The notes under the pieces: generated by a model
What the model saw: only the letters and a program-made list of their open reading frames with translations
Database searches by the model: none
What the model was told of the DNA's origin: nothing
Program-made: the position numbers and the translations under genes
Shown: positions 1-64,000 of the stretch, in pieces
Layout: each line of letters begins with the position of its first letter
How positions within the stretch are numbered: the stretch's first letter is position 1
Assembly: GCF_004342485.1 (NCBI RefSeq)
Contig: NZ_SMBU01000019.1
Coordinates: forward strand, 1-64,000
Source: Roseateles saccharophilus
Lineage (GTDB): Bacteria; Pseudomonadota; Gammaproteobacteria; Burkholderiales; Burkholderiaceae_C
Direction of reading: 5' to 3'
DNA length: 64,000 nucleotides

Positions 1-1
1 G

Positions 2-652
2 TCCCGCGATGACCGCGGCAGCGTTCTCACGAACGCCCCCAACGTTCCTGGGACATCAAGCCCTGGCAAGCCTCAGACAGCGACGGTCATAACAATCCGC
101 AAAGGCGCCGAGCACCTGAACGAACTGCTGACCGAGATCCTGGATTTCTCCAAGATCGAGGCAGGTGCGATGGTCTTGCACGAGGAGGTTGTCGATCCGG
201 TCGCCCTCGTCAGGGGCACGGCGGATTTCTTCGCGTTGACGGCCCAGGAGAAGGGGTTGGCGCTGCGCGTCAGCATCCCCGCGGACTGCCCGCGCCGCTG
301 GATCGGCGACAGCCTGCGCCTGAAGCAGATCCTCAACAACCTGCTGTCCAACGCGCTGAAGTTCACCAGCCAGGGCCACGTCGAGCTCAGGCTCGAGTGC
401 CGGCCCGGCAGCCTGGTCTTTCACGTCGAAGACACCGGTCCGGGCGTCGCCGAGGAACTGCAGGGCGTGATCTTCGAGAAGTTCCGCCAGGCCGATGGCA
501 GCGTGAGCCACCAGCATGGCGGCACGGGCCTGGGCCTGGCCTTGTCGCGCGGCCTGGCCGAGCTGATGCAAGGCCGGCTGGACCTGCAGTCGACGCCGGG
601 CGTGGGCAGCCGTTTCAGCCTGACGCTGCCACTCGCGCCCGTTCAGGCCTGA
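2..652 (+). CDS. Sensor histidine kinase, C-terminal part (5' end outside window)
   Basis: Open from the left edge, so the N-terminus is missing. The visible part is the end of a HisKA dimerisation helix (EILDFSKIEAG, about 125-160) followed by a complete HATPase_c domain: N box (ILNNLLSNALKF), G1 box (VEDTGPGVA), F box (FEKFRQADGS) and G2 box (GGTGLGLALS). The ATP-binding lid is intact, so this end should be catalytic. No receiver domain follows, so it is not a hybrid kinase at this end. Its stop overlaps the convergent waaA stop by 10 bp. The first 30 or so codons do not resemble a normal HisKA helix, see findings. The signal sensed cannot be told from this fragment. Confidence 0.8.
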   Translation, partial: SRDDRGSVLTNAPNVPGTSSPGKPQTATVITIRKGAEHLNELLTEILDFSKIEAGAMVLHEEVVDPVALVRGTADFFALTAQEKGLALRVSIPADCPRRWIGDSLRLKQILNNLLSNALKFTSQGHVELRLECRPGSLVFHVEDTGPGVAEELQGVIFEKFRQADGSVSHQHGGTGLGLALSRGLAELMQGRLDLQSTPGVGSRFSLTLPLAPVQA

Positions 653-1935
653 GCCCGGCTGTCCAGCTGCAGCAGCGTCCCGGCCATGCGTGCCGCCGCG
701 CCGCGATGCGCGCTGGCGAACGCCAACGCCTGTTCCTGCATGGCCCGGCGCGCGGCGGCGTCAGTGCACAGGGCCAGCCCGGCGGCGATGCCGTCCGCCA
801 GCGTCGCGCACCGCTTTGCCGCCCCCGCCGCCAGCGCCAGTTCGGTCGCCTCGGCGAAGTTGAAGGTGTGGGGCCCGCACAGCACCGGGCAGCCGCAGGC
901 CGCGGCCTCGATCAGGTTCTGGCCGCCCAGGGGCTCGAAGCTGCCGCCCAGCAGGGCGACGCTGGCCAGGCCGTAGTAGAGCGGCATCTCGCGCATCGAG
1001 TCGCCGAGCCAGGCGTCCGCGCTCACGGCCTGGGGCGCTGGCTCGTCGAGCCAGGCGCTGCGCCGGGCGAGCTTCAGGCCGGCGTCCTCGATCAACGCGG
1101 CGACCGCGTCGAAGCGCTGCGGGTGGCGCGGCACGATGGCCAGCAGCGGGCGGGGGCAGGGTTGCCTCGCCCATTCGGCCAGCAGCGCGGCCTCCTCGCC
1201 TTCGCGGCTGACGGCCAACATCAGCACCGGCCGGCCGAGCTGCGCGGCCCAGGCCTGGCCGCGGGCGATCAGCGCCGGGTCGACGGCGATGTCGTACTTC
1301 AGATTGCCGGCCACCTCCACGCGTGGCGCGCCCATCGTGCGCAGCCGCGTCGCATCGGCCTCGCTCTGCGCGAGCACCAGCGTCATGCGCTGCGCGGCCG
1401 GGCGCATCAGCGCCGCGAAGCGCAGGCCCTGGCGCAGGCTCTTCTTGGACAGGCGGGCATTGGCCAGCACCATGGGCAGGCCGGCCTTCTCGGCCTCGCG
1501 CTGCAGCACCGGCCAGACCTCGGTCTCCATCAGCACGCCGAGGCGCGGCTGCCAGCGGCCCAGGAAGCGGCGCACGGCACCGGGCGTGTCGTAGGGCAGC
1601 CAGGTCATCGCGTCGCCATCACGCAGCAGGGCCTGGGCGGCCTCACGGCCGGTGGCGGTGGAATGCGTGAGCAGGATGCGCAGGCCCGGCTCGCGCTCGC
1701 GCAGCGCATGGACCAGCGCGCTGGCGGCCCGCGTCTCGCCCAGCGACACGGCGTGGATCCACAGCCGGCCGGGTGCCGGCTGCGCGCCTTTGTAGAGACC
1801 CAGCCGCTCGCCGAGCGCCTGCCGGTAGAGCGGCTCCCGGGCGCCACGGCGCCACAGACGCAGCAGGTACAGCGGCGTCAGTAGCCGCAGTGCGGTGGCA
1901 TAGAGCCACCGGGCGGGTTCAATGGCCGGCGGCAA
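643..1935 (-). CDS. waaA: 3-deoxy-D-manno-octulosonic acid (Kdo) transferase
   Basis: Inner-membrane glycosyltransferase that adds Kdo from CMP-Kdo to the lipid A precursor in LPS core synthesis. The 430-residue length is normal. A short hydrophobic N-terminal anchor (about residues 10-27) precedes the family motif HAVSLGETRAA, in which the Glu near residue 67 corresponds to the catalytic base of the family. The C-terminal half is a GT-B domain with GGSFEPLGGQN and EAAACGCPV, the nucleotide-sugar site. No ATG fits the N-terminus. The best start is TTG at 1935, which lies inside the 3' end of the upstream phosphohexomutase gene (17-bp overlap), so translation is probably coupled. Confidence 0.93.
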   Translation of the reverse strand: MPPAIEPARWLYATALRLLTPLYLLRLWRRGAREPLYRQALGERLGLYKGAQPAPGRLWIHAVSLGETRAASALVHALREREPGLRILLTHSTATGREAAQALLRDGDAMTWLPYDTPGAVRRFLGRWQPRLGVLMETEVWPVLQREAEKAGLPMVLANARLSKKSLRQGLRFAALMRPAAQRMTLVLAQSEADATRLRTMGAPRVEVAGNLKYDIAVDPALIARGQAWAAQLGRPVLMLAVSREGEEAALLAEWARQPCPRPLLAIVPRHPQRFDAVAALIEDAGLKLARRSAWLDEPAPQAVSADAWLGDSMREMPLYYGLASVALLGGSFEPLGGQNLIEAAACGCPVLCGPHTFNFAEATELALAAGAAKRCATLADGIAAGLALCTDAAARRAMQEQALAFASAHRGAAARMAGTLLQLDSRAQA

Positions 1936-3316
1936 ACGTGGCGTCCGGCTTCACGCGCTTGAGCTGGGCCAGCACGTCGTGCTGGATGCGCTCAAGTGCC
2001 TCGGGCGTATGGCCTTCGAAGCGCAGCACCAGTACCGGCGTCGTGTTGGACGGGCGGATCAGGCCGAAGCCGTCGGCGTACTCGAAGCGCAGGCCGTCGA
2101 TGGTGATGATCTCGGTGGCGCCGGGGAAGTCGGCCAGCGTAACCAGTTCCTTGAGCTTCTTGACGACCTCGTGGTGCTCGCCTTCGGCGCAGGGCACGTT
2201 GAGCTCGGGCGTGTTGAAGCTGTTGGGCAGGGCCTTGAGCGTGGCGCTGGGGTCGGCGTCGCGGCTCAGGATCTCGAGCATGCGGCCGGCCGTGTACATC
2301 GCGTCGTCGAAGCCGTACCAGCGCTCGGCGAAGAAGATGTGGCCCGACAGTTCGCCGGCCAGCGGCGCGCCGGTTTCCTTCAGCTTGGCCTTGGCCAGCG
2401 AATGGCCGGTCATCCACATCAGCGGCTTGCCGCCATGCTCGCGGATCCACGGCGCCAGGCGCTGGGTGCACTTGACGTCGAAGATGATCTCGGCGCCCTT
2501 GTTGCGCTTCAGGATGTCGGCCGCGATCAGCATGATCTGGCGGTCCGGCATGATCATCTCGCCGTCCTTGGTGACGATGCCGAGGCGGTCGCCATCGCCG
2601 TCGAAGGCCAGGCCCAGCTCGGCATCGCAGGCGTGGACGATGCGCTTGAGGTCTTCCAGGTTCTCGGGGCGCGAGGGATCGGGATGGTGGTTGGGGAAGT
2701 CGCCGTCCACCTTGGAGTAGATGTCGATGACCTCGCAGCCCAGCGCGCGCAGGATGGCCGGGGCCGAGGCGCCGGGGATGCCGTTGCCGCTGTCGACGAC
2801 GATCTTCATGGGCCGAGCCAGCTTGCAGTCGCGCACGATGCGGGCGGCGTACTCGGGCACGATGTCCATCGCGGCCGTGCGGCCCTTGCCGCTGGCGTAG
2901 TCCTCGGCCTCGATGCGCCGGCGCAGGCCCTGGATCTGCTCGCCGTAGACGGCCGCGCCCTTGAGCACCATCTTGAAGCCGTTGTAGTCCTTGGGGTTGT
3001 GGCTGCCGGTGACCTGGATGCCGGAGTTGCAGCCATGCTTGCCGCGCGTGGCGGCGACGTAATAGAGCATGGGCGTCGTCACGGCGCCGATGTCGACGAC
3101 GTCCAGGCCGGTGGACGCGATGCCGCGGATCAACGCGCTAACGAGGCCGGGGCCCGACAGGCGGCCGTCGCGGCCCACGGCCACGGCCTTCTCGCTGGCG
3201 GCCTTGGCCTCGGTGCCGAAGGCGCGGCCCAGGTGCTCGGCGAGTTCCTCGTTCAAGGTCTGGCCGACGACGCCGCGGATGTCGTAGGCCTTGAAGATGG
3301 ATGCGTGAACCTGCAT
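1919..3316 (-). CDS. Phosphomannomutase/phosphoglucomutase
   Basis: Alpha-D-phosphohexomutase family, interconverting 1- and 6-phosphates of glucose or mannose for LPS and exopolysaccharide precursors (AlgC/ManB type). The phosphoserine loop is TGSHNPKDYNG (Ser105), the metal loop is FDGDGDRLG, and the C-terminal phosphate-binding loop is RPSNTTP. At 465 residues the length matches AlgC-like enzymes. The frame stays open a further 72 codons upstream, but ATG 3316 (MQVHASIFKAYDIRG) is chosen because the conserved AYDIRG motif then sits at residue 10 and an AGG-like site lies just before it. Overlap with waaA suggests one envelope-sugar operon. Substrate preference cannot be read from sequence alone. 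Confidence 0.92.
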   Translation of the reverse strand: MQVHASIFKAYDIRGVVGQTLNEELAEHLGRAFGTEAKAASEKAVAVGRDGRLSGPGLVSALIRGIASTGLDVVDIGAVTTPMLYYVAATRGKHGCNSGIQVTGSHNPKDYNGFKMVLKGAAVYGEQIQGLRRRIEAEDYASGKGRTAAMDIVPEYAARIVRDCKLARPMKIVVDSGNGIPGASAPAILRALGCEVIDIYSKVDGDFPNHHPDPSRPENLEDLKRIVHACDAELGLAFDGDGDRLGIVTKDGEMIMPDRQIMLIAADILKRNKGAEIIFDVKCTQRLAPWIREHGGKPLMWMTGHSLAKAKLKETGAPLAGELSGHIFFAERWYGFDDAMYTAGRMLEILSRDADPSATLKALPNSFNTPELNVPCAEGEHHEVVKKLKELVTLADFPGATEIITIDGLRFEYADGFGLIRPSNTTPVLVLRFEGHTPEALERIQHDVLAQLKRVKPDATFAAGH

Positions 3317-3452
3317 GGATGCCTCGGAGATCGGGTTTGAAAAGCGCGGCGGATTGTAGGCAGGCGGCGTGGCTGTCCGTCCATCTGCCCGTCTGTCGAT
3401 TCGTCGCTGTAACCGCCAGGCCGGGGCCGCAGGCTTCCTACACTCGCGGCCC

Positions 3453-4583
3453 ATGACGTTCAAAGAGGAATTCGCGCAGGCCCTGCGCCACCAGCGCATG
3501 CTGATGAAGCGCCGGCCCGACCGGCTGCGCATGCGCGCGCTGATCTACCTGATCTGGCTGGTCGGCTTCGGGCTGTTCTTCGCCACCATCAACGGCCTGC
3601 AGAGCGGCCGGCTGGGCTCGGCCGGCTGGTGGCTCGGCGACGTGCCGGGCCATATGCTCGTCAGCGCCTGCGTGACGGCCTGCTTCGTCATCGGCTTTCG
3701 CGGCTTCGAGCGGCTCGCGCCGCAGCGCTGGCTGGACACCATCATGGGCTGGCGTGACTGGCGCTCGGGCGTCTTCTTCTCGACCTTCTCCATCGCCTGC
3801 TCGCTGCTCGGCGTCGTCATCGGCCTGGGCGTCGTCGACCGTATCTGGCTCAGCCAGGGGCTGGACAAGCTGCTGGCCCAGCCCGGCTTCTGGCGCGAGT
3901 TCCTGTCGGTATCGGTGCTGGTCACCTTCATCATGGGCCTGCGCTACCGCGCCCGCTGGAAGCAGGAGATGCTGCAGGCCCGCGTCACCGAGGCCCAGCT
4001 CAAGCTGCTGCAGGGCCAGATCGAGCCCCACTTCCTGTTCAACACGCTGGCCAATGTGCAGAGCCTGATCGACTTCGACCCCGAACGGGCGAAGCTGATG
4101 CTGGAGCGCTTCACCGACTACCTGCGCGCCAGCCTCGGCCAGTTGCGCGGCGACGCGACGACGCTGGCCCAGGAGTTCGCGATGCTGGAGGCCTATCTCG
4201 GGCTGATGCAGCTGCGCATGGGCGAGCGCCTCAAGGTCGAGCTGGCGCTGCCGGCCGAGCTCGGCGGCATCGAGGTGCCGCCGCTGCTGGCCCAGCCCCT
4301 GGTCGAGAACGCCATCCACCACGGCCTGGAGCCCAAGATCGCCGGCGGCACGGTGGCCGTCAGCGCCCGGCGCGTCGACGGCCGGCTGTGGATCGAGGTC
4401 GCCGACGACGGCCAGGGCCTCGACGGCCCGAAGCGCCGCGGCGGCAACGGCGTCGCCCTCGGCAACATCCGCGCCCGGCTGGCGGCCCGCTTCGGCCCCT
4501 CGGCCACGCTCGACCTACTGCCGCGCGATGGCGGCGGCACGCTCGCCCGCATCCAGATTCCCCTTCCTGCCCAAGCCTCATGA
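3453..4583 (+). CDS. LytS/AlgZ-type sensor histidine kinase
   Basis: Membrane kinase of the His_kinase (PF06580) type. The first 165 residues hold four hydrophobic segments (about 30-46, 66-82, 108-128, 150-163). The phospho-acceptor region follows with QIEPHFLFNTLANVQSL (His193), then an ATPase domain with an N box (PLVENAIHHG) and a G box (VADDGQGLDG). ATG 3453 is preferred over an upstream in-frame ATG at 3369 because it begins a normal membrane protein. The stop overlaps the next start (ATGA), so it is co-translated with the LytTR regulator. AlgZ/FimS-AlgR pairs control type IV pili and alginate in Pseudomonas; a link to the pilus genes here is only inferred. Confidence 0.9.
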   Translation: MTFKEEFAQALRHQRMLMKRRPDRLRMRALIYLIWLVGFGLFFATINGLQSGRLGSAGWWLGDVPGHMLVSACVTACFVIGFRGFERLAPQRWLDTIMGWRDWRSGVFFSTFSIACSLLGVVIGLGVVDRIWLSQGLDKLLAQPGFWREFLSVSVLVTFIMGLRYRARWKQEMLQARVTEAQLKLLQGQIEPHFLFNTLANVQSLIDFDPERAKLMLERFTDYLRASLGQLRGDATTLAQEFAMLEAYLGLMQLRMGERLKVELALPAELGGIEVPPLLAQPLVENAIHHGLEPKIAGGTVAVSARRVDGRLWIEVADDGQGLDGPKRRGGNGVALGNIRARLAARFGPSATLDLLPRDGGGTLARIQIPLPAQAS

Positions 4584-5329
4584 CCACTGCCCTGATCGCC
4601 GACGACGAACCCCATCTGGTCCAGTACCTGAAGGCCCAGCTCGCCCAGGCCTGGCCCGAGCTGCAGATCGTCAGGACGGCCGCCAACGGCGTCGAGGCCG
4701 CCGAGGCCATCGCCGCGCTCGAGCCCGACCTGGCCTTCCTCGACATCCAGATGCCCGGCCTGACCGGCCTGGAGGTGGCCCAGGGCATCGAGGGCGCGAC
4801 GCGCGTCGTCTTCGTGACGGCCTACGACCAGTACGCCATCGACGCCTTCGAGGCGCGTGCCGTCGACTACCTGCTCAAGCCACTGAAGGCCGAGCGGCTG
4901 GCGGCCTGCGTGGCCCGGCTGCGCGCGGCGCCGTTGGCGAACGGCGGCGACGATGCGCTGGCCGAGACGCTCAAGCGCCTGCTGCCCGGCGCCGCAGCGC
5001 CGGCAAGGTTGCGCTATATCCGCGCCGCCCAGGGCGAACTGATGCACCAGATCCCGGTCGACGACGTGCTGTTCTTCCACGCCGACGACAAATACACCGT
5101 CGTGCAGACGGCGACGCAGGAGCACCTGATCCGCACGCCCATCTTCGAGCTGGCCGGCCAGCTCGACCCGGAGCGCTTCTGGCAGGTCCACCGCTCCACC
5201 ATCATCAACCTCGACCACCTCGCCGGCACGCGCCGCGACGAGCAGAGTCGCCTGTTCGTGCGGGTACACGGCCAATCGCGCGAACTGCCGGTCAGCCGTG
5301 CCTACGTCCATCTCTTCAAGGCCATGTAA
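4580..5329 (+). CDS. LytTR-family response regulator (AlgR-like)
   Basis: 249-residue partner of the preceding kinase. An N-terminal receiver domain (1-120) has the acidic pair DD (8-9), the phospho-acceptor Asp55 in FLDIQMPG, and a Lys in YLLKPL. A C-terminal LytTR DNA-binding domain (about 140-245) contains FFHADDKYTVV and WQVHRSTIINLDHL, the conserved strand and recognition segments. ATG 4580 overlaps the kinase stop by 4 nt. LytTR regulators bind spaced direct repeats rather than palindromes. The target genes are not shown here. Confidence 0.92.
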   Translation: MTTALIADDEPHLVQYLKAQLAQAWPELQIVRTAANGVEAAEAIAALEPDLAFLDIQMPGLTGLEVAQGIEGATRVVFVTAYDQYAIDAFEARAVDYLLKPLKAERLAACVARLRAAPLANGGDDALAETLKRLLPGAAAPARLRYIRAAQGELMHQIPVDDVLFFHADDKYTVVQTATQEHLIRTPIFELAGQLDPERFWQVHRSTIINLDHLAGTRRDEQSRLFVRVHGQSRELPVSRAYVHLFKAM

Positions 5330-5401
5330 GCGCCCGCTGCGGCGCAGGGGCATGTCCGAAAACTGCCAGTCCAGGGCTGCGGCCCGCCCTAGACTGGCTG
5401 C

Positions 5402-6853
5402 ATGTCGCCCGAGAACCTGCCCCCCGACGCCGCCTACGCCGCGCTCCAGGCGCATGACGCGCGCTTCGACGGCCGACTCTATGTCGGCGTCACGTCCACC
5501 GGCATCTATTGCCGGCCCGTCTGCCGGGTGCGCCTGCCGCGGCGCGAGAACTGCCGCTTCTTCTCGACGGCGGCACAGGCCGAGGCCGAGCGCTTTCGCC
5601 CCTGCATGAAATGCCGGCCCGAATTGGCGCCCCGCGCACTGCCGTGGACGACGATGGACGCCTCGCGGACGCTGGCGGCCCAGGCCGCCGCCTGGCTGGA
5701 CGCTTGCGACGACGCCGAGGCCAGCGTCGAGGATCTGGCCCGGCACCTGGGCATCACGAGCCGCCATCTGCGCCGCATCTTCCAGGCCGAGCATGGCGTC
5801 GCGCCGCTGCAATACCTGCAGACGCGCCGCCTCCTGCTCGCCAAGGCGCTGCTGACCGACAGCACGCTGCCCGTCCAGGAGGTCGCCTTCGCGGCCGGCT
5901 TCGCGAGCCTGCGCCGCTTCAACGCCGCCTTTGTCGAGCACTACCGCCTGCAGCCGACGGCGCTGCGGCGCGAGGGCGGCGGCGCTGCGCCCCTGTCCAA
6001 GCTGCGCCTGAGCTATCGCCAGCCCTATGACGTCGCCGGCGTCCTCGCCTTTCTCGCGCCGCGTGCAGTGGCCGGCGTCGAGGCCGTGGCGGCCGGCGAT
6101 GTCACGCGCTCGCTCGCACTGGTGCACGCCGGTGTGCGCCACGCTGGCTGGCTGCGGGTGGGATTCGACAAGGCGGGGGAGGTCGGTGTCGAGCTGTCGC
6201 CCGCGCTGTGGCCGGCCGTGGGTTCGCTGTTGCCGCTCGTGCGCCGCTGGCTGGACCTGGATGCCGACCCCGAGGCCATCGCCCATGCTCTGGGCGAGGG
6301 CGGTGTGCCGGGCCAGCGCCTGCCGGGCTGCCTCGACCGCTTCGAGCTGACGGTGCGCGCCGTCCTCGGCCAGCAGGTCACGGTGGCCGCGGCACGGACG
6401 CTGGCGGGGCGCTTCGTCGAGCGCTTCGGTGAGGCCCTGCCCGAGTCCGAGCAGGCACCCGAGGGCTGCGGCCGGCTCTTCCCGGCGCCCGAGCGCATCG
6501 CCGCCGCGACGCGCGACGACATCGCATCGCTCGGCATCATCGGCCGGCGCGCCGACAGCCTCGTCGCACTGGCCCAAGCCTGGCCCGCGCTTGCCTTTGC
6601 GCGGCGCGAGGGCACGCCCGAGGCCGCGGCAGAGGAGCTCACCGCCGTCCCCGGCATCGGCCCCTGGACGGCCGGCTACATGCTGATGCGCGGCTGGAGC
6701 TGGCCCGATGCCTTTCCGCCCGGCGACGTCATCCTGCGCAAGGCCCTGAGCGGCGACGGGCCGCCCATCTCGCCCAAGGCCTACCTCGAGGCGGCCGAGC
6801 GCTACCGGCCCTTCCGCAGCTACGCCGTCCTTCATCTATGGAGAAAATCATGA
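5402..6853 (+). CDS. alkA: Ada-AlkA fusion: methyl-sensing regulator and DNA-3-methyladenine glycosylase II
   Basis: Three-part alkylation-response protein of 483 residues. Residues 1-75 form an Ada-type zinc domain with Cys37, Cys41, Cys68 and Cys71 (GIYCRPVC and PCMKC); the first Cys is the expected phosphotriester methyl acceptor. Residues 100-185 form an AraC-type helix-turn-helix. Residues 195-483 form an AlkA glycosylase with the helix-hairpin-helix VPGIGPWTAGYM and the catalytic Asp442 in FPPGDVILRK. It should both sense methylated DNA and excise alkylated bases. Its stop overlaps the next gene (ATGA). This domain order is known in several Proteobacteria and Actinobacteria; the C-terminal O6-methyltransferase of E. 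coli Ada is absent and is supplied by the next gene. Confidence 0.93.
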   Translation: MSPENLPPDAAYAALQAHDARFDGRLYVGVTSTGIYCRPVCRVRLPRRENCRFFSTAAQAEAERFRPCMKCRPELAPRALPWTTMDASRTLAAQAAAWLDACDDAEASVEDLARHLGITSRHLRRIFQAEHGVAPLQYLQTRRLLLAKALLTDSTLPVQEVAFAAGFASLRRFNAAFVEHYRLQPTALRREGGGAAPLSKLRLSYRQPYDVAGVLAFLAPRAVAGVEAVAAGDVTRSLALVHAGVRHAGWLRVGFDKAGEVGVELSPALWPAVGSLLPLVRRWLDLDADPEAIAHALGEGGVPGQRLPGCLDRFELTVRAVLGQQVTVAAARTLAGRFVERFGEALPESEQAPEGCGRLFPAPERIAAATRDDIASLGIIGRRADSLVALAQAWPALAFARREGTPEAAAEELTAVPGIGPWTAGYMLMRGWSWPDAFPPGDVILRKALSGDGPPISPKAYLEAAERYRPFRSYAVLHLWRKS

Positions 6854-7341
6854 GCCACCATCACATCCTGCAGCGCCGCATTGCGACGCCACTCGGCCCG
6901 CTGACGGCCGCTCGCAGCGCAGCCGGTCTGTCGGGGCTGTGGTTCGACGGTCAGAAGCACCATCCCGGGCCGCTCGACGTGCCCGAGGACGACGGCAGCG
7001 ACGCCGTGCTGTCGGCCGCTGCCGCCGCACTGGCGGCCCATTTCAGCGGCGGGCGCTACGAGCTGCCGCCGCTGGATCCGGCCGGCACGGCCTTCCAGCG
7101 CGAGGTCTGGCGGGCACTGCTGGAGATCCCGGCCGGCACGCCCGACACCTATGGCCACCTGGCCGAGCGGCTTGGCCGTGCGCAAGCCGCGCGGGCTCTG
7201 GGCGCGGCGGTCGGGCGCAACCCGATCTCCATCCTGATTCCCTGCCACCGCGTCGTCGGCGCGGACGGTTCGCTGACCGGCTATGCCGGCGGCCTGGAAC
7301 GCAAGAAGGCCCTGCTCAGCCTGGAGGGCGTTTCGGCATGA
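6850..7341 (+). CDS. ogt: Methylated-DNA--[protein]-cysteine S-methyltransferase
   Basis: Suicide repair protein that transfers alkyl groups from O6-alkylguanine to its own cysteine. The active site is ILIPCHRVVGADG with Cys132, and the DNA-binding helix (QREVWRALLEIPAGTPDTYG) is present. At 163 residues it is a typical Ogt. Two in-frame ATGs compete. ATG 6850 is chosen over 6838 because it overlaps the alkA stop (ATGA) and has a GGAG site about 8 nt upstream. Together with the Ada-AlkA fusion it rebuilds the activities of E. coli Ada plus AlkA as a two-gene unit. Confidence 0.95.
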   Translation: MSHHHILQRRIATPLGPLTAARSAAGLSGLWFDGQKHHPGPLDVPEDDGSDAVLSAAAAALAAHFSGGRYELPPLDPAGTAFQREVWRALLEIPAGTPDTYGHLAERLGRAQAARALGAAVGRNPISILIPCHRVVGADGSLTGYAGGLERKKALLSLEGVSA

Positions 7342-8219
7342 AGGCTTTCGATATCGGCGAACTCGTCCTGCTCGCGGCGCTGTGGGGCGCTTCGTTTTTG
7401 TTCATGCGCCTGGGTGCCCATGAGTTCGGGCCCGTGCCGCTGGCGGCCGTGCGCGTGGGCCTGGCCAGCGCCATGCTGGTCCCGCTGCTGGCCTCGCGCG
7501 GCCAGCTCGCCGAGCTGCGTACGCACTGGAATGGCTTGCTGCTCGTCGGCGCGCTGAACAGCGCCATCCCCTTCGCGCTGTTCTCCTTCGCGGCCCTGTC
7601 CATCACGGCCGGCCTGTCCAGCATCGTCAACGCGACGACACCGCTGTGGACGGCCGTCGTCGCCTTCGTCTGGCTGGGCCAGAGGCTGACGCCGCTGCGC
7701 GTGCTGGGCCTCGTCATCGGCTTCGCGGGCGTGGCCTTCCTGGCCTGGGACAAGGCCAGCCTCAAGCCCGGCGCCGACCACAGCGGCCTGCTGGCCGTGC
7801 TGGCCTGCGCGACGGCGACGCTCTGCTACGGCCTGGCGGCCAATGCGACGAAGCGGTTCCTCACCGGCGTGCCGCCGTTGGCCGTGGCCACGGGCAGCCA
7901 GTTTGCCGCGACGCTGCTGCTCGCGCTGCCGGCAGCCTGGCTGTGGCCTGCTGCGATGCCGGGCGCCGTGGCCTGGAGCAGCGCCCTCGGCCTGGCCGCG
8001 CTCTGCACGGCCCTGGCCTACATCCTCTACTTCCGGCTGATGAGTCGCGTCGGGCCGACGAACGCGGTGTCGGTGACCTTCCTGATCCCGCTGTTCGCCA
8101 TCCTGTGGGGCGCGCTGTTCCTGCATGAGGCCGTGACGGCGAAGATGGTCGCCGGCGGCGCCATCGTGCTGGTGGGCATTGCGCTGGCGTTGGGATTGGT
8201 GGGTCCCAGGGCGCGCTGA
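7338..8219 (+). CDS. EamA/DMT-family transporter
   Basis: 293-residue inner-membrane protein with ten predicted hydrophobic helices arranged as two EamA repeats (about 8-140 and 150-285). Features such as LWGASFLFMRLG in helix 1 and the second-repeat ILYFRLMSRVGPTNAVSVTFL are typical of the RhaT/YdcZ-like drug/metabolite superfamily. Substrate unknown; relatives export amino acids or metabolites. The start codon overlaps the ogt stop (ATGA), so it is probably co-expressed with the alkylation-repair genes, although a functional link is not obvious. It converges on the minus-strand gene at 8278. Confidence 0.88.
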   Translation: MKAFDIGELVLLAALWGASFLFMRLGAHEFGPVPLAAVRVGLASAMLVPLLASRGQLAELRTHWNGLLLVGALNSAIPFALFSFAALSITAGLSSIVNATTPLWTAVVAFVWLGQRLTPLRVLGLVIGFAGVAFLAWDKASLKPGADHSGLLAVLACATATLCYGLAANATKRFLTGVPPLAVATGSQFAATLLLALPAAWLWPAAMPGAVAWSSALGLAALCTALAYILYFRLMSRVGPTNAVSVTFLIPLFAILWGALFLHEAVTAKMVAGGAIVLVGIALALGLVGPRAR

Positions 8220-8277
8220 CGCGGCAGTGGGGTCTTCCGGCGCGGCAATGCAGGGCGCCGCGACCGGCGCGCATCCG

Positions 8278-8676
8278 TCAGAAGCGGTAGCAGTGGTCTG
8301 GCTGCGCCTCGCCGCCGGCGACCTTCACCGTGGACACCGACACGGTCGCACCGGGATATGCACCCTGCTGGCAGGCGATCAACGCCTCCCGGCTGCCTTC
8401 CACACCCCGTTCGATCAGCGATTTTCGAGGCTCCAGCCGAATCGACCGCACGCGTTCAGGCGGTTGGGAGCCGATGCTGCCTGCCCTGGCGAAGGCGGCG
8501 AGTGCCGCGGCAGTTGGCGGTATCCGCAAGTCCAGCCGGGCCACGGTGCCTGGCCCCGTCGGCGGGTTCGGTGCGGCGACGGTGGCGGGCTCGTCGCTGT
8601 CCATCGCCTGCACCTGCATCGACGCTGACATCGCGACGAGCAGCGACATCGCGGCCGGAACGCCGAAGCGGCGCAT
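8278..8676 (-). CDS. Secreted hypothetical protein, last gene of the MSHA operon
   Basis: 132-residue protein I do not recognise. It starts with a clear signal peptide (MRRFGVPAAMSLLVAMSASM, cleavage likely after VQA near residue 24), followed by a Pro/Ala-rich stretch and a C-terminal region with two cysteines (ACQQGAYPG and HCYRF) that could form a disulfide. ATG 8676 lies 2 nt after the mshL stop, so it is coupled to the secretin gene. Position suggests a periplasmic accessory of the pilus secretin, but that is inference only. A much larger open frame through this region is an artefact of GC-rich antisense coding. Confidence 0.7.
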   Translation of the reverse strand: MRRFGVPAAMSLLVAMSASMQVQAMDSDEPATVAAPNPPTGPGTVARLDLRIPPTAAALAAFARAGSIGSQPPERVRSIRLEPRKSLIERGVEGSREALIACQQGAYPGATVSVSTVKVAGGEAQPDHCYRF

Positions 8677-8678
8677 CG

Positions 8679-10469
8679 TCACTTCGGCGTGGGCGTGGTA
8701 GTCCCGTCCAGCCGGATCACCCGGCGCGAGCGGCTCTCGGTGTCGTCCAGCGACTCGCTGACGAGGCGGTTGTGCTGCTCCCAGTCCTCGGCGCTGCGGA
8801 TGATGCTGGGCTTGATGAGGACGACGAGCTCGCGCTTGTGGCCGACGTTGGCGCGGTTGCCGAACAGCGTGGATGTCAGCGGGTTGCTGTCGGCGCCCGG
8901 CAGACCGGAACCGCGGCGCGTGGCCTCCATCTGCATCAGGCCGCCGATGGCGACGATGAGGCCGTCGTGGATGCGCACGACCGTGTCGGTCTCGTTGATG
9001 CTGGCGCTGGCCAGCGGCAGGCGGAAGCTGCCGACCGAGCCGAGGTCGACCTGCTTGATCTTCTCGGTCACGTTGGACACCGAGGGGTGGATGTGCAGCG
9101 TGATCATGTCGGCCGCGTCGATCTGCGGCGTGACGTCCAGCGCGATGCCGCTGAAAAATGGCGTTAGTGTCAGCGTTGGGATCTGGTTGACGGTGGTGCC
9201 CGTGCTGCTGGAGCTGTTGTTCGAGTTGCTGCCGCTGATGCCGGTGATGAAGTAGTCGTCGGTGCCGACCTTGAGCACGGCCTTCTGGTTGTTCAGCGTT
9301 GCGATGCGCGGGCTGGACAGGATCTGCGTGTCGCCGTGGCTCTCGAGGAAGCTCAGCAGTGCCTGGAAGCCGCCGCGCGACAGCGCGAGGCCGAAGCTGC
9401 CGCCGCCGGCCGAGGGCAGGGGGATGAGGTCGGGCCAGGCCGGGCTTTGCGTGCCGGTGGACAGCACCGGCAGGCCGCGCGAGTTGCTGACCAGCGGGTT
9501 GATGATGGTGTTGACGCCACTCGGGATGGACGGGTTCACGCTGGTCTGGCCGATGGCGCTGTTGTTGCCGATGCGCGACCAGTCGATGCCGCTCTGGTAG
9601 CCCTCGCGCAGCTCGACCTCGACGATCTTGGCCTCCAGCATGACCTGGCGCTCGACGGCGATGCGCGTCGCCTTCAGCCAGGCCTCGACATGGCGCAGCT
9701 CGTCGGGCATGGCGCGCACGGCGACGGTGCCGGTCTGCGGGCTGGTGATGACGGTGCGGCCGTCGCCGGTGCCGACCAGGGCCTTCAGCGCCGCGGCCGT
9801 CTCGCCCCAGAAGTCGCTCGCGACCTTGGTGCTGAGCTGGCTGCTTTCCTGCTGCAGCACGGTGTTCGTGCTGCCGCCGCTGCCCGGCACCGGCGTCGGG
9901 CTGCCGCCGGCGCCGCTGGGGTTGTTCTGGCTGCTGATCGGCGCGGCTCCGGAGCTGACGCGCACCTCGCTGCGCCCGCTGCGCTGCAGGGCCAGCGCGT
10001 TGATCGTGAAGACGCGCGTTTGCAGCGTCGGCGGGAAGACGGTCACGCGGCGGCCGTCGATGGAATAGTCGAAGCCATAGACCTCGCGGATCGCGTCGAG
10101 CGATTCGCGCAGCGTGACGCCCTTGAGCGTGACCGACAGCTGGCCCGACACGGCCGGGTGCACCAGCATGCTGTAGCGCGTGTCGCTGACCAGGGACAGG
10201 AAGACGTCGCGCGCATTGGCACCGTTGACGATGAGGTCGAAGCGCGGTTCCGGCGGCAGGGCCGGCGGGGGCGGCGGCACGGGCCGGGCCTCGGCCGCCT
10301 GGGCTGGGGTGGCCGAGGCGGCGGCGGCAGGCGCTGCGGCGCGCTGGGCCTGCAGTTCCGCGCGCAGCGCCTGGCTGGGCTGAGCCACGCTCAACGGCTT
10401 GTCGGCGCAACCCGCGAGCAACGCGGTGGCTGCGCTGAGCAGCAGGAGGCGGGGGACGGGGGCCTTCAT
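8679..10469 (-). CDS. mshL: MSHA pilus secretin MshL
   Basis: Outer-membrane channel for the pilus. 596 residues begin with a lipoprotein signal (lipobox LLAGC, Cys21), then a Pro/Ala-rich linker (about 45-78) and a periplasmic STN/N-domain region (FDLIVNGANARDVFLSLV; VTLKGVTLRESLDAIREVYG). The C-terminal secretin domain contains VMLEAKIVEVEL, LSSPRIATLNNQKAVLKVG and the closing HDGLIVAIGGLM and LVVLIKPSII. A Ser/Asn-rich insert near residues 415-430 is a loop of the secretin barrel. Overlaps mshK by 4 nt. The length and lipobox favour MshL over GspD or PilQ. Confidence 0.92.
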   Translation of the reverse strand: MKAPVPRLLLLSAATALLAGCADKPLSVAQPSQALRAELQAQRAAAPAAAASATPAQAAEARPVPPPPPALPPEPRFDLIVNGANARDVFLSLVSDTRYSMLVHPAVSGQLSVTLKGVTLRESLDAIREVYGFDYSIDGRRVTVFPPTLQTRVFTINALALQRSGRSEVRVSSGAAPISSQNNPSGAGGSPTPVPGSGGSTNTVLQQESSQLSTKVASDFWGETAAALKALVGTGDGRTVITSPQTGTVAVRAMPDELRHVEAWLKATRIAVERQVMLEAKIVEVELREGYQSGIDWSRIGNNSAIGQTSVNPSIPSGVNTIINPLVSNSRGLPVLSTGTQSPAWPDLIPLPSAGGGSFGLALSRGGFQALLSFLESHGDTQILSSPRIATLNNQKAVLKVGTDDYFITGISGSNSNNSSSSTGTTVNQIPTLTLTPFFSGIALDVTPQIDAADMITLHIHPSVSNVTEKIKQVDLGSVGSFRLPLASASINETDTVVRIHDGLIVAIGGLMQMEATRRGSGLPGADSNPLTSTLFGNRANVGHKRELVVLIKPSIIRSAEDWEQHNRLVSESLDDTESRSRRVIRLDGTTTPTPK

Positions 10470-10870
10470 GGCTTCTCCTTGGAATTCTTGGCGCCGGCGG
10501 CGGCCCTGGCCGGAGGCGGACGTTTCTCGACGCCACCGTACAGCGGCTCGCGGCGCAGCTGGCCCGACTCGCGCAGCCAGACGGCCTGCTCGGTGACGCG
10601 CTCGATGCGCGCGCCGTCGAGCTGCTCGCCGACGCCGTAGCGGCGCCCGCGCACGACGACATAGCCGCGGCCGCTGCTGAACACGACCTGGCGGATGCTG
10701 TTGTCGGGGGCTTCGCCGCCCGGGGCCGATGCCGCCGAGGCGGCCTGGGCCGCGGCCACCGCGCCGCGCAGCGCCGGCGGCCAGGCCATGGGGTCGCGCG
10801 CAGGCTCGTCGGCGGCACGGGCCGACAGCGTCGGCAGCAGCAGGAGCAGCAACGGGAGGCGGGTTCTCAT
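10466..10870 (-). CDS. mshK: MshK-like pilus biogenesis protein
   Basis: 134-residue secreted protein with an N-terminal signal peptide (MRTRLPLLLLLLPTLSARA). The mature part has the PilP/MshK-like core IRQVVFSSGRGYVVVRGRRY and a following VGEQLDGARIERV, typical of small inner-membrane-to-secretin linkers (compare GspC/PilP). It ends in a Lys/Pro/Ala-rich tail. Both ends overlap neighbours by 4 nt. The identification rests mainly on position between mshJ and mshL plus the short beta-strand motif, since MshK proteins are poorly conserved. Confidence 0.8.
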   Translation of the reverse strand: MRTRLPLLLLLLPTLSARAADEPARDPMAWPPALRGAVAAAQAASAASAPGGEAPDNSIRQVVFSSGRGYVVVRGRRYGVGEQLDGARIERVTEQAVWLRESGQLRREPLYGGVEKRPPPARAAAGAKNSKEKP

Positions 10871-11586
10871 GGCTGCACCTTCAGCAGGAAGAGCTGGGCC
10901 ACCAGGCGCGGTGCGTCGTTGGCGCCGGACGCACTCAGATGCATTTCGCCCCAGCGCAGGCCGGGCAGCTCCTGCTCGAGGGCCTGCAGATAGTGCTGCA
11001 GGTCGCGGTAGCCGCCCTGGACCTGCAGCTCCACGCCCTGCCAGCTGATGCCGGGCAGCGCTGAGGGCGCGGGGCGGGCGGCCGATGCAGGAGCGGCTGC
11101 GGTGGCGGCCGTGACGGGGCTGTCGTCAAGCAGCCTCAGCCGCTCCAGCACGAGGCCGGGCTGCTGGGCCAGCAGGCGCTGCAGCACGGCCGACAGGGCC
11201 TCGGCACTGCTGAGCGAGCCGCCCCTGCGCAGCTCGGCGTCCAGGCGCTGGCGCTCCGCCTGGGCGGCGTCCAGGCGCTGGCGCAGCCCGTCTGCCGGGT
11301 CGGCGCCCACGCTGCGGCTGGCGGCGACGAACTGCTCGCGCAACTGTTTCAGCTCGGCGGCCTGCTGGGCCTGGCTGTCGCTGCGCAGCTTGGCGCGCAG
11401 CGACAGCGGCGAAAGCACGAGGGTGTCGAAAATGGCGGCCAGCACGGCGACGATGCTCAGGAACAGGATGACGCGCTCGCGCAGGCTCAGCCCGTCGATG
11501 CGCTTGGCCTGGCGTTCCCACCGGGCCTGCAGCGGCGCGAGGCGGCGGCTCAGCAGCGCCATGTCGATGCGCGTGCCGGCCTTCAT
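10867..11586 (-). CDS. mshJ: MshJ, PilO-like inner-membrane assembly protein
   Basis: 239-residue bitopic protein: a short cytoplasmic tail, one transmembrane helix (about 38-58), a coiled-coil (65-145, rich in Leu/Gln/Arg) and a C-terminal ferredoxin-like domain (ISWQGVELQVQGGYRDLQHYLQ at its start). This is the MshJ/PilO plan. With the PilN-like and MshI proteins it should form the inner-membrane alignment platform of the pilus. ATG 11586 overlaps the upstream gene's stop by 4 nt. Confidence 0.85.
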   Translation of the reverse strand: MKAGTRIDMALLSRRLAPLQARWERQAKRIDGLSLRERVILFLSIVAVLAAIFDTLVLSPLSLRAKLRSDSQAQQAAELKQLREQFVAASRSVGADPADGLRQRLDAAQAERQRLDAELRRGGSLSSAEALSAVLQRLLAQQPGLVLERLRLLDDSPVTAATAAAPASAARPAPSALPGISWQGVELQVQGGYRDLQHYLQALEQELPGLRWGEMHLSASGANDAPRLVAQLFLLKVQP

Positions 11587-12269
11587 CGAGCACCTCCCGA
11601 GGCGGCGCTGGCCGGCGCGGCGGGCGCGCTGACGACGCGGAAGGCCCACACGGGCAGGCCGCCGGTCGATGGCGCCAGGCCGCCGCGCGACAACAGGGCA
11701 TGGGCGCCGTCCTCGTTGCCCGGCGCGCCCGGCCTTTCCACGCGCAGCGCGGCTAGGCTCTGCCCGGCCAGCGCCGGGTGACCTGCCAGCTGGGCGAGCC
11801 AGGGGCGCAGCGTGGCAGTGTCCAGCGTGCCGCCGACCAGCTCCAGCCGGCCGGGTGCATAACGCAGCTCGTTGAGCCAGGCGGTCTCGGGCAGGCTGCG
11901 CGCGACCAGGGCGAGCAGCGCGGAGTTGCGCCGTTCGGCGCCGGCACCATCGGCGCCCAGGGCCAGCAGCAGCTGGCGGCGTTCGCCGTTGCCGCCTTCG
12001 AGGGCCTGCAGCCGCTGTTGCAGGGGCGCGGCGTCGAGCGGCGCGGGCAGGCCGGCCCGCGCGACGATGAGGGATTGCTTCTCGGTGGCGAATCGGGCCA
12101 GCAACGCCTGGTGCTGGCCCTCGGCGCGCCGGTCCTGCCATTGCAGCCACAGCGCGGCGACGAGGCCCGCGAGCAGCATCAGGCCGCTGGCCTGCAGCAG
12201 CGTCAGCGCCGAGAAGACCCGCCGGGGGGCCAGCAGGATGGGCGCGAGCAGGTTGATTTGCTGGGTCAT
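11583..12269 (-). CDS. PilN-like (MshI2) pilus assembly protein
   Basis: 228-residue bitopic protein. The N-terminus MTQQINLLAP carries the PilN signature INLL, which in type IV pili docks into the PilM/MshI actin-like protein. A transmembrane helix (about 24-45) and a periplasmic coiled-coil plus ferredoxin-like domain follow. It lies between the MshI-like ATPase-fold gene (7-bp gap) and mshJ (4-bp overlap), giving the PilM-N-O order. MSHA loci of Vibrio and Shewanella often label this gene mshI2. Confidence 0.83.
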   Translation of the reverse strand: MTQQINLLAPILLAPRRVFSALTLLQASGLMLLAGLVAALWLQWQDRRAEGQHQALLARFATEKQSLIVARAGLPAPLDAAPLQQRLQALEGGNGERRQLLLALGADGAGAERRNSALLALVARSLPETAWLNELRYAPGRLELVGGTLDTATLRPWLAQLAGHPALAGQSLAALRVERPGAPGNEDGAHALLSRGGLAPSTGGLPVWAFRVVSAPAAPASAASGGAR

Positions 12270-12276
12270 CGCCTGC

Positions 12277-13272
12277 CTAGAGTTCGCGGGTCTCGGTGCG
12301 CAGCGCGGCGCCCAGCAGCGGCAGGCAGGCGGCCAGGGCCTGCTGGGCGTCGCCCTCGGGTGTGGGGGCGTCGGCGGCGAAGGCGGCCAGCGCGTCCAGC
12401 GCGACGGTGCGCTGGCCCAGTTCGCGCTGGATCAGCGTCGCGACCTCGGGGCCGTGCTCGGCCGTGACGACGTACAGGCGGGCCAGCGGCAGGTCGGGCC
12501 AGCTGCGCTCCCAGACGTCGATGGAGCGTTGCAGCTCGACGACGAGGGGGGATTCCGGCGCACTACTGCCGTCGAAGCTGCTGCCGGGCTGGTATTCGAA
12601 GCCCAGCGGCAGCTCGGCCGCCGAGGCTTCGGTTTGCTCGCCGCGGGCGCGGGCGCGCAGGCTGGGGTCGCCCTCCAGGCGGCGCGTGTAGAAGAGTTCG
12701 TCGCCGACGCAGACGACGAGCAGGCAATGGCCCTCGTCGACGAGCACGGCCGCGCAGGCGCGGTCGGAGAGTTCGTCGGCCCTGGCCTGCCGCGCCAGCA
12801 GGTTGCGCAGCGCGGTCTCCCAGATGTCGACGACGGAGAGCAGGTCGGTCAGGGCGGCCGCGCCCTCGGTCAGGGACTTGATGGCCGCATTGCGCGCCGC
12901 GACGACGAACAGCTGGCGCGCGCTGGCGGTGTTGGGGCGCTCGACATCGCCGCCGACGTGCATCACGTCCAGCGTCAGCTCGGCGAGGTCCACGTCCACG
13001 AGCTCCTTGATCTGCCAGCGTGCGGCGGACTTGAGCTCCTCTTGCGGCACATTGGGCGTGTCGACCTTCAGGACGAGGTAGTCGGCCGGGTCGAGCAGGG
13101 CGATGGCGTCTCCCGCGAGGACGGGTTTGGCGTCGGCGGTCAGGCCCCAGCGCAGCAGGCGAACGGCTTCGTCGCCCGGCGGGCCGTCGGTCAGCACGAA
13201 GGCGTGCTGCTCGCCGACGCGTCGCAGCAGCAGGCGTTGGCCGCTACGGCGCGGGGACCATGGCCAGCGCAT
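12277..13272 (-). CDS. mshI: MshI, PilM-like cytoplasmic pilus assembly protein
   Basis: 331 residues with no membrane helix, preceding the PilN-like gene. Features such as LKVDTPNVPQEELKSAARWQ and VDIWETALRNLL match the MSHA biogenesis protein MshI (actin-like PilM fold). The C-terminal part contains a repeated VELQRSIDVWER helix. The open frame continues 32 codons upstream, but ATG 13272 is chosen because its first base is the last base of the mshQ stop (TGATG). It should form the cytoplasmic ring that recruits the PilN-like tail. Classical nucleotide-binding motifs are degenerate, as usual for MshI. Confidence 0.82.
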   Translation of the reverse strand: MRWPWSPRRSGQRLLLRRVGEQHAFVLTDGPPGDEAVRLLRWGLTADAKPVLAGDAIALLDPADYLVLKVDTPNVPQEELKSAARWQIKELVDVDLAELTLDVMHVGGDVERPNTASARQLFVVAARNAAIKSLTEGAAALTDLLSVVDIWETALRNLLARQARADELSDRACAAVLVDEGHCLLVVCVGDELFYTRRLEGDPSLRARARGEQTEASAAELPLGFEYQPGSSFDGSSAPESPLVVELQRSIDVWERSWPDLPLARLYVVTAEHGPEVATLIQRELGQRTVALDALAAFAADAPTPEGDAQQALAACLPLLGAALRTETREL

Positions 13273-16200
13273 CAATAGTTCTCCCTCTGGAACAGGACAC
13301 CGTCGGCGCCTCGGTACAGCCCCCAGGTGGCGCGGGCGCCGGGGTCGTTGGTGTAGCTGCTGCCGCACCAGGCCGCGCGCAGCGCGGTCAGATGGGCTCC
13401 CTGAGTGGCTGCCACGATCGGAGTCCAGCTGCCGCTGAGGCAGGACTGGTCGCCGGGCGGTGTGGCGCTGTCAAGCGCCAGGCTCAGGTCCAGGCTGCCG
13501 ACGTGGCCGGCTGCCGGGGCCGCCAGAGCCAGGCGGCCGGTGCCGCTGCTGAGGGTCAGTGCGCTGCCGCTCATGGCGGCGTCGCCGGGCGCCAGGGACT
13601 TGCGGAGGTTTCCGAAGTTGATGTTGGCAGCGCTGATGCGGGTGCAGTTGTCCAAGGTGTTGGTGGTGAAGGCGCTGCCGTTCCAGTATTGCGCCGCGAT
13701 CGGGAGGTAGAGCGCGCGCGCTGCGGCGCCGATCGCATTCTGCAGGCGCAAGCGGCCATGGCGCAGCGGGATTGTGCCCAGCAGCGTTGCATCCACGCCA
13801 TTGGGCGGGCTGTCGGTGTCGAGGTTGAGTGACAGCATGCCCACGTTGTCGCTGTCCAGCGGGGCTATGCCGAACTGCGCTGTGTCGAACGGACCGTCAG
13901 GCGCGCTTGCGCGCGCTACCTTGGCCTGCAGCGTGACCGCGGCGACGCCATTGCTCCAACTGCCGGTGCTCGCAATCGGCGTGACGCGGCCGCCGGGCTT
14001 GAACATGGTCGTGCCGCTGATGCCGGCCAGCTTCAGGTTGGCCGGCGTGGTCAGGCCGAGCTTGGCAAAGCCGCCGGTGTAGTTCTGCGTTGTCGTCCCT
14101 GTCGTGGTCTGGGCCGTCAGCGTGAAGGCGGCGAGGAAGTTTTCGTCCAGATAGGTGAAGCTTGCCGCCGGGCTGCAGGCCATGTCGCTGCGCTGGGTGA
14201 GGTTTGCCGCACTGAGTGCGAAACCGCCCGGGACGAAGCGGCCGACGCGGGTCTGCTGGCTGCCGGCGGCATTGAAGGCGACGGCGTTCAGTGACAGCCC
14301 CGCGGTGCCGAGATAACTGCTGACCACGCCGGTGGTATTCAGCAAAAAGCTGCCGACCTCGCTGTAGGCCAGCGAGGTGGCCGTGGCACTACCGCCGGAG
14401 AACCCGCCGACGTTGCCGTTGGACAGCGTGCCCAGCACGCCGCCGCTGGGCGTCTGCGACCCGGAGGCGGGCGACAGGGAGACCGTGGCGTTGAAGCCCG
14501 GCGCCAGGCCGGCTGCGGACACCTGGGCCAGGGTGGCGGAGGCGCTGGGGACGCCGGTATTGCTGCTGTCCGCCGAAGCGCTCCAGCGGTAGGCCGACAC
14601 GGTGGCACTGAAGGCGGCGCCGGCGGCACCGAACACGCCGTCGGTGGCCGCGCTGCCCGCGGGGTTGGCCGTGCCGGCCAGCGTCAATGCCGTGAAGGCC
14701 AGCGTGAAGGGGCGCACGGTCAGGTCGCCCAGGCCACCGCTGATGGTGCCGCTCGCGTAAGTGAGGGAGTCGTCGTCCAGGTTGAGGGTGTACTTGCCGA
14801 CGTCGCTCGTGACGAGGTTCATGCTGGCGAAGCCGGCGCTGAATGCCAGGCTGAGATTGTTCGACGTCGGCCGTGCGCCCGGGACGCCATAGCTGTTGGC
14901 GCCGATGCTGACCGACGGGGCCGTCCAGGGGCCACCGTTGTCCGTGCGCCAGAGCTTGAGGTTGCGTGTGCCGGAAAAATCGGTGGCGACCCCGCAACTG
15001 CCGGTGCTGGGGTCCTTCTTGATGAGGGACACCTGCAGGTCGTGGTTGCGGCCGGCAACGACGATGTTGCTGCCGGCGATGTTGTTGTTCAGGTCCTCGG
15101 CCCAGACGAAGGCGTTGTTGCTGAAATTGATGGCCGCGGACGTGCTGCTGGAGGCCGGGACGCTCGTGTCCACGACATTGACCGTGAGGCTCTGGGCCAG
15201 GCTGTGCGCCAGCGTGAGCTTGACGATGCCGGCGTCCAGTGCCGAGAAGGTGTAGGTGGCCGTGCCGCTGTTGGCGCCGCCGGGCGTCAGCGTGCCCGAT
15301 GGCGCCGGGCCGCTGCCTGCGGCCCAGGTGCCGCGGCCGCTGGAGGTGGTGAGCAGAACCGTGCCGGTGTAGCCCGTCAGCGTGTTGCCGGAGGCGTCCT
15401 TGGCCGAGAGGGTCAGCGTTTGCGGTTGGCAGGTCGAAGCGCTGCCGGTGCCGCTGATCGAGAAGCCCGCCAACGTCGGCGCGGACCCGCTGCACAGCGC
15501 CGGCATCGGGTAGGAGGAGTTGTTGGCGACGCAGGTCGTGCCACAGCTGCTGCCGCCACAGCAGATCTTGGCGACGTTGGCCTGGTAGCCCAGCGTGATG
15601 GCAGCGCCGTTGGTGGACTGCACGCAGGCCGACAGTGTGGCCGCCTGCTGAATGTTGATGGTGCCGCTGCTGGTGCTCAAGTTGCCGGCGACCGTGGCGG
15701 CATAGCCGACGTCCACGTTGCCCGCTCCGCCGTTGACCAGCCCGCCCACCTGCGAGGCCTGCGCCAGCGTGATCGCACCGGTCGTCGAGATGTTGCCGTT
15801 CACCTGCGACTGGTAGCCCAGGCTGACCGCACCGCTGCCGGCGCTCACGTTGCCCGTCACGACGGCAGATTGGCCGACGCTGACGGTGCCCGTCGTGTTG
15901 ATGTTGCCCGAGACGGTGCAGGAATCGCTGACGTTGATGGAGGTGCCACCGTTGATGCCGCCGCCCACGCTGCCGCTCTGGCCGGTCGTGACGACGCCGC
16001 TGCCGGTGATGGAGCCGGTGACCGAGGACTTGTAGGCCAGCGAGATGTCGCCTGCCGTCGCGGTCAGGTTGCCGTTGATGAGCACCGCACCACCGCCGGC
16101 GTCGTTGACGCTGCCGGCTGTCACGTTGGCCTTGATGCTGGCCTGATAGCCCAGCGTCAGCGTGCCGCTGACGACGAGGTTGAGATCGCTGGTGTTGCCG

Positions 16201-16433
16201 GCGGCATTGATGACGGCGTTGTTGGTGGACAGGTTGCCGCTGATGTTGATGGTGGCAGGCCGCGAGCCGCTGATGCTGATGGTGTCCCCATAGGCGAGCG
16301 TGAGTGAGCTGCAGTAGTAGGTCCCGCCGCCGCCATTCCAGCAGCCGGCGGGCTTGTAGCTCGGAAAGCTGTAGTTGACTGCGCCGGCGGCACTGCAGGC
16401 GACGGCGAGAAGCAGACCCAGCCAGCGCTTCAT
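13272..16433 (-). CDS. mshQ: MshQ-like giant surface/tip protein with beta-solenoid repeats (DUF6701)
   Basis: 1053 residues, the largest protein of the pilus locus. A signal peptide (1-18) is followed by a Cys-containing segment. Residues about 91-291 hold roughly eleven 18-19-residue repeats of the kind VSLGYQSQVNGNISTTGA, predicted to form a right-handed beta-solenoid like bactofilins. A Cys-rich spacer (CCGGSSCGTTC) leads to an Ig-like bacterial domain (about 325-410) and a long C-terminal DUF6701 region typical of MshQ. It is probably exported and displayed at the pilus tip or cell surface; MshQ function is not established. It overlaps mshP by 4 nt and mshI by 1 nt. Confidence 0.85.
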   Translation of the reverse strand: MKRWLGLLLAVACSAAGAVNYSFPSYKPAGCWNGGGGTYYCSSLTLAYGDTISISGSRPATINISGNLSTNNAVINAAGNTSDLNLVVSGTLTLGYQASIKANVTAGSVNDAGGGAVLINGNLTATAGDISLAYKSSVTGSITGSGVVTTGQSGSVGGGINGGTSINVSDSCTVSGNINTTGTVSVGQSAVVTGNVSAGSGAVSLGYQSQVNGNISTTGAITLAQASQVGGLVNGGAGNVDVGYAATVAGNLSTSSGTINIQQAATLSACVQSTNGAAITLGYQANVAKICCGGSSCGTTCVANNSSYPMPALCSGSAPTLAGFSISGTGSASTCQPQTLTLSAKDASGNTLTGYTGTVLLTTSSGRGTWAAGSGPAPSGTLTPGGANSGTATYTFSALDAGIVKLTLAHSLAQSLTVNVVDTSVPASSSTSAAINFSNNAFVWAEDLNNNIAGSNIVVAGRNHDLQVSLIKKDPSTGSCGVATDFSGTRNLKLWRTDNGGPWTAPSVSIGANSYGVPGARPTSNNLSLAFSAGFASMNLVTSDVGKYTLNLDDDSLTYASGTISGGLGDLTVRPFTLAFTALTLAGTANPAGSAATDGVFGAAGAAFSATVSAYRWSASADSSNTGVPSASATLAQVSAAGLAPGFNATVSLSPASGSQTPSGGVLGTLSNGNVGGFSGGSATATSLAYSEVGSFLLNTTGVVSSYLGTAGLSLNAVAFNAAGSQQTRVGRFVPGGFALSAANLTQRSDMACSPAASFTYLDENFLAAFTLTAQTTTGTTTQNYTGGFAKLGLTTPANLKLAGISGTTMFKPGGRVTPIASTGSWSNGVAAVTLQAKVARASAPDGPFDTAQFGIAPLDSDNVGMLSLNLDTDSPPNGVDATLLGTIPLRHGRLRLQNAIGAAARALYLPIAAQYWNGSAFTTNTLDNCTRISAANINFGNLRKSLAPGDAAMSGSALTLSSGTGRLALAAPAAGHVGSLDLSLALDSATPPGDQSCLSGSWTPIVAATQGAHLTALRAAWCGSSYTNDPGARATWGLYRGADGVLFQRENY

Positions 16434-16867
16434 TTGCTCAAAGTGCGGCTCAGCTGCCGCTCCGTGTAGGTGGGTTCGGTCGTCGCCGGGTTGGGGCAGG
16501 CGCCGCCGCTCGCGCTGTTGCAGGCCGTGGCCAGCAGTACATAGAAGGCCAGCGCCTGTGCACCGTCGGTCACGGTGCCGTTGGCCGGCGTGCGCGTGCA
16601 GCTGACGGTGACCGTGAAATCGGACAGTTGGTCGGGCAGCGCGACGCTCTTTGTCGCGAAACAGGCCGGCTGTCCCGAAGGGTTGAGGATTTGATAGCTA
16701 CCCCATTCCAGGCCGGCGAACGCGGCCTGGTAGGCCCTGGCCGCGGCGAGCTCGCCGGCCGAGCCCAACTGCTGGCGCTGGCTCAGCGAGGCCAGTGCCG
16801 CCCCCAGCGCCGCCAGTGCGACCAGGATGAACAACATGGACATCAACGTGAATCCGCGAGCTCGCAT
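16430..16867 (-). CDS. mshP: MshP minor pilin-like protein
   Basis: 145 residues with a type IV-like N-terminus (MRARGFTLMSMLFILVALAAL), in which the Gly-Phe junction is the prepilin peptidase site but the usual Glu at +5 is replaced by Met, as in MshP/PilX-type minor pilins. The globular part carries two Cys pairs (PACFATKS...VSCTRT and TACNSASGGACP). It is assigned by its place between mshO and mshQ, which is the conserved MSHA order. Likely part of the pilus tip complex. Confidence 0.85.
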   Translation of the reverse strand: MRARGFTLMSMLFILVALAALGAALASLSQRQQLGSAGELAAARAYQAAFAGLEWGSYQILNPSGQPACFATKSVALPDQLSDFTVTVSCTRTPANGTVTDGAQALAFYVLLATACNSASGGACPNPATTEPTYTERQLSRTLSK

Positions 16868-16869
16868 GG

Positions 16870-17694
16870 TCAGGGCAGGTTGTCCACATGGACCGTGTGG
16901 TAGAGCGAGACGGTCTCGCTGTTGGCGCTCAGCTGCAGGCGCAGCGTGACGAAGGCGTAGCGCGCCGCGATGGCGGGCTGGTCGTAGGAGATTAGGCAGC
17001 CGGTCACGTTGCGCGCCAGCACGGCACTGCTGCCGCCGGCGGGTGGGTCCGGCTGAGTGCTGGAGAAACCATAGCCGGCATAGCGGGTCAGCGTGCCGGC
17101 CGTGAGGTCGCAGCGGTAGGTGACCGGCTGTTCGATGGCGTAGACGCGGAACGGCGGTGCCTGCAGCGCATTGGGAAGCGCCGCGCCGCTGATGCTGACG
17201 TTGCTGACGCTGCCTGCCGCGTTGGACGCCATGCGCACGTTGGACAGCGTGTAGGCGTCTGCGTCCGGCACCCCGGCGCCGAGGTTGTACCAGGCCAAGC
17301 GCTGGTTGCCGCTCTGCAGCGTGAGCGGGGGACCGACGATGTCGAAGCTCGTGTCGGCCACCCCGAACCGCAGCACGTCGCCAGACTCGACGGCATAGCG
17401 GGCGGCGCCGCTGACCGGGATCAACTCCAGGCTGAGGGCGCTGGATGAGACCCTTGTGCTGTTGGGAAGGGCGACCGCGAGATCGCGGGCGATGCGGCGC
17501 AACGCGGTGTCCGCCTGGTCGGTCAACTGGGCGCGCGTGGCGCTGGAGAAATAGGCGGTCGTCGCCGGCAGGATGAAGATCGACACGATGCCGACGACGA
17601 CGCCGGTGATGGCGATGACCATCACGGCCTCGATCAGCGTGAAGCCCTGTGCACGCCTGGCGGCGAAGCCTTCAGTACGGCGACTGCGGGGCAT
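16870..17694 (-). CDS. mshO: MshO minor pseudopilin
   Basis: 274-residue PilW/GspJ-type minor pilin. The prepilin motif is QGFTLIEAVMVIAITGVVVG, with Glu at +5 of the mature protein, preceded by an 18-residue basic leader. Sequence such as RAQLTDQADTALRRIARDL is the amphipathic alpha1-C region of the family. A Cys pair (YRCDLTAG and GCLISYD) may close the C-terminal disulfide loop. The start overlaps the 3' end of mshD by 23 bp. Confidence 0.88.
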   Translation of the reverse strand: MPRSRRTEGFAARRAQGFTLIEAVMVIAITGVVVGIVSIFILPATTAYFSSATRAQLTDQADTALRRIARDLAVALPNSTRVSSSALSLELIPVSGAARYAVESGDVLRFGVADTSFDIVGPPLTLQSGNQRLAWYNLGAGVPDADAYTLSNVRMASNAAGSVSNVSISGAALPNALQAPPFRVYAIEQPVTYRCDLTAGTLTRYAGYGFSSTQPDPPAGGSSAVLARNVTGCLISYDQPAIAARYAFVTLRLQLSANSETVSLYHTVHVDNLP

Positions 17695-18259
17695 AGCGGG
17701 TGCGCCAGCCCTGCAGCACCAGGGTGCTGGCGTCTGGGCCGGTGACGGTGATGGTGATCTTGAGGGCTTCGCCGCCTGCGGTCAGCGTGTCCAGCGCGGT
17801 GGGCGCCACGGCCACCGAGACGGCATAGCCCGTCAGGCCGGCCACGGCGGCGTTGCCGATGTCGCGGATGCCGCTCATCGAGAAGCCGGCGTAGTCGTTG
17901 ACATTGTTGAAATAGGTCGGGCCATAGCGGGATTCACCGGGCTCGGGGCCCAGCGATTCGGCCAGCGACGCGCAACCCGACGCCGAGGTGGCGATCTCGA
18001 CATTGGCATCCGTGGGGTCGCACCAGGTCATCGGCATCAACTGCACCTCGTGCAGCATCGATTCGGCGATGGCCAGCTCCTGGCGCCGGATCACCGGATC
18101 GGCGCTGGCCTGTGTGGCGGTGGTGAAGACCCGCAGCATCGCGCTCAGCGCGATGCCGACGACAACGACGAAGAGCAGCAACTCGATCAGGGTCAGGCCG
18201 CGCTTGCGCTGCCCGGGGTGCAGGGCCGGCATGTGCGGGATGCTAGCCGAGCATTGCAT
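17672..18259 (-). CDS. mshD: MshD minor pilin
   Basis: 195-residue PilV/GspI-type minor pilin. The leader ends at RGLTLIELLLFVVVVGIALS, so the conserved Gly-Phe junction is Gly-Leu here, with Glu at +5. ATG 18259 is preferred because GAGG lies about 8 nt upstream; a second ATG at 18232 would shorten the leader. The body contains the family motif ELAIAESMLHEVQLMP and Cys residues in MTWCDP and SGCASL. Starts 10 nt after the mshC stop. Confidence 0.86.
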   Translation of the reverse strand: MQCSASIPHMPALHPGQRKRGLTLIELLLFVVVVGIALSAMLRVFTTATQASADPVIRRQELAIAESMLHEVQLMPMTWCDPTDANVEIATSASGCASLAESLGPEPGESRYGPTYFNNVNDYAGFSMSGIRDIGNAAVAGLTGYAVSVAVAPTALDTLTAGGEALKITITVTGPDASTLVLQGWRTRYAPQSPY

Positions 18260-18269
18260 CGCGCGAGCC

Positions 18270-18716
18270 TCAAGGAGTGGGGTAGATCAGCCCGGTATCC
18301 GCCTCGATGCGGTAGGCCTGGCTGTAGCTGCCGGAGGCAACGGTGACCGTCATCGCCGCGCCCGTGCTGGTCGCCGTGGCGCCGCTGTTGGCGTTGTTGA
18401 AGGTCACCGTGCGGCTGCCGCCCTCGGCGATGCAGGGGCTCTCGGTGGCCGGGCAGGGCAGGGCCGAGATCGCCGTGCCGCTGCCATAGGCCCAGCTGAC
18501 GCCGCTGCCGGTGATGGTGGCGATGATGGGGCGGCGCTGCTGCAGCGCCAGCCTGAGCATGGCCTGGTGGCGGGCCTGCAGGTCGTCGCCAAATGAACGC
18601 AGCCGCCACAGCGTCGTGTCCACCAGCTTTGGAAGGGCGAACACCGCCAGGGCGGCCGTGATCACGATGACGAGGATGAGCTCGATCAACGTGAAGCCAC
18701 GCAAGCTGCGCGGCAT
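18270..18716 (-). CDS. mshC: MshC pilin-like protein
   Basis: 148-residue GspH/FimT-like minor pilin with prepilin motif RGFTLIELILVIVITAALAV after a six-residue leader. The following RLRSFGDDLQARHQAMLRLALQQRR is the conserved helix of MshC/GspH proteins. Two cysteines (LPCPATESPC) lie close together. It follows the major pilin gene by 6 bp, the normal MSHA order (A-C-D-O-P-Q). Confidence 0.87.
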   Translation of the reverse strand: MPRSLRGFTLIELILVIVITAALAVFALPKLVDTTLWRLRSFGDDLQARHQAMLRLALQQRRPIIATITGSGVSWAYGSGTAISALPCPATESPCIAEGGSRTVTFNNANSGATATSTGAAMTVTVASGSYSQAYRIEADTGLIYPTP

Positions 18717-18722
18717 GACGAA

Positions 18723-19097
18723 TCAGCTGATGCCGGTGGCGGTAAAGGTCGCGGTCGCACCGCCGGTGGTCTGCGTCAGCGTGCAGGAGACCGTGGCATC
18801 CACCGCGACGGTGGCCGCCGTGATGGTGTAACCGGTAGGCAGGCCGCCCTGCATGGAGGTGGCGACGTCGGTGCAGTTGGCGACGGCATTGCCTTTGGTG
18901 CTGTTGGCCTTGCGAGAGGCGTAGTTGATGGCCGAGGCCGAACTCAGTGCGCCTGCCACGCCATTCAGCGCCGATGCTCGCGCATCTGAATCAACACTGA
19001 CGAACTTGGGCAGGGCGACAGCGGCCAGGACGCCGAGGATGACGATGACCATCACCAGCTCGATGAGGGTGAAGCCGGCTTGCCGAGTCTTGTTCAT
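18723..19097 (-). CDS. mshA: MSHA-type major pilin
   Basis: 124-residue type IV pilin. The nine-residue leader MNKTRQAGF ends at the peptidase site, and the mature N-terminus [20 protein letters not shown] has Glu5. The compact body includes [20 protein letters not shown], typical of MshA/MshB, and a Cys pair (NCTDVATS and VSCTLTQ) for the C-terminal disulfide. An upstream in-frame start adds 15 residues, but ATG 19097 has an AGGAAG site 7 nt away and gives a standard short leader. Only one such gene exists here, whereas Vibrio has both mshA and mshB. About 150 bp of non-coding DNA upstream presumably holds its own promoter; I could not recognise the -35/-10. Confidence 0.9.
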
Positions 19098-19246
19098 GAA
19101 GGTTCTTCCTGCGCGTGGCGCTGTGGTCGGGGGATGACACAACTATCGGCCAGGCTCGGCGGCCTTGAACAGTGAATTGCGCACGGGTTGGCGCACCGAT
19201 TGCAGTCGACATGCAAACCGTTGCAAGCGTCACACGAAATGGGCCG

Positions 19247-20473
19247 TCAACGGCCCATCGCGGCCTGACCCAGGTTCCATAGCGGCAGGAAGACGCCCAG
19301 GGCCAGCACGAGCACCATGACGCCGATGATGGCCAGCAGGATGGGTTCGATGGCGGCGGACAGGCCCTTGATCGCGTAGTCGGTCTCGCGCTCGTACATC
19401 TGGGCGATCTCGGTCATCAGCGTGTCGAGCTCGCCGGTCTCCTCGCCGACGGCGATCATTTGCAGCACGATCGGCGTGAACACGCCGGTCGCCGTGGCGC
19501 AGCGCGAGATGCTCTCGCCGCGCTCGACGCCGTCGCGCATCTGCTCGATGCGGGCACCGATGTAGGCGTTGTCCACGGTCTGCGCGACGACCGTCATGGC
19601 CTGGCTGATGGGCACGCCCGAACTGTTGGCCAGCGCGAAGCTGCGCGCGAAGCGGGCCAGCGTGGCCTTGAGCACGATGTTGCCGGCGATGGGCAGGCGC
19701 AGCTTGAAACGGTCCCAGGCGTAGCGGCCGCCCGGCGTGGCGATCCAGTTGCGCCAGGCCAGGCCGGCGCCGATGCCGCCGGCGACGACCAGTGGCCACC
19801 AGCGCACCGTCCAGGCCGAGAAGCCGAGCAGGATGCGCGTCATCAGCGGCAACTCGCTCTTGAAGTGGGCGAAGACCTCGGCGAACTTGGGCAGCACGAA
19901 GAGGTTGATGATGACCAGCGCGATGGCCATCGCGAAGATGACCATGACGGGGTAGCGCAGTGCCTGCTTGATGCGGGCGCGGATGTCGAGCTCGAACTCC
20001 AGATGCTCGGACAGGCGCTTGAGGACCTCGGTCAACCGCCCGGTCAGCTCGCCGACCCGGGTCATCGCGACGAAGAAGGGACTGAACACGGCCGGATGGC
20101 GGGCGAAGGCGGTGGCCAGCTCACGGCCCTGGTCGAGGCTGGCGCGCACGTCCTGCAGCAGGCTAATGATGCCGGGGTGGGAAGTGGACGCCTCCAGCCC
20201 GGCCAGCGAGCGCAGGATGGGCACGCCGGCCTTCTGCAGCGTGTACATCTGGCGCGTCAGCACCAAGGTGTCGTCCAGCGTGACGGGCCTGGCCAGCAGG
20301 GCCTCCAGCCAGCCACCGCCCGCAACGCTGACCGCCTCGGTCGTCGCCTCGATGCTGACTGGCACGACGCCGCCGGCCATCAGCTGGGCGGCCACCGCGT
20401 CGCTGCTGACGGCATCGACGATGCCTTCAACGAGCTCGCCGCGGCCGTTGCGGCCCTTGAACGCGAAGTTCAT
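19247..20473 (-). CDS. mshG: MshG inner-membrane platform protein (GspF/PilC family)
   Basis: 408-residue polytopic protein with two T2SSF domains (about 72-195 and 275-395). Each carries family motifs: TLQKAGVPILRSLAGLE and FFVAMTRVGELTGRL in the first, LANSSGVPISQAMTVVAQ and MIAVGEETGELDTLM in the second. Transmembrane helices lie near 170-190, 220-242 and 375-400. It couples the cytoplasmic ATPase to pilin polymerisation. Separated from mshE by 166 bp that contain a long hairpin. Confidence 0.93.
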   Translation of the reverse strand: MNFAFKGRNGRGELVEGIVDAVSSDAVAAQLMAGGVVPVSIEATTEAVSVAGGGWLEALLARPVTLDDTLVLTRQMYTLQKAGVPILRSLAGLEASTSHPGIISLLQDVRASLDQGRELATAFARHPAVFSPFFVAMTRVGELTGRLTEVLKRLSEHLEFELDIRARIKQALRYPVMVIFAMAIALVIINLFVLPKFAEVFAHFKSELPLMTRILLGFSAWTVRWWPLVVAGGIGAGLAWRNWIATPGGRYAWDRFKLRLPIAGNIVLKATLARFARSFALANSSGVPISQAMTVVAQTVDNAYIGARIEQMRDGVERGESISRCATATGVFTPIVLQMIAVGEETGELDTLMTEIAQMYERETDYAIKGLSAAIEPILLAIIGVMVLVLALGVFLPLWNLGQAAMGR

Positions 20474-20537
20474 GTCGGTCGACCGTAGTGACTTGAAACC
20501 GTGGGCCGAGCGCCGGGCCGTCCCAAGCCGGCCCGCG

Positions 20538-20574
20538 GGCGATGTGCTTGCGGCTCAACGCCGCAAGCATCGCC
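20538..20574. repeat. Long intergenic hairpin between mshE and mshG
   Basis: Inverted repeat with stem GGCGAT plus GCTTGCGGC pairing with GCCGCAAGC plus ATCGCC: 15 bp, one 2-nt bulge and a 5-nt loop (TCAAC). A second small palindrome, GTCCCCTAGGGGGAC, follows at 20575-20589. On the minus strand this is downstream of mshE. There is no T-run, so it is more likely an RNA-stability or partial-termination element, or a genomic palindromic repeat, than a classical terminator. Confidence 0.6.
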
Positions 20575-20639
20575 GTCCCCTAGGGGGACCGACCAGGCTT
20601 GCCCGCGTTCTGCGGCGCGGGACTGGGCGAGGGGCCGAT

Positions 20640-22373
20640 TCACTCGGTATCCACGCTGATGCGCACCGCCTCGGCCAGCGAGGTCTTGCCCTCGCGCACC
20701 AGGGCCAGGCTGCGGTCGGCCAGGGTCCGGCCCTTCAGCGAGCGGCGCGCCGCAGTCAGGAAGTCGCCCGCCTCGCTGCGCTGGATGGCCAGCGCCATGT
20801 CGGGGTCGAGCTCCAGCATCTCGTAGATGCCGCGCCGGCCCTGGTAGCCGGTGCCATTGCATTCGGAGCAGCCGCGGCCCTTGACGTTCGGCACGGGGGC
20901 CGGCGTCTCGCCGTTCAGCGTCAGCACCTCGTTGACCCAGGCCTGCTCTTGCGGCGTGGCGAGGTGGGGCTCGGCGCAGTGCTTGCAGACGCCGCGCAGC
21001 AGGCGCTGGGCCAGCACGGCCTGCAGCGAGGTGGCGACCATGAAGGGCGGTGCCCCCATGTCCAGCAGCCGGAAGGGGGTGGAGACGGTGTCCTTGGTGT
21101 GCAGCGTGCTCAGCAGCAGATGGCCGGTGATGGCGGCACGCAGGCCGATCTCGGCGGTCTCGGCGTCGCGCATTTCGCCGACGAGGATGACGTCGGGGTC
21201 CTGGCGCAGCGCGGCGCGCAGCACGCGGGCGAAGTCGAGCTCGATCTTGTCGTTGACCTGCACCTGGGTCAGGCCGGGCAGACGGTATTCGACCGGGTCC
21301 TCGACGGTGATGATCTTCTGCTTCTCGGAGTCCAGTTCGGCCAGCGCGGCGTACAGCGTGGAGGTCTTGCCGGAGCCGGTCGGGCCGGTGACGAGGATCA
21401 TGCCGGAGTCGCGGCCCAGCAGCTCGCGGAAGCGCTTGAGCATGTCGTCCGGCATGCCGATCTCGCCCAGGCGGCGCAACGCCGAACCCTGGCCGAGCAG
21501 GCGCATGACGACGGACTCGCCGTACTGGCTGGGCATGGTGGAGAGCCGCACGTCCAGCGTGCGGTCGGACAGGCGCAGCGTGAAGCGGCCGTCCTGCGGC
21601 AGGCGCTTCTCGGAGATGTCCAGGCCGGCCATCAGCTTCAGGCGCTGGGCCAGGGCCGGCGCGATGCGCTTGTCGGCCTGGGTGAGGGTCTGCAGCAGGC
21701 CGTCGACGCGGTTGCGGATCAGCAGCTCGCCTTCCTGCGGCTCGATGTGCACGTCGGAGGCGCCGGCGCGGGTCGCGTCCTCGAACACGGACTGCAGCAG
21801 CCGCACGACCGGCGCGCCCTCCTGGCCGACGCTGGCCTGCAGGGTGCCGAAGTCCACGGCGTCGCCGATGTCCTTCTCCAGCGCCTTGGCCAGGCCCGAG
21901 ATCTCGTCGCTGCGGCGGTAGTGCTTGTCGAAGACGGCGGGCAGCTGGCTGTCCGCGACGACGGCCATGGCCAGGCGCCGCTTCAGGATCTTGGCCAGCT
22001 CGTCGAAGCCGAACAGGTCCAGCGGGTCGGCCATCGCGACCAGCAGCGTGTCGCCGCGCTCCTCCAGCACGACGGCGCGGAAGCGCCGCGCGGGCGTCTC
22101 GGGCAGCAGGCGCACGAGCTCGGTCTTGAGCGGGAAGGTCTTGAGGTTGACGAAGGGTGCACGCAGCTGGCGGGCCAGCACGTGGGCCAGGGCCTCCTCG
22201 GTGATGAGGTTGGCCTCGATCAGGATGCGGCCGAGCTTCTTGCCGGTGGCGCGTTGCAGCTCCAGCGCCTGCGTGAGCTGCTCGGACGAGATCAGCTGCT
22301 GCTCGACGAGGACGTCGCCGAGGCGCAGTTTCGGGCGCGGTGCGGCAGCGGTTTCAGCGGACGCTTCACTCAT
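20640..22373 (-). CDS. mshE: MshE pilus extension ATPase (GspE/PilB family)
   Basis: 577-residue cytoplasmic motor. The N-terminal MshEN domain (about 15-150) carries two motifs of the cyclic-di-GMP-binding type, RLGDVLVEQQLISSEQL and KLGRILIEANLITEEAL, in which the Gly of the consensus is Gln and Asn respectively. The ATPase core has Walker A GPTGSGKTSTL (about 330-340), an Asp box (EDPVEYRLPG), Walker B/His box (ILVGEMRDAETAEIG; LLSTLHTKDT) and a tetra-Cys zinc site (CKHC and CSEC). It lies between a second ATPase gene and mshG, and is the likely extension ATPase of the MSHA pilus. Confidence 0.93.
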   Translation of the reverse strand: MSEASAETAAAPRPKLRLGDVLVEQQLISSEQLTQALELQRATGKKLGRILIEANLITEEALAHVLARQLRAPFVNLKTFPLKTELVRLLPETPARRFRAVVLEERGDTLLVAMADPLDLFGFDELAKILKRRLAMAVVADSQLPAVFDKHYRRSDEISGLAKALEKDIGDAVDFGTLQASVGQEGAPVVRLLQSVFEDATRAGASDVHIEPQEGELLIRNRVDGLLQTLTQADKRIAPALAQRLKLMAGLDISEKRLPQDGRFTLRLSDRTLDVRLSTMPSQYGESVVMRLLGQGSALRRLGEIGMPDDMLKRFRELLGRDSGMILVTGPTGSGKTSTLYAALAELDSEKQKIITVEDPVEYRLPGLTQVQVNDKIELDFARVLRAALRQDPDVILVGEMRDAETAEIGLRAAITGHLLLSTLHTKDTVSTPFRLLDMGAPPFMVATSLQAVLAQRLLRGVCKHCAEPHLATPQEQAWVNEVLTLNGETPAPVPNVKGRGCSECNGTGYQGRRGIYEMLELDPDMALAIQRSEAGDFLTAARRSLKGRTLADRSLALVREGKTSLAEAVRISVDTE

Positions 22374-22589
22374 CGGATCAGGCTCTCATGGGTGGCAGGT
22401 AGCAGACTCGAAGCGCAAGAGTGCCTTCCCCAGCGACTGCCGCGGAACCGGCTTTGCCGGGCCGCTGGCAGTTGCCAAGGCCAGAGGCCTTGTCCTTCGC
22501 CAGGCACAAACAGTCCTCAGGACTGTTTGTGTCCGGGCTCAGCCCCCTTGAAGGGGCGCGCGAAGCGCGTCGGGGGTGGGCCATCCCGG
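22374..22589. repeat. Intergenic palindrome cluster
   Basis: Non-coding gap between two ATPase genes. It contains a perfect 27-nt palindrome at 22505-22531 (13-bp arms around one base; arm CACAAACAGTCCT), CCCCTTGAAGGGG at 22544-22556 and GCGCGCGAAGCGCG nearby. The CCCCT..AGGGG core recurs in other gaps of the window (20575-20589, 51710-51723), which suggests a family of dispersed intergenic repeats rather than a gene-specific signal. No coding potential seen. Confidence 0.65.
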
Positions 22590-25115
<2,526 letters not shown>

Positions 25116-25217
25116 GGGCTCGCGCAAATGGAGTGGCGCCGATTATGGAGGGCCGCCGCGCATGCGCCGGCGTCGATCAGGACCTGTTGCAGCCCGGATG
25201 CGGGCCGCGCCCCGGCT

Positions 25218-25400
25218 TCACTCCTGCGTGTACTGGCGCCAGCGCGCACTGGCCTGGCGCATCAGCTGCACCTGGCGGGCGAAGCGGCGGCAGTTGCCGC
25301 AGATGCGGTGGTGCAGGCGCAGCGTCAGGCGTTCGGCCAGCGGCATCGAGCGGTCCTCGGCCTGCAGCGTGATCTGTGTTGCCTCGCGGCAGTTGATCAT
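25218..25400 (-). CDS. Small zinc-finger (zf-HC2-like) anti-sigma factor
   Basis: 60-residue soluble protein with the ZAS-type metal site H-x3-C-x2-C (HHRICGNC, His30, Cys34, Cys37) and an extra Cys4. No membrane helix, so it would act in the cytoplasm, releasing the sigma factor when metal or redox state changes. The start is uncertain. ATG 25400 gives the family-typical MINCREAT N-terminus. A TTG at 25412 overlaps the sigma stop and has GGAGGAG 4 nt upstream; both are in frame. Directly follows the ECF sigma gene and is very likely its partner. Confidence 0.8.
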   Translation of the reverse strand: MINCREATQITLQAEDRSMPLAERLTLRLHHRICGNCRRFARQVQLMRQASARWRQYTQE

Positions 25401-25408
25401 CAGCTTGA

Positions 25409-25990
25409 TCAATTCGCTCCTCCGGCAGATGCGGCACTGAACCACCCGGCTTGCAGGCAGTCCCTCAGCCTCAACCGGGCACGGTGCAGCATGACCCAGA
25501 GGTTGGTCGGCGTGATGGCCAGTTCCTTACAGATCTCGTCCGAGTCCAGCTCCAGCCACTCGCGCATCATGAAGAGCCGGCCCTGCTGGCCGGGCAGCTT
25601 CTCGACGCAGGCTTCCAGCACCTTCATGAAGTCCATCTGGCGCAAAGCGTCCTCGGGGTTGCCCCAGTCGTGCTGGGTTTCGCGCCAGTGGCCGTTGCTG
25701 GCAAACAGCAGCTCGTCCAGGTCGGCGTCGTCGTCAGTGCCGGTTGTCGTCGACAGCTCGCGGCTGTTCCTGCGGATCTGGTCGATGAGCTTGTGCTTGA
25801 GGATGCCGATCAGCCAGGTCTTGAGCTGGCTCTGGCCCGCAAAGGCCTGGGGCTTCTCGAGCGCGGCGAGCAGGGTGTCGGAGACGGCGTCCTCCGCCCA
25901 GGCCGGGTTGCGCAGTTGCAGCCGCGCGTACTTCAGCAAGGCCGGGCGCAGGGCTTCGATCTGGCGGCAGTAGTCCTGAGAGGCTGTCAT
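25409..25990 (-). CDS. ECF-family RNA polymerase sigma factor
   Basis: 193 residues with region 2 (about 15-80; NPAWAEDAVSDTLLAALEKP and LKTWLIGILKHKLIDQIRR) and region 4 (about 125-180; QQGRLFMMREWLELDSDEIC, then a helix-turn-helix ITPTNLWVMLHRARLRLRDCL). The two are joined by an acidic linker. It is divergent from the bufferin operon, with 112 bp between start codons, and is followed by a zinc-finger anti-sigma gene. By analogy with the sigma factors reported to control DUF2282/DUF692 operons (for example RpoQ-gig of Cupriavidus metallidurans), it should activate the bufferin genes in response to copper, gold or a related stress. That specific signal is inference. Confidence 0.92.
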   Translation of the reverse strand: MTASQDYCRQIEALRPALLKYARLQLRNPAWAEDAVSDTLLAALEKPQAFAGQSQLKTWLIGILKHKLIDQIRRNSRELSTTTGTDDDADLDELLFASNGHWRETQHDWGNPEDALRQMDFMKVLEACVEKLPGQQGRLFMMREWLELDSDEICKELAITPTNLWVMLHRARLRLRDCLQAGWFSAASAGGAN

Positions 25991-26014
25991 GGCGATGCAG
26001 TGAACGGCGGGCAG

Positions 26015-26041
26015 TGTAAGGATTGGGCGGCGTCTTGCGAC
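26015..26041 (+). promoter_or_regulatory. Candidate ECF-sigma promoter for the bufferin operon
   Basis: TGTAAGG at 26015-26021, a 16-nt spacer, then CGAC at 26038-26041. This matches the layout of promoters read by SigF-type ECF factors that control DUF2282 operons in Caulobacter and Bradyrhizobium (GTAACC-N16-CGAA), with changes at CC and the last base. Transcription would start near 26048, leaving a leader of about 55 nt and a GGAG site (26091-26094) 8 nt before the bufA ATG. The similarity to the published consensus is recalled, not computed. Confidence 0.55.
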
Positions 26042-26102
26042 TTCAGCCCTGCCGCCGCATCATCGGCCGCCTTCCCACCCTCAAGCTTTTGGAGACCTGT
26101 CC

Positions 26103-26378
26103 ATGAAGACCCAAGCCCTCGTGTCCTCGGCCCTTGCCGCCGCCCTGTCCCTCGGTTTCGTCGCCCAGGCTCAGGCCCAGGACAAGGCAAAGGAAAAATG
26201 CTTCGGCATCGCCAAGGCCGGCCAGAACGATTGCGCCAACCTCAGCGGCAGCCATGCCTGCGCCGGCCTGAACAAGGTCGACAACGGCGTCGACGAGTGG
26301 AAGTACGTCGCCAAGGGCAGCTGCAAGAGCGCCGGCGGCACGACGCTCGAAGAAGCCAAGGCCAAGATGAAGAAGTAA
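26103..26378 (+). CDS. bufA: Bufferin-type RiPP precursor (DUF2282)
   Basis: 91-residue secreted protein. The signal peptide (1-25, ending AQAQA) is followed by a core with four cysteines: KCFG (33), NDCAN (44), HACAG (53) and GSCKS (74). This is the DUF2282/BufA1 pattern. In characterised bufferins a DUF692 enzyme oxidises core cysteines to thiooxazole-type heterocycles and the mature product binds copper in the periplasm. An ECF promoter candidate and a good ribosome site (GGAGA) precede it. The next gene starts 3 nt after its stop. GigP of Cupriavidus is the same family. Confidence 0.88.
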   Translation: MKTQALVSSALAAALSLGFVAQAQAQDKAKEKCFGIAKAGQNDCANLSGSHACAGLNKVDNGVDEWKYVAKGSCKSAGGTTLEEAKAKMKK

Positions 26379-26381
26379 GCC

Positions 26382-27236
26382 TTGCAGGCGGCTTCCTCCC
26401 AGGCGCCGGCCGGGGCCCTCGTGGGCATAGGCTGGCGCCAGCCCCATTACGAGGCGCTGCTGGAGCAGCGCCCTGGCCTCGGCTTCATCGAGGTCCATTC
26501 CGAGAACTTCTTCGCCGATGGCGGTGCCACGCTGGCCGTGCTGGATGCCGGCCGGGAGGCCTACCGCGTCAGCCTGCACGGCGTGGGCCTGGGCCTGGGC
26601 TCGGCCGCCGGGCTGGACGATTGGCATCTGGAGCGCCTCGCGCGCCTCGTGCAGCGGGTGCAGCCCGACTGGGTGTCCGACCACGCCAGCTTTGCGCGCG
26701 TCGGCTCGGGCCTGCATGCGGCCGACCTGCTGCCCATCCCCTTCACCGACGAGTCGCTGGCCCTGCTGGTACGGCATGTGGAGCAGGTGCAGCAGCGCCT
26801 CGGCCGGCGCATGCTGGTCGAGAACATCAGTGCCTATGTCGGTTGGGCCGGCGACACGCTGGCCGAGCCCGAGTTCTTCAACGAGCTGACGCGGCGCAGC
26901 GGCTGCGGCCTGCTGCTGGACGTCAACAACCTCTTCGTCAATGCGCGCAACGACGGCCACGCGCCTGAAGCCGCCGCGCGCGAGGCGATGCGCTGGGTCG
27001 ATGCGATCCGGCCCGGCAGCGTCGGCGAGATCCACCTGGCCGGGCATTGCGAGCGGCCAGACGGCCTCGTCATCGACGACCACGGCAGCCGCGTGCGCGA
27101 CGAGGTCTGGCGTGCCTATGCCCATGCGGTCGGGCGCTTCGGCCCCGTGCCGGCGCTGATCGAATGGGATACGTCCCTGCCCGAGCTCGACGTGCTGCTG
27201 GCCGAGGCCGGCCGGGCGCGGGCCTTGCAGCCATGA
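26382..27236 (+). CDS. bufB: MNIO (DUF692) RiPP-modifying oxygenase
   Basis: 284-residue TIM-barrel enzyme of the multinuclear non-heme iron oxidase family, here predicted to modify cysteines of the adjacent precursor. Metal-ligand motifs are all visible: HSENFF (His39, Glu41, Asn42), SLHG (His66), SDHASF (Asp100, His101), VENISAY (Glu147, Asn148), LLDVNN (Asp180, Asn182/183), IHLAGH (His218, His222), DDHG (His234) and IEWDTS (Glu261, Asp263). The start is TTG 26382, 3 nt after bufA; GTG 26421 is an alternative that would begin at VGIGWR. The stop overlaps bufC (ATGA). Confidence 0.9.
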
Positions 27237-27931
27237 AGGCGGCGCAGCAGGCCCTGGTCGACGCGCTGCTGGGCCGTGGCGAGCCGCCTGCCGGCCTGAG
27301 CGGCGGCGCGCGCGGGCTCACGGCCTACCGGGGCAATGTGCAGGCACTGTCCGCCCAGGCGCTGGCCGTGCCCTTCGCGCGGCTGCGCGAGGCCCTGGGC
27401 GAGGACGAGTTCGCGGCGCTGGCCTGGAGCTTCTGGCGCGCCCAGCCGCCCGTGCGCGGCGACCTGGCGCAGTGGGGCGGGGCGCTCGCGGGTTTTCTGG
27501 TCGAGCATGCCGGCGAGGACTCTGGACTGCCGGACCTGGCCCGGCTGGACTGGGCCCTGCACCAGGCGGAGCGGGCCGCCGATGCGGAGCTCGACGCCGA
27601 GTCGCTCGCCCGGCTCGGCGACACGCCGCCCGAGGGTCTGTGGCTGCAGCTGCGGCCCGGCGTGGCGTTGCTGGCGCAGTCGGGCGGACCGGTGCTCGTC
27701 TGGCGTCAGGGCTGGCGCGGCGCCTGGCAGGCCTTGCAGGCCGGCGAGGCGGCCTTCATGCAGGCGCTGCTGGGCGACGTGAATCTTGCCGCCGCCCTCG
27801 AGGCCGCGGCAGTGAAAGGTTTGGCGCCCGAAGCCGACTTCGACTTCGGCGCATGGCTGCAAGCCGCGCTGCACAACGCCTGGCTGCAAGGAGTCAGGAC
27901 GGCACCCACGCACAGGACGACGACACCATGA
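27233..27931 (+). CDS. bufC: DUF2063 partner protein of the MNIO enzyme
   Basis: 232 residues. The N-terminal DUF2063 domain (about 5-95) shows the family features [16 protein letters not shown] and [20 protein letters not shown]. In bufferin and related MNIO systems this partner is thought to help recognise the precursor. A C-terminal alpha/beta region (about 130-225) resembles the RRE-like part of BufC proteins. ATGA overlaps at both ends tie it tightly to bufB and doxX. Cytoplasmic. Confidence 0.86.
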
Positions 27932-28416
27932 AAGCTCTGATCTCCGCGACGCTGCGCGCCTTCACCGACCCGGGCCTGGCGCCCACCCGCATGCCGGCGG
28001 CGCTGGACATCCTCGTCGGCCATCTGCAGTCGCTTGTGCTGCTGGCGGCGCGGCTCTATGTGGCCAACATCTTCTTCACGTCGGGCCTGACCAAGCTGCG
28101 CGATTGGTCGGCCACGCTGGCCCTGTTCCACGACTACTACCAGGTGCCGCTGCTGCCGCCGACGCTCGCGGCCTATATGGGCGCGGCGGGCGAGCTGGCG
28201 ATACCGGTGCTGTTGGTGCTCGGCCTGGCGGGGCGCTTCGCCGGGGCGGGGCTGTTCGTCGTCAACCTGATGGCCGCGCTCTCGCTGCCGGCGGAGGACC
28301 TGTCGCCCGCCGGTGAACTGCAGCATGTGCTGTGGGGCGTGCTGGCCGTGGTCATCGCGCTGTGGGGCGCAGGTCGCTGGTCCGTCGACCGTTGGATGGC
28401 TACTCGTTCCGCGTGA
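27928..28416 (+). CDS. DoxX-family membrane protein of the bufferin operon
   Basis: 162 residues with four predicted transmembrane helices (about 35-55, 70-100 partly, 100-122, 135-152) and the DoxX motif ARLYVANIFFTSGLTKLRDW. DoxX proteins commonly close DUF2282/DUF692/DUF2063 operons (compare gigT) and are suggested to have a redox or quinone-linked role. Overlaps bufC by 4 nt. The 3' end overlaps the convergent tolA gene by 17 bp. Confidence 0.88.
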   Translation: MKALISATLRAFTDPGLAPTRMPAALDILVGHLQSLVLLAARLYVANIFFTSGLTKLRDWSATLALFHDYYQVPLLPPTLAAYMGAAGELAIPVLLVLGLAGRFAGAGLFVVNLMAALSLPAEDLSPAGELQHVLWGVLAVVIALWGAGRWSVDRWMATRSA

Positions 28417-29251
28417 AGCCCAGGAGAATGACCGACGGCACGCGGCCGTCGACGTCGCGCGGCAGGCTCTCGGCCTTTTCGATGGCGCGCAACACGGCGC
28501 GATCCCACTCCGGATCGCCGCTGGCCTTGACGATCTTGCTGCCCAGGATGCGGCCGTCCGGCGCCAGCGCAACCTGAACGTCAGCGCTCGGGTTGGCCGC
28601 GCTGTCGCCCGAATAGATGATCAGCGGCTTGATCTTGCCCTTGACCTTGCCCGTCCAGCCGGCCGACGGCGCGGCGTTCTGAGCCGCGGCGCCGGTCGAG
28701 CCCGGCGTGCCGCCGGCCATGCCCTGGATGCGGCGCAGGTTCTCCTGGCGCAGCGCCTCACGCTTGGCGTCGGCGTCCTTGGCTTCCTTCGCCTCCTTAG
28801 CGTCTCTGGCCGCCTTGTCCTTCTTGCGGTCCTGCTCGGCCTTTTCCTTGGCAAGCTTGTCCGCCTTTTCCTTGTCGGCTTTTTCCTTGGCCGCCTTGTC
28901 GCGCTCCTGCTTGGCGGCTTCCTCGCGGGCCTTGTCCTTGCGTTTCTTTTCCTTGGCGATGGCGATTTCGGCCTCGCGCTGCTGTTCGGCCGCTTCCGCC
29001 TCGGCGCGCTGCTGGGCCTTCAGGTCGGGCTTGGGTGCCTCGGGTTCCGGCTCGGGCGGCGCTTCCTCACGCGGCGCGGCGACGGTGGGCACGGCCGCCC
29101 ACAGCTCGGCTTCGAAGGCCGGTGAGTTGTCGCTGCGCCAGTGCAGGCCATAGCTCAGCGCGAGGATCAGCAGGCCGTGGGCCAGCAGCGCCAGCACGAG
29201 GCCGCGGCCGATGCCGGCTACCTCGGGAGGGCGAAGTGTCGCGGTGCTCAT
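28400..29251 (-). CDS. tolA: Cell envelope integrity protein TolA
   Basis: 283-residue bitopic protein: transmembrane helix about 17-37, a Pro/Glu-rich stretch (62-75), a long Lys/Ala/Glu coiled-coil (about 78-175), and a C-terminal TonB-like domain (about 200-283) with IYSGDSAANPSADVQVALAPDG and SLPRDVDGRVPSVILL. It spans the periplasm to link TolQR with TolB/Pal. Starts on the last base of the tolR stop. No tolB or pal follows; transcription runs into the convergent bufferin operon. Confidence 0.92.
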   Translation of the reverse strand: MSTATLRPPEVAGIGRGLVLALLAHGLLILALSYGLHWRSDNSPAFEAELWAAVPTVAAPREEAPPEPEPEAPKPDLKAQQRAEAEAAEQQREAEIAIAKEKKRKDKAREEAAKQERDKAAKEKADKEKADKLAKEKAEQDRKKDKAARDAKEAKEAKDADAKREALRQENLRRIQGMAGGTPGSTGAAAQNAAPSAGWTGKVKGKIKPLIIYSGDSAANPSADVQVALAPDGRILGSKIVKASGDPEWDRAVLRAIEKAESLPRDVDGRVPSVILLGFTRNE

Positions 29252-29688
29252 CAGTTGCCGGAGGCGCCGCTCTTCACGGCCAGGCCGACGCGCTGCACGC
29301 CGGCACGCTGCAGCGTGTCCATGACCTGGACGACTGCTTCGTACTTGACGTTCTTGTCCGCCGAGATGACGACCGGGTTGGTCTCGTCGCGACCCTGGGC
29401 CTTCTTCACGCGCTCGGCCAGGCGGTTGACCGGGATGGATTCGGGCTCGAGCTGGTCGATCTTGATCTTCAGCTTCTCGTCGGTGCCGACGATGACCTGG
29501 ATGACATGCTCGGGCTGCTGCCGGCTCTTGCCGACGCTGGGCAGGTCGACGAGGCCGGTCGTGATCAGCGGCGCGCTGACCATGAAGATGATGAGCAGCA
29601 CCAGCATCACGTCGATGAAGGGGACCATGTTGATCTCGTTCATCGTGCGGCGCCGGCGGCCGCCTCCTCGGCTGACGGTGGCGGCCAT
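29251..29688 (-). CDS. tolR: TolR (ExbD family) biopolymer transport protein
   Basis: 145 residues. A short cytoplasmic tail (MAATVSRGGGRRRR) and a single membrane helix with MNEINMVPFIDVMLVLLIIFMV, where the Asp in PFID is the conserved proton-carrying residue of ExbD/TolR. The periplasmic domain (about 65-145) has the usual VISADKNVKYEAVVQVMDTLQRAG. The open frame continues upstream, but ATG 29688 sits 1 nt after the tolQ stop and gives the standard N-terminus. Confidence 0.93.
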   Translation of the reverse strand: MAATVSRGGGRRRRTMNEINMVPFIDVMLVLLIIFMVSAPLITTGLVDLPSVGKSRQQPEHVIQVIVGTDEKLKIKIDQLEPESIPVNRLAERVKKAQGRDETNPVVISADKNVKYEAVVQVMDTLQRAGVQRVGLAVKSGASGN

Positions 29689-29689
29689 C

Positions 29690-30367
29690 TCAATGGCCCT
29701 GCGTGGAGTTGCGCTGCAGGATGTTGGAGAACTCCTCGATGAAGGTCTCCAGCGTGATGGCGCTGCGGTCGATCTGGCGCGCGAAGCGGTTGTAGGCCAG
29801 CACCGCGGGGATGGCGGCGAACAGGCCGATGGCCGTGGCCACAAGGGCCTCGGCGATGCCGGGCGCGACGGTGGCCAGCGTCACCTGGGTCAGGTTGGAC
29901 AGGCCGACGAAGGCGTGCATGATCCCCCAGATGGTGCCGAACAGGCCGACATAGGGCGACACCGAACCGACCGAGGCGAGGAAGGACAAGTTGCTCTCCA
30001 TCGCGTCCAGCTCGCGATGGAAGCTCGCGCGCATCGCGCGGCGGGCGGCGTCCAGCAGCGCGCCGGTGTCGGCCACGCGCTTCTCGCGCAGCTTCAGGAA
30101 TTCGCGCATGCCGGACGCGAAGATGCGCTCCAGCGGCGCGCCATCCGTGCGGTTGCCGACCGACTGGTAGAGGTCGTTGAGGTTCTTGCCGCTCCAGAAC
30201 TCGGCCTCGAAGGCGTCGTTGCGGCGCTTGATCTGGCCCAGGCCGATCAGCTTGCCGAAGATGACGCTCCAGCTCGCGAGCGACACCAGCAGCAGGCCGG
30301 CGATGACGAGCTGCACCGCGAAGCTGGCGTGCAGGATCAGGGAGACGATGGAGAGGTCTTGATTCAT
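29690..30367 (-). CDS. tolQ: TolQ (ExbB family) proton channel subunit
   Basis: 225 residues with three membrane helices (about 16-38, 127-150, 162-188) and the MotA/TolQ/ExbB signature ASVGSVSPYVGLFGTIWGIM and TVAPGIAEALVATAIGLFAAIPAVLAYN region. ATG 30367 (MNQDLSIVSLI) overlaps the ybgC stop by 4 nt. Forms the TolQR motor that energises TolA during cell division and outer-membrane constriction. Confidence 0.94.
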   Translation of the reverse strand: MNQDLSIVSLILHASFAVQLVIAGLLLVSLASWSVIFGKLIGLGQIKRRNDAFEAEFWSGKNLNDLYQSVGNRTDGAPLERIFASGMREFLKLREKRVADTGALLDAARRAMRASFHRELDAMESNLSFLASVGSVSPYVGLFGTIWGIMHAFVGLSNLTQVTLATVAPGIAEALVATAIGLFAAIPAVLAYNRFARQIDRSAITLETFIEEFSNILQRNSTQGH

Positions 30368-30762
30368 GCGGAAGTGATCGCCGCGACGACCGTGTCGGGC
30401 AGGCGTTGGGGTTTCAGGTCTTCGGCACGCACGCAGCCGATGCGGATCTCGCCTTCGGCCAGCACGGTGTCGCCACGCAGCGCACGCTGGCGCACGACGA
30501 GGCTGGCGCGGCCGGCGGGCCCGGGCTCGACGGTGACGGTCAGCAGGTCGTCGAGCCGGGCCGGCGCCAGATAGCGCAGGCTGGTGGCGGCGACGACGAA
30601 GATGACGCCGGTCTCCTCGCGCAGCTGGTGCTGCTCGACGCCGGCCGCACGCAGCCATTCGGTGCGGGCGCGCTCGAAGAACTTCAGGTAGTTGGCATAG
30701 AAGACGATGCCGCCGGCGTCGGTGTCTTCCCAGTAGACGCGGATGGGGAATTCGAAGTTCAT
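30364..30762 (-). CDS. ybgC: YbgC acyl-CoA thioesterase
   Basis: 132-residue hotdog-fold 4-hydroxybenzoyl-CoA-type thioesterase. The catalytic motif is VYWEDTDAGGIVFYANYLKF with Asp in DTDAGG. It is the usual first gene of the Tol-Pal cluster in Proteobacteria, probably acting on acyl-CoA or acyl-ACP at the membrane. ATG 30762 (MNFEFPIRV) fits the family and overlaps the stop of the upstream aminotransferase gene. Confidence 0.93.
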   Translation of the reverse strand: MNFEFPIRVYWEDTDAGGIVFYANYLKFFERARTEWLRAAGVEQHQLREETGVIFVVAATSLRYLAPARLDDLLTVTVEPGPAGRASLVVRQRALRGDTVLAEGEIRIGCVRAEDLKPQRLPDTVVAAITSA

Positions 30763-31949
30763 GCGAGCACCTTGCGCAGCCGGGCGACGGCTTCCTGCAG
30801 GTCCTCGATGGACGAGGCGAAGGACAGGCGCATCCAGCGCTGCGGGTCGGCGACGCCGAAGTCGCGGCCGGGCGTCAGCGCAACCTGGGCGCTTTGCAGC
30901 AGTTCGTGGGCGAAGGCCCAGCTGTCGGCGTGGAAGCGGCTCACGTCCATCCATGCGTAGAAGGCGCCGTCGGGTGGCACCGGCACGTTCAGGCCCAGCG
31001 CGTCGAGTGCCGGCACGATGTAGTCGCGGCGTTCGCGCAGCACGGCGCGGCGGCGTTCGAATTCGGCGATGGACTCGGGCTCGAAGCAGGCCAGCGCCGC
31101 CTTCTGCGCCAGTGTGGAGGGGCAGATGTAGAGGTTCTGCGCCAGGCGCTCGATGGCCGGCACGAGGGCCTGGGGCAGCACCAGCCAGCCCAGGCGCCAG
31201 CCGGTCATGCCGAAGTATTTGGAGAAGCTGTTGACCGAGACGATGTCCTCGCCCAGTCCATCGGGAAGCCCGAGCGCACTATGGCTGAAATGCTCCTCGT
31301 AGCTCAGCGGCAGATAGATTTCGTCGACGACGGTGACGCCGCCCTGGCTGCGCACGAAGCCGGCGATGTCGGCCAGCACCTCGGGCGCAATCGACGTGCC
31401 GGTCGGGTTGCTCGGCGAGGCCAGCAGCACGCCGCGGGTGGCGGGCGTCCAGGCATCGCGCACCTGAGTGGCGTCGAGCTGGAAGCGCTCGGCCGCGCCG
31501 GTGCGCAGCAGGCGTGGCGTGGCGTCGGCGGCCGTCACGAAGTGGCGGTTGCAGGGATAGCAGGGGTCGGGCATCAGCACCTCGTCGCCAGGCCCGAAGA
31601 GGGCGAGGCAGGCGAGCTGCAGCGCGGCCGACGCGCCGGCCGTGATCGCGATGCGCTCCGGCGCGATGGCGAGGCCGAAGCGCTGGCCGTACCAGCGCGC
31701 GATGGCCTCGCGCAGCGCCGGCAGGCCAAGGGCATCGGTATAGGGCGTGGGGCCCTGGGCGACGCGGGCGGCGGCCTCGCGCACGGCCGGGGCGGCGCCG
31801 AAGTCGGGCTCGCCGATATTGAGGCGGATCATGTGCCGGCCGCCCCTGGCCGGGTCGCACAGCGGACCGGCAGCGACCTGGGCCGCGGCCTTGGCCAGCT
31901 CCATCACGTAGAAGGGCTCGATGCGGTCGAGCCGCGCGGCGAGCTTCAT
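30759..31949 (-). CDS. PLP-dependent class I/II aminotransferase
   Basis: 396-residue aspartate-aminotransferase-fold enzyme. Key motifs: NIGEPDFGA near the N-terminus, ASPSNPTGT (Asn181 and neighbours), VVDEIY (Asp209, Tyr212), the Schiff-base lysine in VNSFSKYFGMTGWRLGW (Lys244) and the substrate-binding Arg in WMRLSFA. Relatives include aspartate, alanine or N-succinyldiaminopimelate aminotransferases; sequence alone does not fix the substrate. ATG 31949 uses the last base of the nusB stop, so the two are coupled. Confidence 0.88.
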   Translation of the reverse strand: MKLAARLDRIEPFYVMELAKAAAQVAAGPLCDPARGGRHMIRLNIGEPDFGAAPAVREAAARVAQGPTPYTDALGLPALREAIARWYGQRFGLAIAPERIAITAGASAALQLACLALFGPGDEVLMPDPCYPCNRHFVTAADATPRLLRTGAAERFQLDATQVRDAWTPATRGVLLASPSNPTGTSIAPEVLADIAGFVRSQGGVTVVDEIYLPLSYEEHFSHSALGLPDGLGEDIVSVNSFSKYFGMTGWRLGWLVLPQALVPAIERLAQNLYICPSTLAQKAALACFEPESIAEFERRRAVLRERRDYIVPALDALGLNVPVPPDGAFYAWMDVSRFHADSWAFAHELLQSAQVALTPGRDFGVADPQRWMRLSFASSIEDLQEAVARLRKVLA

Positions 31950-32452
31950 CAGCGCCTGGCGGCCACCTCGAGGGGGCGCAGGTCGCCGGCCGCGCGGTCC
32001 AGCACGCCGTTCACATACTTGTGGCCATCCGTGCCGCCGAAGGCCTTGGCCAGCTCGACGGCCTCGTTGATCGCGACCTTGTAGGGGATGTCGAGGCAGT
32101 GCTTGAGTTCGTAGGCGCCGATCATCAGGATGGCGTGCTCGATGGGCGAGAGCTCGGTGGTTTTGCGGTCGACATGGCGGGCGAGGATGACGTCGAGGTC
32201 GGCGGCCTCCTGCACGCAGCCGCCGAGCAGCGCGTCGTAGTGCTTCACGTCCAGCTTGGCATAGCCGTCCTGCTCGCGGCCCAGGGCTTCGATGGCGCCG
32301 ATGTCCTCGCCGGTCAGCAGCCACTGGTAGAGGCCTTGCAGCGCGGCCTCGCGGGAGCGGCGGCGGGCGGACTTGGCGGTCGCGCGCTTGGCGGCAACGG
32401 GTTTGCCTGTTTGGGCGGCCGTCTTGGATGCGGTCTTTTGCGGTGCGTTCAC
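31949..32452 (-). CDS. nusB: Transcription antitermination factor NusB
   Basis: 167 residues: a basic, Ala/Lys-rich N-terminal tail (about 1-30) and an all-helical NusB domain with [35 protein letters not shown] and [19 protein letters not shown]...KYVNGVLD. The start is GTG 32452, overlapping the ribH stop as GTGA. It joins the Nus complex on rRNA boxA. The ribH-nusB pairing is conserved across many bacteria. Confidence 0.94.
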
Positions 32453-32922
32453 TCGATCTCTTTCAGCAGATTGGCCATCTCGACGGCGACGCGGGCGGCG
32501 TCGCGCCCCTTGGGCTCGGCGCGGGCCCAGGCCTGGGCTTCGTTCTCGACGGTCAGGATCGCGTTGGCGATCGGGATGCCGTGGTCCAGGCCGACGCGCG
32601 TCACGGCGGCGCCGCTCTCGTTGGCGACCAGTTCGAAGTGGTAGGTCTCGCCGCGGATGATGCAGCCCAGCGCGATCAGCGCGTCGCAGTCGTTGCTCTC
32701 GGCCAGGGCCTGCAGGGCCAGCGGCACCTCGAGCGCACCGGGCACGGTGACGTGGCGGATGGCCTCGGTGGGCACGCCCAGGCGAGACAACTCGGCCAGG
32801 CAGGCGCTGGCCAGGGCCGAGGTGATGGAGTCGTTGAAGCGGGCCTGCACGATGGCGATCGTCAACTCGCTGCCATCGAGGGCACCCTCGAAGCCGGGCC
32901 GGCCTTGGTCGGAATCTTGCAT
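32449..32922 (-). CDS. ribH: 6,7-dimethyl-8-ribityllumazine synthase
   Basis: 157-residue lumazine synthase. It condenses 5-amino-6-ribitylaminouracil with 3,4-dihydroxy-2-butanone 4-phosphate. Signature elements are [36 protein letters not shown] (with the catalytic His in this segment) and [12 protein letters not shown]. Lies 17 bp after ribBX and overlaps nusB. It completes most of a riboflavin operon, except that no ribE is present here. Confidence 0.94.
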
Positions 32923-32939
32923 CGCGAGTCTCTCCAGCG

Positions 32940-34037
32940 TCAGCAGTTGGGGGGGGCGACGAAGCCGGCCACCTCGAGGCCATAGCCGGTCATGCTGGGC
33001 ATGCGGCGCGGGCTGCCGAGCAGCTTCATGCGGTGCACGCCGAGGGCCTTCAGGATCTGGGCGCCGACGCCATAGGTGCGCAGGTCCATCGCGCCGCGCG
33101 AGGCCGGCGTGGGCTTTTCGGACTGGGCGCGCGCCAGCACGCCGGCGGCGTCCTCGCCGCAGTTCAGCAGCACGGCGACGCCGGCCGGGCTCGCAGCCAG
33201 CGCGGCGAGCGCCGCGGGCAGGCCCCAGGAATGGCCGCAGGCGCCGGCTTCTAGCAGGTCCATCACCGATAGCGGCTCGTGCACGCGCACGAGAACTTCG
33301 TCGGCGGCGCTCCAGGCACCGTGGCTGAGCGCGAGATGGGTGGCGCCGGTACGGTCGCTGAAGACCTGGCAGTCGAATTCGCCCTGGGCCGTGTTCAGGC
33401 GGCGCTGGGCGACGCGCGTGATGAGGCTCTCGTGGCGGCTGCGGTATTCGATGAGGTCGGCGATGGTGCCGATCTTCAGCCCATGCTCGGCCGCGAAGAT
33501 CTCGAGGTCCGGCAGCCGCGCCATCGTGCCGTCGTCCTTCATGATCTCGCAGATCACCGAGGTGGCCGACAGGCCGGCCATGCGGGCCAGGTCGCAGCCG
33601 GCCTCGGTATGGCCGGCGCGCATCAGCACGCCACCGTCCTGGGCCTGCAGCGGGAAGATGTGGCCGGGCTGGACGAGGTCGCTGGCCTTGGCGTCGGCGG
33701 CGACGGCGGCCTGCACGGTGCGCGCGCGGTCTGCGGCCGAGATGCCGGTCGTGACGCCGGTGGCGGCTTCGATGGAGACGGTGAAGGCCGTGCCGTGCTG
33801 GGCGCCGTTGCGCCGCGTCATCGGCGGCAACTGCAGGCGCTCGCAATGCTCGCGCGGCAGTGTCAGGCAGATCAGGCCGCGGCCGTGCTTGGCCATGAAG
33901 TTGATGGCCTCGGGCGTGACGAGGTCGGCCGCGAAGACCAGGTCGCCTTCGTTCTCGCGGTCTTCCTCGTCGACGAGGATGACCATGCGGCCGGCGGCCA
34001 GCTCGGCGACCAGCTCGGGGATGGGGGAGATGGGCAT
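32940..34037 (-). CDS. ribBX: 3,4-dihydroxy-2-butanone-4-phosphate synthase with degenerate GTP cyclohydrolase II-like domain
   Basis: 365 residues. Residues 1-205 are a full RibB domain: [11 protein letters not shown] (metal/acid residues), [24 protein letters not shown] and the closing [11 protein letters not shown]. Residues 210-365 resemble GTP cyclohydrolase II but lack its zinc site: where RibA has a Cys-x10-Cys-x-Cys cluster, this has [16 protein letters not shown]. The C-terminal half is therefore probably not a cyclohydrolase; the arrangement matches RibBX of Shewanella and other Proteobacteria. A separate ribA would be needed elsewhere. ribD is 24 bp upstream. Confidence 0.88.
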
Positions 34038-34061
34038 AGCTTGCGATTGTAGGTGGCGACC

Positions 34062-35093
34062 CTAGGTCGGTCGAAAGCGAAGGCGCAGATCCTGGCCGAC
34101 GGCCGTGGCCTCGACCCGGCGCCAGCGCCGGGCCTCGTCCAGCCCGGCCAGTGCAGCGAGCTGGGCCAGCGGGCGGCCCTCGCCGATCAGCATCGGCGCC
34201 TGGTAGACCAGCAGTTCGTCCACGAGGCCAGCGTCGATGAAGGCGCCTGACAGCGTCGGGCCCGCCTCGACATGCAGTTCGTTGATGCCTTGTGTGCCCA
34301 GTTCGGTCAAGAGAGCAGCCAGGTCGGCCCGCCCGGGGCCGACGACGCGCACCTCGCCCGGCGGCTGCAGGATGCGCGCCGCAGCAGGCATGCGTCCCTG
34401 TGGGTCCAGGATGATGCGCAGCGGCTGTTTTGCGGTCGGCACGAGGCGCACGTCCATCCGCGGGTCGTCGGCCAGCACGGTGCCGATGCCGGTCAGGACC
34501 GCACCCGCGCGCCTGCGCCAGGCATGGCCATCGGTGCGGGCGGCCGCGCCGGTGATCCACTGGCTGCGGCCATCGGGCAGGGCGGTGCGGCCGTCCAGCG
34601 AAATGGCCGACTTGAGGCGCACGAAGGGCCGGGCCCGCTGCATCCGGGAGAAAAAGCCGATATTGATCTCGCGTGCGGCATCGGCCAGATCAGCGTCTGC
34701 CAGTTCGACCGCGATGCCGGCCGCGCGCATTCGGGCCAGGCCCCGGCCGGCGACCTCGGGGTTGGGGTCCTCGATGGCCGCGACGACGCGGGCGATGCCG
34801 GCGGCGATCAGTGCGTCGCAGCAGGGGGGCGTGCGGCCCTGGTGGGAGCAGGGCTCCAGCGTGACGACGGCGGTCGCGCCGCGCAGGTCGTGACCGCGCG
34901 AGGCCGCATCGCGCAGCGCCATGATTTCCGCGTGCGCCTGCCCGGCGGGCTGGGTGTGGCCGGCGCCAAGGACCGCGCCATCGGCGGAAAGGATGACGCA
35001 GCCGACGCGGGGATTGGGATCGGTGAGGCCGATGGCGCTCTCGGCAAGCGCGAGGGCCTGGTGCAGCGCAGCGGGAATATCGGGGGCGGGCAT
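34062..35093 (-). CDS. ribD: Bifunctional riboflavin deaminase/reductase RibD
   Basis: 343 residues. The N-terminal deaminase domain (1-145) has the zinc ligands in AHAEIMAL (His54, Glu56) and [13 protein letters not shown] (Cys82, Cys91). The C-terminal reductase domain (about 148-343) includes [17 protein letters not shown] and [20 protein letters not shown]. It performs the second and third steps from GTP toward riboflavin. It is 26 bp after the PilV-like gene, so it may be read from the pilin promoter or from one inside that gene. No FMN riboswitch was recognised in the short gap. Confidence 0.94.
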
Positions 35094-35119
35094 GCGCCCA
35101 GTCTAGCCAGGGCTCCGGG

Positions 35120-36430
35120 CTAGGGCTGCAGCTGGAGGGTGCTGTAGTCGACGAAGATGCCCGCAGAAGGGCTTGGCGCCGGCGCGGCGGGGCAGGCGAC
35201 GTCGCCACGGACGACGAGGAAGTTCTGCCGGGTCAACGAGTAGGTCACGCCTCGATAGATGTCCGGGTGCTCTTCGTTGTCGATCAGGAAATAGCTGGGC
35301 GTGGTGCCGGCGAGATAGGCGTAGCCAGCCGTCGCGTTGGGGGTGAAGGTGTAGCCGTTGCCGTTGTAGTCGGCGCTGTAGCGGCAGACGCGGAACTGCG
35401 TGGCGTCGGTGCCGACATTCAGTCCCGTGAGCAACACATGGCCCCACCAGTTGGGCGTGGTCTGGGTGTTGGGATAGACGATGCAGTTGTAGTTGACGAA
35501 GCTGCGCGTGGCATCGGGGCTGGATGGCGCATCGCTGAAGCACTGCGGGGTTCCCGCGTAGCCAGCGTTGGGGGCCAGTTTTGTCTTGTCGCTGGGATCC
35601 GAGAATTGGCTGGGTATCAGGCTCACCATGGCCGATACCGAGGGCAGTGCAAGCGCCTCAGGCGTCGTCGGATTGGCTGGGCTGGTGGCGGAGAAGCGGA
35701 TGGTGCCGCTGACGAGAAAGGCCGTCGTGCTGGTGCAGCCCGCCACGTCGCTGGCCGTCAGCGACGACACCGGCGTGTCGACCGGAATGGTGCAGATGCT
35801 CGTGATGGCGCCGGTCAGGTTGTTGAACACCCACACGGCGGTGCCGCCGCCACCCGGGCGGAAGGCGCTGCTTTTGTTGCCCAGGTCCTTGGCATCGACG
35901 GGGACCGCCGGATGGCGACCGCTGGGCGTCCGAATGCCATTGGTCGGCGGCGCGATGCCCGTAGCGCCGGAGAAAGCGGGGTCGGTGCGGGACACGATGC
36001 TGTCCAGCTTGATGCTGCTCTGCTGGTCGGCACGATCCTGCCAGGAGACGGTGACCGACATGGTACGCGCGCGCGGCTCGCCGGATCCCTGGATGAGGGG
36101 CGTCACAGCCCGCGTGAGCGTATAGGTCGTGTTCAGGTCCTGGCCCGTGACATCGTATGGGGCGAGGGACGCGATGCTGTTGTCGTAGTCCGGTGTTGTC
36201 GTGGACGTGAGTACGGCGAATGACCGCAGGTTTGCCAGTTCTCCCTGGGCGATCCGCATGGCGTCGCCGCGTTGCCTGGCCACGTCGCCGCTACGACGCA
36301 AATTGGCCATCAAGCCCACCAGCGCCACCATGCCGAAGGACATCACCAACAGGGCGACCAGGGCTTCGATCAGCGTGACGCCGCGCCGAGGCCCTGGGGT
36401 GCCGCGAGGGGTGATGTGCTTGGATTTCAT
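35120..36430 (-). CDS. pilV: Long PilV-like minor pilin
   Basis: 436 residues, roughly twice the usual PilV length. The prepilin motif RRGVTLIEALVALLVMSFGM follows a 19-residue basic leader; the peptidase junction is Gly-Val rather than Gly-Phe, with Glu at +5. PilV-type features include GDAMRIAQGELANLRSFAVL. The extended C-terminal part has several Cys (ITSICTIP, VAGCTSTT, PQCFSD, YNCIVYP, FRVCRYS, DVACPAA) and no recognised domain. ATG 36430 follows the PilX-like stop by 8 bp. Probably part of the type IVa pilus priming/tip complex. Confidence 0.8.
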   Translation of the reverse strand: MKSKHITPRGTPGPRRGVTLIEALVALLVMSFGMVALVGLMANLRRSGDVARQRGDAMRIAQGELANLRSFAVLTSTTTPDYDNSIASLAPYDVTGQDLNTTYTLTRAVTPLIQGSGEPRARTMSVTVSWQDRADQQSSIKLDSIVSRTDPAFSGATGIAPPTNGIRTPSGRHPAVPVDAKDLGNKSSAFRPGGGGTAVWVFNNLTGAITSICTIPVDTPVSSLTASDVAGCTSTTAFLVSGTIRFSATSPANPTTPEALALPSVSAMVSLIPSQFSDPSDKTKLAPNAGYAGTPQCFSDAPSSPDATRSFVNYNCIVYPNTQTTPNWWGHVLLTGLNVGTDATQFRVCRYSADYNGNGYTFTPNATAGYAYLAGTTPSYFLIDNEEHPDIYRGVTYSLTRQNFLVVRGDVACPAAPAPSPSAGIFVDYSTLQLQP

Positions 36431-36438
36431 GGCCACGT

Positions 36439-37728
36439 TCAGTAATTGTCGACCCAGCCCCCGGGCACGCGCACGAAGCTGCCCATGCGATTGGTCAACT
36501 GGTCGGCAATGGCCTGCTGGTAGGCGATATCCATCGCGCCGCTGGTCTGCATGCTTCCGCCGACCAGCACGATGCCGTTGATCAGCAAGGTGGCGCCCCC
36601 GGCGTTGTTCCAGCTCAGGTTGCCGGTCGCCACCAGCATGCCGTTCAGGATGAAAGGGCCATCCAGGCTGATATTGCCGTCGGCGATGATCAGCACCGGG
36701 TCGCCGGGTGAGCCGATCGTCTTGTTGCTGCTGAAACTCATGGAGCCGGCAACCCAAAGGATGCGCGAGCCGGCGTTGTAAGCGGTCTGCAGCGCGTTCG
36801 AACAGTCGCCGCTGCAGGTCACGGTGCGCAGCGACGGGTGCTGGAAATAGCGGGTCGGCGTGGCTCCCATGAACATCTTGAAGACGTCAGGGGCGGCGCT
36901 CAGTGCCTGGTCGTTCTGGATGCTCGCCTGGCTGGGATCCGTTCCGGGCACGCTCTGCATGCGGGCGTTGTTCATGCCCGACCAACTGCCCCCGATGTCC
37001 AGCAGCAGGCCTGCCGAGCGCGGGTCGGTGTTGTGCAGGCCCAGGCCGGCGCCCGTCATGTCGAGGTTGCCCTTGACGACGAGGGGAGTGGCCGGAGGCG
37101 TGCGCACGGCGCTGACGAGGGCGATCGTCGAATTGAACCTGACCATCGCCCACTGCGACGTGCTGCGGCTGGAAGCGTTGGAGCCCGCGCAATTGTCGAC
37201 CACGCTGTCCGTGCAGCCGGTCGAAATCAGTTGGATGGTGCCGCCACGAGACCCGGCTATCGCCCGGATGCCGAAGCTCGGTATCAGGTCCGTCCCGCCT
37301 GCCGCGGCCGGCGGGACGCGAGTGTTGATGGCCGGGCAGCGACAGGCCCAACCGGCGTTTGCGTTGTCGCGCGTGCAGTCAGCGAAAATGGGCGCGTAAT
37401 TGAGCTTCGTCAGGACGATGCTGCGGTCGCTGGGGTTGATCTGCAGATATTTGTCGGCAAATCGCTGGCCGCCCACGGCCAGAGGCTGGCAATTGGCATC
37501 GATGGCCGGCCCGTTCAACTGGGCCAGTGCCCATTCGATGCCGCCTTCTGCGACCTCCTGGGACAGGGCTGCACGCGCATAGCTGCCCGCGATGCGCTGC
37601 TCGAACAGCAGTCCCCGGTTGGCGTAGGCCGCAAGCAGGGCCATGACCAGGAAGAGCACCATGACCACGATCAGCGTTGCAGCGCCGCGCTCACGTATTC
37701 CCGACAGGTGTAGGTTGCTTGGCCTCAC
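36439..37728 (-). CDS. pilX: PilX-like pilus assembly protein with large C-terminal domain
   Basis: 429 residues, far longer than canonical PilX (about 200). The N-terminus has the PilX pattern RERGAATLIVVMVLFLVMAL with a hydrophobic helix but without the usual Glu5. SQEVAEGGIEWALAQLN is the typical following helix. The C-terminal part includes a beta-rich stretch (VLIIADGNISLDGPFILNGM, then GGATLLINGIVLVGG) reminiscent of polymer-forming or MshQ-like repeats. The start is GTG 37728, overlapping the PilW stop (GTGA). Cysteines cluster at CRCPAIN and VTCSGDCSN. Confidence 0.78.
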   Translation of the reverse strand: MRPSNLHLSGIRERGAATLIVVMVLFLVMALLAAYANRGLLFEQRIAGSYARAALSQEVAEGGIEWALAQLNGPAIDANCQPLAVGGQRFADKYLQINPSDRSIVLTKLNYAPIFADCTRDNANAGWACRCPAINTRVPPAAAGGTDLIPSFGIRAIAGSRGGTIQLISTGCTDSVVDNCAGSNASSRSTSQWAMVRFNSTIALVSAVRTPPATPLVVKGNLDMTGAGLGLHNTDPRSAGLLLDIGGSWSGMNNARMQSVPGTDPSQASIQNDQALSAAPDVFKMFMGATPTRYFQHPSLRTVTCSGDCSNALQTAYNAGSRILWVAGSMSFSSNKTIGSPGDPVLIIADGNISLDGPFILNGMLVATGNLSWNNAGGATLLINGIVLVGGSMQTSGAMDIAYQQAIADQLTNRMGSFVRVPGGWVDNY

Positions 37729-38477
37729 GGGCACGCTCCGGTGATCGTCTCGGCACGCATGCGCTCGGTGCCCGACAGCGTCCTGACGACGTTCACATCG
37801 TGCTTGGCCTGACCCACGATCTTGAAATTGACTTCGCGTACAGCCTGGCTGGGGCAATTCGGCGTGCCGGGCAAATCGCAGGGCTGATCGCAAAAACCGC
37901 CCAGGTTGATGGCGGTGCTGGTCACATTCACGCGGAAATCCTTGATCCGCAGATTGTCGGGGTCGGTAATGGGTTGCCAGTTCGGCTGTCCGTCGGCACC
38001 CACGCCGAGTTGCATGTAGAGCACCTCCGTCGTCTTGTCCCACTTGAACCCGAATTGCTCGTTGCTCGATGGCGTGCCGGTCGGGCTGTACTTGAGGGTG
38101 ACTGGATCCTGCCGGGCATATAGATAGCTCACAACCGTGCCGGTCGTCGAGTCGACGGTCACCGTCAGCGGTGCGTACTGGTTGACGCCGGCCGTTCCTG
38201 GGCTTTGCTCCGTCAGGCTCCCAACGGCCTTGGCCGGCGCCCAGACCCCGAGATCGGCCTGGCCCCGAAAACCGGCGCGCCGCATCTCTTGCTGCAGCAG
38301 GTCCGCGGCGGTGCGCAAGTCCTGCTGGACCTGGGTTTCGAGGATCAGCCGGCGGTGCTCGTTGATCTGGTTGACCGCGACCAGCGAAGCCCCTGCCGCC
38401 ACGATCAGGCCGACCGTAATGCCCACCATCAGCTCGACCAGCCCCAGGCCGCGCTGACGCTGGCGGATGTATTTCAT
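37725..38477 (-). CDS. pilW: PilW-like minor pilin
   Basis: 250 residues. The prepilin motif is QRGLGLVELMVGITVGLIVA with Glu at +5. The following region (TQVQQDLRTAADLLQQEMRRAGFRG) is the hallmark of PilW, and a Cys-rich loop (GGFCDQPCDLPGTPNC) lies near 205-220. ATG 38477 shares a base with the FimT-like stop (TGATG); another ATG at 38483 is two codons earlier. Part of the minor pilin operon 35120-39530. Confidence 0.87.
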   Translation of the reverse strand: MKYIRQRQRGLGLVELMVGITVGLIVAAGASLVAVNQINEHRRLILETQVQQDLRTAADLLQQEMRRAGFRGQADLGVWAPAKAVGSLTEQSPGTAGVNQYAPLTVTVDSTTGTVVSYLYARQDPVTLKYSPTGTPSSNEQFGFKWDKTTEVLYMQLGVGADGQPNWQPITDPDNLRIKDFRVNVTSTAINLGGFCDQPCDLPGTPNCPSQAVREVNFKIVGQAKHDVNVVRTLSGTERMRAETITGACP

Positions 38478-39070
38478 CAGCATGCTGGATAACCGCCCAA
38501 GCTGCCGCTCGGCGCGCAGACATGCACACGCCCGAGGTCGTTGTATTCGATGCGCAGTTGGGCGCCAGTGCGCTGCCCTGTCACCGTGAGTTGGAAATTC
38601 TGCACGTTCGTGTAATGGACGTTGCGCGAGAAACTCAGCACGTTGCCGCCAGCCCCCCAAACTGCCGAGGCCACAAAGGAAACGCCCGTACTCTTGGGCA
38701 ACAGGAATTCACGCAACGTGACGCTGGCTCCTTTGACTTGCGAGCAGGCATCGCTGGTGGCGACGTTGCAACCGCAGGTATCCCGGGAACTCTGCGTCAC
38801 CAGACGTGCGCAACTGACTTGACTGTCAACTGACGGCTCAAGGTGCAGGTTCAGCACAGCGCCAGTGACATTTGTTTCGGACTTCGCATAGCTGAAGATA
38901 CTGGCCAGCTCTTGGGTGGCAGCCACGACGCGGCGGCGCTCCATCATCTCCGCCAAGGAGGGGGCAGCGGCGGCGGCGATCACGCCAAGCACGGCCAGAG
39001 CCACCAGAATCTCCACCAGCGTGAGGCCCCGTCGACGAGCGGCCATGGCGATCGAATGGAGCTGCCTCAT
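38477..39070 (-). CDS. GspH/FimT-type minor pilin
   Basis: 197 residues. Prepilin motif RRGLTLVEILVALAVLGVIA (junction Gly-Leu, Glu at +5), then MMERRRVVAATQELASIFSYAKSE, the typical GspH/FimT helix involved in pseudopilin tip assembly. Five cysteines in the middle (VSCARL, DTCGCN, DACSQ) and two at the end (HVCAPS, YPAC) suggest disulfide bonding. Begins 1 nt after the PilE-like stop. Confidence 0.86.
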   Translation of the reverse strand: MRQLHSIAMAARRRGLTLVEILVALAVLGVIAAAAAPSLAEMMERRRVVAATQELASIFSYAKSETNVTGAVLNLHLEPSVDSQVSCARLVTQSSRDTCGCNVATSDACSQVKGASVTLREFLLPKSTGVSFVASAVWGAGGNVLSFSRNVHYTNVQNFQLTVTGQRTGAQLRIEYNDLGRVHVCAPSGSLGGYPAC

Positions 39071-39071
39071 G

Positions 39072-39530
39072 TCAACGCCCCCAGCAGGCCAAGCGCGTGT
39101 CGGCATTGGTGGTGTCGTAGGCAAGGTATTGCAACTTGGCACCGTCCAATTGCACGCTCATCTGTGCACAGACCGTGTCGTTCTTTTGCCGGCCGGAGGC
39201 GTTGATTGCAGCGGTCACCACATAGCCCGACACCAGCGAAGCCGGATTGCCGACTCCTGCGGTGCTGACGTCGTAATTCGATGTGATCGCGCTGGCGTCC
39301 ACATTGAGTGCGTCCAGACTCGATGCGTAGGCGCTGTTGTTGGCTCGGTAACGCTCCTGCGCCTGAACGACTGCCGTCAGCACCGCCATCGCATCCGCGC
39401 GCCGGCCGCGTTGCACGAAGGACGTGTAGGCCGGGTAGGCGACGGCAGCGAGGATGCCGACGATGACGACGGCCACCATCAGCTCGATCAGTGTGAAGCC
39501 CTGCCGGGCCCGACGAAGAGGCTGGCGCAT
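39072..39530 (-). CDS. pilE: PilE-type pilin
   Basis: 152 residues. A ten-residue leader precedes the prepilin motif QGFTLIELMVAVVIVGILAA, followed by YPAYTSFVQRGRRADAMAVL, which is characteristic of PilE minor pilins. C-terminal Cys pair (TVCAQMS and LACWGR) fits the pilin disulfide. ATG 39530 is used instead of the upstream frame extension to 39584 because it gives a normal leader. A 99-bp gap upstream separates it from another FimT-like gene. Confidence 0.87.
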   Translation of the reverse strand: MRQPLRRARQGFTLIELMVAVVIVGILAAVAYPAYTSFVQRGRRADAMAVLTAVVQAQERYRANNSAYASSLDALNVDASAITSNYDVSTAGVGNPASLVSGYVVTAAINASGRQKNDTVCAQMSVQLDGAKLQYLAYDTTNADTRLACWGR

Positions 39531-39629
39531 GGATGGATTCTCGGCAGGGCACTCCAGATGCTCCGTTATGCGGATGCCGTTCATCCGGGTTCTACTACCG
39601 CTGGTCGGGCGCCACCATGAATGAAGGGT

Positions 39630-40178
39630 TTAGGCACATTTCGTCATGCCTGCCATCCTCGGGCCGGTGTAGCAACTGCGCACGCGGCCGGTTATCGCGA
39701 TCACCTGCCGCACGCCGCTGCCGCTGGCCAGCTTCAGCTCGATGCTGCCGGTCTGCGTCACGAGGCCCTGGCGATGCTGGAATGTCAGCGTCTCGGCGTT
39801 GCTGCGCAGCGTGAGGGGCTGGCTGGCAGGCAGCCATTCGGCCTTGATGACCTCGCTGCCCGGCGTCCTGCAGACGGCTTGGCCGGCGGCACAGTCGCAA
39901 TCGTTGCGGGCGCCGGTGTGCAGCATGTAGCAGGCATTGGCGCCCTTGTTGCTGACTCGGAAGTGGACCGAGTTGCTCATCCGCGCCGCTTCGCTGCGGG
40001 CGAAGCGCAGGTCGCTGGCCAGCGCTTCGGCGCCAGCCCGCAGCGCACGCTCCTGCAACATCTGGTTCATGGCCGGCAGGGCCTGGCCGATCAGCACGGC
40101 GCCGATGCCGAGGCCGACGCAGAGCTCGACCAGGGTGAAACCACGGCTGCTGCGGCGGATCTTGGTGGTGAGCTTCAT
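39630..40178 (-). CDS. fimT: FimT/GspH-type minor pilin
   Basis: 182 residues with prepilin motif SRGFTLVELCVGLGIGAVLI after a 12-residue leader. MNQMLQERALRAGAEALASDLRFARSEA is the classic FimT/GspH segment. Cysteines occur as NDCDCAAGQAVC and RSCYTG. FimT proteins have been linked to DNA binding during natural transformation in Legionella and Xanthomonadaceae; whether this one has the required basic C-terminus is unclear (ends GPRMAGMTKCA). Follows nrdR with 144 bp between. Confidence 0.86.
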   Translation of the reverse strand: MKLTTKIRRSSRGFTLVELCVGLGIGAVLIGQALPAMNQMLQERALRAGAEALASDLRFARSEAARMSNSVHFRVSNKGANACYMLHTGARNDCDCAAGQAVCRTPGSEVIKAEWLPASQPLTLRSNAETLTFQHRQGLVTQTGSIELKLASGSGVRQVIAITGRVRSCYTGPRMAGMTKCA

Positions 40179-40289
40179 GGTGCTGCCTTCGGTTCGTTGC
40201 TGTGGAACGAACTCTAGGAAGCAGGCTCCGCCGAGTCTTTCCCTCCAAGGGTGAGGCGGCGAAGGAGAAGCTGGGGCGTATCCCCCATG

Positions 40290-40310
40290 ACTCCCTCCAA
40301 AGAGGGGAGT
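40290..40310. terminator. Hairpin after nrdR
   Basis: Imperfect inverted repeat ACTCCCTC-CAAA-GAGGGGAGT just past the nrdR stop on the minus strand, with a smaller TGGGG/CCCCCA palindrome beside it. No T-run follows, so it may be a factor-dependent or partial terminator, or another copy of the window's C-run/G-run palindromes. Together with the 144-bp gap it suggests that the pilin genes downstream have their own promoter. Confidence 0.4.
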
Positions 40311-40322
40311 GGAAACCCGGGG

Positions 40323-40766
40323 TCAGATCTCCCGGATCAGCTGACGGAACTCGTCGACGTCCTCGAAGCTGCGATAGACCGACGCGAAGCGGACATAGGC
40401 CACCTTGTCAATGCGCTTGAGTTCGCGCATGACGAGCTCGCCCAGGCGGGTGGACGCGATCTCCCGCGCGCCGCTGGCGAGCAGCTTCTCCTCGATGCGG
40501 TTGATGGCCGCGTCGATCTGCTCGACGCTGACCGGCCGCTTGCGCAGAGCCAGCTGCATGGAGGCGCGCAGCTTGGTGGCGTCGAAATCGGCGCGCCGCC
40601 CGTCCTTCTTGACGACCGAGGGCAGGGCGATGTCTGCCCGCTCATAGGTCGTGAAGCGCTTGTCGCAGGACAGGCAGCGGCGCCGGCGCCGGACAACGTC
40701 GCCCTCGTCCGATTCCCGGGTCTCGGCGACCTGGGTCTCGGCGTGAGAGCAGAACGGGCAGCGCAT
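40323..40766 (-). CDS. nrdR: Transcriptional repressor NrdR
   Basis: 147-residue repressor of ribonucleotide reductase genes. The N-terminal zinc ribbon is [13 protein letters not shown] with CLSCDKRF (Cys3, Cys6, and the second pair near 31 and 34). The ATP-cone domain (about 50-140) includes [20 protein letters not shown]. Follows glyA by 17 bp, the usual betaproteobacterial glyA-nrdR pair. Confidence 0.95.
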
Positions 40767-40783
40767 TACGGATTAACCGTCAA

Positions 40784-42037
40784 TCAACCGCGATACACCG
40801 GGAAGGCGGCCGTCAGCGCGGCGACCTTCTCGCGCACGGCGGCCAGGTTGGCCTCGTCATGCGGCTTGTCCAGCACGTCGGCGATCAGATGGGCGGTCTG
40901 GCGGACCTGCTCCTCCTTGAAGCCGCGCGTCGTCATGGCCGGCGTGCCCAGGCGGATGCCGCTGGTGACCATGGGCTTCTGCGGGTCGTTGGGAATGCCG
41001 TTCTTGTTGCAGGTCATGTGGGCGGCGCCCAGGATGGCCTCGGCTTCCTTGCCGGTCAGGTTCTTGGGGCGCAGGTCCACCAGCATGACGTGGCTTTCCG
41101 TGCCGCCGGAGACGATGCGCAGGCCGCGCTCGATCAGCGTGTCGGCCAGCACCTTGGCGTTCTTGACGACTTGCTGCTGGTAGGCCTTGAACTCGGGGCC
41201 GAGCGCCTCCTTGAAGGCCACCGCCTTGCCGGCGATGACATGCATCAGCGGGCCGCCCTGGATGCCGGGGAAGATGGCCGAGTTGATCTTCTTGGCGATG
41301 TCTTCCTTGTTCGTCAGGATGATGCCGCCGCGCGGGCCGCGCAGGCTCTTGTGCGTGGTGGACGTGACGACGTCGGCATGCGGCAGCGGGTTGGGATAGA
41401 CGCCCGCGGCGATCAGGCCGGCGTAGTGGGCCATGTCGACCATGAAGTAGGCGCCGATTTCCTTGGCGATCCTGCCGAAGCGCTCGAAGTCGATGCGCAG
41501 GGAGTAGGCGGACGCGCCGGCGATGATGAGCTTGGGCTTCTTCTCGCGGGCCAGGGCTTCCATCGCGTCGTAGTCGATCTCTTCCTTGGCGTTCAGGCCG
41601 TAGGAGATGACGTTGAACCACTTGCCACTCATGTTCAGCGCCATGCCGTGGGTCAGGTGACCGCCTTCGGCCAGGCTCATGCCCATGATGGTGTCGCCGG
41701 GCTGCAGCAGCGCGAAGAACACGCCCTGGTTGGCCTGCGAGCCGCTGTTGGGCTGCACATTGGCGTATTCGGCGCCGAAGAGCTGCTTCAGGCGGTCGAT
41801 GGCCAGCTGCTCGACGACGTCGACGTATTCGCAGCCGCCGTAGTAGCGCTTGCCGGGGTAGCCCTCGGCGTACTTGTTGGTCAGTTGGCTGCCCTGGGCC
41901 TGCATGACGGCCGGCGAGGTGTAGTTCTCGCTGGCGATCAGCTCGATATGGTCTTCTTGGCGGCGGTTCTCGTTCTGGACGGCAGTCCAGAGTTCGGGGT
42001 CGACCAGGGCGAGGGTGGAGGTGGTGCGGTCAAACAT
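40784..42037 (-). CDS. glyA: Serine hydroxymethyltransferase
   Basis: 417-residue PLP enzyme that converts serine and tetrahydrofolate to glycine and 5,10-methylene-THF. The PLP lysine is Lys230 in [16 protein letters not shown]. Substrate motifs [10 protein letters not shown] and [15 protein letters not shown] are intact. Length and sequence are standard. The 181-bp upstream gap (42038-42218) contains only GC-rich inverted segments and no recognised riboswitch. Confidence 0.97.
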
Positions 42038-42218
42038 GGCTGGTGTTGTTCCGAAGGTCAGGCGGTGAATCCGTGGCGATCACGCGGGGCGCGATACCAG
42101 GGCTGCCCAGGCGAACGGCTGAAAGCGGCTGAAGCAGCCGCCTCACGCTCCCCGGTGGTGGCCCACCTCGGGTCAGCTCGTGACCCTGATCGCCAGTCGC
42201 GTGAGCGCCCAGTGTAGT

Positions 42219-43064
42219 TCAGCGCAGCAGCGCGACCTGGGCCGATTCGCCCGCCGGCGCGGACGCGGCCTCGCGCAGCGGGCGCGCGCTGGCGCTGGCC
42301 GGCACGGTGCGCCCGGCGGCCACGGCCTTGAGCAGGTCGTGCTCGGCCAGCACGCGCGAGGCGTAGCCCGTGTCCTCGGGCAGGTTGGCCGCGCCGACGT
42401 AGTAGCGCAGGCCTTCCTCCAGGCTGCCGCCGCGCTGGATGCATTCCTTCAGCACCTGCACGCCGACGCGCAGATTGGTCACCGGGTCGAAGGCTGCCAG
42501 CGTGCCGCCGAAAGCCTCGTACTTGTCGTCGTGCACGCGGGTCATGACCTGCATCAGGCCCTGGGCGCCGACGGCGCTCTGCGCAAACGGGTTGAAGCCC
42601 GACTCGATGGCCATGATGGACAGGATCAGCGTCGGCTCGACCTTGGCGCGGTTGCCGACGGCCCAGGCTTCCTGGACGAGGCGGCTGATGGGCTCGGGGG
42701 CGACGTGGTAGCGGCGCGCCAGCCAATGGGCCACGGCGGCCTGCTGGCGGCTCAGTTCGCGCGGGTCGGTGGCGGTGGCACGGGCGATCGCGTCGGGCTC
42801 GGCGCTGGCCAGCAGCGTGTTGCCTTCGGCCTCGGCGCGGGCTTCCTGGCGGGCGTTCAGCCAGCCGAGGGCGGCCGATTCCAGGCTCTCGCGCAAGCCG
42901 GCCTGGCTCGTGAACACCAGCAGCACCGACACCACGGCCAGCCCGACGAGGGCCAGCGTGTTGTGGCTGACCACCAGCAGGCCATTGCCGATGTCCGTCA
43001 CGAACAGCGACGCTGCATCGCGCGTGTGGCGGGCCAGGCTGATCAGGTCTTGACGTGTCGTCAT
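42219..43064 (-). CDS. Membrane-anchored lytic transglycosylase (SLT domain)
   Basis: 281 residues. An N-terminal hydrophobic segment (about 34-55) anchors it, and the C-terminal SLT/lysozyme-like domain (about 110-250) has the catalytic Glu in ILSIMAIESGFNPFAQS followed by VGAQGLMQVM and the conserved YVGAANLP. It cleaves peptidoglycan to 1,6-anhydro products. ATG 43064 is preferred to the upstream extension to 43172. Divergent from ubiD with 226 bp between. Possibly related to pilus or secretion machinery, but no direct evidence. Confidence 0.88.
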   Translation of the reverse strand: MTTRQDLISLARHTRDAASLFVTDIGNGLLVVSHNTLALVGLAVVSVLLVFTSQAGLRESLESAALGWLNARQEARAEAEGNTLLASAEPDAIARATATDPRELSRQQAAVAHWLARRYHVAPEPISRLVQEAWAVGNRAKVEPTLILSIMAIESGFNPFAQSAVGAQGLMQVMTRVHDDKYEAFGGTLAAFDPVTNLRVGVQVLKECIQRGGSLEEGLRYYVGAANLPEDTGYASRVLAEHDLLKAVAAGRTVPASASARPLREAASAPAGESAQVALLR

Positions 43065-43290
43065 GCGACTCCTTGTATCGCAGCCCGCCACAGGCTGGCC
43101 GCTTGTCGAAGCGGGCGGTCTGGACGGGGCGACGGTGATAATTTCCCGGCCGTTGCTCTGGGCCTGTGGCACTTCGGTGCCCGGTGGACCCGGCCGGTTG
43201 GGCTTCAGTACAAACCCGAGGCCGTGAATTCTCTACGGGTCGAAGATAACCCGTCAAGGCTGTTTTAGCCGATCAAAACTACTTTAAGTT

Positions 43291-44853
43291 ATGAAATACA
43301 GCGACCTGAGGGACTTCATCGCCGGGCTGGAGGGGTTGGGCGAACTCAAGCGCGTGCGTGAAAAAGTCTCGCCGGTGCTGGAGATGACGGCGCTCAGCGA
43401 CCGGGTGCTGCGGGCCGGAGGGCCGGCCCTGTTGTTCGAGGCGCCGACGGGGCATTCCACGCCGGCCTTGACCAATCTTTTTGGGACAACCCGGCGCGTC
43501 GCACTCGGCATGGGGGCTGAATCCCTGGCCGATCTGCGGGATGTCGGCCGGGTTCTGGCCAGCCTCAAGGAGCCCGACCCGCCCAAGGGCTTGAAGGACA
43601 CGGCCAAGCTGCTTCAGATGGCCAAGGCGCTGTGGGACATGAAACCCGCCGTGCAGCGCCGTGCGGCCTGCCAGGAAGAGGTGCTGGAGGGCGCCGACAT
43701 CGACCTGGGCCGCCTGCCCATCCAGACCTGCTGGCCGGATGACGCCGCCCCCCTGATCACGTGGGGACTCGTCATCACCCGGGGGCCGGCCCGGGCGCGC
43801 CAGAACCTCGGCATCTACCGCCAGCAACTCATCGGCCGGCGCCATGTCATCATGCGCTGGCTGGCCCATCGGGGTGGCGCGCTGGACTTCCGCGACCACG
43901 CGCTGGCCCACCCCGGCCAGCCCTTCCCGATTGCCGTCGCGCTGGGCGCGGACCCCGCCACCATCCTCGGCGCGGTCACGCCGGTGCCGGACAGCCTCTC
44001 CGAGTACCAGTTCGCCGGCCTGCTGCGGGGCTCGCGCACCGAACTGGTCAACACCGGCGTCGGCCGCGAGGGTCTGCCGCTGCAGGCGCCGGCCTCGGCC
44101 GAGATCGTGCTTGAGGGGCATATCCCGCCCGCCGAACCGGGCTATGTGGGCGTCAGCGAGCGCGGCGTGCCGCTGAAGGAGAAGGGGGGCTATCTGCACG
44201 CGCTGGAAGGCCCCTTCGGCGACCACACCGGCTATTACAACGAGCAGGACTGGTTTCCGGTCTTCGAGATCACGCGCCAGACCCAGCGCAAGAACCCCAT
44301 CTACCACTCCACCTACACCGGCAAGCCGCCCGACGAGCCCGCCATCCTCGGCGTCGCGCTCAACGAGGTCTTCGTGCCCATCCTGCAGAAGCAGTTTCCG
44401 GAGATCGTCGACTTCTACCTGCCGCCCGAGGGCTGTAGCTACCGCATGGCCGTCGTGTCGATCAAGAAGGCCTATCCGGGCCATGCCAAGCGGCTGATGT
44501 TCGGCATCTGGAGCTTTCTGCGCCAGTTCATGTACACCAAGTTCATCGTCGTCGTGGACGACGACATCGACACGCGCAACTGGCAGGAGGTGATCTGGGC
44601 CATCACGACCCGCATGGACCCGGTGCGTGACACGACCCTGGTCGACAACACGCCCATCGACTATCTCGACTTCGCATCGCCGGTCAGCGGCCTGGGCGGC
44701 AAGATGGGGCTGGACGCCACCAACAAATGGCCCGGCGAGACCAGCCGCGAATGGGGACGCGGCATCAGCCTGCCGGCCGAGGTCACAAAGCGGGCCGAGG
44801 CGCTATTCGGGCAACTCTTCTTGAACCCGGTTGGAGGCTCGCCTACTGTTTGA
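43291..44853 (+). CDS. ubiD: 4-hydroxy-3-polyprenylbenzoate decarboxylase UbiD
   Basis: 520-residue prenylated-FMN-dependent decarboxylase of ubiquinone synthesis. Landmarks: [20 protein letters not shown] at the start, [37 protein letters not shown] (prFMN/metal site), [20 protein letters not shown] and the closing DATNKWPGE. Length is slightly above E. coli UbiD (497). It needs UbiX, not present here. Followed by a good intrinsic terminator. Confidence 0.96.
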
Positions 44854-44946
44854 GTGCCTTTTCAGGCAAACCCTCTGGCGCAATCTTTGCGCGCCAGGAG
44901 CCCAGTGGCAGATAGCCTCTGAGCCCCAAGGTGGCCTCGCCACCCA

Positions 44947-44983
44947 CCCCGCCCGGCCTTCAAGCCCGGCGGGGTTTCTATTT
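44947..44983 (+). terminator. Intrinsic terminator after ubiD
   Basis: GC-rich hairpin (CCCCGCC arm at 44947 pairing with GGCGGGG at 44968-44974, inner GGC/GCC pairs, loop TTCAA) followed by TTTCTATTT at 44975-44983. It ends the plus-strand ubiD transcript about 95 bp after its stop. On the opposite strand no T-run exists, so it should not stop the convergent ydcF gene. Confidence 0.8.
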
Positions 44984-44994
44984 GTGCAGCCCGT

Positions 44995-45807
44995 TCAGCG
45001 GCCGGCCCACCAGGCCAGCGTCTCGTAGACGATGTTGCGCACCCGGGCGAAGCCTTCGACCGACGGGCACCAGTCGTCGAAGCTGCTCAGCGCGTCGTCG
45101 CGCAGGCCGACGGGCGCCGGCACGATGGCGATGCCCAGTGGCGCAGCCACGCCCTCGAAGGCGCGCACGGCCCGGGGCATATGACCGTCATCGGTGACCA
45201 GCAGCACCCGCTTCACGCCGCTGGCCATCAGCATCGGCAGCGAGTTGGCCGCGTTCTCGCGCGTGTCCCGCGAGCGGGACTCGGACCAGCGCAGCGGCAG
45301 GCCATAGTCCTCGGCGGCGACTCGGGCCACGATCTCGGCCTCGGGCTGGCGCAGTTCCGTCGCCGTCCAGCCGATGCCACCCGAGAAGGCCAGGGGCCAG
45401 CCGGTGCGCCGGGCCAGCCAGACGCCATAGGCCAAGCGTTCGGCCGTGTGGCGCCGCGGCGCGCCCGCGTCGTATTCGGGCAGGTGGCGGTGCACGCCGC
45501 CGCCCAGCACCAGCACGACACCGTCCTGGCTGCCCCTGAGCGCCTCGACCTGGGTGCGGCTCAGGGCCGGCGGTGGCCGCCGGGCCCGGCTCAGCAATTC
45601 GCCGGCAGCCTCGGTCGCCGACAGCCAGGCCAGCACCAGCGCCAGGCCCAGCATCCAGCCGCCCCATCGGCGGCCGCGCTTGAGCCGCCAGCCGCCCCAG
45701 GCCGCCAGCAGCAGCATCGGCGCGGGCGGCAGCACGGCGGCCAGCAACAGGGTCTTGAAACCCGAGTAATCGAGAGTGAGGCTCACGGCCGGCATCATCG
45801 CCGACAT
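44995..45807 (-). CDS. YdcF/DUF218-family membrane protein
   Basis: 270 residues. Two N-terminal hydrophobic helices (about 15-35 and 46-65) precede a DUF218 domain with VVLVLGGGVHRHLPEYDAG and WPLAFSGGIGW, and the conserved SRDTRENAANS and LLVTDDGHMPRA. Such proteins (SanA/ElyC/YdcF) act in envelope or peptidoglycan precursor metabolism, mostly undefined. ATG 45807 is chosen; ATGs at 45798 and 45795 are also possible. The start is only 5 bp from the divergent DUF748 gene. Confidence 0.82.
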   Translation of the reverse strand: MSAMMPAVSLTLDYSGFKTLLLAAVLPPAPMLLLAAWGGWRLKRGRRWGGWMLGLALVLAWLSATEAAGELLSRARRPPPALSRTQVEALRGSQDGVVLVLGGGVHRHLPEYDAGAPRRHTAERLAYGVWLARRTGWPLAFSGGIGWTATELRQPEAEIVARVAAEDYGLPLRWSESRSRDTRENAANSLPMLMASGVKRVLLVTDDGHMPRAVRAFEGVAAPLGIAIVPAPVGLRDDALSSFDDWCPSVEGFARVRNIVYETLAWWAGR

Positions 45808-45812
45808 CAATA

Positions 45813-48800
45813 ATGCGAGGCGTGATGATCGACCGCCGCTCCCTCCTTCGCCTCACCCTCCGGACCCTGGCCGCGCTGGCGGTCGTCGTCGTGCTGGCCC
45901 TGCTCGCCGCGACGCTTGCCCTGCCGGGCTGGATCACCGGCCGCGGTGCTGCGCTCGCCACCGAGGCCCTGGGCCGAACGGTGCACATCGAGCAGGCACG
46001 CTTCCAGCCCTGGCGCCTGGGCGTCGTCGTCGAGGGGCTGAGCATCGCCGGCCCGGCTGCGGGCCAGCCACCGCTGTTCAAGCTCGACCGGCTGGATGCC
46101 GCGCTGTCGCTGCGCTCCCTGCTGCGGGGGCGTGCCGTCGTCGAGTCAGTGGTGCTGACCCGGCCCGAACTGCGCGTCGCCCGCCTGTCCGATGGGCATT
46201 ACGACATCGACGACCTGATCCAGCGCTTCGCCGCCAAGCCCGAGGCCAAGCCGGCACCCGACGCCGCCGAACCCGAGTTCGCCGTTTACAACATCGAGCT
46301 CAGCGAGGGGCTCGTCGCCTTCGACGACCGCCCCGTGCAGCGCAGGCATGAGCTGGCCGGCCTGCATCTGGCGCTGCCCTTCGTGTCCACGCTGCCGGCC
46401 GACGTGGCCGTCAAGGTTCTGCCGCATCTGAGCGGCAAGCTCGACGGCGTCGCCTTCGACAGCCGCGCCGAGGCGCTGCCTTTCGAGGACGACGCCAGCG
46501 CCCGTCTGTCCTTCAAGCTCGCCGGCCTGGACCTCGCGCCGCTGGCCGCCTACATCCCCGCCAGTGCGCCGCTGCGCCTGAGCACCGGCAGGCTCGATGT
46601 CGACCTGGCGCTGGACTTTTCCGAGCATCCCAAGCAGCCGCCCGGCGTCAAGCTCAGCGGCGGCATCCAGCTGCACGAGTTGGCGCTGACCCAGCCCGAC
46701 GGCCAGCCCCTGCTGGGCTTCAAGCGCCTGAGCCTGCCGCTGGTCGACGTGCAGCCGCTGCGCCACCAGGTCGGCCTCGGCCAGATCCTGCTGGAGTCGC
46801 CCAGTGCCTGGTTGCACCCGCTGCCGGCGGCACCAGCCGCAGCGGCTTCCGCGCCCACGGCCACCCAGCCCTGGCAGGTCAGCGTTGCCGGCCTGGAGGT
46901 CAGGGACGGCCGCTTCACCGCGCGCGACCTCGCGCTGGACGCCATCCAGCTCAAGCTCGGCCCCGCTGCCTGGCCGCTGAAGCAGCCGGCCCAACTCGAC
47001 GCCAGCCTGCGCCTGGACCAGGCCACGCTGAGCGCGCGGGCCAAGCTCGCGCCCGAACTGCTCGAGGCCGATGCCGAGCTGAACGGCCTCGCCGTCGAGC
47101 GCCTGGCCGCCTGGCTGCCGCTGCCCAGGGGCATGCGCGTCGCGGCCGGTGTGTCGACCAAGGCCGCACTGCAGGTCAAGGAGCCGCTGGCCGAGGGCGC
47201 CGCCGAGCGCGCCAACCTAAGCCTCAGCGAGCTACGCATCAGCGACGTACGCGTCGGTCTGGCAGGCGCCGGCAAGCCGTTGCTGACGCTGGCCAGCGCC
47301 GAGCTCGACCAGGCCGAGGTCGAGCCCGGCCGCCACGCGCTCCGCCTGGGCCGGCTGAAGCTGGACGCGCCGCGGGCCCAGCTCGCCCGCGAGCATGACG
47401 GGCGCCTGAGCATCGCCGCCTTGCTGCCCGCTGAAGGTGCGTCCACTGCCAGGTCCTCCGGCCCGGCCTGGACCGTGCGGCTGGCCGGCCTCGCCGTCGA
47501 ACGCGGCGCATTGCGCTGGCGCGATGCTGCCGTACCCGAGGGCGTGGCGCCGGTGGCCGTGGTGGTCGAGCCGCTGCAACTGCAGCTCGGCGCGCTGGCC
47601 TGGCCGTCGGCCGCGCCGGTGCAGGCCCAGCTGTCGGCCCGACTCGCAGCGCTGGGCGCCAATGACCAGCCCATTGCCGCCAGCGCCGGCAGCCTGCAAT
47701 GGAATGGCCGCGTCGGCCTCGCACCCTTGTCGACGCGCGGCAAGGTGCAGGCCAAGGCCCTGCCGCTGCAGCTCTTCAACGCCTACCTGGACCCGGCCTG
47801 GGGCCTGCATCTGCAGCGCGCCGAGCTGGGGCTGAAGGCCGATGTCAGCGCCGCCCGCCAGGCCTCCGGCTGGCAGGCCGGCGTGGACGGCGACCTGCGC
47901 CTGGGGCCGCTGGCCGTGCAGCAGGCGCGCTCCATCGATGGCCAGCGCGTCGTCGGCGAAGACCTGCTGAGCTGGCAGGCCCTGCAGCTCGACGGTCTGA
48001 AGCTCGCGCTGTTGCCCGGTGCGCCGCCGAAGCTGGCCGTGCGCGAGGCCGTGCTGGACGAGGCCTATGCCCGCCTCATCGTCAGCGAGGAGGGGCGCTT
48101 CAACCTGCGCGACATCGGCCCGGCCGAAGCCGCCGCTGCAGCAGCGTCGGCGCCTGCGGCATCGGGCCCGCCGCCCGAGTTCGCCGTCGAGCGCATCCGC
48201 GTGAACCGCAGCTTCGTCGACTTCAACGACCGCTTCGTGCGCCCGCACTACAGCGCCCGCCTCAGCGAGTTGCAGGGCTCGCTCGGCGCGTTCTCGTCGG
48301 CCAGCCCCGCGATGGCGCCGCTGACGCTGCGCGGCAAGGTGGCCGGCACCGGACTGCTCGAGATCGACGGGCAGCTGAAGCCGGGCGCGCCGCTGGCCAT
48401 GGACATTGCCGCCAACGCCACCGACATCGAGCTCGCGCCGCTGTCGCCCTATGCCGGCAAATACGCCGGCTATGCGATCGAGCGCGGCAAGCTGTCGACC
48501 AAGCTGCACTACAAGATCGAGCCCGGCGGCTCCCTGAGCGCCAGCAACCAGATCATCCTCAACCAGCTGACCTTCGGCGACAAGGTCGAGAGCCCCGACG
48601 CGACGACGCTGCCGGTGCGCTTCGCCGTTGCGCTGCTGAAGGACCGCAACGGCGTCATCGACGTCAACCTGCCCATCAGCGGCTCGCTGAACGACCCGCA
48701 GTTCAGCGTCGGCGGCATCGTCTGGAAGCTCATCCTGAACCTGATCGGCAAGGCGCTGACCTCGCCCTTCTCGCTGTTCATGGGCAGTGACGCGCCCGAG

Positions 48801-49298
48801 GAGGCCGAAATCGCCTTCGCGCCCGGCGGTGCCGAACTGGGAGACACGGCCAAGCTCGACCGCATTGCCCAGCTGCTGACCGACAAGCCCGGCGTGCAGC
48901 TGACGCTGACCGGATGGGCCGATCCCAGCGCCGAGGCCGCCGCCATCCGCGAGCAGCGGCTGGACAACGCGCTGAAGGCCGAGAACGCGGGCACGCCGGC
49001 CGACGCGCTCAAGCGCCTCTACCAGGCCACCAAGCTGCCCAACAAGCCTCGGAACCTCATCGGCATGGCCAAGGACCTGCCGCCCGAGCAGATGCGCGCG
49101 CTGCTGCTGGCCAACTATGCGGTCGACGCCGAGGCCCTGCGCCAGCTCGCCGTGGCCCGGGCCGTGGCCGTGCGGGATGCACTGCTGGCGCGCGGTGCAC
49201 CGAACGCCCGCGTCTTCCTGGCCGCCCCCAAGCTCTGCGACGGGGCTTGCGCCGCCGGCTGGCATCCCCACGTCGAAATGTCCCTCGGTGCCCACTGA
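45813..49298 (+). CDS. DUF748/AsmA-like large envelope protein
   Basis: 1161 residues. An N-terminal membrane helix (about 15-40) is followed by a very long periplasmic region with repeated beta-rich AsmA/DUF748 segments (for example DRLDAALSLRSLLRGRAVVE near 90 and the DUF748 core about 680-980 with IRVNRSFVDFNDRFVRPHYS and IDVNLPISGSLNDPQFSVGG). The C-terminus (about 1005-1161) resembles an OmpA-like peptidoglycan-binding fold (AFAPGGAELGDTAKLDRIAQ). Bridge-like AsmA-family proteins move phospholipids to the outer membrane, and that is a plausible role here. An internal ATG at 45825 is an alternative start. Confidence 0.85.
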   Translation: MRGVMIDRRSLLRLTLRTLAALAVVVVLALLAATLALPGWITGRGAALATEALGRTVHIEQARFQPWRLGVVVEGLSIAGPAAGQPPLFKLDRLDAALSLRSLLRGRAVVESVVLTRPELRVARLSDGHYDIDDLIQRFAAKPEAKPAPDAAEPEFAVYNIELSEGLVAFDDRPVQRRHELAGLHLALPFVSTLPADVAVKVLPHLSGKLDGVAFDSRAEALPFEDDASARLSFKLAGLDLAPLAAYIPASAPLRLSTGRLDVDLALDFSEHPKQPPGVKLSGGIQLHELALTQPDGQPLLGFKRLSLPLVDVQPLRHQVGLGQILLESPSAWLHPLPAAPAAAASAPTATQPWQVSVAGLEVRDGRFTARDLALDAIQLKLGPAAWPLKQPAQLDASLRLDQATLSARAKLAPELLEADAELNGLAVERLAAWLPLPRGMRVAAGVSTKAALQVKEPLAEGAAERANLSLSELRISDVRVGLAGAGKPLLTLASAELDQAEVEPGRHALRLGRLKLDAPRAQLAREHDGRLSIAALLPAEGASTARSSGPAWTVRLAGLAVERGALRWRDAAVPEGVAPVAVVVEPLQLQLGALAWPSAAPVQAQLSARLAALGANDQPIAASAGSLQWNGRVGLAPLSTRGKVQAKALPLQLFNAYLDPAWGLHLQRAELGLKADVSAARQASGWQAGVDGDLRLGPLAVQQARSIDGQRVVGEDLLSWQALQLDGLKLALLPGAPPKLAVREAVLDEAYARLIVSEEGRFNLRDIGPAEAAAAAASAPAASGPPPEFAVERIRVNRSFVDFNDRFVRPHYSARLSELQGSLGAFSSASPAMAPLTLRGKVAGTGLLEIDGQLKPGAPLAMDIAANATDIELAPLSPYAGKYAGYAIERGKLSTKLHYKIEPGGSLSASNQIILNQLTFGDKVESPDATTLPVRFAVALLKDRNGVIDVNLPISGSLNDPQFSVGGIVWKLILNLIGKALTSPFSLFMGSDAPEEAEIAFAPGGAELGDTAKLDRIAQLLTDKPGVQLTLTGWADPSAEAAAIREQRLDNALKAENAGTPADALKRLYQATKLPNKPRNLIGMAKDLPPEQMRALLLANYAVDAEALRQLAVARAVAVRDALLARGAPNARVFLAAPKLCDGACAAGWHPHVEMSLGAH

Positions 49299-49307
49299 AA
49301 GACGCCC

Positions 49308-49844
49308 ATGACCGCAAGCAATCTCGAACGCATCACCCTGGCCGGCGGCTGCTTCTGGTGCCTGGAGGCCGTCTACGAGCGGGTGCGCGGCGTGCACCAG
49401 GTCGAGAACGGCTACAGCAACGGCCAGGCCGCCAACCCCAACTACGAGCAGGTCTGCAGCGGCCATACCGGCCATGCCGAGGTCGTGCGCATCGACTTCG
49501 ACCCCGCCGTGGTCTCGCTGCGCGAGCTGCTCGAAGTTTTCTTCACCATCCACGACCCGACGACGCTAAACCGCCAGGGCGCCGATGCCGGCACGCAGTA
49601 CCGCTCCGGCATCTACTGGCATGGCGAGGCTCAGCGCCAACTGGCGGCCGAGGTGCTGGGCGAGGCCAACGAGCACCACGCTGGCCGTGTCGTCACCGAG
49701 TTGCTGCCCGAGACCAACTACCACCCGGCCGAGGCCTACCACCAGCATTACTACGCCCGCAACCCCGAGCAGGGCTATTGCGCCTTCGTCGTCGCCGGCA
49801 AGGTGGACAAATTCCTGGCCAGCTTCAAGCGGCTCGTGAAGTGA
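49308..49844 (+). CDS. msrA: Peptide-methionine (S)-S-oxide reductase
   Basis: 178-residue MsrA. The catalytic Cys15 lies in LAGGCFWCLEAVY, with EVVRIDFDP, HDPTTLNRQGADAGTQYRS and the C-terminal YHQHYYARNP region all present. It repairs oxidised methionine. Its stop shares one base with the start of the ABC transporter gene, so the three genes probably form one unit. Confidence 0.96.
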   Translation: MTASNLERITLAGGCFWCLEAVYERVRGVHQVENGYSNGQAANPNYEQVCSGHTGHAEVVRIDFDPAVVSLRELLEVFFTIHDPTTLNRQGADAGTQYRSGIYWHGEAQRQLAAEVLGEANEHHAGRVVTELLPETNYHPAEAYHQHYYARNPEQGYCAFVVAGKVDKFLASFKRLVK

Positions 49845-50488
49845 TGCTGGCCTGGCAGGGGCTGGCCCACCACTACGCCGGCGCCGAACATGCGATCCGC
49901 TATGCCGACTTCGCGCTGGGCCACGGCCGGCACCTGCTGCTGCGCGGCGCCTCGGGCTCCGGCAAGTCGACGCTGCTGGCCCTGCTGTCCGGCCTGCTGC
50001 GCGTGCAGCAGGGCTGGCTGGAGGTGGCCGGCACCGAGCTCGCGGCCCTGAGCCCGCGCGAACTGGACGCCTGGCGGGGTGCGACGCTGGGCGTCGTGCC
50101 GCAGCGCCTGCACCTGAGCGAGGCGCTGACGGTGGCCGAAAACCTCGCCCTGCCGGCCCTGGCCGCAGGGCAGGGCGCCGACCCGGCCCGCGCGGCCGAG
50201 CTGCTCGACGCGCTGGACATCGCCGGCCTGGCCGGCCGCCGGCCGCACCAGCTCAGCGTCGGCCAAGCCCAGCGCGTGGCGCTGGCCCGCGCGCTGATGC
50301 GCCGGCCGCGCCTGCTGCTGGCCGACGAGCCCAGCGCCAACCTGGACGACGAGCACACCGTGAACATGCTGGCCCTGCTGCTGGACGCGGCCGAGCGCGA
50401 GGGCTGCACGCTGGTCATCGCCAGCCATGACGCCCGCGTCGTCGAGGCCCTGGGCGGGCGGGACGACGTTTCGGAGCTGAGCCTGTGA
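49844..50488 (+). CDS. ABC transporter ATP-binding protein (LolD/MacB-like)
   Basis: 214-residue ATPase. Walker A RGASGSGKSTLLA (about 34-46), Q loop VVPQRLHL, signature QLSVGQAQRVALARAL, Walker B LLLADEPSANLD and H loop IASHDARV. It pairs with the FtsX-type permease that follows. In Pseudomonas PA4063-PA4066 the same ATPase-permease-DUF3299 set is under zinc (Zur) control; the first gene of that set (DUF2796) is missing here. Confidence 0.9.
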   Translation: MLAWQGLAHHYAGAEHAIRYADFALGHGRHLLLRGASGSGKSTLLALLSGLLRVQQGWLEVAGTELAALSPRELDAWRGATLGVVPQRLHLSEALTVAENLALPALAAGQGADPARAAELLDALDIAGLAGRRPHQLSVGQAQRVALARALMRRPRLLLADEPSANLDDEHTVNMLALLLDAAEREGCTLVIASHDARVVEALGGRDDVSELSL

Positions 50489-51681
50489 TCCGCCTCGCCT
50501 GGCGCTATCTCTGGTCCAGCCCGCTGACGACGGCGCTGAACCTGCTGCTGCTGACCCTTGGCCTCGCGGCCGTGACCTTCGTGCTGCGCGCCAGCGCCCA
50601 GGTCGAGGCCGGGCTCAGGCGCGACCTGGCGGGCATCGACCTCGTCGTCGGTGCCAAGGGCAGCCCGATGCAGATCATGCTGGCCGGCGTCTTCCACCTC
50701 GATGCGCCGACCGGCAACATCCCGCTGGCGACGCTGGCGCTGCTGAAGAAGCAGCCGCTGGTGGCCCAGGCCGTGCCGTTGTCGCTGGGCGACTCCTTCC
50801 GCGGCTACCGCATTGCCGGCACGACGCCGGACTATGTCGACCTCTACGGCGGCCGGCTGGGGCAGGGAGCGCTTTGGACGAAGCCCATGCAGGCCGTGCT
50901 GGGCGCCGAGGTGGCCCACGTCAGCGGGCTCAAGGTCGGCGACCGTTTCGCCGGCAGCCATGGCCTGGCCGAGGGCGGCGGTGCCCATGGCGACCATCTC
51001 TTCGAGGTCGTCGGCGTGCTGGCCGAATCGGGCAGCGTGCTGGACCGCCTGGTGCTGACCGACCTGGCCTCGGTCTGGCAGGTGCACGAGGAGCACCATG
51101 CCGGCGAGGCCCATGACGAGGCAGCCGACGACAGGCGCGAGATCACGCTGGCCCTGGTGCGCTACCGCAGCCCGCTGGCGGCCGTGATGCTGCCGCGCTG
51201 GGTCAATGCGCAGGACGGCCTGCAGTCCGCCGCGCCGGCGCTGGAAACGGCCCGGCTGATGCGCCTCGTCGGTGCCGGTACCGAGGTGCTCCGTGGCTTC
51301 GGCCTCGTGCTGCTGGCCGCGGCGGGGCTGTCGGTCTGGGTTGCGCTGCTGCACGCGGTGCGCGCGCGCCAGGGTGACCTGGCCATGCTGCGCATGCTGG
51401 GCGCACCGGCTCGCCGTGTCGCGGCTCTGATCGCGCTGGAAGCCCTGCTGCTGGCCGGCCTGGCCGCCGTGCTGGGCTTGGCGGCTGGCCACGGCCTGGT
51501 TGCGGTGCTGGAACGGCTGCTGGCCGAGCGCCAGTCGCTGCGGCTGGGCGCGTTGGGCTGGAGCGAGGCGGAATGGCTGGTGCCGCTGCTGGCTGGCGGC
51601 CTCGCACTGCTGGCCGCCGCCTGGCCGGCCTGGCGGGCCTATCGCCTGGACGTCACGACTCTGCTGCAAGCTCCGCGTTGA
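50485..51681 (+). CDS. FtsX-family ABC permease with histidine-rich periplasmic loops
   Basis: 398 residues with a MacB/LolC layout: one membrane helix at about 17-36, a large periplasmic domain (40-265) and three C-terminal helices (about 268-292, 310-345, 365-388). The periplasmic domain is rich in His: His159, His168 and His171 in one loop (GSHGLAEGGGAHGDHLF) and four in HEEHHAGEAHDE (201-212), suggesting metal binding. The start is GTG 50485, overlapping the ATPase stop (GTGA). It likely exports or transfers a metal or metal-loaded protein, but substrate is unproven. Confidence 0.87.
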   Translation: MIRLAWRYLWSSPLTTALNLLLLTLGLAAVTFVLRASAQVEAGLRRDLAGIDLVVGAKGSPMQIMLAGVFHLDAPTGNIPLATLALLKKQPLVAQAVPLSLGDSFRGYRIAGTTPDYVDLYGGRLGQGALWTKPMQAVLGAEVAHVSGLKVGDRFAGSHGLAEGGGAHGDHLFEVVGVLAESGSVLDRLVLTDLASVWQVHEEHHAGEAHDEAADDRREITLALVRYRSPLAAVMLPRWVNAQDGLQSAAPALETARLMRLVGAGTEVLRGFGLVLLAAAGLSVWVALLHAVRARQGDLAMLRMLGAPARRVAALIALEALLLAGLAAVLGLAAGHGLVAVLERLLAERQSLRLGALGWSEAEWLVPLLAGGLALLAAAWPAWRAYRLDVTTLLQAPR

Positions 51682-51696
51682 ACGTCCCACCCCCTA

Positions 51697-51723
51697 CCGG
51701 CTTCGCCGGCCCCCTCAAGGGGG
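51697..51723. repeat. Intergenic palindromic repeat
   Basis: Two adjoining palindromes, CCGGCTTCGCCGG (51697-51709) and CCCCCTCAAGGGGG (51710-51723), within the 176-bp gap between the permease and DUF3299 genes. Further downstream GGATCGGG...CCGGATCC adds another inverted pair. The C-run/G-run core resembles those at 20575-20589 and 22544-22556, so this is probably a dispersed repeat family of the genome. It could also modulate read-through to the DUF3299 gene. Confidence 0.6.
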
Positions 51724-51857
51724 CGAGGCCGCAGGATCGGGAAAGCCGGATCCTCGGCTTCCGCGCGATGGAGCCCTGCGCTGAGCGCGGGCTTTGGTGC
51801 TCACAGCGGTGGGGGCGGAGAATCTCGATATTCGTATTGGCGAACGCCACCTAAGCC

Positions 51858-52340
51858 ATGAAATTTCTCGTTGCAGCTCTTCTCTCGGTCTCCACCGCCG
51901 TGATGGCCCAGGTTTCGCCCGCCATCGGCCAAGGCCCCGGCTATCACGACCCGCGCAGCCCCTTCAAGCCGCTCGAGGAGCGCAGCGACATCGTGTCCTG
52001 GAAGCTGCTGTCCCAGGTTACGGCCAAGGCCGAGAAGAAGAAGATCGTGCCGACCTTCCCGGCCGCTGTGCAGGCGCTGGATCGCAGGACGGTCAAGGTG
52101 CAGGGCTTCATGATGCCGCTGGAGGCGGGTGACAAGCAGCAGCACTTCCTGCTGTCCTCGGTGCCGACGACCTGCGCCTTCTGCGTGCCGGCCGGCCCCG
52201 AAGGCCTTGTCGAGGTGCGCACGAAGAAGCCCGTGCGCTACACGCTGGAGCCGGTCGTCGTCGAAGGCCAACTGGCCGTGCTGACCGACGACCCCTACGG
52301 CCTCTATTACCGTGTCGACGAGGGCGACGCCGTCAATTAA
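51858..52340 (+). CDS. DUF3299 secreted protein
   Basis: 160 residues with a signal peptide (1-17, VMA-QV). The mature protein contains VSWKLLSQVTAKAEKKKIVP, VKVQGFMMPLEAGDKQQHFL and a CxxC motif in VPTTCAFCVPAGP (Cys106, Cys109), the DUF3299 signature. DUF3299 genes commonly follow a MacB/LolCD-type ATPase and permease and are often zinc-regulated. It is probably a periplasmic metal-binding partner of the preceding exporter. Ends 1 nt before the convergent pdxH stop. Confidence 0.86.
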   Translation: MKFLVAALLSVSTAVMAQVSPAIGQGPGYHDPRSPFKPLEERSDIVSWKLLSQVTAKAEKKKIVPTFPAAVQALDRRTVKVQGFMMPLEAGDKQQHFLLSSVPTTCAFCVPAGPEGLVEVRTKKPVRYTLEPVVVEGQLAVLTDDPYGLYYRVDEGDAVN

Positions 52341-52976
52341 TTAAGGCGCAAGCCGTTCGCGGACCCAGGCGCCGGCATCGAGCCTGAAGACCAGCCGGTC
52401 GTGCAGCCGCGAGCGGCGCCCCTGCCAGAACTCGAAACGATCCGGCAGCAGGCGATAGCCGCCCCAATGCGGCGGCCGTTCGGGGTTCAGGCCATGCTGG
52501 ACCGCCGCCTTGGCGGCGTTGGCCACCAGCACGGCGCGCGAGCTGATGACTCGGCTCTGCGGCGAGGCCCAGGCTCCGAGCCGCGAATCCAGCGGCCGGC
52601 TCCTGAAGTAGTCGTCCGACTCCTCGGCTGAGGTCTTCTCGACCCGGCCCTCGATGCGCACGACGCGCTCCATCTCCACCCAGTGAAACTGCAAGGCGGC
52701 GTAGGGGCTGTGTGCCAGCTCCTGGCCCTTGCGGCTTTCGTAGTTCGTGAACCAGACCATGCCGCGTGCATCGCAGCCCTTGAGCAGCACGACGCGCGTC
52801 GAAGGCCGTCCATCGGCGCCCACGGTGGCCACGGTCATCGCTGTCGGTTCGGACACATCGTGGGCGATGGCCTCGTCCATCCAGCGGTTGAAGAGGGCCA
52901 GCGGGCCGTCCGAGGCCTGATCCTCGTCCAGCTCGCCCAGTTCGTAACTCTTTCGGAATTCGCTCAACTTGCTCAT
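52341..52976 (-). CDS. pdxH: Pyridoxamine 5'-phosphate oxidase
   Basis: 211-residue FMN enzyme oxidising PNP/PMP to pyridoxal phosphate. Landmarks: [48 protein letters not shown] and the C-terminal [16 protein letters not shown]...ERLAP. ATG 52976 is chosen although the frame is open far upstream. It may supply PLP to enzymes such as GlyA, but it is not in an operon with them. Confidence 0.96.
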
Positions 52977-53108
52977 AGGACCGAAGTATGCAGACCTTCC
53001 CTTAAGTGAACCTCCCAGTTTCAAGCGCAGGGCCGCTCGGCATGCTTGTGGCACCGCAGCAAAGGCCGAAATGCCCTGCCGCAAGGGATTGCCAAGGACG
53101 ACCACCGA

Positions 53109-53717
53109 ATGATGAAACGACGCCCCGCCGTCGTCGTGCTGGCCGCAGGACGCGGCTCGCGCTTCCGCGGCCCGGGCCACAAGCTCGAGCAGAACCTGGG
53201 CGGCGCGTCCGGTGCGGAAACCCTGCTCGCGCGCAGCCTGCGCCATGCCATTGCCACGCGGCTTCCCGTCGTCGTCGTGACGACGCCGGCCCTGGCCCCG
53301 GCCGTGCACCAGCTCGTCGCGGCGCGCGATATCGTGACCCTGCCCGAACGCGATGCCCAGGGGCGGCTTCAGCCCGTCGGCATGGGACATTCCATCGTTG
53401 CCGGTGTCAGTGCCACGGGCGATGCCGATGGCTGGCTCATCCTGCCGGCCGACATGCCGCTGGTGCGGCCCGCCACCATCATGGCCGTGGCCGAAGGCCT
53501 GGAGCGCTACCCCGTCTGTTACGCCCAGTACCGCGGCATCCAGGGCCATCCGGTCGGTTTCGGCACCGAGCTTTATTCCGAGCTGGTGGCCCTGAGCGGC
53601 GACGAGGGTGCCCGGCGCATCGTGGCCCGCTACGCCGCCCAGCCCATCGAGGTGGACGACCCCGGCGTGCACATCGACGTCGACACCGCCGAAGATCTCG
53701 CTCGCCTGCGCAGCTGA
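53109..53717 (+). CDS. MocA-like nucleotidyltransferase
   Basis: 202 residues of the MobA-like NTP-transferase fold. The nucleotide motif is [20 protein letters not shown], the metal Asp lies in [10 protein letters not shown], and [11 protein letters not shown] is the pterin-side motif shared with molybdenum cofactor cytidylyltransferases (MocA) and nicotine-blue-reductase-like enzymes. Two adjacent ATGs (53109, 53112) are possible starts. No molybdoenzyme genes are adjacent, so the acceptor is uncertain. Confidence 0.83.
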
Positions 53718-53726
53718 GGGCCTGGG

Positions 53727-54350
53727 TCAGGGCGGCGCGCACAGTCCGTGGCGCGCGGCCAGGTGCGCCTGGCGCTCCAACTCGGCGTCGCGGATGCCGT
53801 GCTCGCGCAAGCCCTGGACGGTGCGCAGCAGATAGTCCAGTGTCGTGCCGTAACGGCCCCGGGCATGGCGGAAGATGTGCAGCAGCTCGGGCTCGCGCAG
53901 CGGGCCGGTCCAGCTCGGGCTCTGGCGCGACAGCGTGAAGGCCAGTGCCCGCTGCCGCCCGGCGGGCGTCTCGCAGTTCAGCCAGCGTGGCTCGTAGACG
54001 CCGTTGGGCATCTCCCGGTCCCAGAGCTGCACCAGCACACCCTCGCCGGCGGCACGCGGCACGCGGTAGACCAGGCCGCGACAACTGCCACCCGACACCA
54101 GGGCCAGCACCAGGCCCGGCTCCTGTGGCGAGCCACGGTTCGTGCGCGAGCGCATGCGCAGCACGCGGTGAAAGCCCAGCACCCGGGCCGGCAATGCCTG
54201 GGCATAGTCGAAATCCGGGCGCCAGATCAGCGAGCCGTAGGCGAACAGCAGCAGGTCATCGCCGCTGGCCCGCCATTCGGCGGCCGTGCGCTGCAGCAGA
54301 TGGGCGCTGCGCGTCGGGCCGTGCGGAATATTCAATGCGTGTGACGACAT
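53727..54350 (-). CDS. chaC: ChaC-type gamma-glutamylcyclotransferase
   Basis: 207 residues. The family motif LLFAYGSLIWRPDFDY binds the glutathione backbone, and the catalytic Glu is expected in the RVPRAAGEGVLVQLWDREM region. It cleaves glutathione to 5-oxoproline and Cys-Gly. Divergent from edd by 119 bp and convergent with the MocA-like gene. Confidence 0.92.
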   Translation of the reverse strand: MSSHALNIPHGPTRSAHLLQRTAAEWRASGDDLLLFAYGSLIWRPDFDYAQALPARVLGFHRVLRMRSRTNRGSPQEPGLVLALVSGGSCRGLVYRVPRAAGEGVLVQLWDREMPNGVYEPRWLNCETPAGRQRALAFTLSRQSPSWTGPLREPELLHIFRHARGRYGTTLDYLLRTVQGLREHGIRDAELERQAHLAARHGLCAPP

Positions 54351-54408
54351 CGCCCATCATCTTGTCACGCGAGGTACCCAGGCCGTAACCCACGCTGCCC
54401 TGCGGCCA

Positions 54409-54424
54409 AGTAATATGGTTACCT
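54409..54424. promoter_or_regulatory. Possible HexR-like operator before edd
   Basis: The imperfect palindrome AGTAATATGGTTACCT has GTAA...TTAC arms spaced like HexR sites (consensus recalled as TGTARTTWWAYTACA), in which a KDPG-responsive repressor controls edd and other Entner-Doudoroff genes. It lies 46 bp before the edd start. Several positions in the centre deviate, so this is tentative. AGGAGA (54459-54464) is the edd ribosome site. Confidence 0.35.
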
Positions 54425-54469
54425 AAATTCCAGAGGGCAAGTTACAGAATCCAGGCCCAGGAGACCCGA

Positions 54470-56299
<1,830 letters not shown>

Positions 56300-56307
56300 G
56301 ACCTGGA

Positions 56308-56345
56308 GTGCCAGACCGCCCGAGCGAAGCGAGTAGCTCTGGCAC
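56308..56345 (+). other. edd-eda intercistronic hairpin
   Basis: Perfect 8-bp inverted repeat GTGCCAGA (56308-56315) and TCTGGCAC (56338-56345) enclosing a 22-nt loop that itself has a GAGCGAAGCGAG near-repeat. It lies in the gap between edd and eda. There is no T-run, so it probably protects or processes the transcript rather than ending it. Confidence 0.55.
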
Positions 56346-56368
56346 CCACTGATTCAGAAATTGACTTC

Positions 56369-56989
56369 ATGCTTGAAACCCTCAGCTTGGCCAGCCACGG
56401 CCCCGTCATTCCCGTCATCGTCATCCAGCGCCTGGAAGACGCCGTGCCGCTGGCCGAGGCCCTGGTGGCCGGCGGCGTCAAGGTGCTCGAGGTGACGCTG
56501 CGCACGCCGGTTGCGCTTCAGGCCATGGAAGCCATGGCCAAGGTGCCGGGCGCCATCGTCGGCGCCGGCACGCTGCGCAGCCCGCAGGACGTGGCCAACG
56601 CGAAGAACGCCGGCTGCCGGTTTGGCGTCAGCCCCGGCTTCACCGAGGCCATCGGCTCAGCTTGCCAACAGCACGGCCTGCCGCTGCTGCCCGGCGTGTC
56701 CACCGCCTCCGAGGTCATGCAGGCCAACGCGGCCGGCTACGGCTTCCTGAAGCTCTTCCCGGCCGTCGCGGTCGGTGGCGTGAACCTGTTGAAGGCCCTG
56801 GCCGGCCCCTTTCCGGACGTGGCCTTCTGCCCCACCGGCGGCATCTCGTTGCAGACGGCGCCCGACTTCCTGAATCTGCCCAACGTCAAGGTCTGCGGTG
56901 GCTCCTGGCTCACGCCTCAGGATGCCGTCGACGCCAAGGACTGGGCGCGCATCACCCGGCTCGCCGCCGAGGCTTCAGCCCTGCGGTAG
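56369..56989 (+). CDS. eda: KDPG/KHG aldolase
   Basis: 206-residue class I aldolase that splits 2-keto-3-deoxy-6-phosphogluconate into pyruvate and glyceraldehyde 3-phosphate. The Schiff-base Lys128 is in FLKLFPA, and Glu41 and Arg45 in EVTLRT are the acid/base and phosphate residues; the phosphate loop is PTGGIS. Forms the Entner-Doudoroff pair with edd. Its 3' end overlaps the convergent thioesterase gene by 15 bp. Confidence 0.96.
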   Translation: MLETLSLASHGPVIPVIVIQRLEDAVPLAEALVAGGVKVLEVTLRTPVALQAMEAMAKVPGAIVGAGTLRSPQDVANAKNAGCRFGVSPGFTEAIGSACQQHGLPLLPGVSTASEVMQANAAGYGFLKLFPAVAVGGVNLLKALAGPFPDVAFCPTGGISLQTAPDFLNLPNVKVCGGSWLTPQDAVDAKDWARITRLAAEASALR

Positions 56990-57520
56990 ATCGAGCAGCA
57001 GGCAGGTCGTGCTGGCATGCGCGTAGAGCTTGCCGTCGTGGCCGACCAGCGTGGCTTCGGCCGTCGTCACCTGGCGGCCGCGGTGCACGACGCGGCCGAT
57101 GGCGCGCACCAGCGGCACCCTGTCGCTCAGCGCACGCACGAGGTTGACCTTGAACTCCAGCGTCGTGTAGCCACGGTCCACGGGCAGCGTCGTGTGCACC
57201 GAGCAGCCCAGCGCCGAGTCCAGCAGCGTCGCGAACCAGCCGCCGTGCACGCTGCCCAGCGGGTTGTAGTGCCTGAACTGCGGCCGGCCCTGGAAGATGG
57301 CCTCACCGTCGGCGACCGAGATCAGCAGGAAGTCCAGCGTCTGGCTGATCGGCGCGCGGGGCGCGAGCCCGTCGACCATGGCCTGCATCTGCTGCAGGCC
57401 GGTCTTGCCTGCCAGCATCTCGCGTGAGGCGAGGCCTGGTTCAGGGCGTTGGCGAGCCAGCAGGGCGGCCTCTTCGGCCTGCCATTGCGCGAGGGTGGCG
57501 TCGGGATTGGATGCTGTCAT
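56975..57520 (-). CDS. PaaI-family hotdog thioesterase
   Basis: 181 residues with a C-terminal PaaI-type hotdog domain (about 60-172): HYNPLGSVHGGWFATLLDSALGC contains the catalytic Asn/His/Gly-rich turn, and TLEFKVNLVRAL follows. The first 55 residues (ATLAQWQAEEAALLARQ...) form a helical extension. Likely hydrolyses acyl- or aryl-CoA esters; substrate unknown. ATG 57520. Confidence 0.85.
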   Translation of the reverse strand: MTASNPDATLAQWQAEEAALLARQRPEPGLASREMLAGKTGLQQMQAMVDGLAPRAPISQTLDFLLISVADGEAIFQGRPQFRHYNPLGSVHGGWFATLLDSALGCSVHTTLPVDRGYTTLEFKVNLVRALSDRVPLVRAIGRVVHRGRQVTTAEATLVGHDGKLYAHASTTCLLLDLPQG

Positions 57521-57587
57521 GGTGGCGGCTTCGTGGAAGAAGCCGCCGATTCTGCGTAAACGCGCCGCCCCCTGCTGTCACCCAGGT

Positions 57588-58004
57588 TCAGGCAGCCAGG
57601 CGCTGCGCGGCACGGGCGACGCGGCGTGGCGCCTCCAGGCCGCGCAGCTTGTCCAGCACCGGCCCCTGCCAAGGCAGCAGATAGACCAGAGTGGCCAGCA
57701 TCGCGCGGCGGCGCGAAGACAGCAGAGGCCGCTGATGCTCGTCCAGCAGCAGCACGTTGCAGCGCACGTTGAGCGGGTCGGCCTGCACGACGGTGCCCTC
57801 GTCGAGCTCGACCCAATCCCACTCCAGCCAGGCGCAGGCATCGGCGTAGCAGCGCTCCCAGCGCGTCGTGCCGCCGGCACGACGCTCGCCGCTGCGGGCC
57901 AGATGCACACGGGTCTGGGCGTGCCGGACATCCTGAGCGGCGCCCGACAGTGCCGCAACCGGCCAGCAGATGCTGCCCTCGGGGAGATGGATCAGGGTCG
58001 ACAT
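57588..58004 (-). CDS. Unknown 138-residue protein divergent from luxR
   Basis: I do not recognise this protein. It begins MSTLIHLPEGSICWPVAALS, has a Trp-rich middle (WERCYADACAWLEWDWVELD), a segment NVLLLDEHQRPLLSS, a short hydrophobic helix (AMLATLVYLLPW) and a basic C-terminus. No signal peptide. ATG 58004 has AAAGGCG 7 nt upstream; an extension to 58055 is less likely. A lux-box-like site (58071-58090) is centred about 77 bp before this start, the correct position for activation by the neighbouring LuxR protein. It therefore may be a primary quorum-type target. Confidence 0.7.
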   Translation of the reverse strand: MSTLIHLPEGSICWPVAALSGAAQDVRHAQTRVHLARSGERRAGGTTRWERCYADACAWLEWDWVELDEGTVVQADPLNVRCNVLLLDEHQRPLLSSRRRAMLATLVYLLPWQGPVLDKLRGLEAPRRVARAAQRLAA

Positions 58005-58070
58005 GCAAGCGCCTTTCGGGGTGTAAATCGTGATCGGCGCGCAGTCTCCGGTCATGCCGGACCCGGAACA

Positions 58071-58090
58071 AGCTGGCAGACTTGACAGGT
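58071..58090. promoter_or_regulatory. Lux-box-like operator 1
   Basis: AGCTGGCAGACTTGACAGGT, a 20-bp dyad whose half-sites AGCTGGCA and (reverse) ACCTGTCA agree at 6 of 8 positions, with CTG.CA/TG.CAG arms as in LasR/RhlR/LuxR boxes. It abuts the luxR ATG (58091) and lies about 77 bp upstream of the divergent gene start at 58004. It is identical to operator 2 at 16 of 20 positions. Predicted to activate the minus-strand gene and possibly to autoregulate luxR. Confidence 0.65.
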
Positions 58091-58819
58091 ATGGCCCAGC
58101 CCGAAATGAACTACCAGCAGCTGATCGACGTCGGCCTGAGCGAGGACTTCACCAGCTTCGAACGGCGGCTGGTGAAGACGGCCGAGGCACTGGGCTTTCC
58201 CATCATTTCGGGCGTGCTGATGCGTGGCCTGCTGCAGGACGCCGACGTAAGGATCACGTCGCTGGGCAATACGCCGGAGGGCTATCTGGCCGCGGCCAAG
58301 GATCTCGGCGACGCGCGTCGGGACCCGGTCATGATGAAGCTGATGACGCAGTCGGTGCCGGTGGCCTACGACCAGCAGACCTACGTCGCCGCAGGTGCGG
58401 GTGAGCTCTGGGAGATGCAGGCGCCCTACGGCTACAAGACCGGCATTGCGGTCAAGCTGCACCTGCCGGGCGACAAGGTTTTCCTGCTCGGTGTGGACCG
58501 AGACGAGGCGCTGCCCGAGTCTGGCCCGCGACTGATGCAGATGGTGGCCGGTCTGCAATTGCTGGCCGCACATGCGCTGACCGCCGCGGACCGGCTGCTG
58601 AGCCCCAGGATCAGCAAGGACGACCTGCCCAGGCTGACCAAGCGCGAACTGGATGTGCTGAGCTGGACCTCCCAGGGCAAGACGGCCTGGGAGGTCAGCG
58701 TCATCCTCGGCATGAGCGAGAAGACGGTGAACTTCCATCTCGGCAACGCGATGCGCAAGCTGGACGTGAAGTCCAAGCACCAGGCGGTGCTGAAGTGCGT
58801 GGCCGCGGGCTTGCTTTGA
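58091..58819 (+). CDS. LuxR-type receptor/regulator (solo)
   Basis: 242 residues: autoinducer-binding domain (about 18-165) and GerE/LuxR helix-turn-helix (about 180-242; LTKRELDVLSWTSQGKTAWE, then SEKTVNFHLGNAMRKL). Of the six residues nearly invariant in acyl-homoserine-lactone receptors, Asp78-Pro79 and the Gly near 118 are present. The two Trp positions are Tyr (Tyr65, Tyr93) and the pocket Tyr position is Ala69. No luxI is in the window, so it is a solo with an altered pocket. ATG 58091 is preferred to a TTG at 58082 that lies inside the operator; ATG 58106 is also possible. Flanked by two lux-box-like sites. Confidence 0.88.
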   Translation: MAQPEMNYQQLIDVGLSEDFTSFERRLVKTAEALGFPIISGVLMRGLLQDADVRITSLGNTPEGYLAAAKDLGDARRDPVMMKLMTQSVPVAYDQQTYVAAGAGELWEMQAPYGYKTGIAVKLHLPGDKVFLLGVDRDEALPESGPRLMQMVAGLQLLAAHALTAADRLLSPRISKDDLPRLTKRELDVLSWTSQGKTAWEVSVILGMSEKTVNFHLGNAMRKLDVKSKHQAVLKCVAAGLL

Positions 58820-58836
58820 GGCGCTCCGCGCAGACA

Positions 58837-58856
58837 ACCTGGAAGACTTGCTAGGT
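58837..58856. promoter_or_regulatory. Lux-box-like operator 2
   Basis: ACCTGGAAGACTTGCTAGGT, 18 bp after the luxR stop. Ends are the classical ACCT...AGGT; arms agree at 6 of 8 dyad positions; the centre GACT is shared with operator 1 (16 of 20 bases identical overall). Its centre is about 80 bp before the ATG of the 18-codon ORF at 58926, nearly the same spacing as operator 1 to its gene. A third, inverted partial copy (AGCAAGTTGTCTTCCA) follows at 58892-58907. Confidence 0.62.
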
Positions 58857-58907
58857 TACCGGGAAGCTGAAAACAGGGACAGTCCGGACCCAGCAAGTTG
58901 TCTTCCA
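58840..58907 (+). other. Long imperfect inverted repeat before the small ORF
   Basis: TGGAAGAC, TTGCT, GGT and CCGG on the left pair with CCGG, ACC, AGCAA and GTCTTCCA on the right: about 20 bp with small bulges around a 21-nt loop. The left arm is part of lux-box operator 2. As DNA it looks like two opposed regulator sites. As RNA it would be a strong hairpin if transcription reads through from luxR. An alternative pairing CCAGC (58890-58894) with GCTGG (58913-58917) would hide part of the ribosome site of the small ORF. Confidence 0.55.
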
Positions 58908-58925
58908 CTGTCGCTGGAGTACCCC

Positions 58926-58982
58926 ATGAAGATCATCGACCTCGTCTACGAAATCCTCGGTCTGCCCCGTCTCGGCGGCTGA
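58926..58982 (+). CDS. Candidate 18-residue peptide gene under LuxR control
   Basis: ATG 58926 opens an 18-codon frame ending in TGA: MKIIDLVYEILGLPRLGG. GGAG (58916-58919) lies 6 nt upstream, an ideal Shine-Dalgarno distance. The peptide has an amphipathic hydrophobic first half, then Leu-Pro-Arg and a terminal Gly-Gly. No signal peptide and no known family recognised. It stands 106 bp after luxR, behind a lux-box-like operator and a long inverted repeat. It could be a signalling peptide, a leader peptide for the gene downstream, or a chance ORF. Too short for standard gene callers. Confidence 0.45.
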   Translation: MKIIDLVYEILGLPRLGG

Positions 58983-59018
58983 ACCTCCCGCCCCACACGG
59001 CGAGAACCCGACGCGGCC

Positions 59019-59084
59019 CGCAACGGATGCCCCAGGTGACCGGCTCCAGACAACGAGCTCCTCACCCTTGGCGCATCCGTTGCG
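59019..59084. other. 12-bp perfect inverted repeat with 42-nt loop
   Basis: CGCAACGGATGC (59019-59030) and GCATCCGTTGCG (59073-59084) are exact reverse complements; GGCC flanks extend the arms with one bulge. It lies between the 18-codon ORF and the alpha-CTD-like gene, with no T-run, so it is more like an operator or attenuator than a terminator. GC content is similar to surroundings but 12 perfect base pairs is well above background. Confidence 0.6.
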
Positions 59085-59139
59085 GCCCCCGCGTAGAACA
59101 GGTTCCCGGCCGCCTCCCAAGCAGCTCAGTGCAAATATC

Positions 59140-59382
59140 GTGGCCATCTCCGATGCGACCTATGCCCGGCTGCTGAGCCTCGCCGATCAGGCACCGCTCG
59201 AATGCCTGCCGCTGACCTCGCGTACGTTGATCTACGCGAAGACCCTGGGCTATCACCAGATCGGCCAGATCCGCAGCACGCCGTCCCATCGCCTGCTCGC
59301 CGACTTGGGCGAGGAGCGCACCGAGGAGCTCAAGCGGGCGCTCTACGATTTCGGCATGCGCCAGCCCGCTCCGCACGACTGA
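59140..59382 (+). CDS. Stand-alone RNA polymerase alpha-CTD-like protein
   Basis: 80-residue protein (start uncertain: GTG 59140 used here; frame open to a TTG at 59068). The body from about residue 20, CLPLTSRTLIYAKTLGYHQI followed by GQIRSTPSHRLLADLGEERT and EELKRALYDFGM, follows the helix pattern of the alpha C-terminal domain of RNA polymerase ([20 protein letters not shown] in E. coli). It lacks the alpha N-terminal domain. Such a domain binds UP-element DNA and is a contact for LuxR-type activators, so a regulatory role beside luxR is conceivable. No known gene name. Confidence 0.6.
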   Translation: MAISDATYARLLSLADQAPLECLPLTSRTLIYAKTLGYHQIGQIRSTPSHRLLADLGEERTEELKRALYDFGMRQPAPHD

Positions 59383-59394
59383 CACCAGCTCGCA

Positions 59395-60996
59395 TCAGGC
59401 CTGCTTGGCCGTGCGCCGCAGGTCGACCGCATCGGGCATGGCCCGCGTCTCGTTGGCGGCGAGGCGGAACACGCGCAGCGCCGCGGCCACTTGCGCCGTG
59501 TCGTCCAGCATCTGCGTGGCCGAGCGCGCCAGCTGCTCCACCATCGCCGCGTTCTGGTCCGTGATCCCGTCGAGCTGACGGATCGCGCCATGCACTTCGG
59601 CCACGCCGCGCATCTGCGCCGCCGCGGCGCTGTCGATGTTGCCGATCAGCGCGGTGAAGGCCTCCACCTTCGACAACGTCGCGTCGATGCTCTCCCGTGC
59701 GGTGCGCGTCTGCGCCTCGCCGGCCTGCACGCGGCGCGTCGAATCGTCGATCAGCGACTTGATCTCGCGCGCGGCCAGCGAGCTGCGCTGGGCCAGCGCC
59801 CGCACCTCGCCCGCAACGACGGCGAAGCCCTTGCCATGCTCGCCCGCGCGAGCCGCCTCGACGGCCGCGTTCAGCGCCAGCAGATTGGTCTGGAAGGCGA
59901 TGCTGTCGATGAGCTGCACGATCTCGCCGATGCGGTTCGACGAACCGGCAATGCCGCCCATCGTGTCGGTCACCGAGTGCACGACCTCGGCGCTGTGGCG
60001 CGACACCTCGTGCAACTCGCCCACGACGCCGTTGGCCGCTTGCGTGCCGCTGCTGGTGTCGCGCACCGTCGTGGCAATCTGCTCCATGCTGGCCACCGTC
60101 TGCTGCAGGCTGGCGGCCTGGGCCTCGGTGCGGCCGGCCAGGTCGCGGTTGCCCTGGGCGATCTCGTTGCTGACACTGCGGATGCGCTCGATTTCCTTGC
60201 GCGTGTCGGTCACCATCGCGCGCAGGTTGACGCCGACCTGGTCCAGAGACGCCTCCAGCCCGCGCAACTGCGGCCGGCCGCTGCGCTCCAGCGTGGCGGC
60301 GAGGTCGCCCGCCGCCAGCGCGTTGGCATAGGCCTCCACCCGGCCCAGCCCGGCGCGCCGGCTGCCATCGCGCCAGGCGGCGAGGGCGCTGCCGGCAAGC
60401 AGGGCCGAGCCCAGCGCCGCCCAGGGACCGGCCTGCGCATAGGCCAGCGTGCTCAGCACGGCCACGGCGGCGTAGGCCGATGCCTCGCCCAGCCAAGGCG
60501 CGCGATGCCACAGCCCGGCCCAGGCGCCGGCCATGCCCGTGCGCACCAGCTCGCCCGACTTCAGTCGATGGCGCAGCCTGCCGGTACGCGCCTCGTCGCG
60601 CATCAGTGCGAAAAGCTTCGCCGTCGCGTCGATCTGCGCACGGGTCGGCTGCGAGCGCACCGACAGATAGGCCACCGGCCGGCCGCCGTCGAGAAGCGGC
60701 GTCACGTTGGCCAGCACCCAGTAATGGTCGCCGTTCTTGCGCCGGTTCTTCACGATGCCGGACCAGGGCCGGCCGGCCTGGATGGTGGCCCACATGTCGC
60801 GGAAGGCCTCCTCGGGCACGTCCGGGTGGCGCAGGATGTTGTGGGGCTGGCCCATCAGCTCGTCCAGCGCATAGCCGCTGGTGGTGACGAAGACCGCGTT
60901 TGCGTGCAGGATGCGGCCCTTGAGGTCGGTCGTGGAAACCAGCAACTGGCCGGTCGGGAAGGGGTATTCGCGCTGGGTGGCGGCTTGCAATCTCAT
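59395..60996 (-). CDS. Aer-like PAS-domain methyl-accepting chemotaxis protein
   Basis: 533 residues. An N-terminal PAS domain (about 12-115) has the Aer pattern [20 protein letters not shown] and [20 protein letters not shown], which in Aer binds FAD for energy taxis. Two hydrophobic segments (about 173-208) form the membrane hairpin, then a HAMP-like region and a signalling domain (about 270-515) with the hairpin tip [20 protein letters not shown] and [23 protein letters not shown] 60996 has GAGGATC upstream. It implies a flagellar or twitching chemotaxis pathway elsewhere. Confidence 0.92.
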
Positions 60997-61086
60997 GGGG
61001 ATCCTCTTTGACGTGCGAGCATGCGCGACTGAATCTCAGCAAAGTTTGATCCTGCGCAACCCTCGGCGAACGCACATCAGCCTGCC

Positions 61087-61734
61087 ATGCAAGACCGTGA
61101 AATCCCTCTCGAATCCTGGCCGCGCCGTGCGGCACTGCAGCATTTCCGGGCGATGGCCCAGCCGGCCTTCAGCGTCACCGCCGACGTCGACGTGACCGGC
61201 CTGCGCGAGCGCGCCGCGCCGCATGGCGCGACGCCCTGGCTGGCCTATCACCACGCGGCGCTGGAGGCCGCCAACGGCATCGATGCGATGCGCCAGACGA
61301 TGATCGACGGCGGGCGCGGCGTGCGCGAGTTCGGCGTCATCCATGCCAGCACCACGGTGCTGCGCGATGACGGCAGCTTCGGCTTCCTGACGCTGCCGCG
61401 CGAGGCCTCGCTGGCCGCCTTCGCGGAACACGGCAAGGCCGGCCTCGCGCGCGTGCGCCGCGCCAGCGGCTCGCTGTTCGCCGGCGACGAGCCCGGCGAC
61501 GTGAGCGAGCAGACGCTGGTGCACATGACGGCGCTGCCCTGGTTCGCCTTCACCGCGTTCACGCATGCGCGTGGCGCCGGCGACGACCGGCCCAAGGTCG
61601 CCTTCGGTCGTTTCAAGGCCGTGGCCGGCCGGCTGCTGATGCCGGTGGCCGTCGATGTGCACCATGCGCTGTGCGACGGCGTGCACGTCGGGCGGTTCTT
61701 CGAGCAGCTGCAGGCCGGGCTCGACGCAATCTAG
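61087..61734 (+). CDS. Chloramphenicol acetyltransferase-family O-acetyltransferase (CatA-like)
   Basis: 215 residues, the usual CAT length. The catalytic motif HHALCDGVHVG gives His193 and Asp197 as in HHxxxDG; other CAT landmarks are WPRRAALQHFRAM near the start and LPWFAFTAFTHA near 150. It may acetylate chloramphenicol or another hydroxyl substrate. Many environmental CatA-like proteins do not give resistance, so the phenotype should not be assumed. No mobile element flanks it, so it appears chromosomal and native. Confidence 0.87.
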   Translation: MQDREIPLESWPRRAALQHFRAMAQPAFSVTADVDVTGLRERAAPHGATPWLAYHHAALEAANGIDAMRQTMIDGGRGVREFGVIHASTTVLRDDGSFGFLTLPREASLAAFAEHGKAGLARVRRASGSLFAGDEPGDVSEQTLVHMTALPWFAFTAFTHARGAGDDRPKVAFGRFKAVAGRLLMPVAVDVHHALCDGVHVGRFFEQLQAGLDAI

Positions 61735-61741
61735 GCCCGCC

Positions 61742-62968
61742 TTACTGACGCCCGCCTGCCGGCGCCCCGAAGCGCTGCTGCACCAGCCTGCCCACGGCCA
61801 TGCCCAGCTTGCTCCCCTCGACGGTCGAATTGCGGTAGTGCACGCCGTCGTAGATGCGTGCCAGGCGGACTTCCTCCATGAAGGCATCGACGCTGCCCCA
61901 CTCGCGGGTCATGCCCGGCGCGGCCGGGCTGGTCGAACTGAGCCTGGGGGGTGGTTGGCCCTGCAGTTCCTCCCGGATCACGGCCCCCAGCGCCCCCGAC
62001 ACCACGCAGTGGGCGCAAGGGTATTCGGGGTGCATGGGCGTGGGGATCAGCGGCGTCCAGCCCAGGTCGGCCTCCGACTTCGCATGGCCGGCCTGATGCT
62101 CGATCCGGATCGCCGTGATCGGACGCCAGAAGTTGTACGTGTACTTGGCATCGAAGACGGCGATCAGCGCATCGTCCATCGCCATCGATGCAGCCGCATA
62201 CAGGCGCGCGTTCTGCGTGACGCTGCGGCCGGGCATCCGGGCCACCGCGCGCAGCAAGGGGTGGTAGACGAGCGGACGGGTCTCCTCCCAGAACCGGGCG
62301 ATGTCGGTCTGCGCGGCGCTGCGCGCGGTGCTGTTCCTGCCGCCGAGCAGGCGCACCTCCTGCAGGTCGCGTGCCCAGGTCTCGCTGGCGAGGTCGGGTG
62401 GTGGCCCCGGCCGGAACTGGCTGGCGCTGTCCATGATCCATGGCTTGCGCCGCGGCCAGGTGGGGGCGGCCGGGATCACCGTCGGCACGTAGCGGCCGAG
62501 CACGGTCTGCCACTGATAGTTGTCCGGGCCGTTCGCACCGTCGGCCGCGGCCCGCGCCAGCACCAGTGCCGCGGCCTTCTCACCGACGGCGATGCCGTCT
62601 GCCTTGGCCGCACCGTCGGGCAGGCCCTGCAGCGCCGCCCGGTAGGCCGATTCGACGGCCGCCTTCTCGGCGGGGATCAAGGCCATAAGAACGCTGCGGT
62701 TGGCCGCCGCGACGGCCGCGTCCACGGATGCGCCCGGTGGCGCCGGCACCCGCTCCAGATAGGGCTGGTAGCGAGGTTCGATGGCATTGACGGCCTCGAA
62801 CACGGCGACCTGGACGACGGCCATCGCCCGGTGCCCCGGCGCCCCGGGCCCGAGCTTGGCACTCGCGTCGCAGGCGGTCTCGTTCCAGTCGGTGATCGCG
62901 TCGGCACAGGCCCCGCTGCCCATGGCGAGCGAGCAGAACAGGACGACGGCTGCGTTTCGAAAGGCCAT
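61742..62968 (-). CDS. Vanadium-dependent haloperoxidase-like (PAP2 superfamily) secreted protein
   Basis: 408 residues with a signal peptide (MAFRNAAVVLFCSLAMGSGA-CA). The helical body carries the vanadate/phosphate-site motifs of the superfamily: K-x6-RP (KYTYNFWRPITAIR), a second motif PCAH (in HPEYPCAHC) where PSGH is canonical, and R-x5-H (ARIYDGVHYRNS). Such proteins are haloperoxidases or acid phosphatases; the changed second motif makes activity uncertain. ATG 62968 is preferred over GTG 62980. About 155 bp of non-coding GC-rich DNA precedes it, including the gap to xthA. Confidence 0.85.
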   Translation of the reverse strand: MAFRNAAVVLFCSLAMGSGACADAITDWNETACDASAKLGPGAPGHRAMAVVQVAVFEAVNAIEPRYQPYLERVPAPPGASVDAAVAAANRSVLMALIPAEKAAVESAYRAALQGLPDGAAKADGIAVGEKAAALVLARAAADGANGPDNYQWQTVLGRYVPTVIPAAPTWPRRKPWIMDSASQFRPGPPPDLASETWARDLQEVRLLGGRNSTARSAAQTDIARFWEETRPLVYHPLLRAVARMPGRSVTQNARLYAAASMAMDDALIAVFDAKYTYNFWRPITAIRIEHQAGHAKSEADLGWTPLIPTPMHPEYPCAHCVVSGALGAVIREELQGQPPPRLSSTSPAAPGMTREWGSVDAFMEEVRLARIYDGVHYRNSTVEGSKLGMAVGRLVQQRFGAPAGGRQ

Positions 62969-63124
62969 GGCTACCCCCACACATCGACGCCGCTGCGGGA
63001 GGGGGGCAGTGAGGGCCTCACGCGCCCGAATGCATCCCCCGACGATCGCCGGCGAGAGGACACAGATAGGCGGCGCGGCGGTGGATTGCAGCTCGCGCCC
63101 TGCGGGTGAGGGGCGGCGTGTCCT

Positions 63125-63895
63125 CTAGCCGTTGATCGTCACGACGACCGGCGCGTGGTCGCTCGGGCGCTCGTTCTTGCGCGGCAGCTTGTCGATCTCG
63201 CATGCCGTGACCCGGCCCTTCAGCGCTGCGCTGACGAGGATGTGGTCGATGCGCAGGCCCTGGTTCTTGCGGAAGGCCAGATTGCGGTAGTCCCACCAGC
63301 TCCAGCTCTTGGCCGGCTGCTCGAAAAGGCGGAAGGCGTCCGTCAGGCCCAGCTCGATGAGCTGCTGGAACTGTGCCCGCTCCTCGGGCGTGCAGTGGAT
63401 CTGGCCGGCCCAGGCCACCGGGTCGTAGACGTCGCGGTCCTCGGGGGCGATGTTGTAGTCGCCCATCAGCACGAGCTGCTCATGCGCCGACAGCTGCCCG
63501 CCGACCCAGCCACGCAGCGCGTCCAGCCAGCCCATCTTGTAGACGAACTTGTCGCTGTCCGGCGCCTGACCGTTGGGGAAATAGCCGCCGATGACGCGCA
63601 CGCCGCCGACCGTGCCGGCGATGACGCGGGCCTGCTCGTCGGCAAAACCGGGGATGTTCTTGACGACGTCGGTGGCCGGCTCGCGGCTGATCAGCGCGAC
63701 GCCGTTGTAGGTCTTCTGACCGAACCACTGCACCTGCCAGCCCGCTGCGCCGAAGTCGGCGGTCGGGAACTTGTCGTCGGTGAGCTTGGTCTCCTGCAGT
63801 ACCAGGGCGTCGACCGGATGCGCGGCCAGCCAGGCTAGCACCTGGGGCAGGCGGATGGACAGGGAATTGACGTTCCAGGTGGCGAACTTCTTCAT
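63125..63895 (-). CDS. xthA: Exodeoxyribonuclease III
   Basis: 256-residue AP endonuclease/3'-5' exonuclease of base excision repair. Motifs: FATWNVNSLSIRLPQ (Asn7-type metal site), LQETKLTDDKFP (Glu), GGYFPNGQ, LMGDYNIAPEDRDVYDP (Asp, Asn) and LRIDHILVSAAL with the closing PSDHAPVVV (catalytic Asp-His). ATG 63895 (MKKFATWN) is chosen; an ATG at 63904 adds three residues. About 105 bp follow to the window edge with no recognised gene. Confidence 0.96.
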   Translation of the reverse strand: MKKFATWNVNSLSIRLPQVLAWLAAHPVDALVLQETKLTDDKFPTADFGAAGWQVQWFGQKTYNGVALISREPATDVVKNIPGFADEQARVIAGTVGGVRVIGGYFPNGQAPDSDKFVYKMGWLDALRGWVGGQLSAHEQLVLMGDYNIAPEDRDVYDPVAWAGQIHCTPEERAQFQQLIELGLTDAFRLFEQPAKSWSWWDYRNLAFRKNQGLRIDHILVSAALKGRVTACEIDKLPRKNERPSDHAPVVVTING

Positions 63896-64000
63896 CGCGG
63901 GCATCTCGAGGCAGGGTGTTGGCCGGCATTGTGACGGGCGCATGCAATGGCCGTACGCGCGAATGGTCAGCATCCGGTCAGTTGGGGTTTTCTAGAGTGG

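Follow-up and report, generated by a model that had tools for sequence, protein, structure and literature searches.

LuxR solos are widespread, and for many of them the ligand is not known. Peptide pheromones count as a Gram-positive mode; in the RRNPP systems (Rgg/SHP, PlcR/PapR and ComRS), the receptor gene adjoins a short peptide gene that it activates, and the precursors are short and hydrophobic. In AHL systems, RsaM restrains the loop. Among the LuxR solos, the rsaM-luxR pair of type 6 (Venturi et al. 2023) was reported in Pelomonas, Thauera, Kinneretia, Albitalea and Xenophilus, according to the available part of PMC10710839. The class C solos PluR and PauR respond to photopyrones and dialkylresorcinols, respectively, which are endogenous non-AHL signals (PMC10134790, as far as its text was accessible). 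The LuxR homologue PipR has been shown to respond to Ser-His-Ser, for which it depends on a peptide importer (PMC4981722, accessible part).

The window, that is, the whole stretch of 64,000 nucleotides that was analysed, belongs to a genome of 5.77 Mb in 108 contigs (100% complete by the tool's figure). It carries a luxR gene with a divergent neighbour and a very short open reading frame behind it, a layout for which the preliminary description knew of no described system. That statement held in part. A luxR solo with a divergent rsaM next to it has been described before (PMC10710839), whereas no peptide partner of an RsaM/LuxR solo pair was found in our literature search, and the term "peptide" has zero occurrences in the main text of PMC10710839, as far as that text was available.

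The receptor, its neighbours and the two lux boxes

The LuxR-type receptor gene lies at 58091..58819 (plus strand), and its product matched Autoind_bind (PF03472, E = 6.1e-10) and GerE (PF00196, E = 7.7e-20), both above cut-off. Its start is 58091 or 58106; both ATGs occur in most orthologues and one in some. LasR, SdiA and QscR are the solved structures closest to it in sequence, and its predicted model aligned with the ligand domains of CepR2 and LasR. The receptor does lack a luxI, as had been claimed: the sole PF00765 match in the genome is an exosortase-associated acyltransferase (exosort_acyl TIGR03694, 244 bits vs. a cut-off of 112), and a true luxI elsewhere in the genome was rejected on this basis. 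A strong LuxI (E < 1e-19) was found in 7 of the 80 genomes that carry a LuxR of this clade and in none of the other 73; on the same contig as the clade LuxR, it was never closer than about 195 kb. The PF00765 cut-off itself was exceeded in 12 of the 80 genomes, including five with weak matches alone (E 2e-8 to 3e-5), of which the window's genome was the one typed as the exosortase kind.

The AHL contacts W57, Y61, D70, P71 and W85 (TraR numbering) are conserved in AHL-responsive LuxRs. At these sites, aligned through LasR, the window's receptor has Y, A, D, P and Y, so that two of five are kept and it falls outside the AHL-responsive LuxRs by this measure. The AHL-contacting Trp at the LasR W60 position was replaced in 92 of 96 receptors (Y/F in 89; W in 4), and other residues of AHL receptors were retained (D73 in 94/96, P74 in 96/96, G113 in 96/96 and W88 in 78/96). 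A Pfam scan of flanking genes gave a thioesterase, an MCP, a CAT-like protein and an unmatched alpha-CTD-like protein; there was no proline iminopeptidase, the hallmark of OryR/PipR, the plant-associated LuxR solos that respond to peptides or plant compounds, among the scanned genes that flank the window's LuxR. The gene at 56369-56989 is presumably a KDPG aldolase.

The divergent gene (57588..58004, minus strand) encodes 138 residues. It had been presented as the gene of an unknown protein; profile and fold matches make its product a relative of RsaM. The single protein matched DUF4902 under the gathering cut-off (E = 0.0024) and PDB 4o2h (BCAM1869, an RsaM homologue) in phmmer at E = 9.5e-4, and a profile of 19 orthologues reached 4o2h at E = 5.8e-7. 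The best match of the predicted fold (pLDDT 84.5) was also 4o2h (Foldseek E = 2e-6), with a TM score of 0.62-0.65 to chain B. With a family-wide profile that was seeded with four sequences of the same set and rebuilt on its own matches, a divergent RsaM-like gene was found beside 76 of 79 peptide-linked luxR copies, the window's included. Of 40 control LuxR-type genes, 4 also have such a divergent gene.

Both 20-mers of the preliminary description are present, lux box 1 (AGCTGGCAGACTTGACAGGT) at 58071..58090 between the rsaM-like gene and luxR, and lux box 2 (ACCTGGAAGACTTGCTAGGT) at 58837..58856 upstream of the mini-peptide ATG. They agree at 16 of 20 positions, and each is an imperfect dyad, with symmetry at 6 of 10 pairs by visual count. 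The centre of box 1 is 76.5 bp from the start of the minus-strand gene (58004) and that of box 2 is 79.5 bp from the ATG at 58926, close to the claimed distances of about 77 and 80 bp. Box 1 ends directly at the luxR ATG (58091) and may therefore overlap the luxR translation-initiation region. With up to three mismatches, the joint pattern occurred at these two places only in the window (chance mean 0.11), and 0 shuffled windows had two matches. In the whole genome, 24 matches were found vs. 18 for the reversed-pattern control, and the two window sites were the only ones with up to two mismatches. A wide regulon for the exact pattern was rejected, since the 22 other matches all had three mismatches and the control gave 18.

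The boxes are also conserved upstream of the orthologous genes, so the objection of non-conservation that the preliminary description had raised against itself falls away. In the 19 loci of close relatives (L004-L022), box 1 was kept with 0-1 mismatches in 17, the exceptions being L020 (46% identical) and L021 (which starts inside luxR), and box 2 was kept with 0-3 mismatches in 17, the exceptions being L020 and L019 (luxR broken off after about residue 173). Of the 79 peptide leader regions across the family, 60 had a box with 14/20 or more matching positions in a consensus search, vs. 6 of 3950 shuffles. The 19 of 79 regions that lack such a match count against the explanation we prefer. A plain palindrome search performed poorly (at least 8 of 10 symmetric pairs in 15 of 79 regions vs. 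4.7% of shuffles), and box counts upstream of luxR (58 and 62 of 79) were set aside, because their threshold came from shorter regions. A chance origin of the boxes and the layout was ruled out by the window, genome, shuffle and non-clade LuxR controls. We infer that LuxR binds both boxes.

The mini-peptide and its counterparts across the family

The mini-peptide gene (58926..58982, plus strand) has 18 codons (MKIIDLVYEILGLPRLGG). It proved to be a real gene by its coding conservation across the window and 17 orthologues: all 18 compared sequences have an ATG, exactly 18 codons and a stop, and the N/S ratio of 0.91 vs. 2.52 expected indicates purifying selection. The 18-residue peptide has no double-glycine leader, and its C-terminal core is GLPRLGG. 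Peptides of the window's genus are likewise leaderless, about 16-24 residues long, with a GLPxxGG core that lacks a final Trp; outside this genus, the clade C-terminus is mostly like xPxxxW.

The preliminary description proposed a search of related genomes for the gene arrangement, and this search showed that the layout extends far beyond the window. The clade LuxR was found in 80 of 299 genomes and 38 of 141 genera sampled from the window's GTDB family. In 79 of 105 fetched clade copies, luxR is followed by a small ORF with an xPxxxW-like C-terminus, or GLPxxGG in the window's genus; peptide and receptor counts are on these 105 copies, and L134 was put in the peptide set by hand (78 to 79). 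A strict script found the peptide in 71 and the box in 64 of 104 clade copies, vs. 0 of 40 for each among LuxR-type genes outside the clade in these genomes. In 40 of the 80 genomes, 42 PF03472 places were listed beyond the clade, and all but G197:C1:93296 and G296:C1:496083 served as these controls. One chance-test count used 103 copies, after the removal of L080 (a duplicate of L141), L057 and L062 (broken gene or contig end) and copies with less than 500 nt downstream. G238:C27 was added later than the other fetched copies, and the LuxR places at G043:C635, G100:C67, G281:C300, G077:C30, G075:C1:2793590, G139:C5 and G183:C1:672588 in the 80 genomes were left unfetched. No peptide was recognised in 26 of the 105 copies. 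Three or four of these show a likely peptide by eye (L087, L129, L137 and perhaps L061), which stayed outside the set of 79, and about half of the remaining peptide-less copies belong to tandem luxR arrays. In an order-wide search, 3 of 399 genomes had a LuxR match at E 1e-30; two were from the window's family, and no peptide was recognised in the third (33% identity). A plasmid search with one relative's LuxR gave no match at E 1e-30.

A C39-peptidase ABC exporter lies downstream on the same strand in at least 53 of the 80 LuxR-positive genomes, at 1.56-2.15 kb in at least 50 of them; these exporter counts are lower bounds from a comparison of 94 LuxR places with at least 135 C39 places. An HlyD-family gene sits between peptide and exporter (Pfam-confirmed in two loci). 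The L181 exporter, the sole one typed, is a C39-ABC transporter by Pfam and resembles NHLP bacteriocin exporters under that family's cut-off; the ORF chosen as exporter at L183 had no match and is probably in the wrong frame. A double-glycine leader was present in 58 of 79 clade precursors (the L078 start was set by hand), at least 49 of which have an adjacent exporter. Conversely, all 49 precursors that adjoin an exporter have the leader, and among the matches listed, nine leader-type precursors and all 21 leaderless ones have no adjacent exporter (49/9/0/21, Fisher 2e-12). One leaderless locus, L092, sits 1 kb from a contig end, where an exporter could not show. Among the matches listed, the window's genome has one C39 match, on another contig (C22), and C39 is absent from two of four genomes of its genus (G030 and G156). 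Pfam has no family for three leader-type precursors, and a protein search from one of them returned 4 homologues. By sequence, the mini-peptide is a short leaderless version of this family-wide, LuxR-linked peptide set.

Peptide cores were compared with the receptors. Core distance followed the ligand domain when the DNA-binding domain was controlled for (partial Mantel 0.196, p = 0.0005); the DNA-binding domain, with the ligand domain controlled for, gave 0.069 (p = 0.14). The pocket columns, a list of 26 residues which we take to be the ligand pocket and which is partly matched to a paper, exceeded other ligand-domain columns in core covariation (MWU p = 3e-4). In 48 disjoint pairs, the partial r of core vs. 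pocket was 0.53 (p = 0.0002). When the pairs were selected by the whole protein it was 0.43, a value reached by 4.5% of random 26-column sets and by 0.6% of those matched for variability; when the window's genus was removed, or the cores restricted to those ending in W, these shares were 6.3-9.8% and 2.8-4.2%. These statistics, which remove shared ancestry only partly, show a moderate covariation between peptide cores and the residues of the ligand pocket.

The circuit and its alternatives

The reading we prefer starts from what the sequences show: the gene order, the conservation of peptide, boxes, RsaM-like gene and exporter, the lack of a strong LuxI match, the altered AHL contacts and the covariation of core and pocket. 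We believe, with a probability of about 0.65, that this is a LuxR-type autoregulatory circuit in which a ribosomal peptide stands in for the LuxI product and which is tuned by RsaM. By binding the box ahead of the peptide gene, LuxR would raise peptide expression, giving positive feedback. The LuxR ligand would be the peptide: its C-terminal core (GLPRLGG in the window, xPxxxW in most relatives), or a product of its processing, would occupy the pocket of the receptor. By analogy with AHL systems, the loop would be held back by the divergently encoded RsaM-like protein, which is probably under the control of the other box. In most relatives, a double-glycine precursor would be cut and exported by the adjacent C39-peptidase ABC transporter with its HlyD adaptor, and the peptide would later re-enter cells. 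Because the peptide of the window's genus is leaderless and has no adjacent exporter, it may use another export and import route or act inside the cell. A peptide ligand of a LuxR protein is supported by the precedent of PipR (PMC4981722, accessible part). Several points weigh against this reading: the retained AHL-receptor residues, the 26 copies in which no peptide was recognised, the nine leader-type precursors with no adjacent exporter among the matches listed, and the absence of the final Trp, leader and adjacent exporter in the window's genus. A hexapeptide is also larger than an AHL and may not fit the LuxR pocket.

The claim of a circuit is supported as a local one of LuxR, the two boxes and the mini-peptide. 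The gene at 59140..59382 (plus strand), whose product we take to be RNA polymerase alpha-CTD-like, had been included in the circuit with some reserve; its start is uncertain, with the frame open upstream, and the protein matched neither Pfam nor NCBIfam. Among the 19 loci L004-L022, tblastn placed it behind the peptide in all except L019 and L020 (17 loci). It was not found at paralogous loci by tblastn reaching about 1.5 kb downstream, and was rejected as a core part. Conserved at the genus locus but not at the paralogous loci, it is a syntenic neighbour or local target outside the family-wide cassette. Its conserved part begins about 30-160 bp behind the peptide in those 17 loci, and the 18-codon ORF could be imagined as a leader that controls translation of this gene, its amino acids mattering little. 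We consider this very improbable, given the N/S ratio, the paralogous loci with peptide and no alpha-CTD-like gene, and the HlyD gene that stands behind the peptide in the loci examined elsewhere in the family.

The peptide may instead be an output. LuxR would then sense an AHL or another compound of neighbours or a host, and the peptide would be an effector, a bacteriocin-like product or a public good. LuxR solos that detect AHLs, whether endogenous or exogenous, or non-AHL signals have been reported (PMC10134790, accessible part), and the largely retained D73, P74, W88 and G113 of AHL receptors and the likeness of the typed L181 exporter to NHLP bacteriocin exporters point the same way. The loss of W60 and the covariation of cores with pocket columns speak against it, as do cores of 6-7 residues with up to five repeats in one precursor. 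Most bacteriocins are unlike such short repeated cores. Since most precursors carry a leader and most of these adjoin an exporter, the peptide is likely a signal and not just a target, and we regard the output explanation as unlikely. Alternatively, the leaderless mini-peptide could act inside its producer as a co-activator, chaperone or inhibitor of LuxR or the RsaM-like protein, with no pheromone in the genus. The 21 leaderless loci and the two genomes without a listed C39 match agree with this, but in relatives a like receptor, box and core motif go together with leaders and exporters, which makes secretion the commoner state; a purely internal role is quite doubtful.

Comparison with known systems

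The pairing with a peptide, and often an exporter, suggests an undescribed small-peptide communication between these bacteria. We lean towards an undescribed class of Gram-negative quorum sensing, in which a LuxR protein would use a ribosomal peptide pheromone with a short xPxxxW or GLPxxGG core within an RsaM/LuxR/peptide/HlyD/C39 cassette of diversified specificities, reduced in the window's genus to a leaderless gene of 18 codons. Tandem-repeat precursors occur in the family, and most Roseateles-group genomes have two paralogous candidate channels, as with the cores GLPRLGG and GLPYTGG within one genome. If the reading is true, an orphan receptor clade gains a ligand prediction from adjacent DNA, many candidate peptide-receptor pairs are supplied, and the LuxR fold can change its ligand class while the feedback layout and RsaM partner are retained. 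As such a ligand could be read next door and synthesised, the LuxR-solo ligand question would become directly testable.

Like the type 6 RsaM/LuxR solos (PMC10710839, available part), the locus has a divergent rsaM-luxR pair without luxI, but it differs in that a conserved peptide gene and boxes, and often an exporter too, accompany the pair. Class C solos share a self-made non-AHL signal, and the PluR signal gene is adjacent; their signals come from synthases outside LuxR control, without autoinduction (PMC10134790, accessible text), whereas here a lux box precedes the gene of the candidate signal, a ribosomal product. PipR has peptidases and an importer as neighbours and reacts to a signal from outside (PMC4981722, accessible part), whereas the receptor here has the peptide gene next to it and most relatives have an exporter. 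The relatives resemble double-glycine/PCAT systems in their GG-ending leader, adjacent C39-ABC transporter and HlyD, unlike the window's peptide, which has neither leader nor adjacent exporter. Unlike the RRNPP systems, the receptor here is a LuxR with autoinducer-binding and GerE domains in a Gram-negative bacterium.

Layout of the locus and its two boxes

The locus at 57588-59382 begins with a 138-residue minus-strand gene, followed by a 20-bp dyad (box 1, 58071-58090), the LuxR-type gene, a second dyad (box 2, 58837-58856), an 18-codon ORF and, last, a small alpha-CTD-like gene. The two boxes were confirmed at these positions and are identical at 16 of 20 positions. They are the sole occurrences of the 20-mer pattern in the window and, within two mismatches, the sole sites in the whole 5.77-Mb genome. 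The preliminary description had proposed their conservation in orthologous loci as a check. Each was kept in 17 of the 19 fetched loci with a close relative of this LuxR (L004-L022), box 1 nearly unchanged (AGCTGGCAGACTTGNCAGGT) and mostly directly 5' of a luxR ATG, box 2 at 0-3 mismatches, while the flanking sequence drifts. The named close relatives of the receptor include Roseateles and Pelomonas records. At the luxR start (58091-58106), some orthologues have only the ATG abutting box 1 and others only an ATG 15 bp downstream. Box 1 may therefore overlap the ribosome-binding region of luxR, and direct autorepression may be possible.

The 138-residue protein, previously described as unknown, proved to be an RsaM, as judged by sequence, profile and predicted fold. 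BcRsaM (PDB 4o2h) was matched by the protein (E 9.5e-4) and by a profile of 19 orthologues (E 5.8e-7), and for the model (pLDDT 84.5) 4o2h was the sole entry with E <=0.001 (E 2e-6). Pfam DUF4902 matched below that family's cut-off. PMC10710839 describes RsaM proteins as repressors of AHL quorum sensing whose mechanism is unexplained, with DNA or AHL binding reported absent, and places rsaM divergent from a luxR solo in Pelomonas and a few other genera. The rsaM-luxR half of the layout is thus already known.

Each of the 18 mini-ORF sequences compared starts with ATG and reaches a stop after exactly 18 codons; the consensus is near MxxIDLxxExLG[LVI]P[RK]xGG. Single-base codon differences were skewed to silent ones (N/S 0.91 vs 2.52 expected); the two other frames gave 1.78 vs 2.75 and 10.67 vs 2.43 expected. 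This pattern argues that the 18-codon ORF is a genuine gene. The 18-mer was present in 14/14 genus loci whose LuxR is 72-87% identical to that of the window. A LuxR of this clade occurred in 20/20 genus genomes searched, with at least two matches in 16. In the window's own genome, contig C2 carries a LuxR paralogue of 48% identity, which likewise has an RsaM-like gene divergent from it and a mini-ORF, MWKLIAEVFGLPYTGG. Most paralogous genus loci have short forms ending GLPYTGG, GFPITGN or similar, their starts being uncertain.

Several further features were observed. The frame of the alpha-CTD-like ORF (58980-59382) is open upstream, and an in-frame segment (approximately GDxLQxTSSA) is common to several orthologues, so its start may precede 59140 by far. 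An inverted repeat was seen by eye between the 18-codon ORF and 59140, with arms near 59015-59030 and 59073-59088. A chloramphenicol-acetyltransferase-fold protein (PF00302, 61087-61734) lies near the locus in 17/19 of the fetched loci. In Pelomonas aquatica KCTC 42961 (L019 and L021; G238:C20 and C27), the window-type luxR lies in two pieces on separate contigs, one of about residues 4-173, which 6 kb of other sequence follows, and one of about residues 161-241. The split is due either to an insertion or to a break in the assembly. In the same genome the paralogous circuit (L084/L167) appears intact. A third LuxR-type gene of the window's genome (contig C39, 13344-13775) is outside the clade, and no peptide or box was found behind it in the control set.

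A peptide gene behind the receptor across the family

Clade LuxR (E <=1e-30) was found in 80 of 299 genomes of the GTDB family Burkholderiaceae_C, in 38/141 genera. All but seven of the listed LuxR places were fetched, and 105 clade copies were analysed. Most had a small ORF 50-200 bp past the luxR stop with a constant C-terminus, P-x-x-x-W (LPRVGGW, APKSTW, GPNGGW, TPNKTW, LPKATW, SPKGTW), and the leader of many precursors was of the double-glycine type, with the pattern PVELDxxLLxxVSGG. By the strictest criterion, which admitted only ORFs that start with ATG and end P-x(2,3)-W, an ORF lay behind 57/103 copies, compared with 0/103 on the opposite strand, 1/103 upstream and 17/2060 in shuffles. 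Adding the GLPxxGG and longer-core types gave a peptide in 79/105. Among 40 of 42 non-clade LuxR-type genes listed from 40 of the clade-bearing genomes, the same script found such ORFs in 0/40 and boxes in 0/40; in the clade it found them in 71/104 and 64/104. A divergent RsaM-like gene accompanied 76/79 peptide-linked copies vs 12/26 other clade copies and 4/40 controls.

The box ACCTGTAAGAGTTGACAGTT (at least 14/20) preceded 60/79 peptide ORFs (shuffles 6/3950). With a profile built on those boxes, 65/79 regions exceeded the shuffles' 99th percentile, the box centre lying 73-93 bp 5' of the peptide ATG in 56 of the 65; 11 of the 14 regions under the threshold were of the leaderless type. Box 2 of the window agrees with the consensus at 15/20 positions by eye. 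A C39-peptidase ABC transporter lay downstream on the same strand in at least 53/80 genomes, a lower bound, and in 50 of these at 1.56-2.15 kb. Most fully read loci had one intervening gene of about 410-430 aa, of the HlyD family in 2/2 tested. Exporter-adjacent precursors had the GG leader in 49/49. No adjacent exporter was found for nine leader-bearing precursors or for 21 leaderless ones, the group of the window peptide; among the latter, the contig of L092 ends 1 kb downstream and could not show one.

Clusters of 2-5 clade luxR genes were observed at L141 (G066:C143), L136 (G096:C20), L123 (G197:C1), L110 (G212:C1) and L179 with L175 (G305). In the first four a single copy each had a recognised peptide ORF; at L179 and L175 none was recognised. 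The other copies resemble receptors that lack a peptide of their own and may be eavesdroppers or modulators.

The window's genome bore out the description of a LuxR without luxI. Its sole PF00765 match (L030, on contig C11) was rejected as luxI, being a PEP-CTERM/exosortase-associated acyltransferase (TIGR03694), and such matches are a trap in luxI counting. Genuine-looking LuxI (E <1e-19) occurred in 7/80 clade-bearing genomes, with weak matches in five more, and on the contig of a clade LuxR it was always at least about 195 kb away.

Receptor pocket and peptide core

The receptor model resembles AHL-receptor ligand domains in fold. In LasR numbering, W60 is replaced by Tyr, Y64 by Ala and W88 by Tyr, and D73 and P74 are retained; these five residues hold the AHL in LasR and TraR. 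Among 96 aligned clade receptors, the W60 position is Tyr/Phe in 89 and Trp in 4, and Asp73 is retained in 94.

Differences in the core, the short C-terminal segment (xPxxxW, or GLPxxGG in this genus), followed those in the ligand domain with the DNA-binding domain controlled (partial Mantel 0.196, p 0.0005; reverse 0.069, p 0.14). The association was stronger for 26 alignment columns, presumed to form the ligand pocket, than for the remainder of the ligand domain's columns (p 3e-4 with N = 66). It held when only cores ending in W were kept (N = 56, p 0.003-0.013) and after stricter thinning (N = 41, p 0.002-0.013). Across 48 disjoint nearest receptor pairs, picked on the non-pocket columns, partial rank correlation with the core was 0.53 for the pocket (p 0.0002), 0.19 for the other ligand domain and -0.11 for the DNA-binding domain. 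With pairs picked on the whole protein it was 0.43 for the pocket, a value equalled by 4.5% of random 26-column sets and by 0.6% of the non-pocket sets matched for variability; in two subsets, one without the window's genus and one of W-ending cores, these shares were 6.3-9.8% and 2.8-4.2%. The data show a moderate covariation signal, read from a pocket list supported in part by one paper.

Proposed circuit and known systems

Gene order, conservation, association and covariation were shown by sequence comparison. Binding, secretion, uptake and repression are steps that we infer. LuxR would switch on the peptide gene by way of box 2, about 80 bp upstream, in a luxI-like autoinduction, and the core or a trimmed form would fill the LuxR pocket. 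In leader-type relatives the core would be cut and secreted by the C39 exporter. Through the box between luxR and rsaM, the brake presumed to be exerted by RsaM is probably linked to the peptide signal as well. We give a probability of about 0.6 to the bolder view that these loci represent a new class of quorum sensing by peptides. The earlier view of the layout as undescribed stood for the LuxR-peptide pairing, which was not found described in searches of an open-access library; it failed for the rsaM-luxR half.

The LuxR homologue PipR has been shown to respond to the peptide Ser-His-Ser (PMC4981722). In some precursors the core is tandemly repeated 2-5 times (GPNGGW five times in L100, 199 nt after luxR; SPKGTW four times in L127), with spacers in these two and in L126, L131, L114 and L125, for example AGPNGGW and DPSPKGTW. 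Such precursors resemble multi-copy pheromone precursors. We place the locus among LuxR circuits with self-made non-AHL signals, a known kind.
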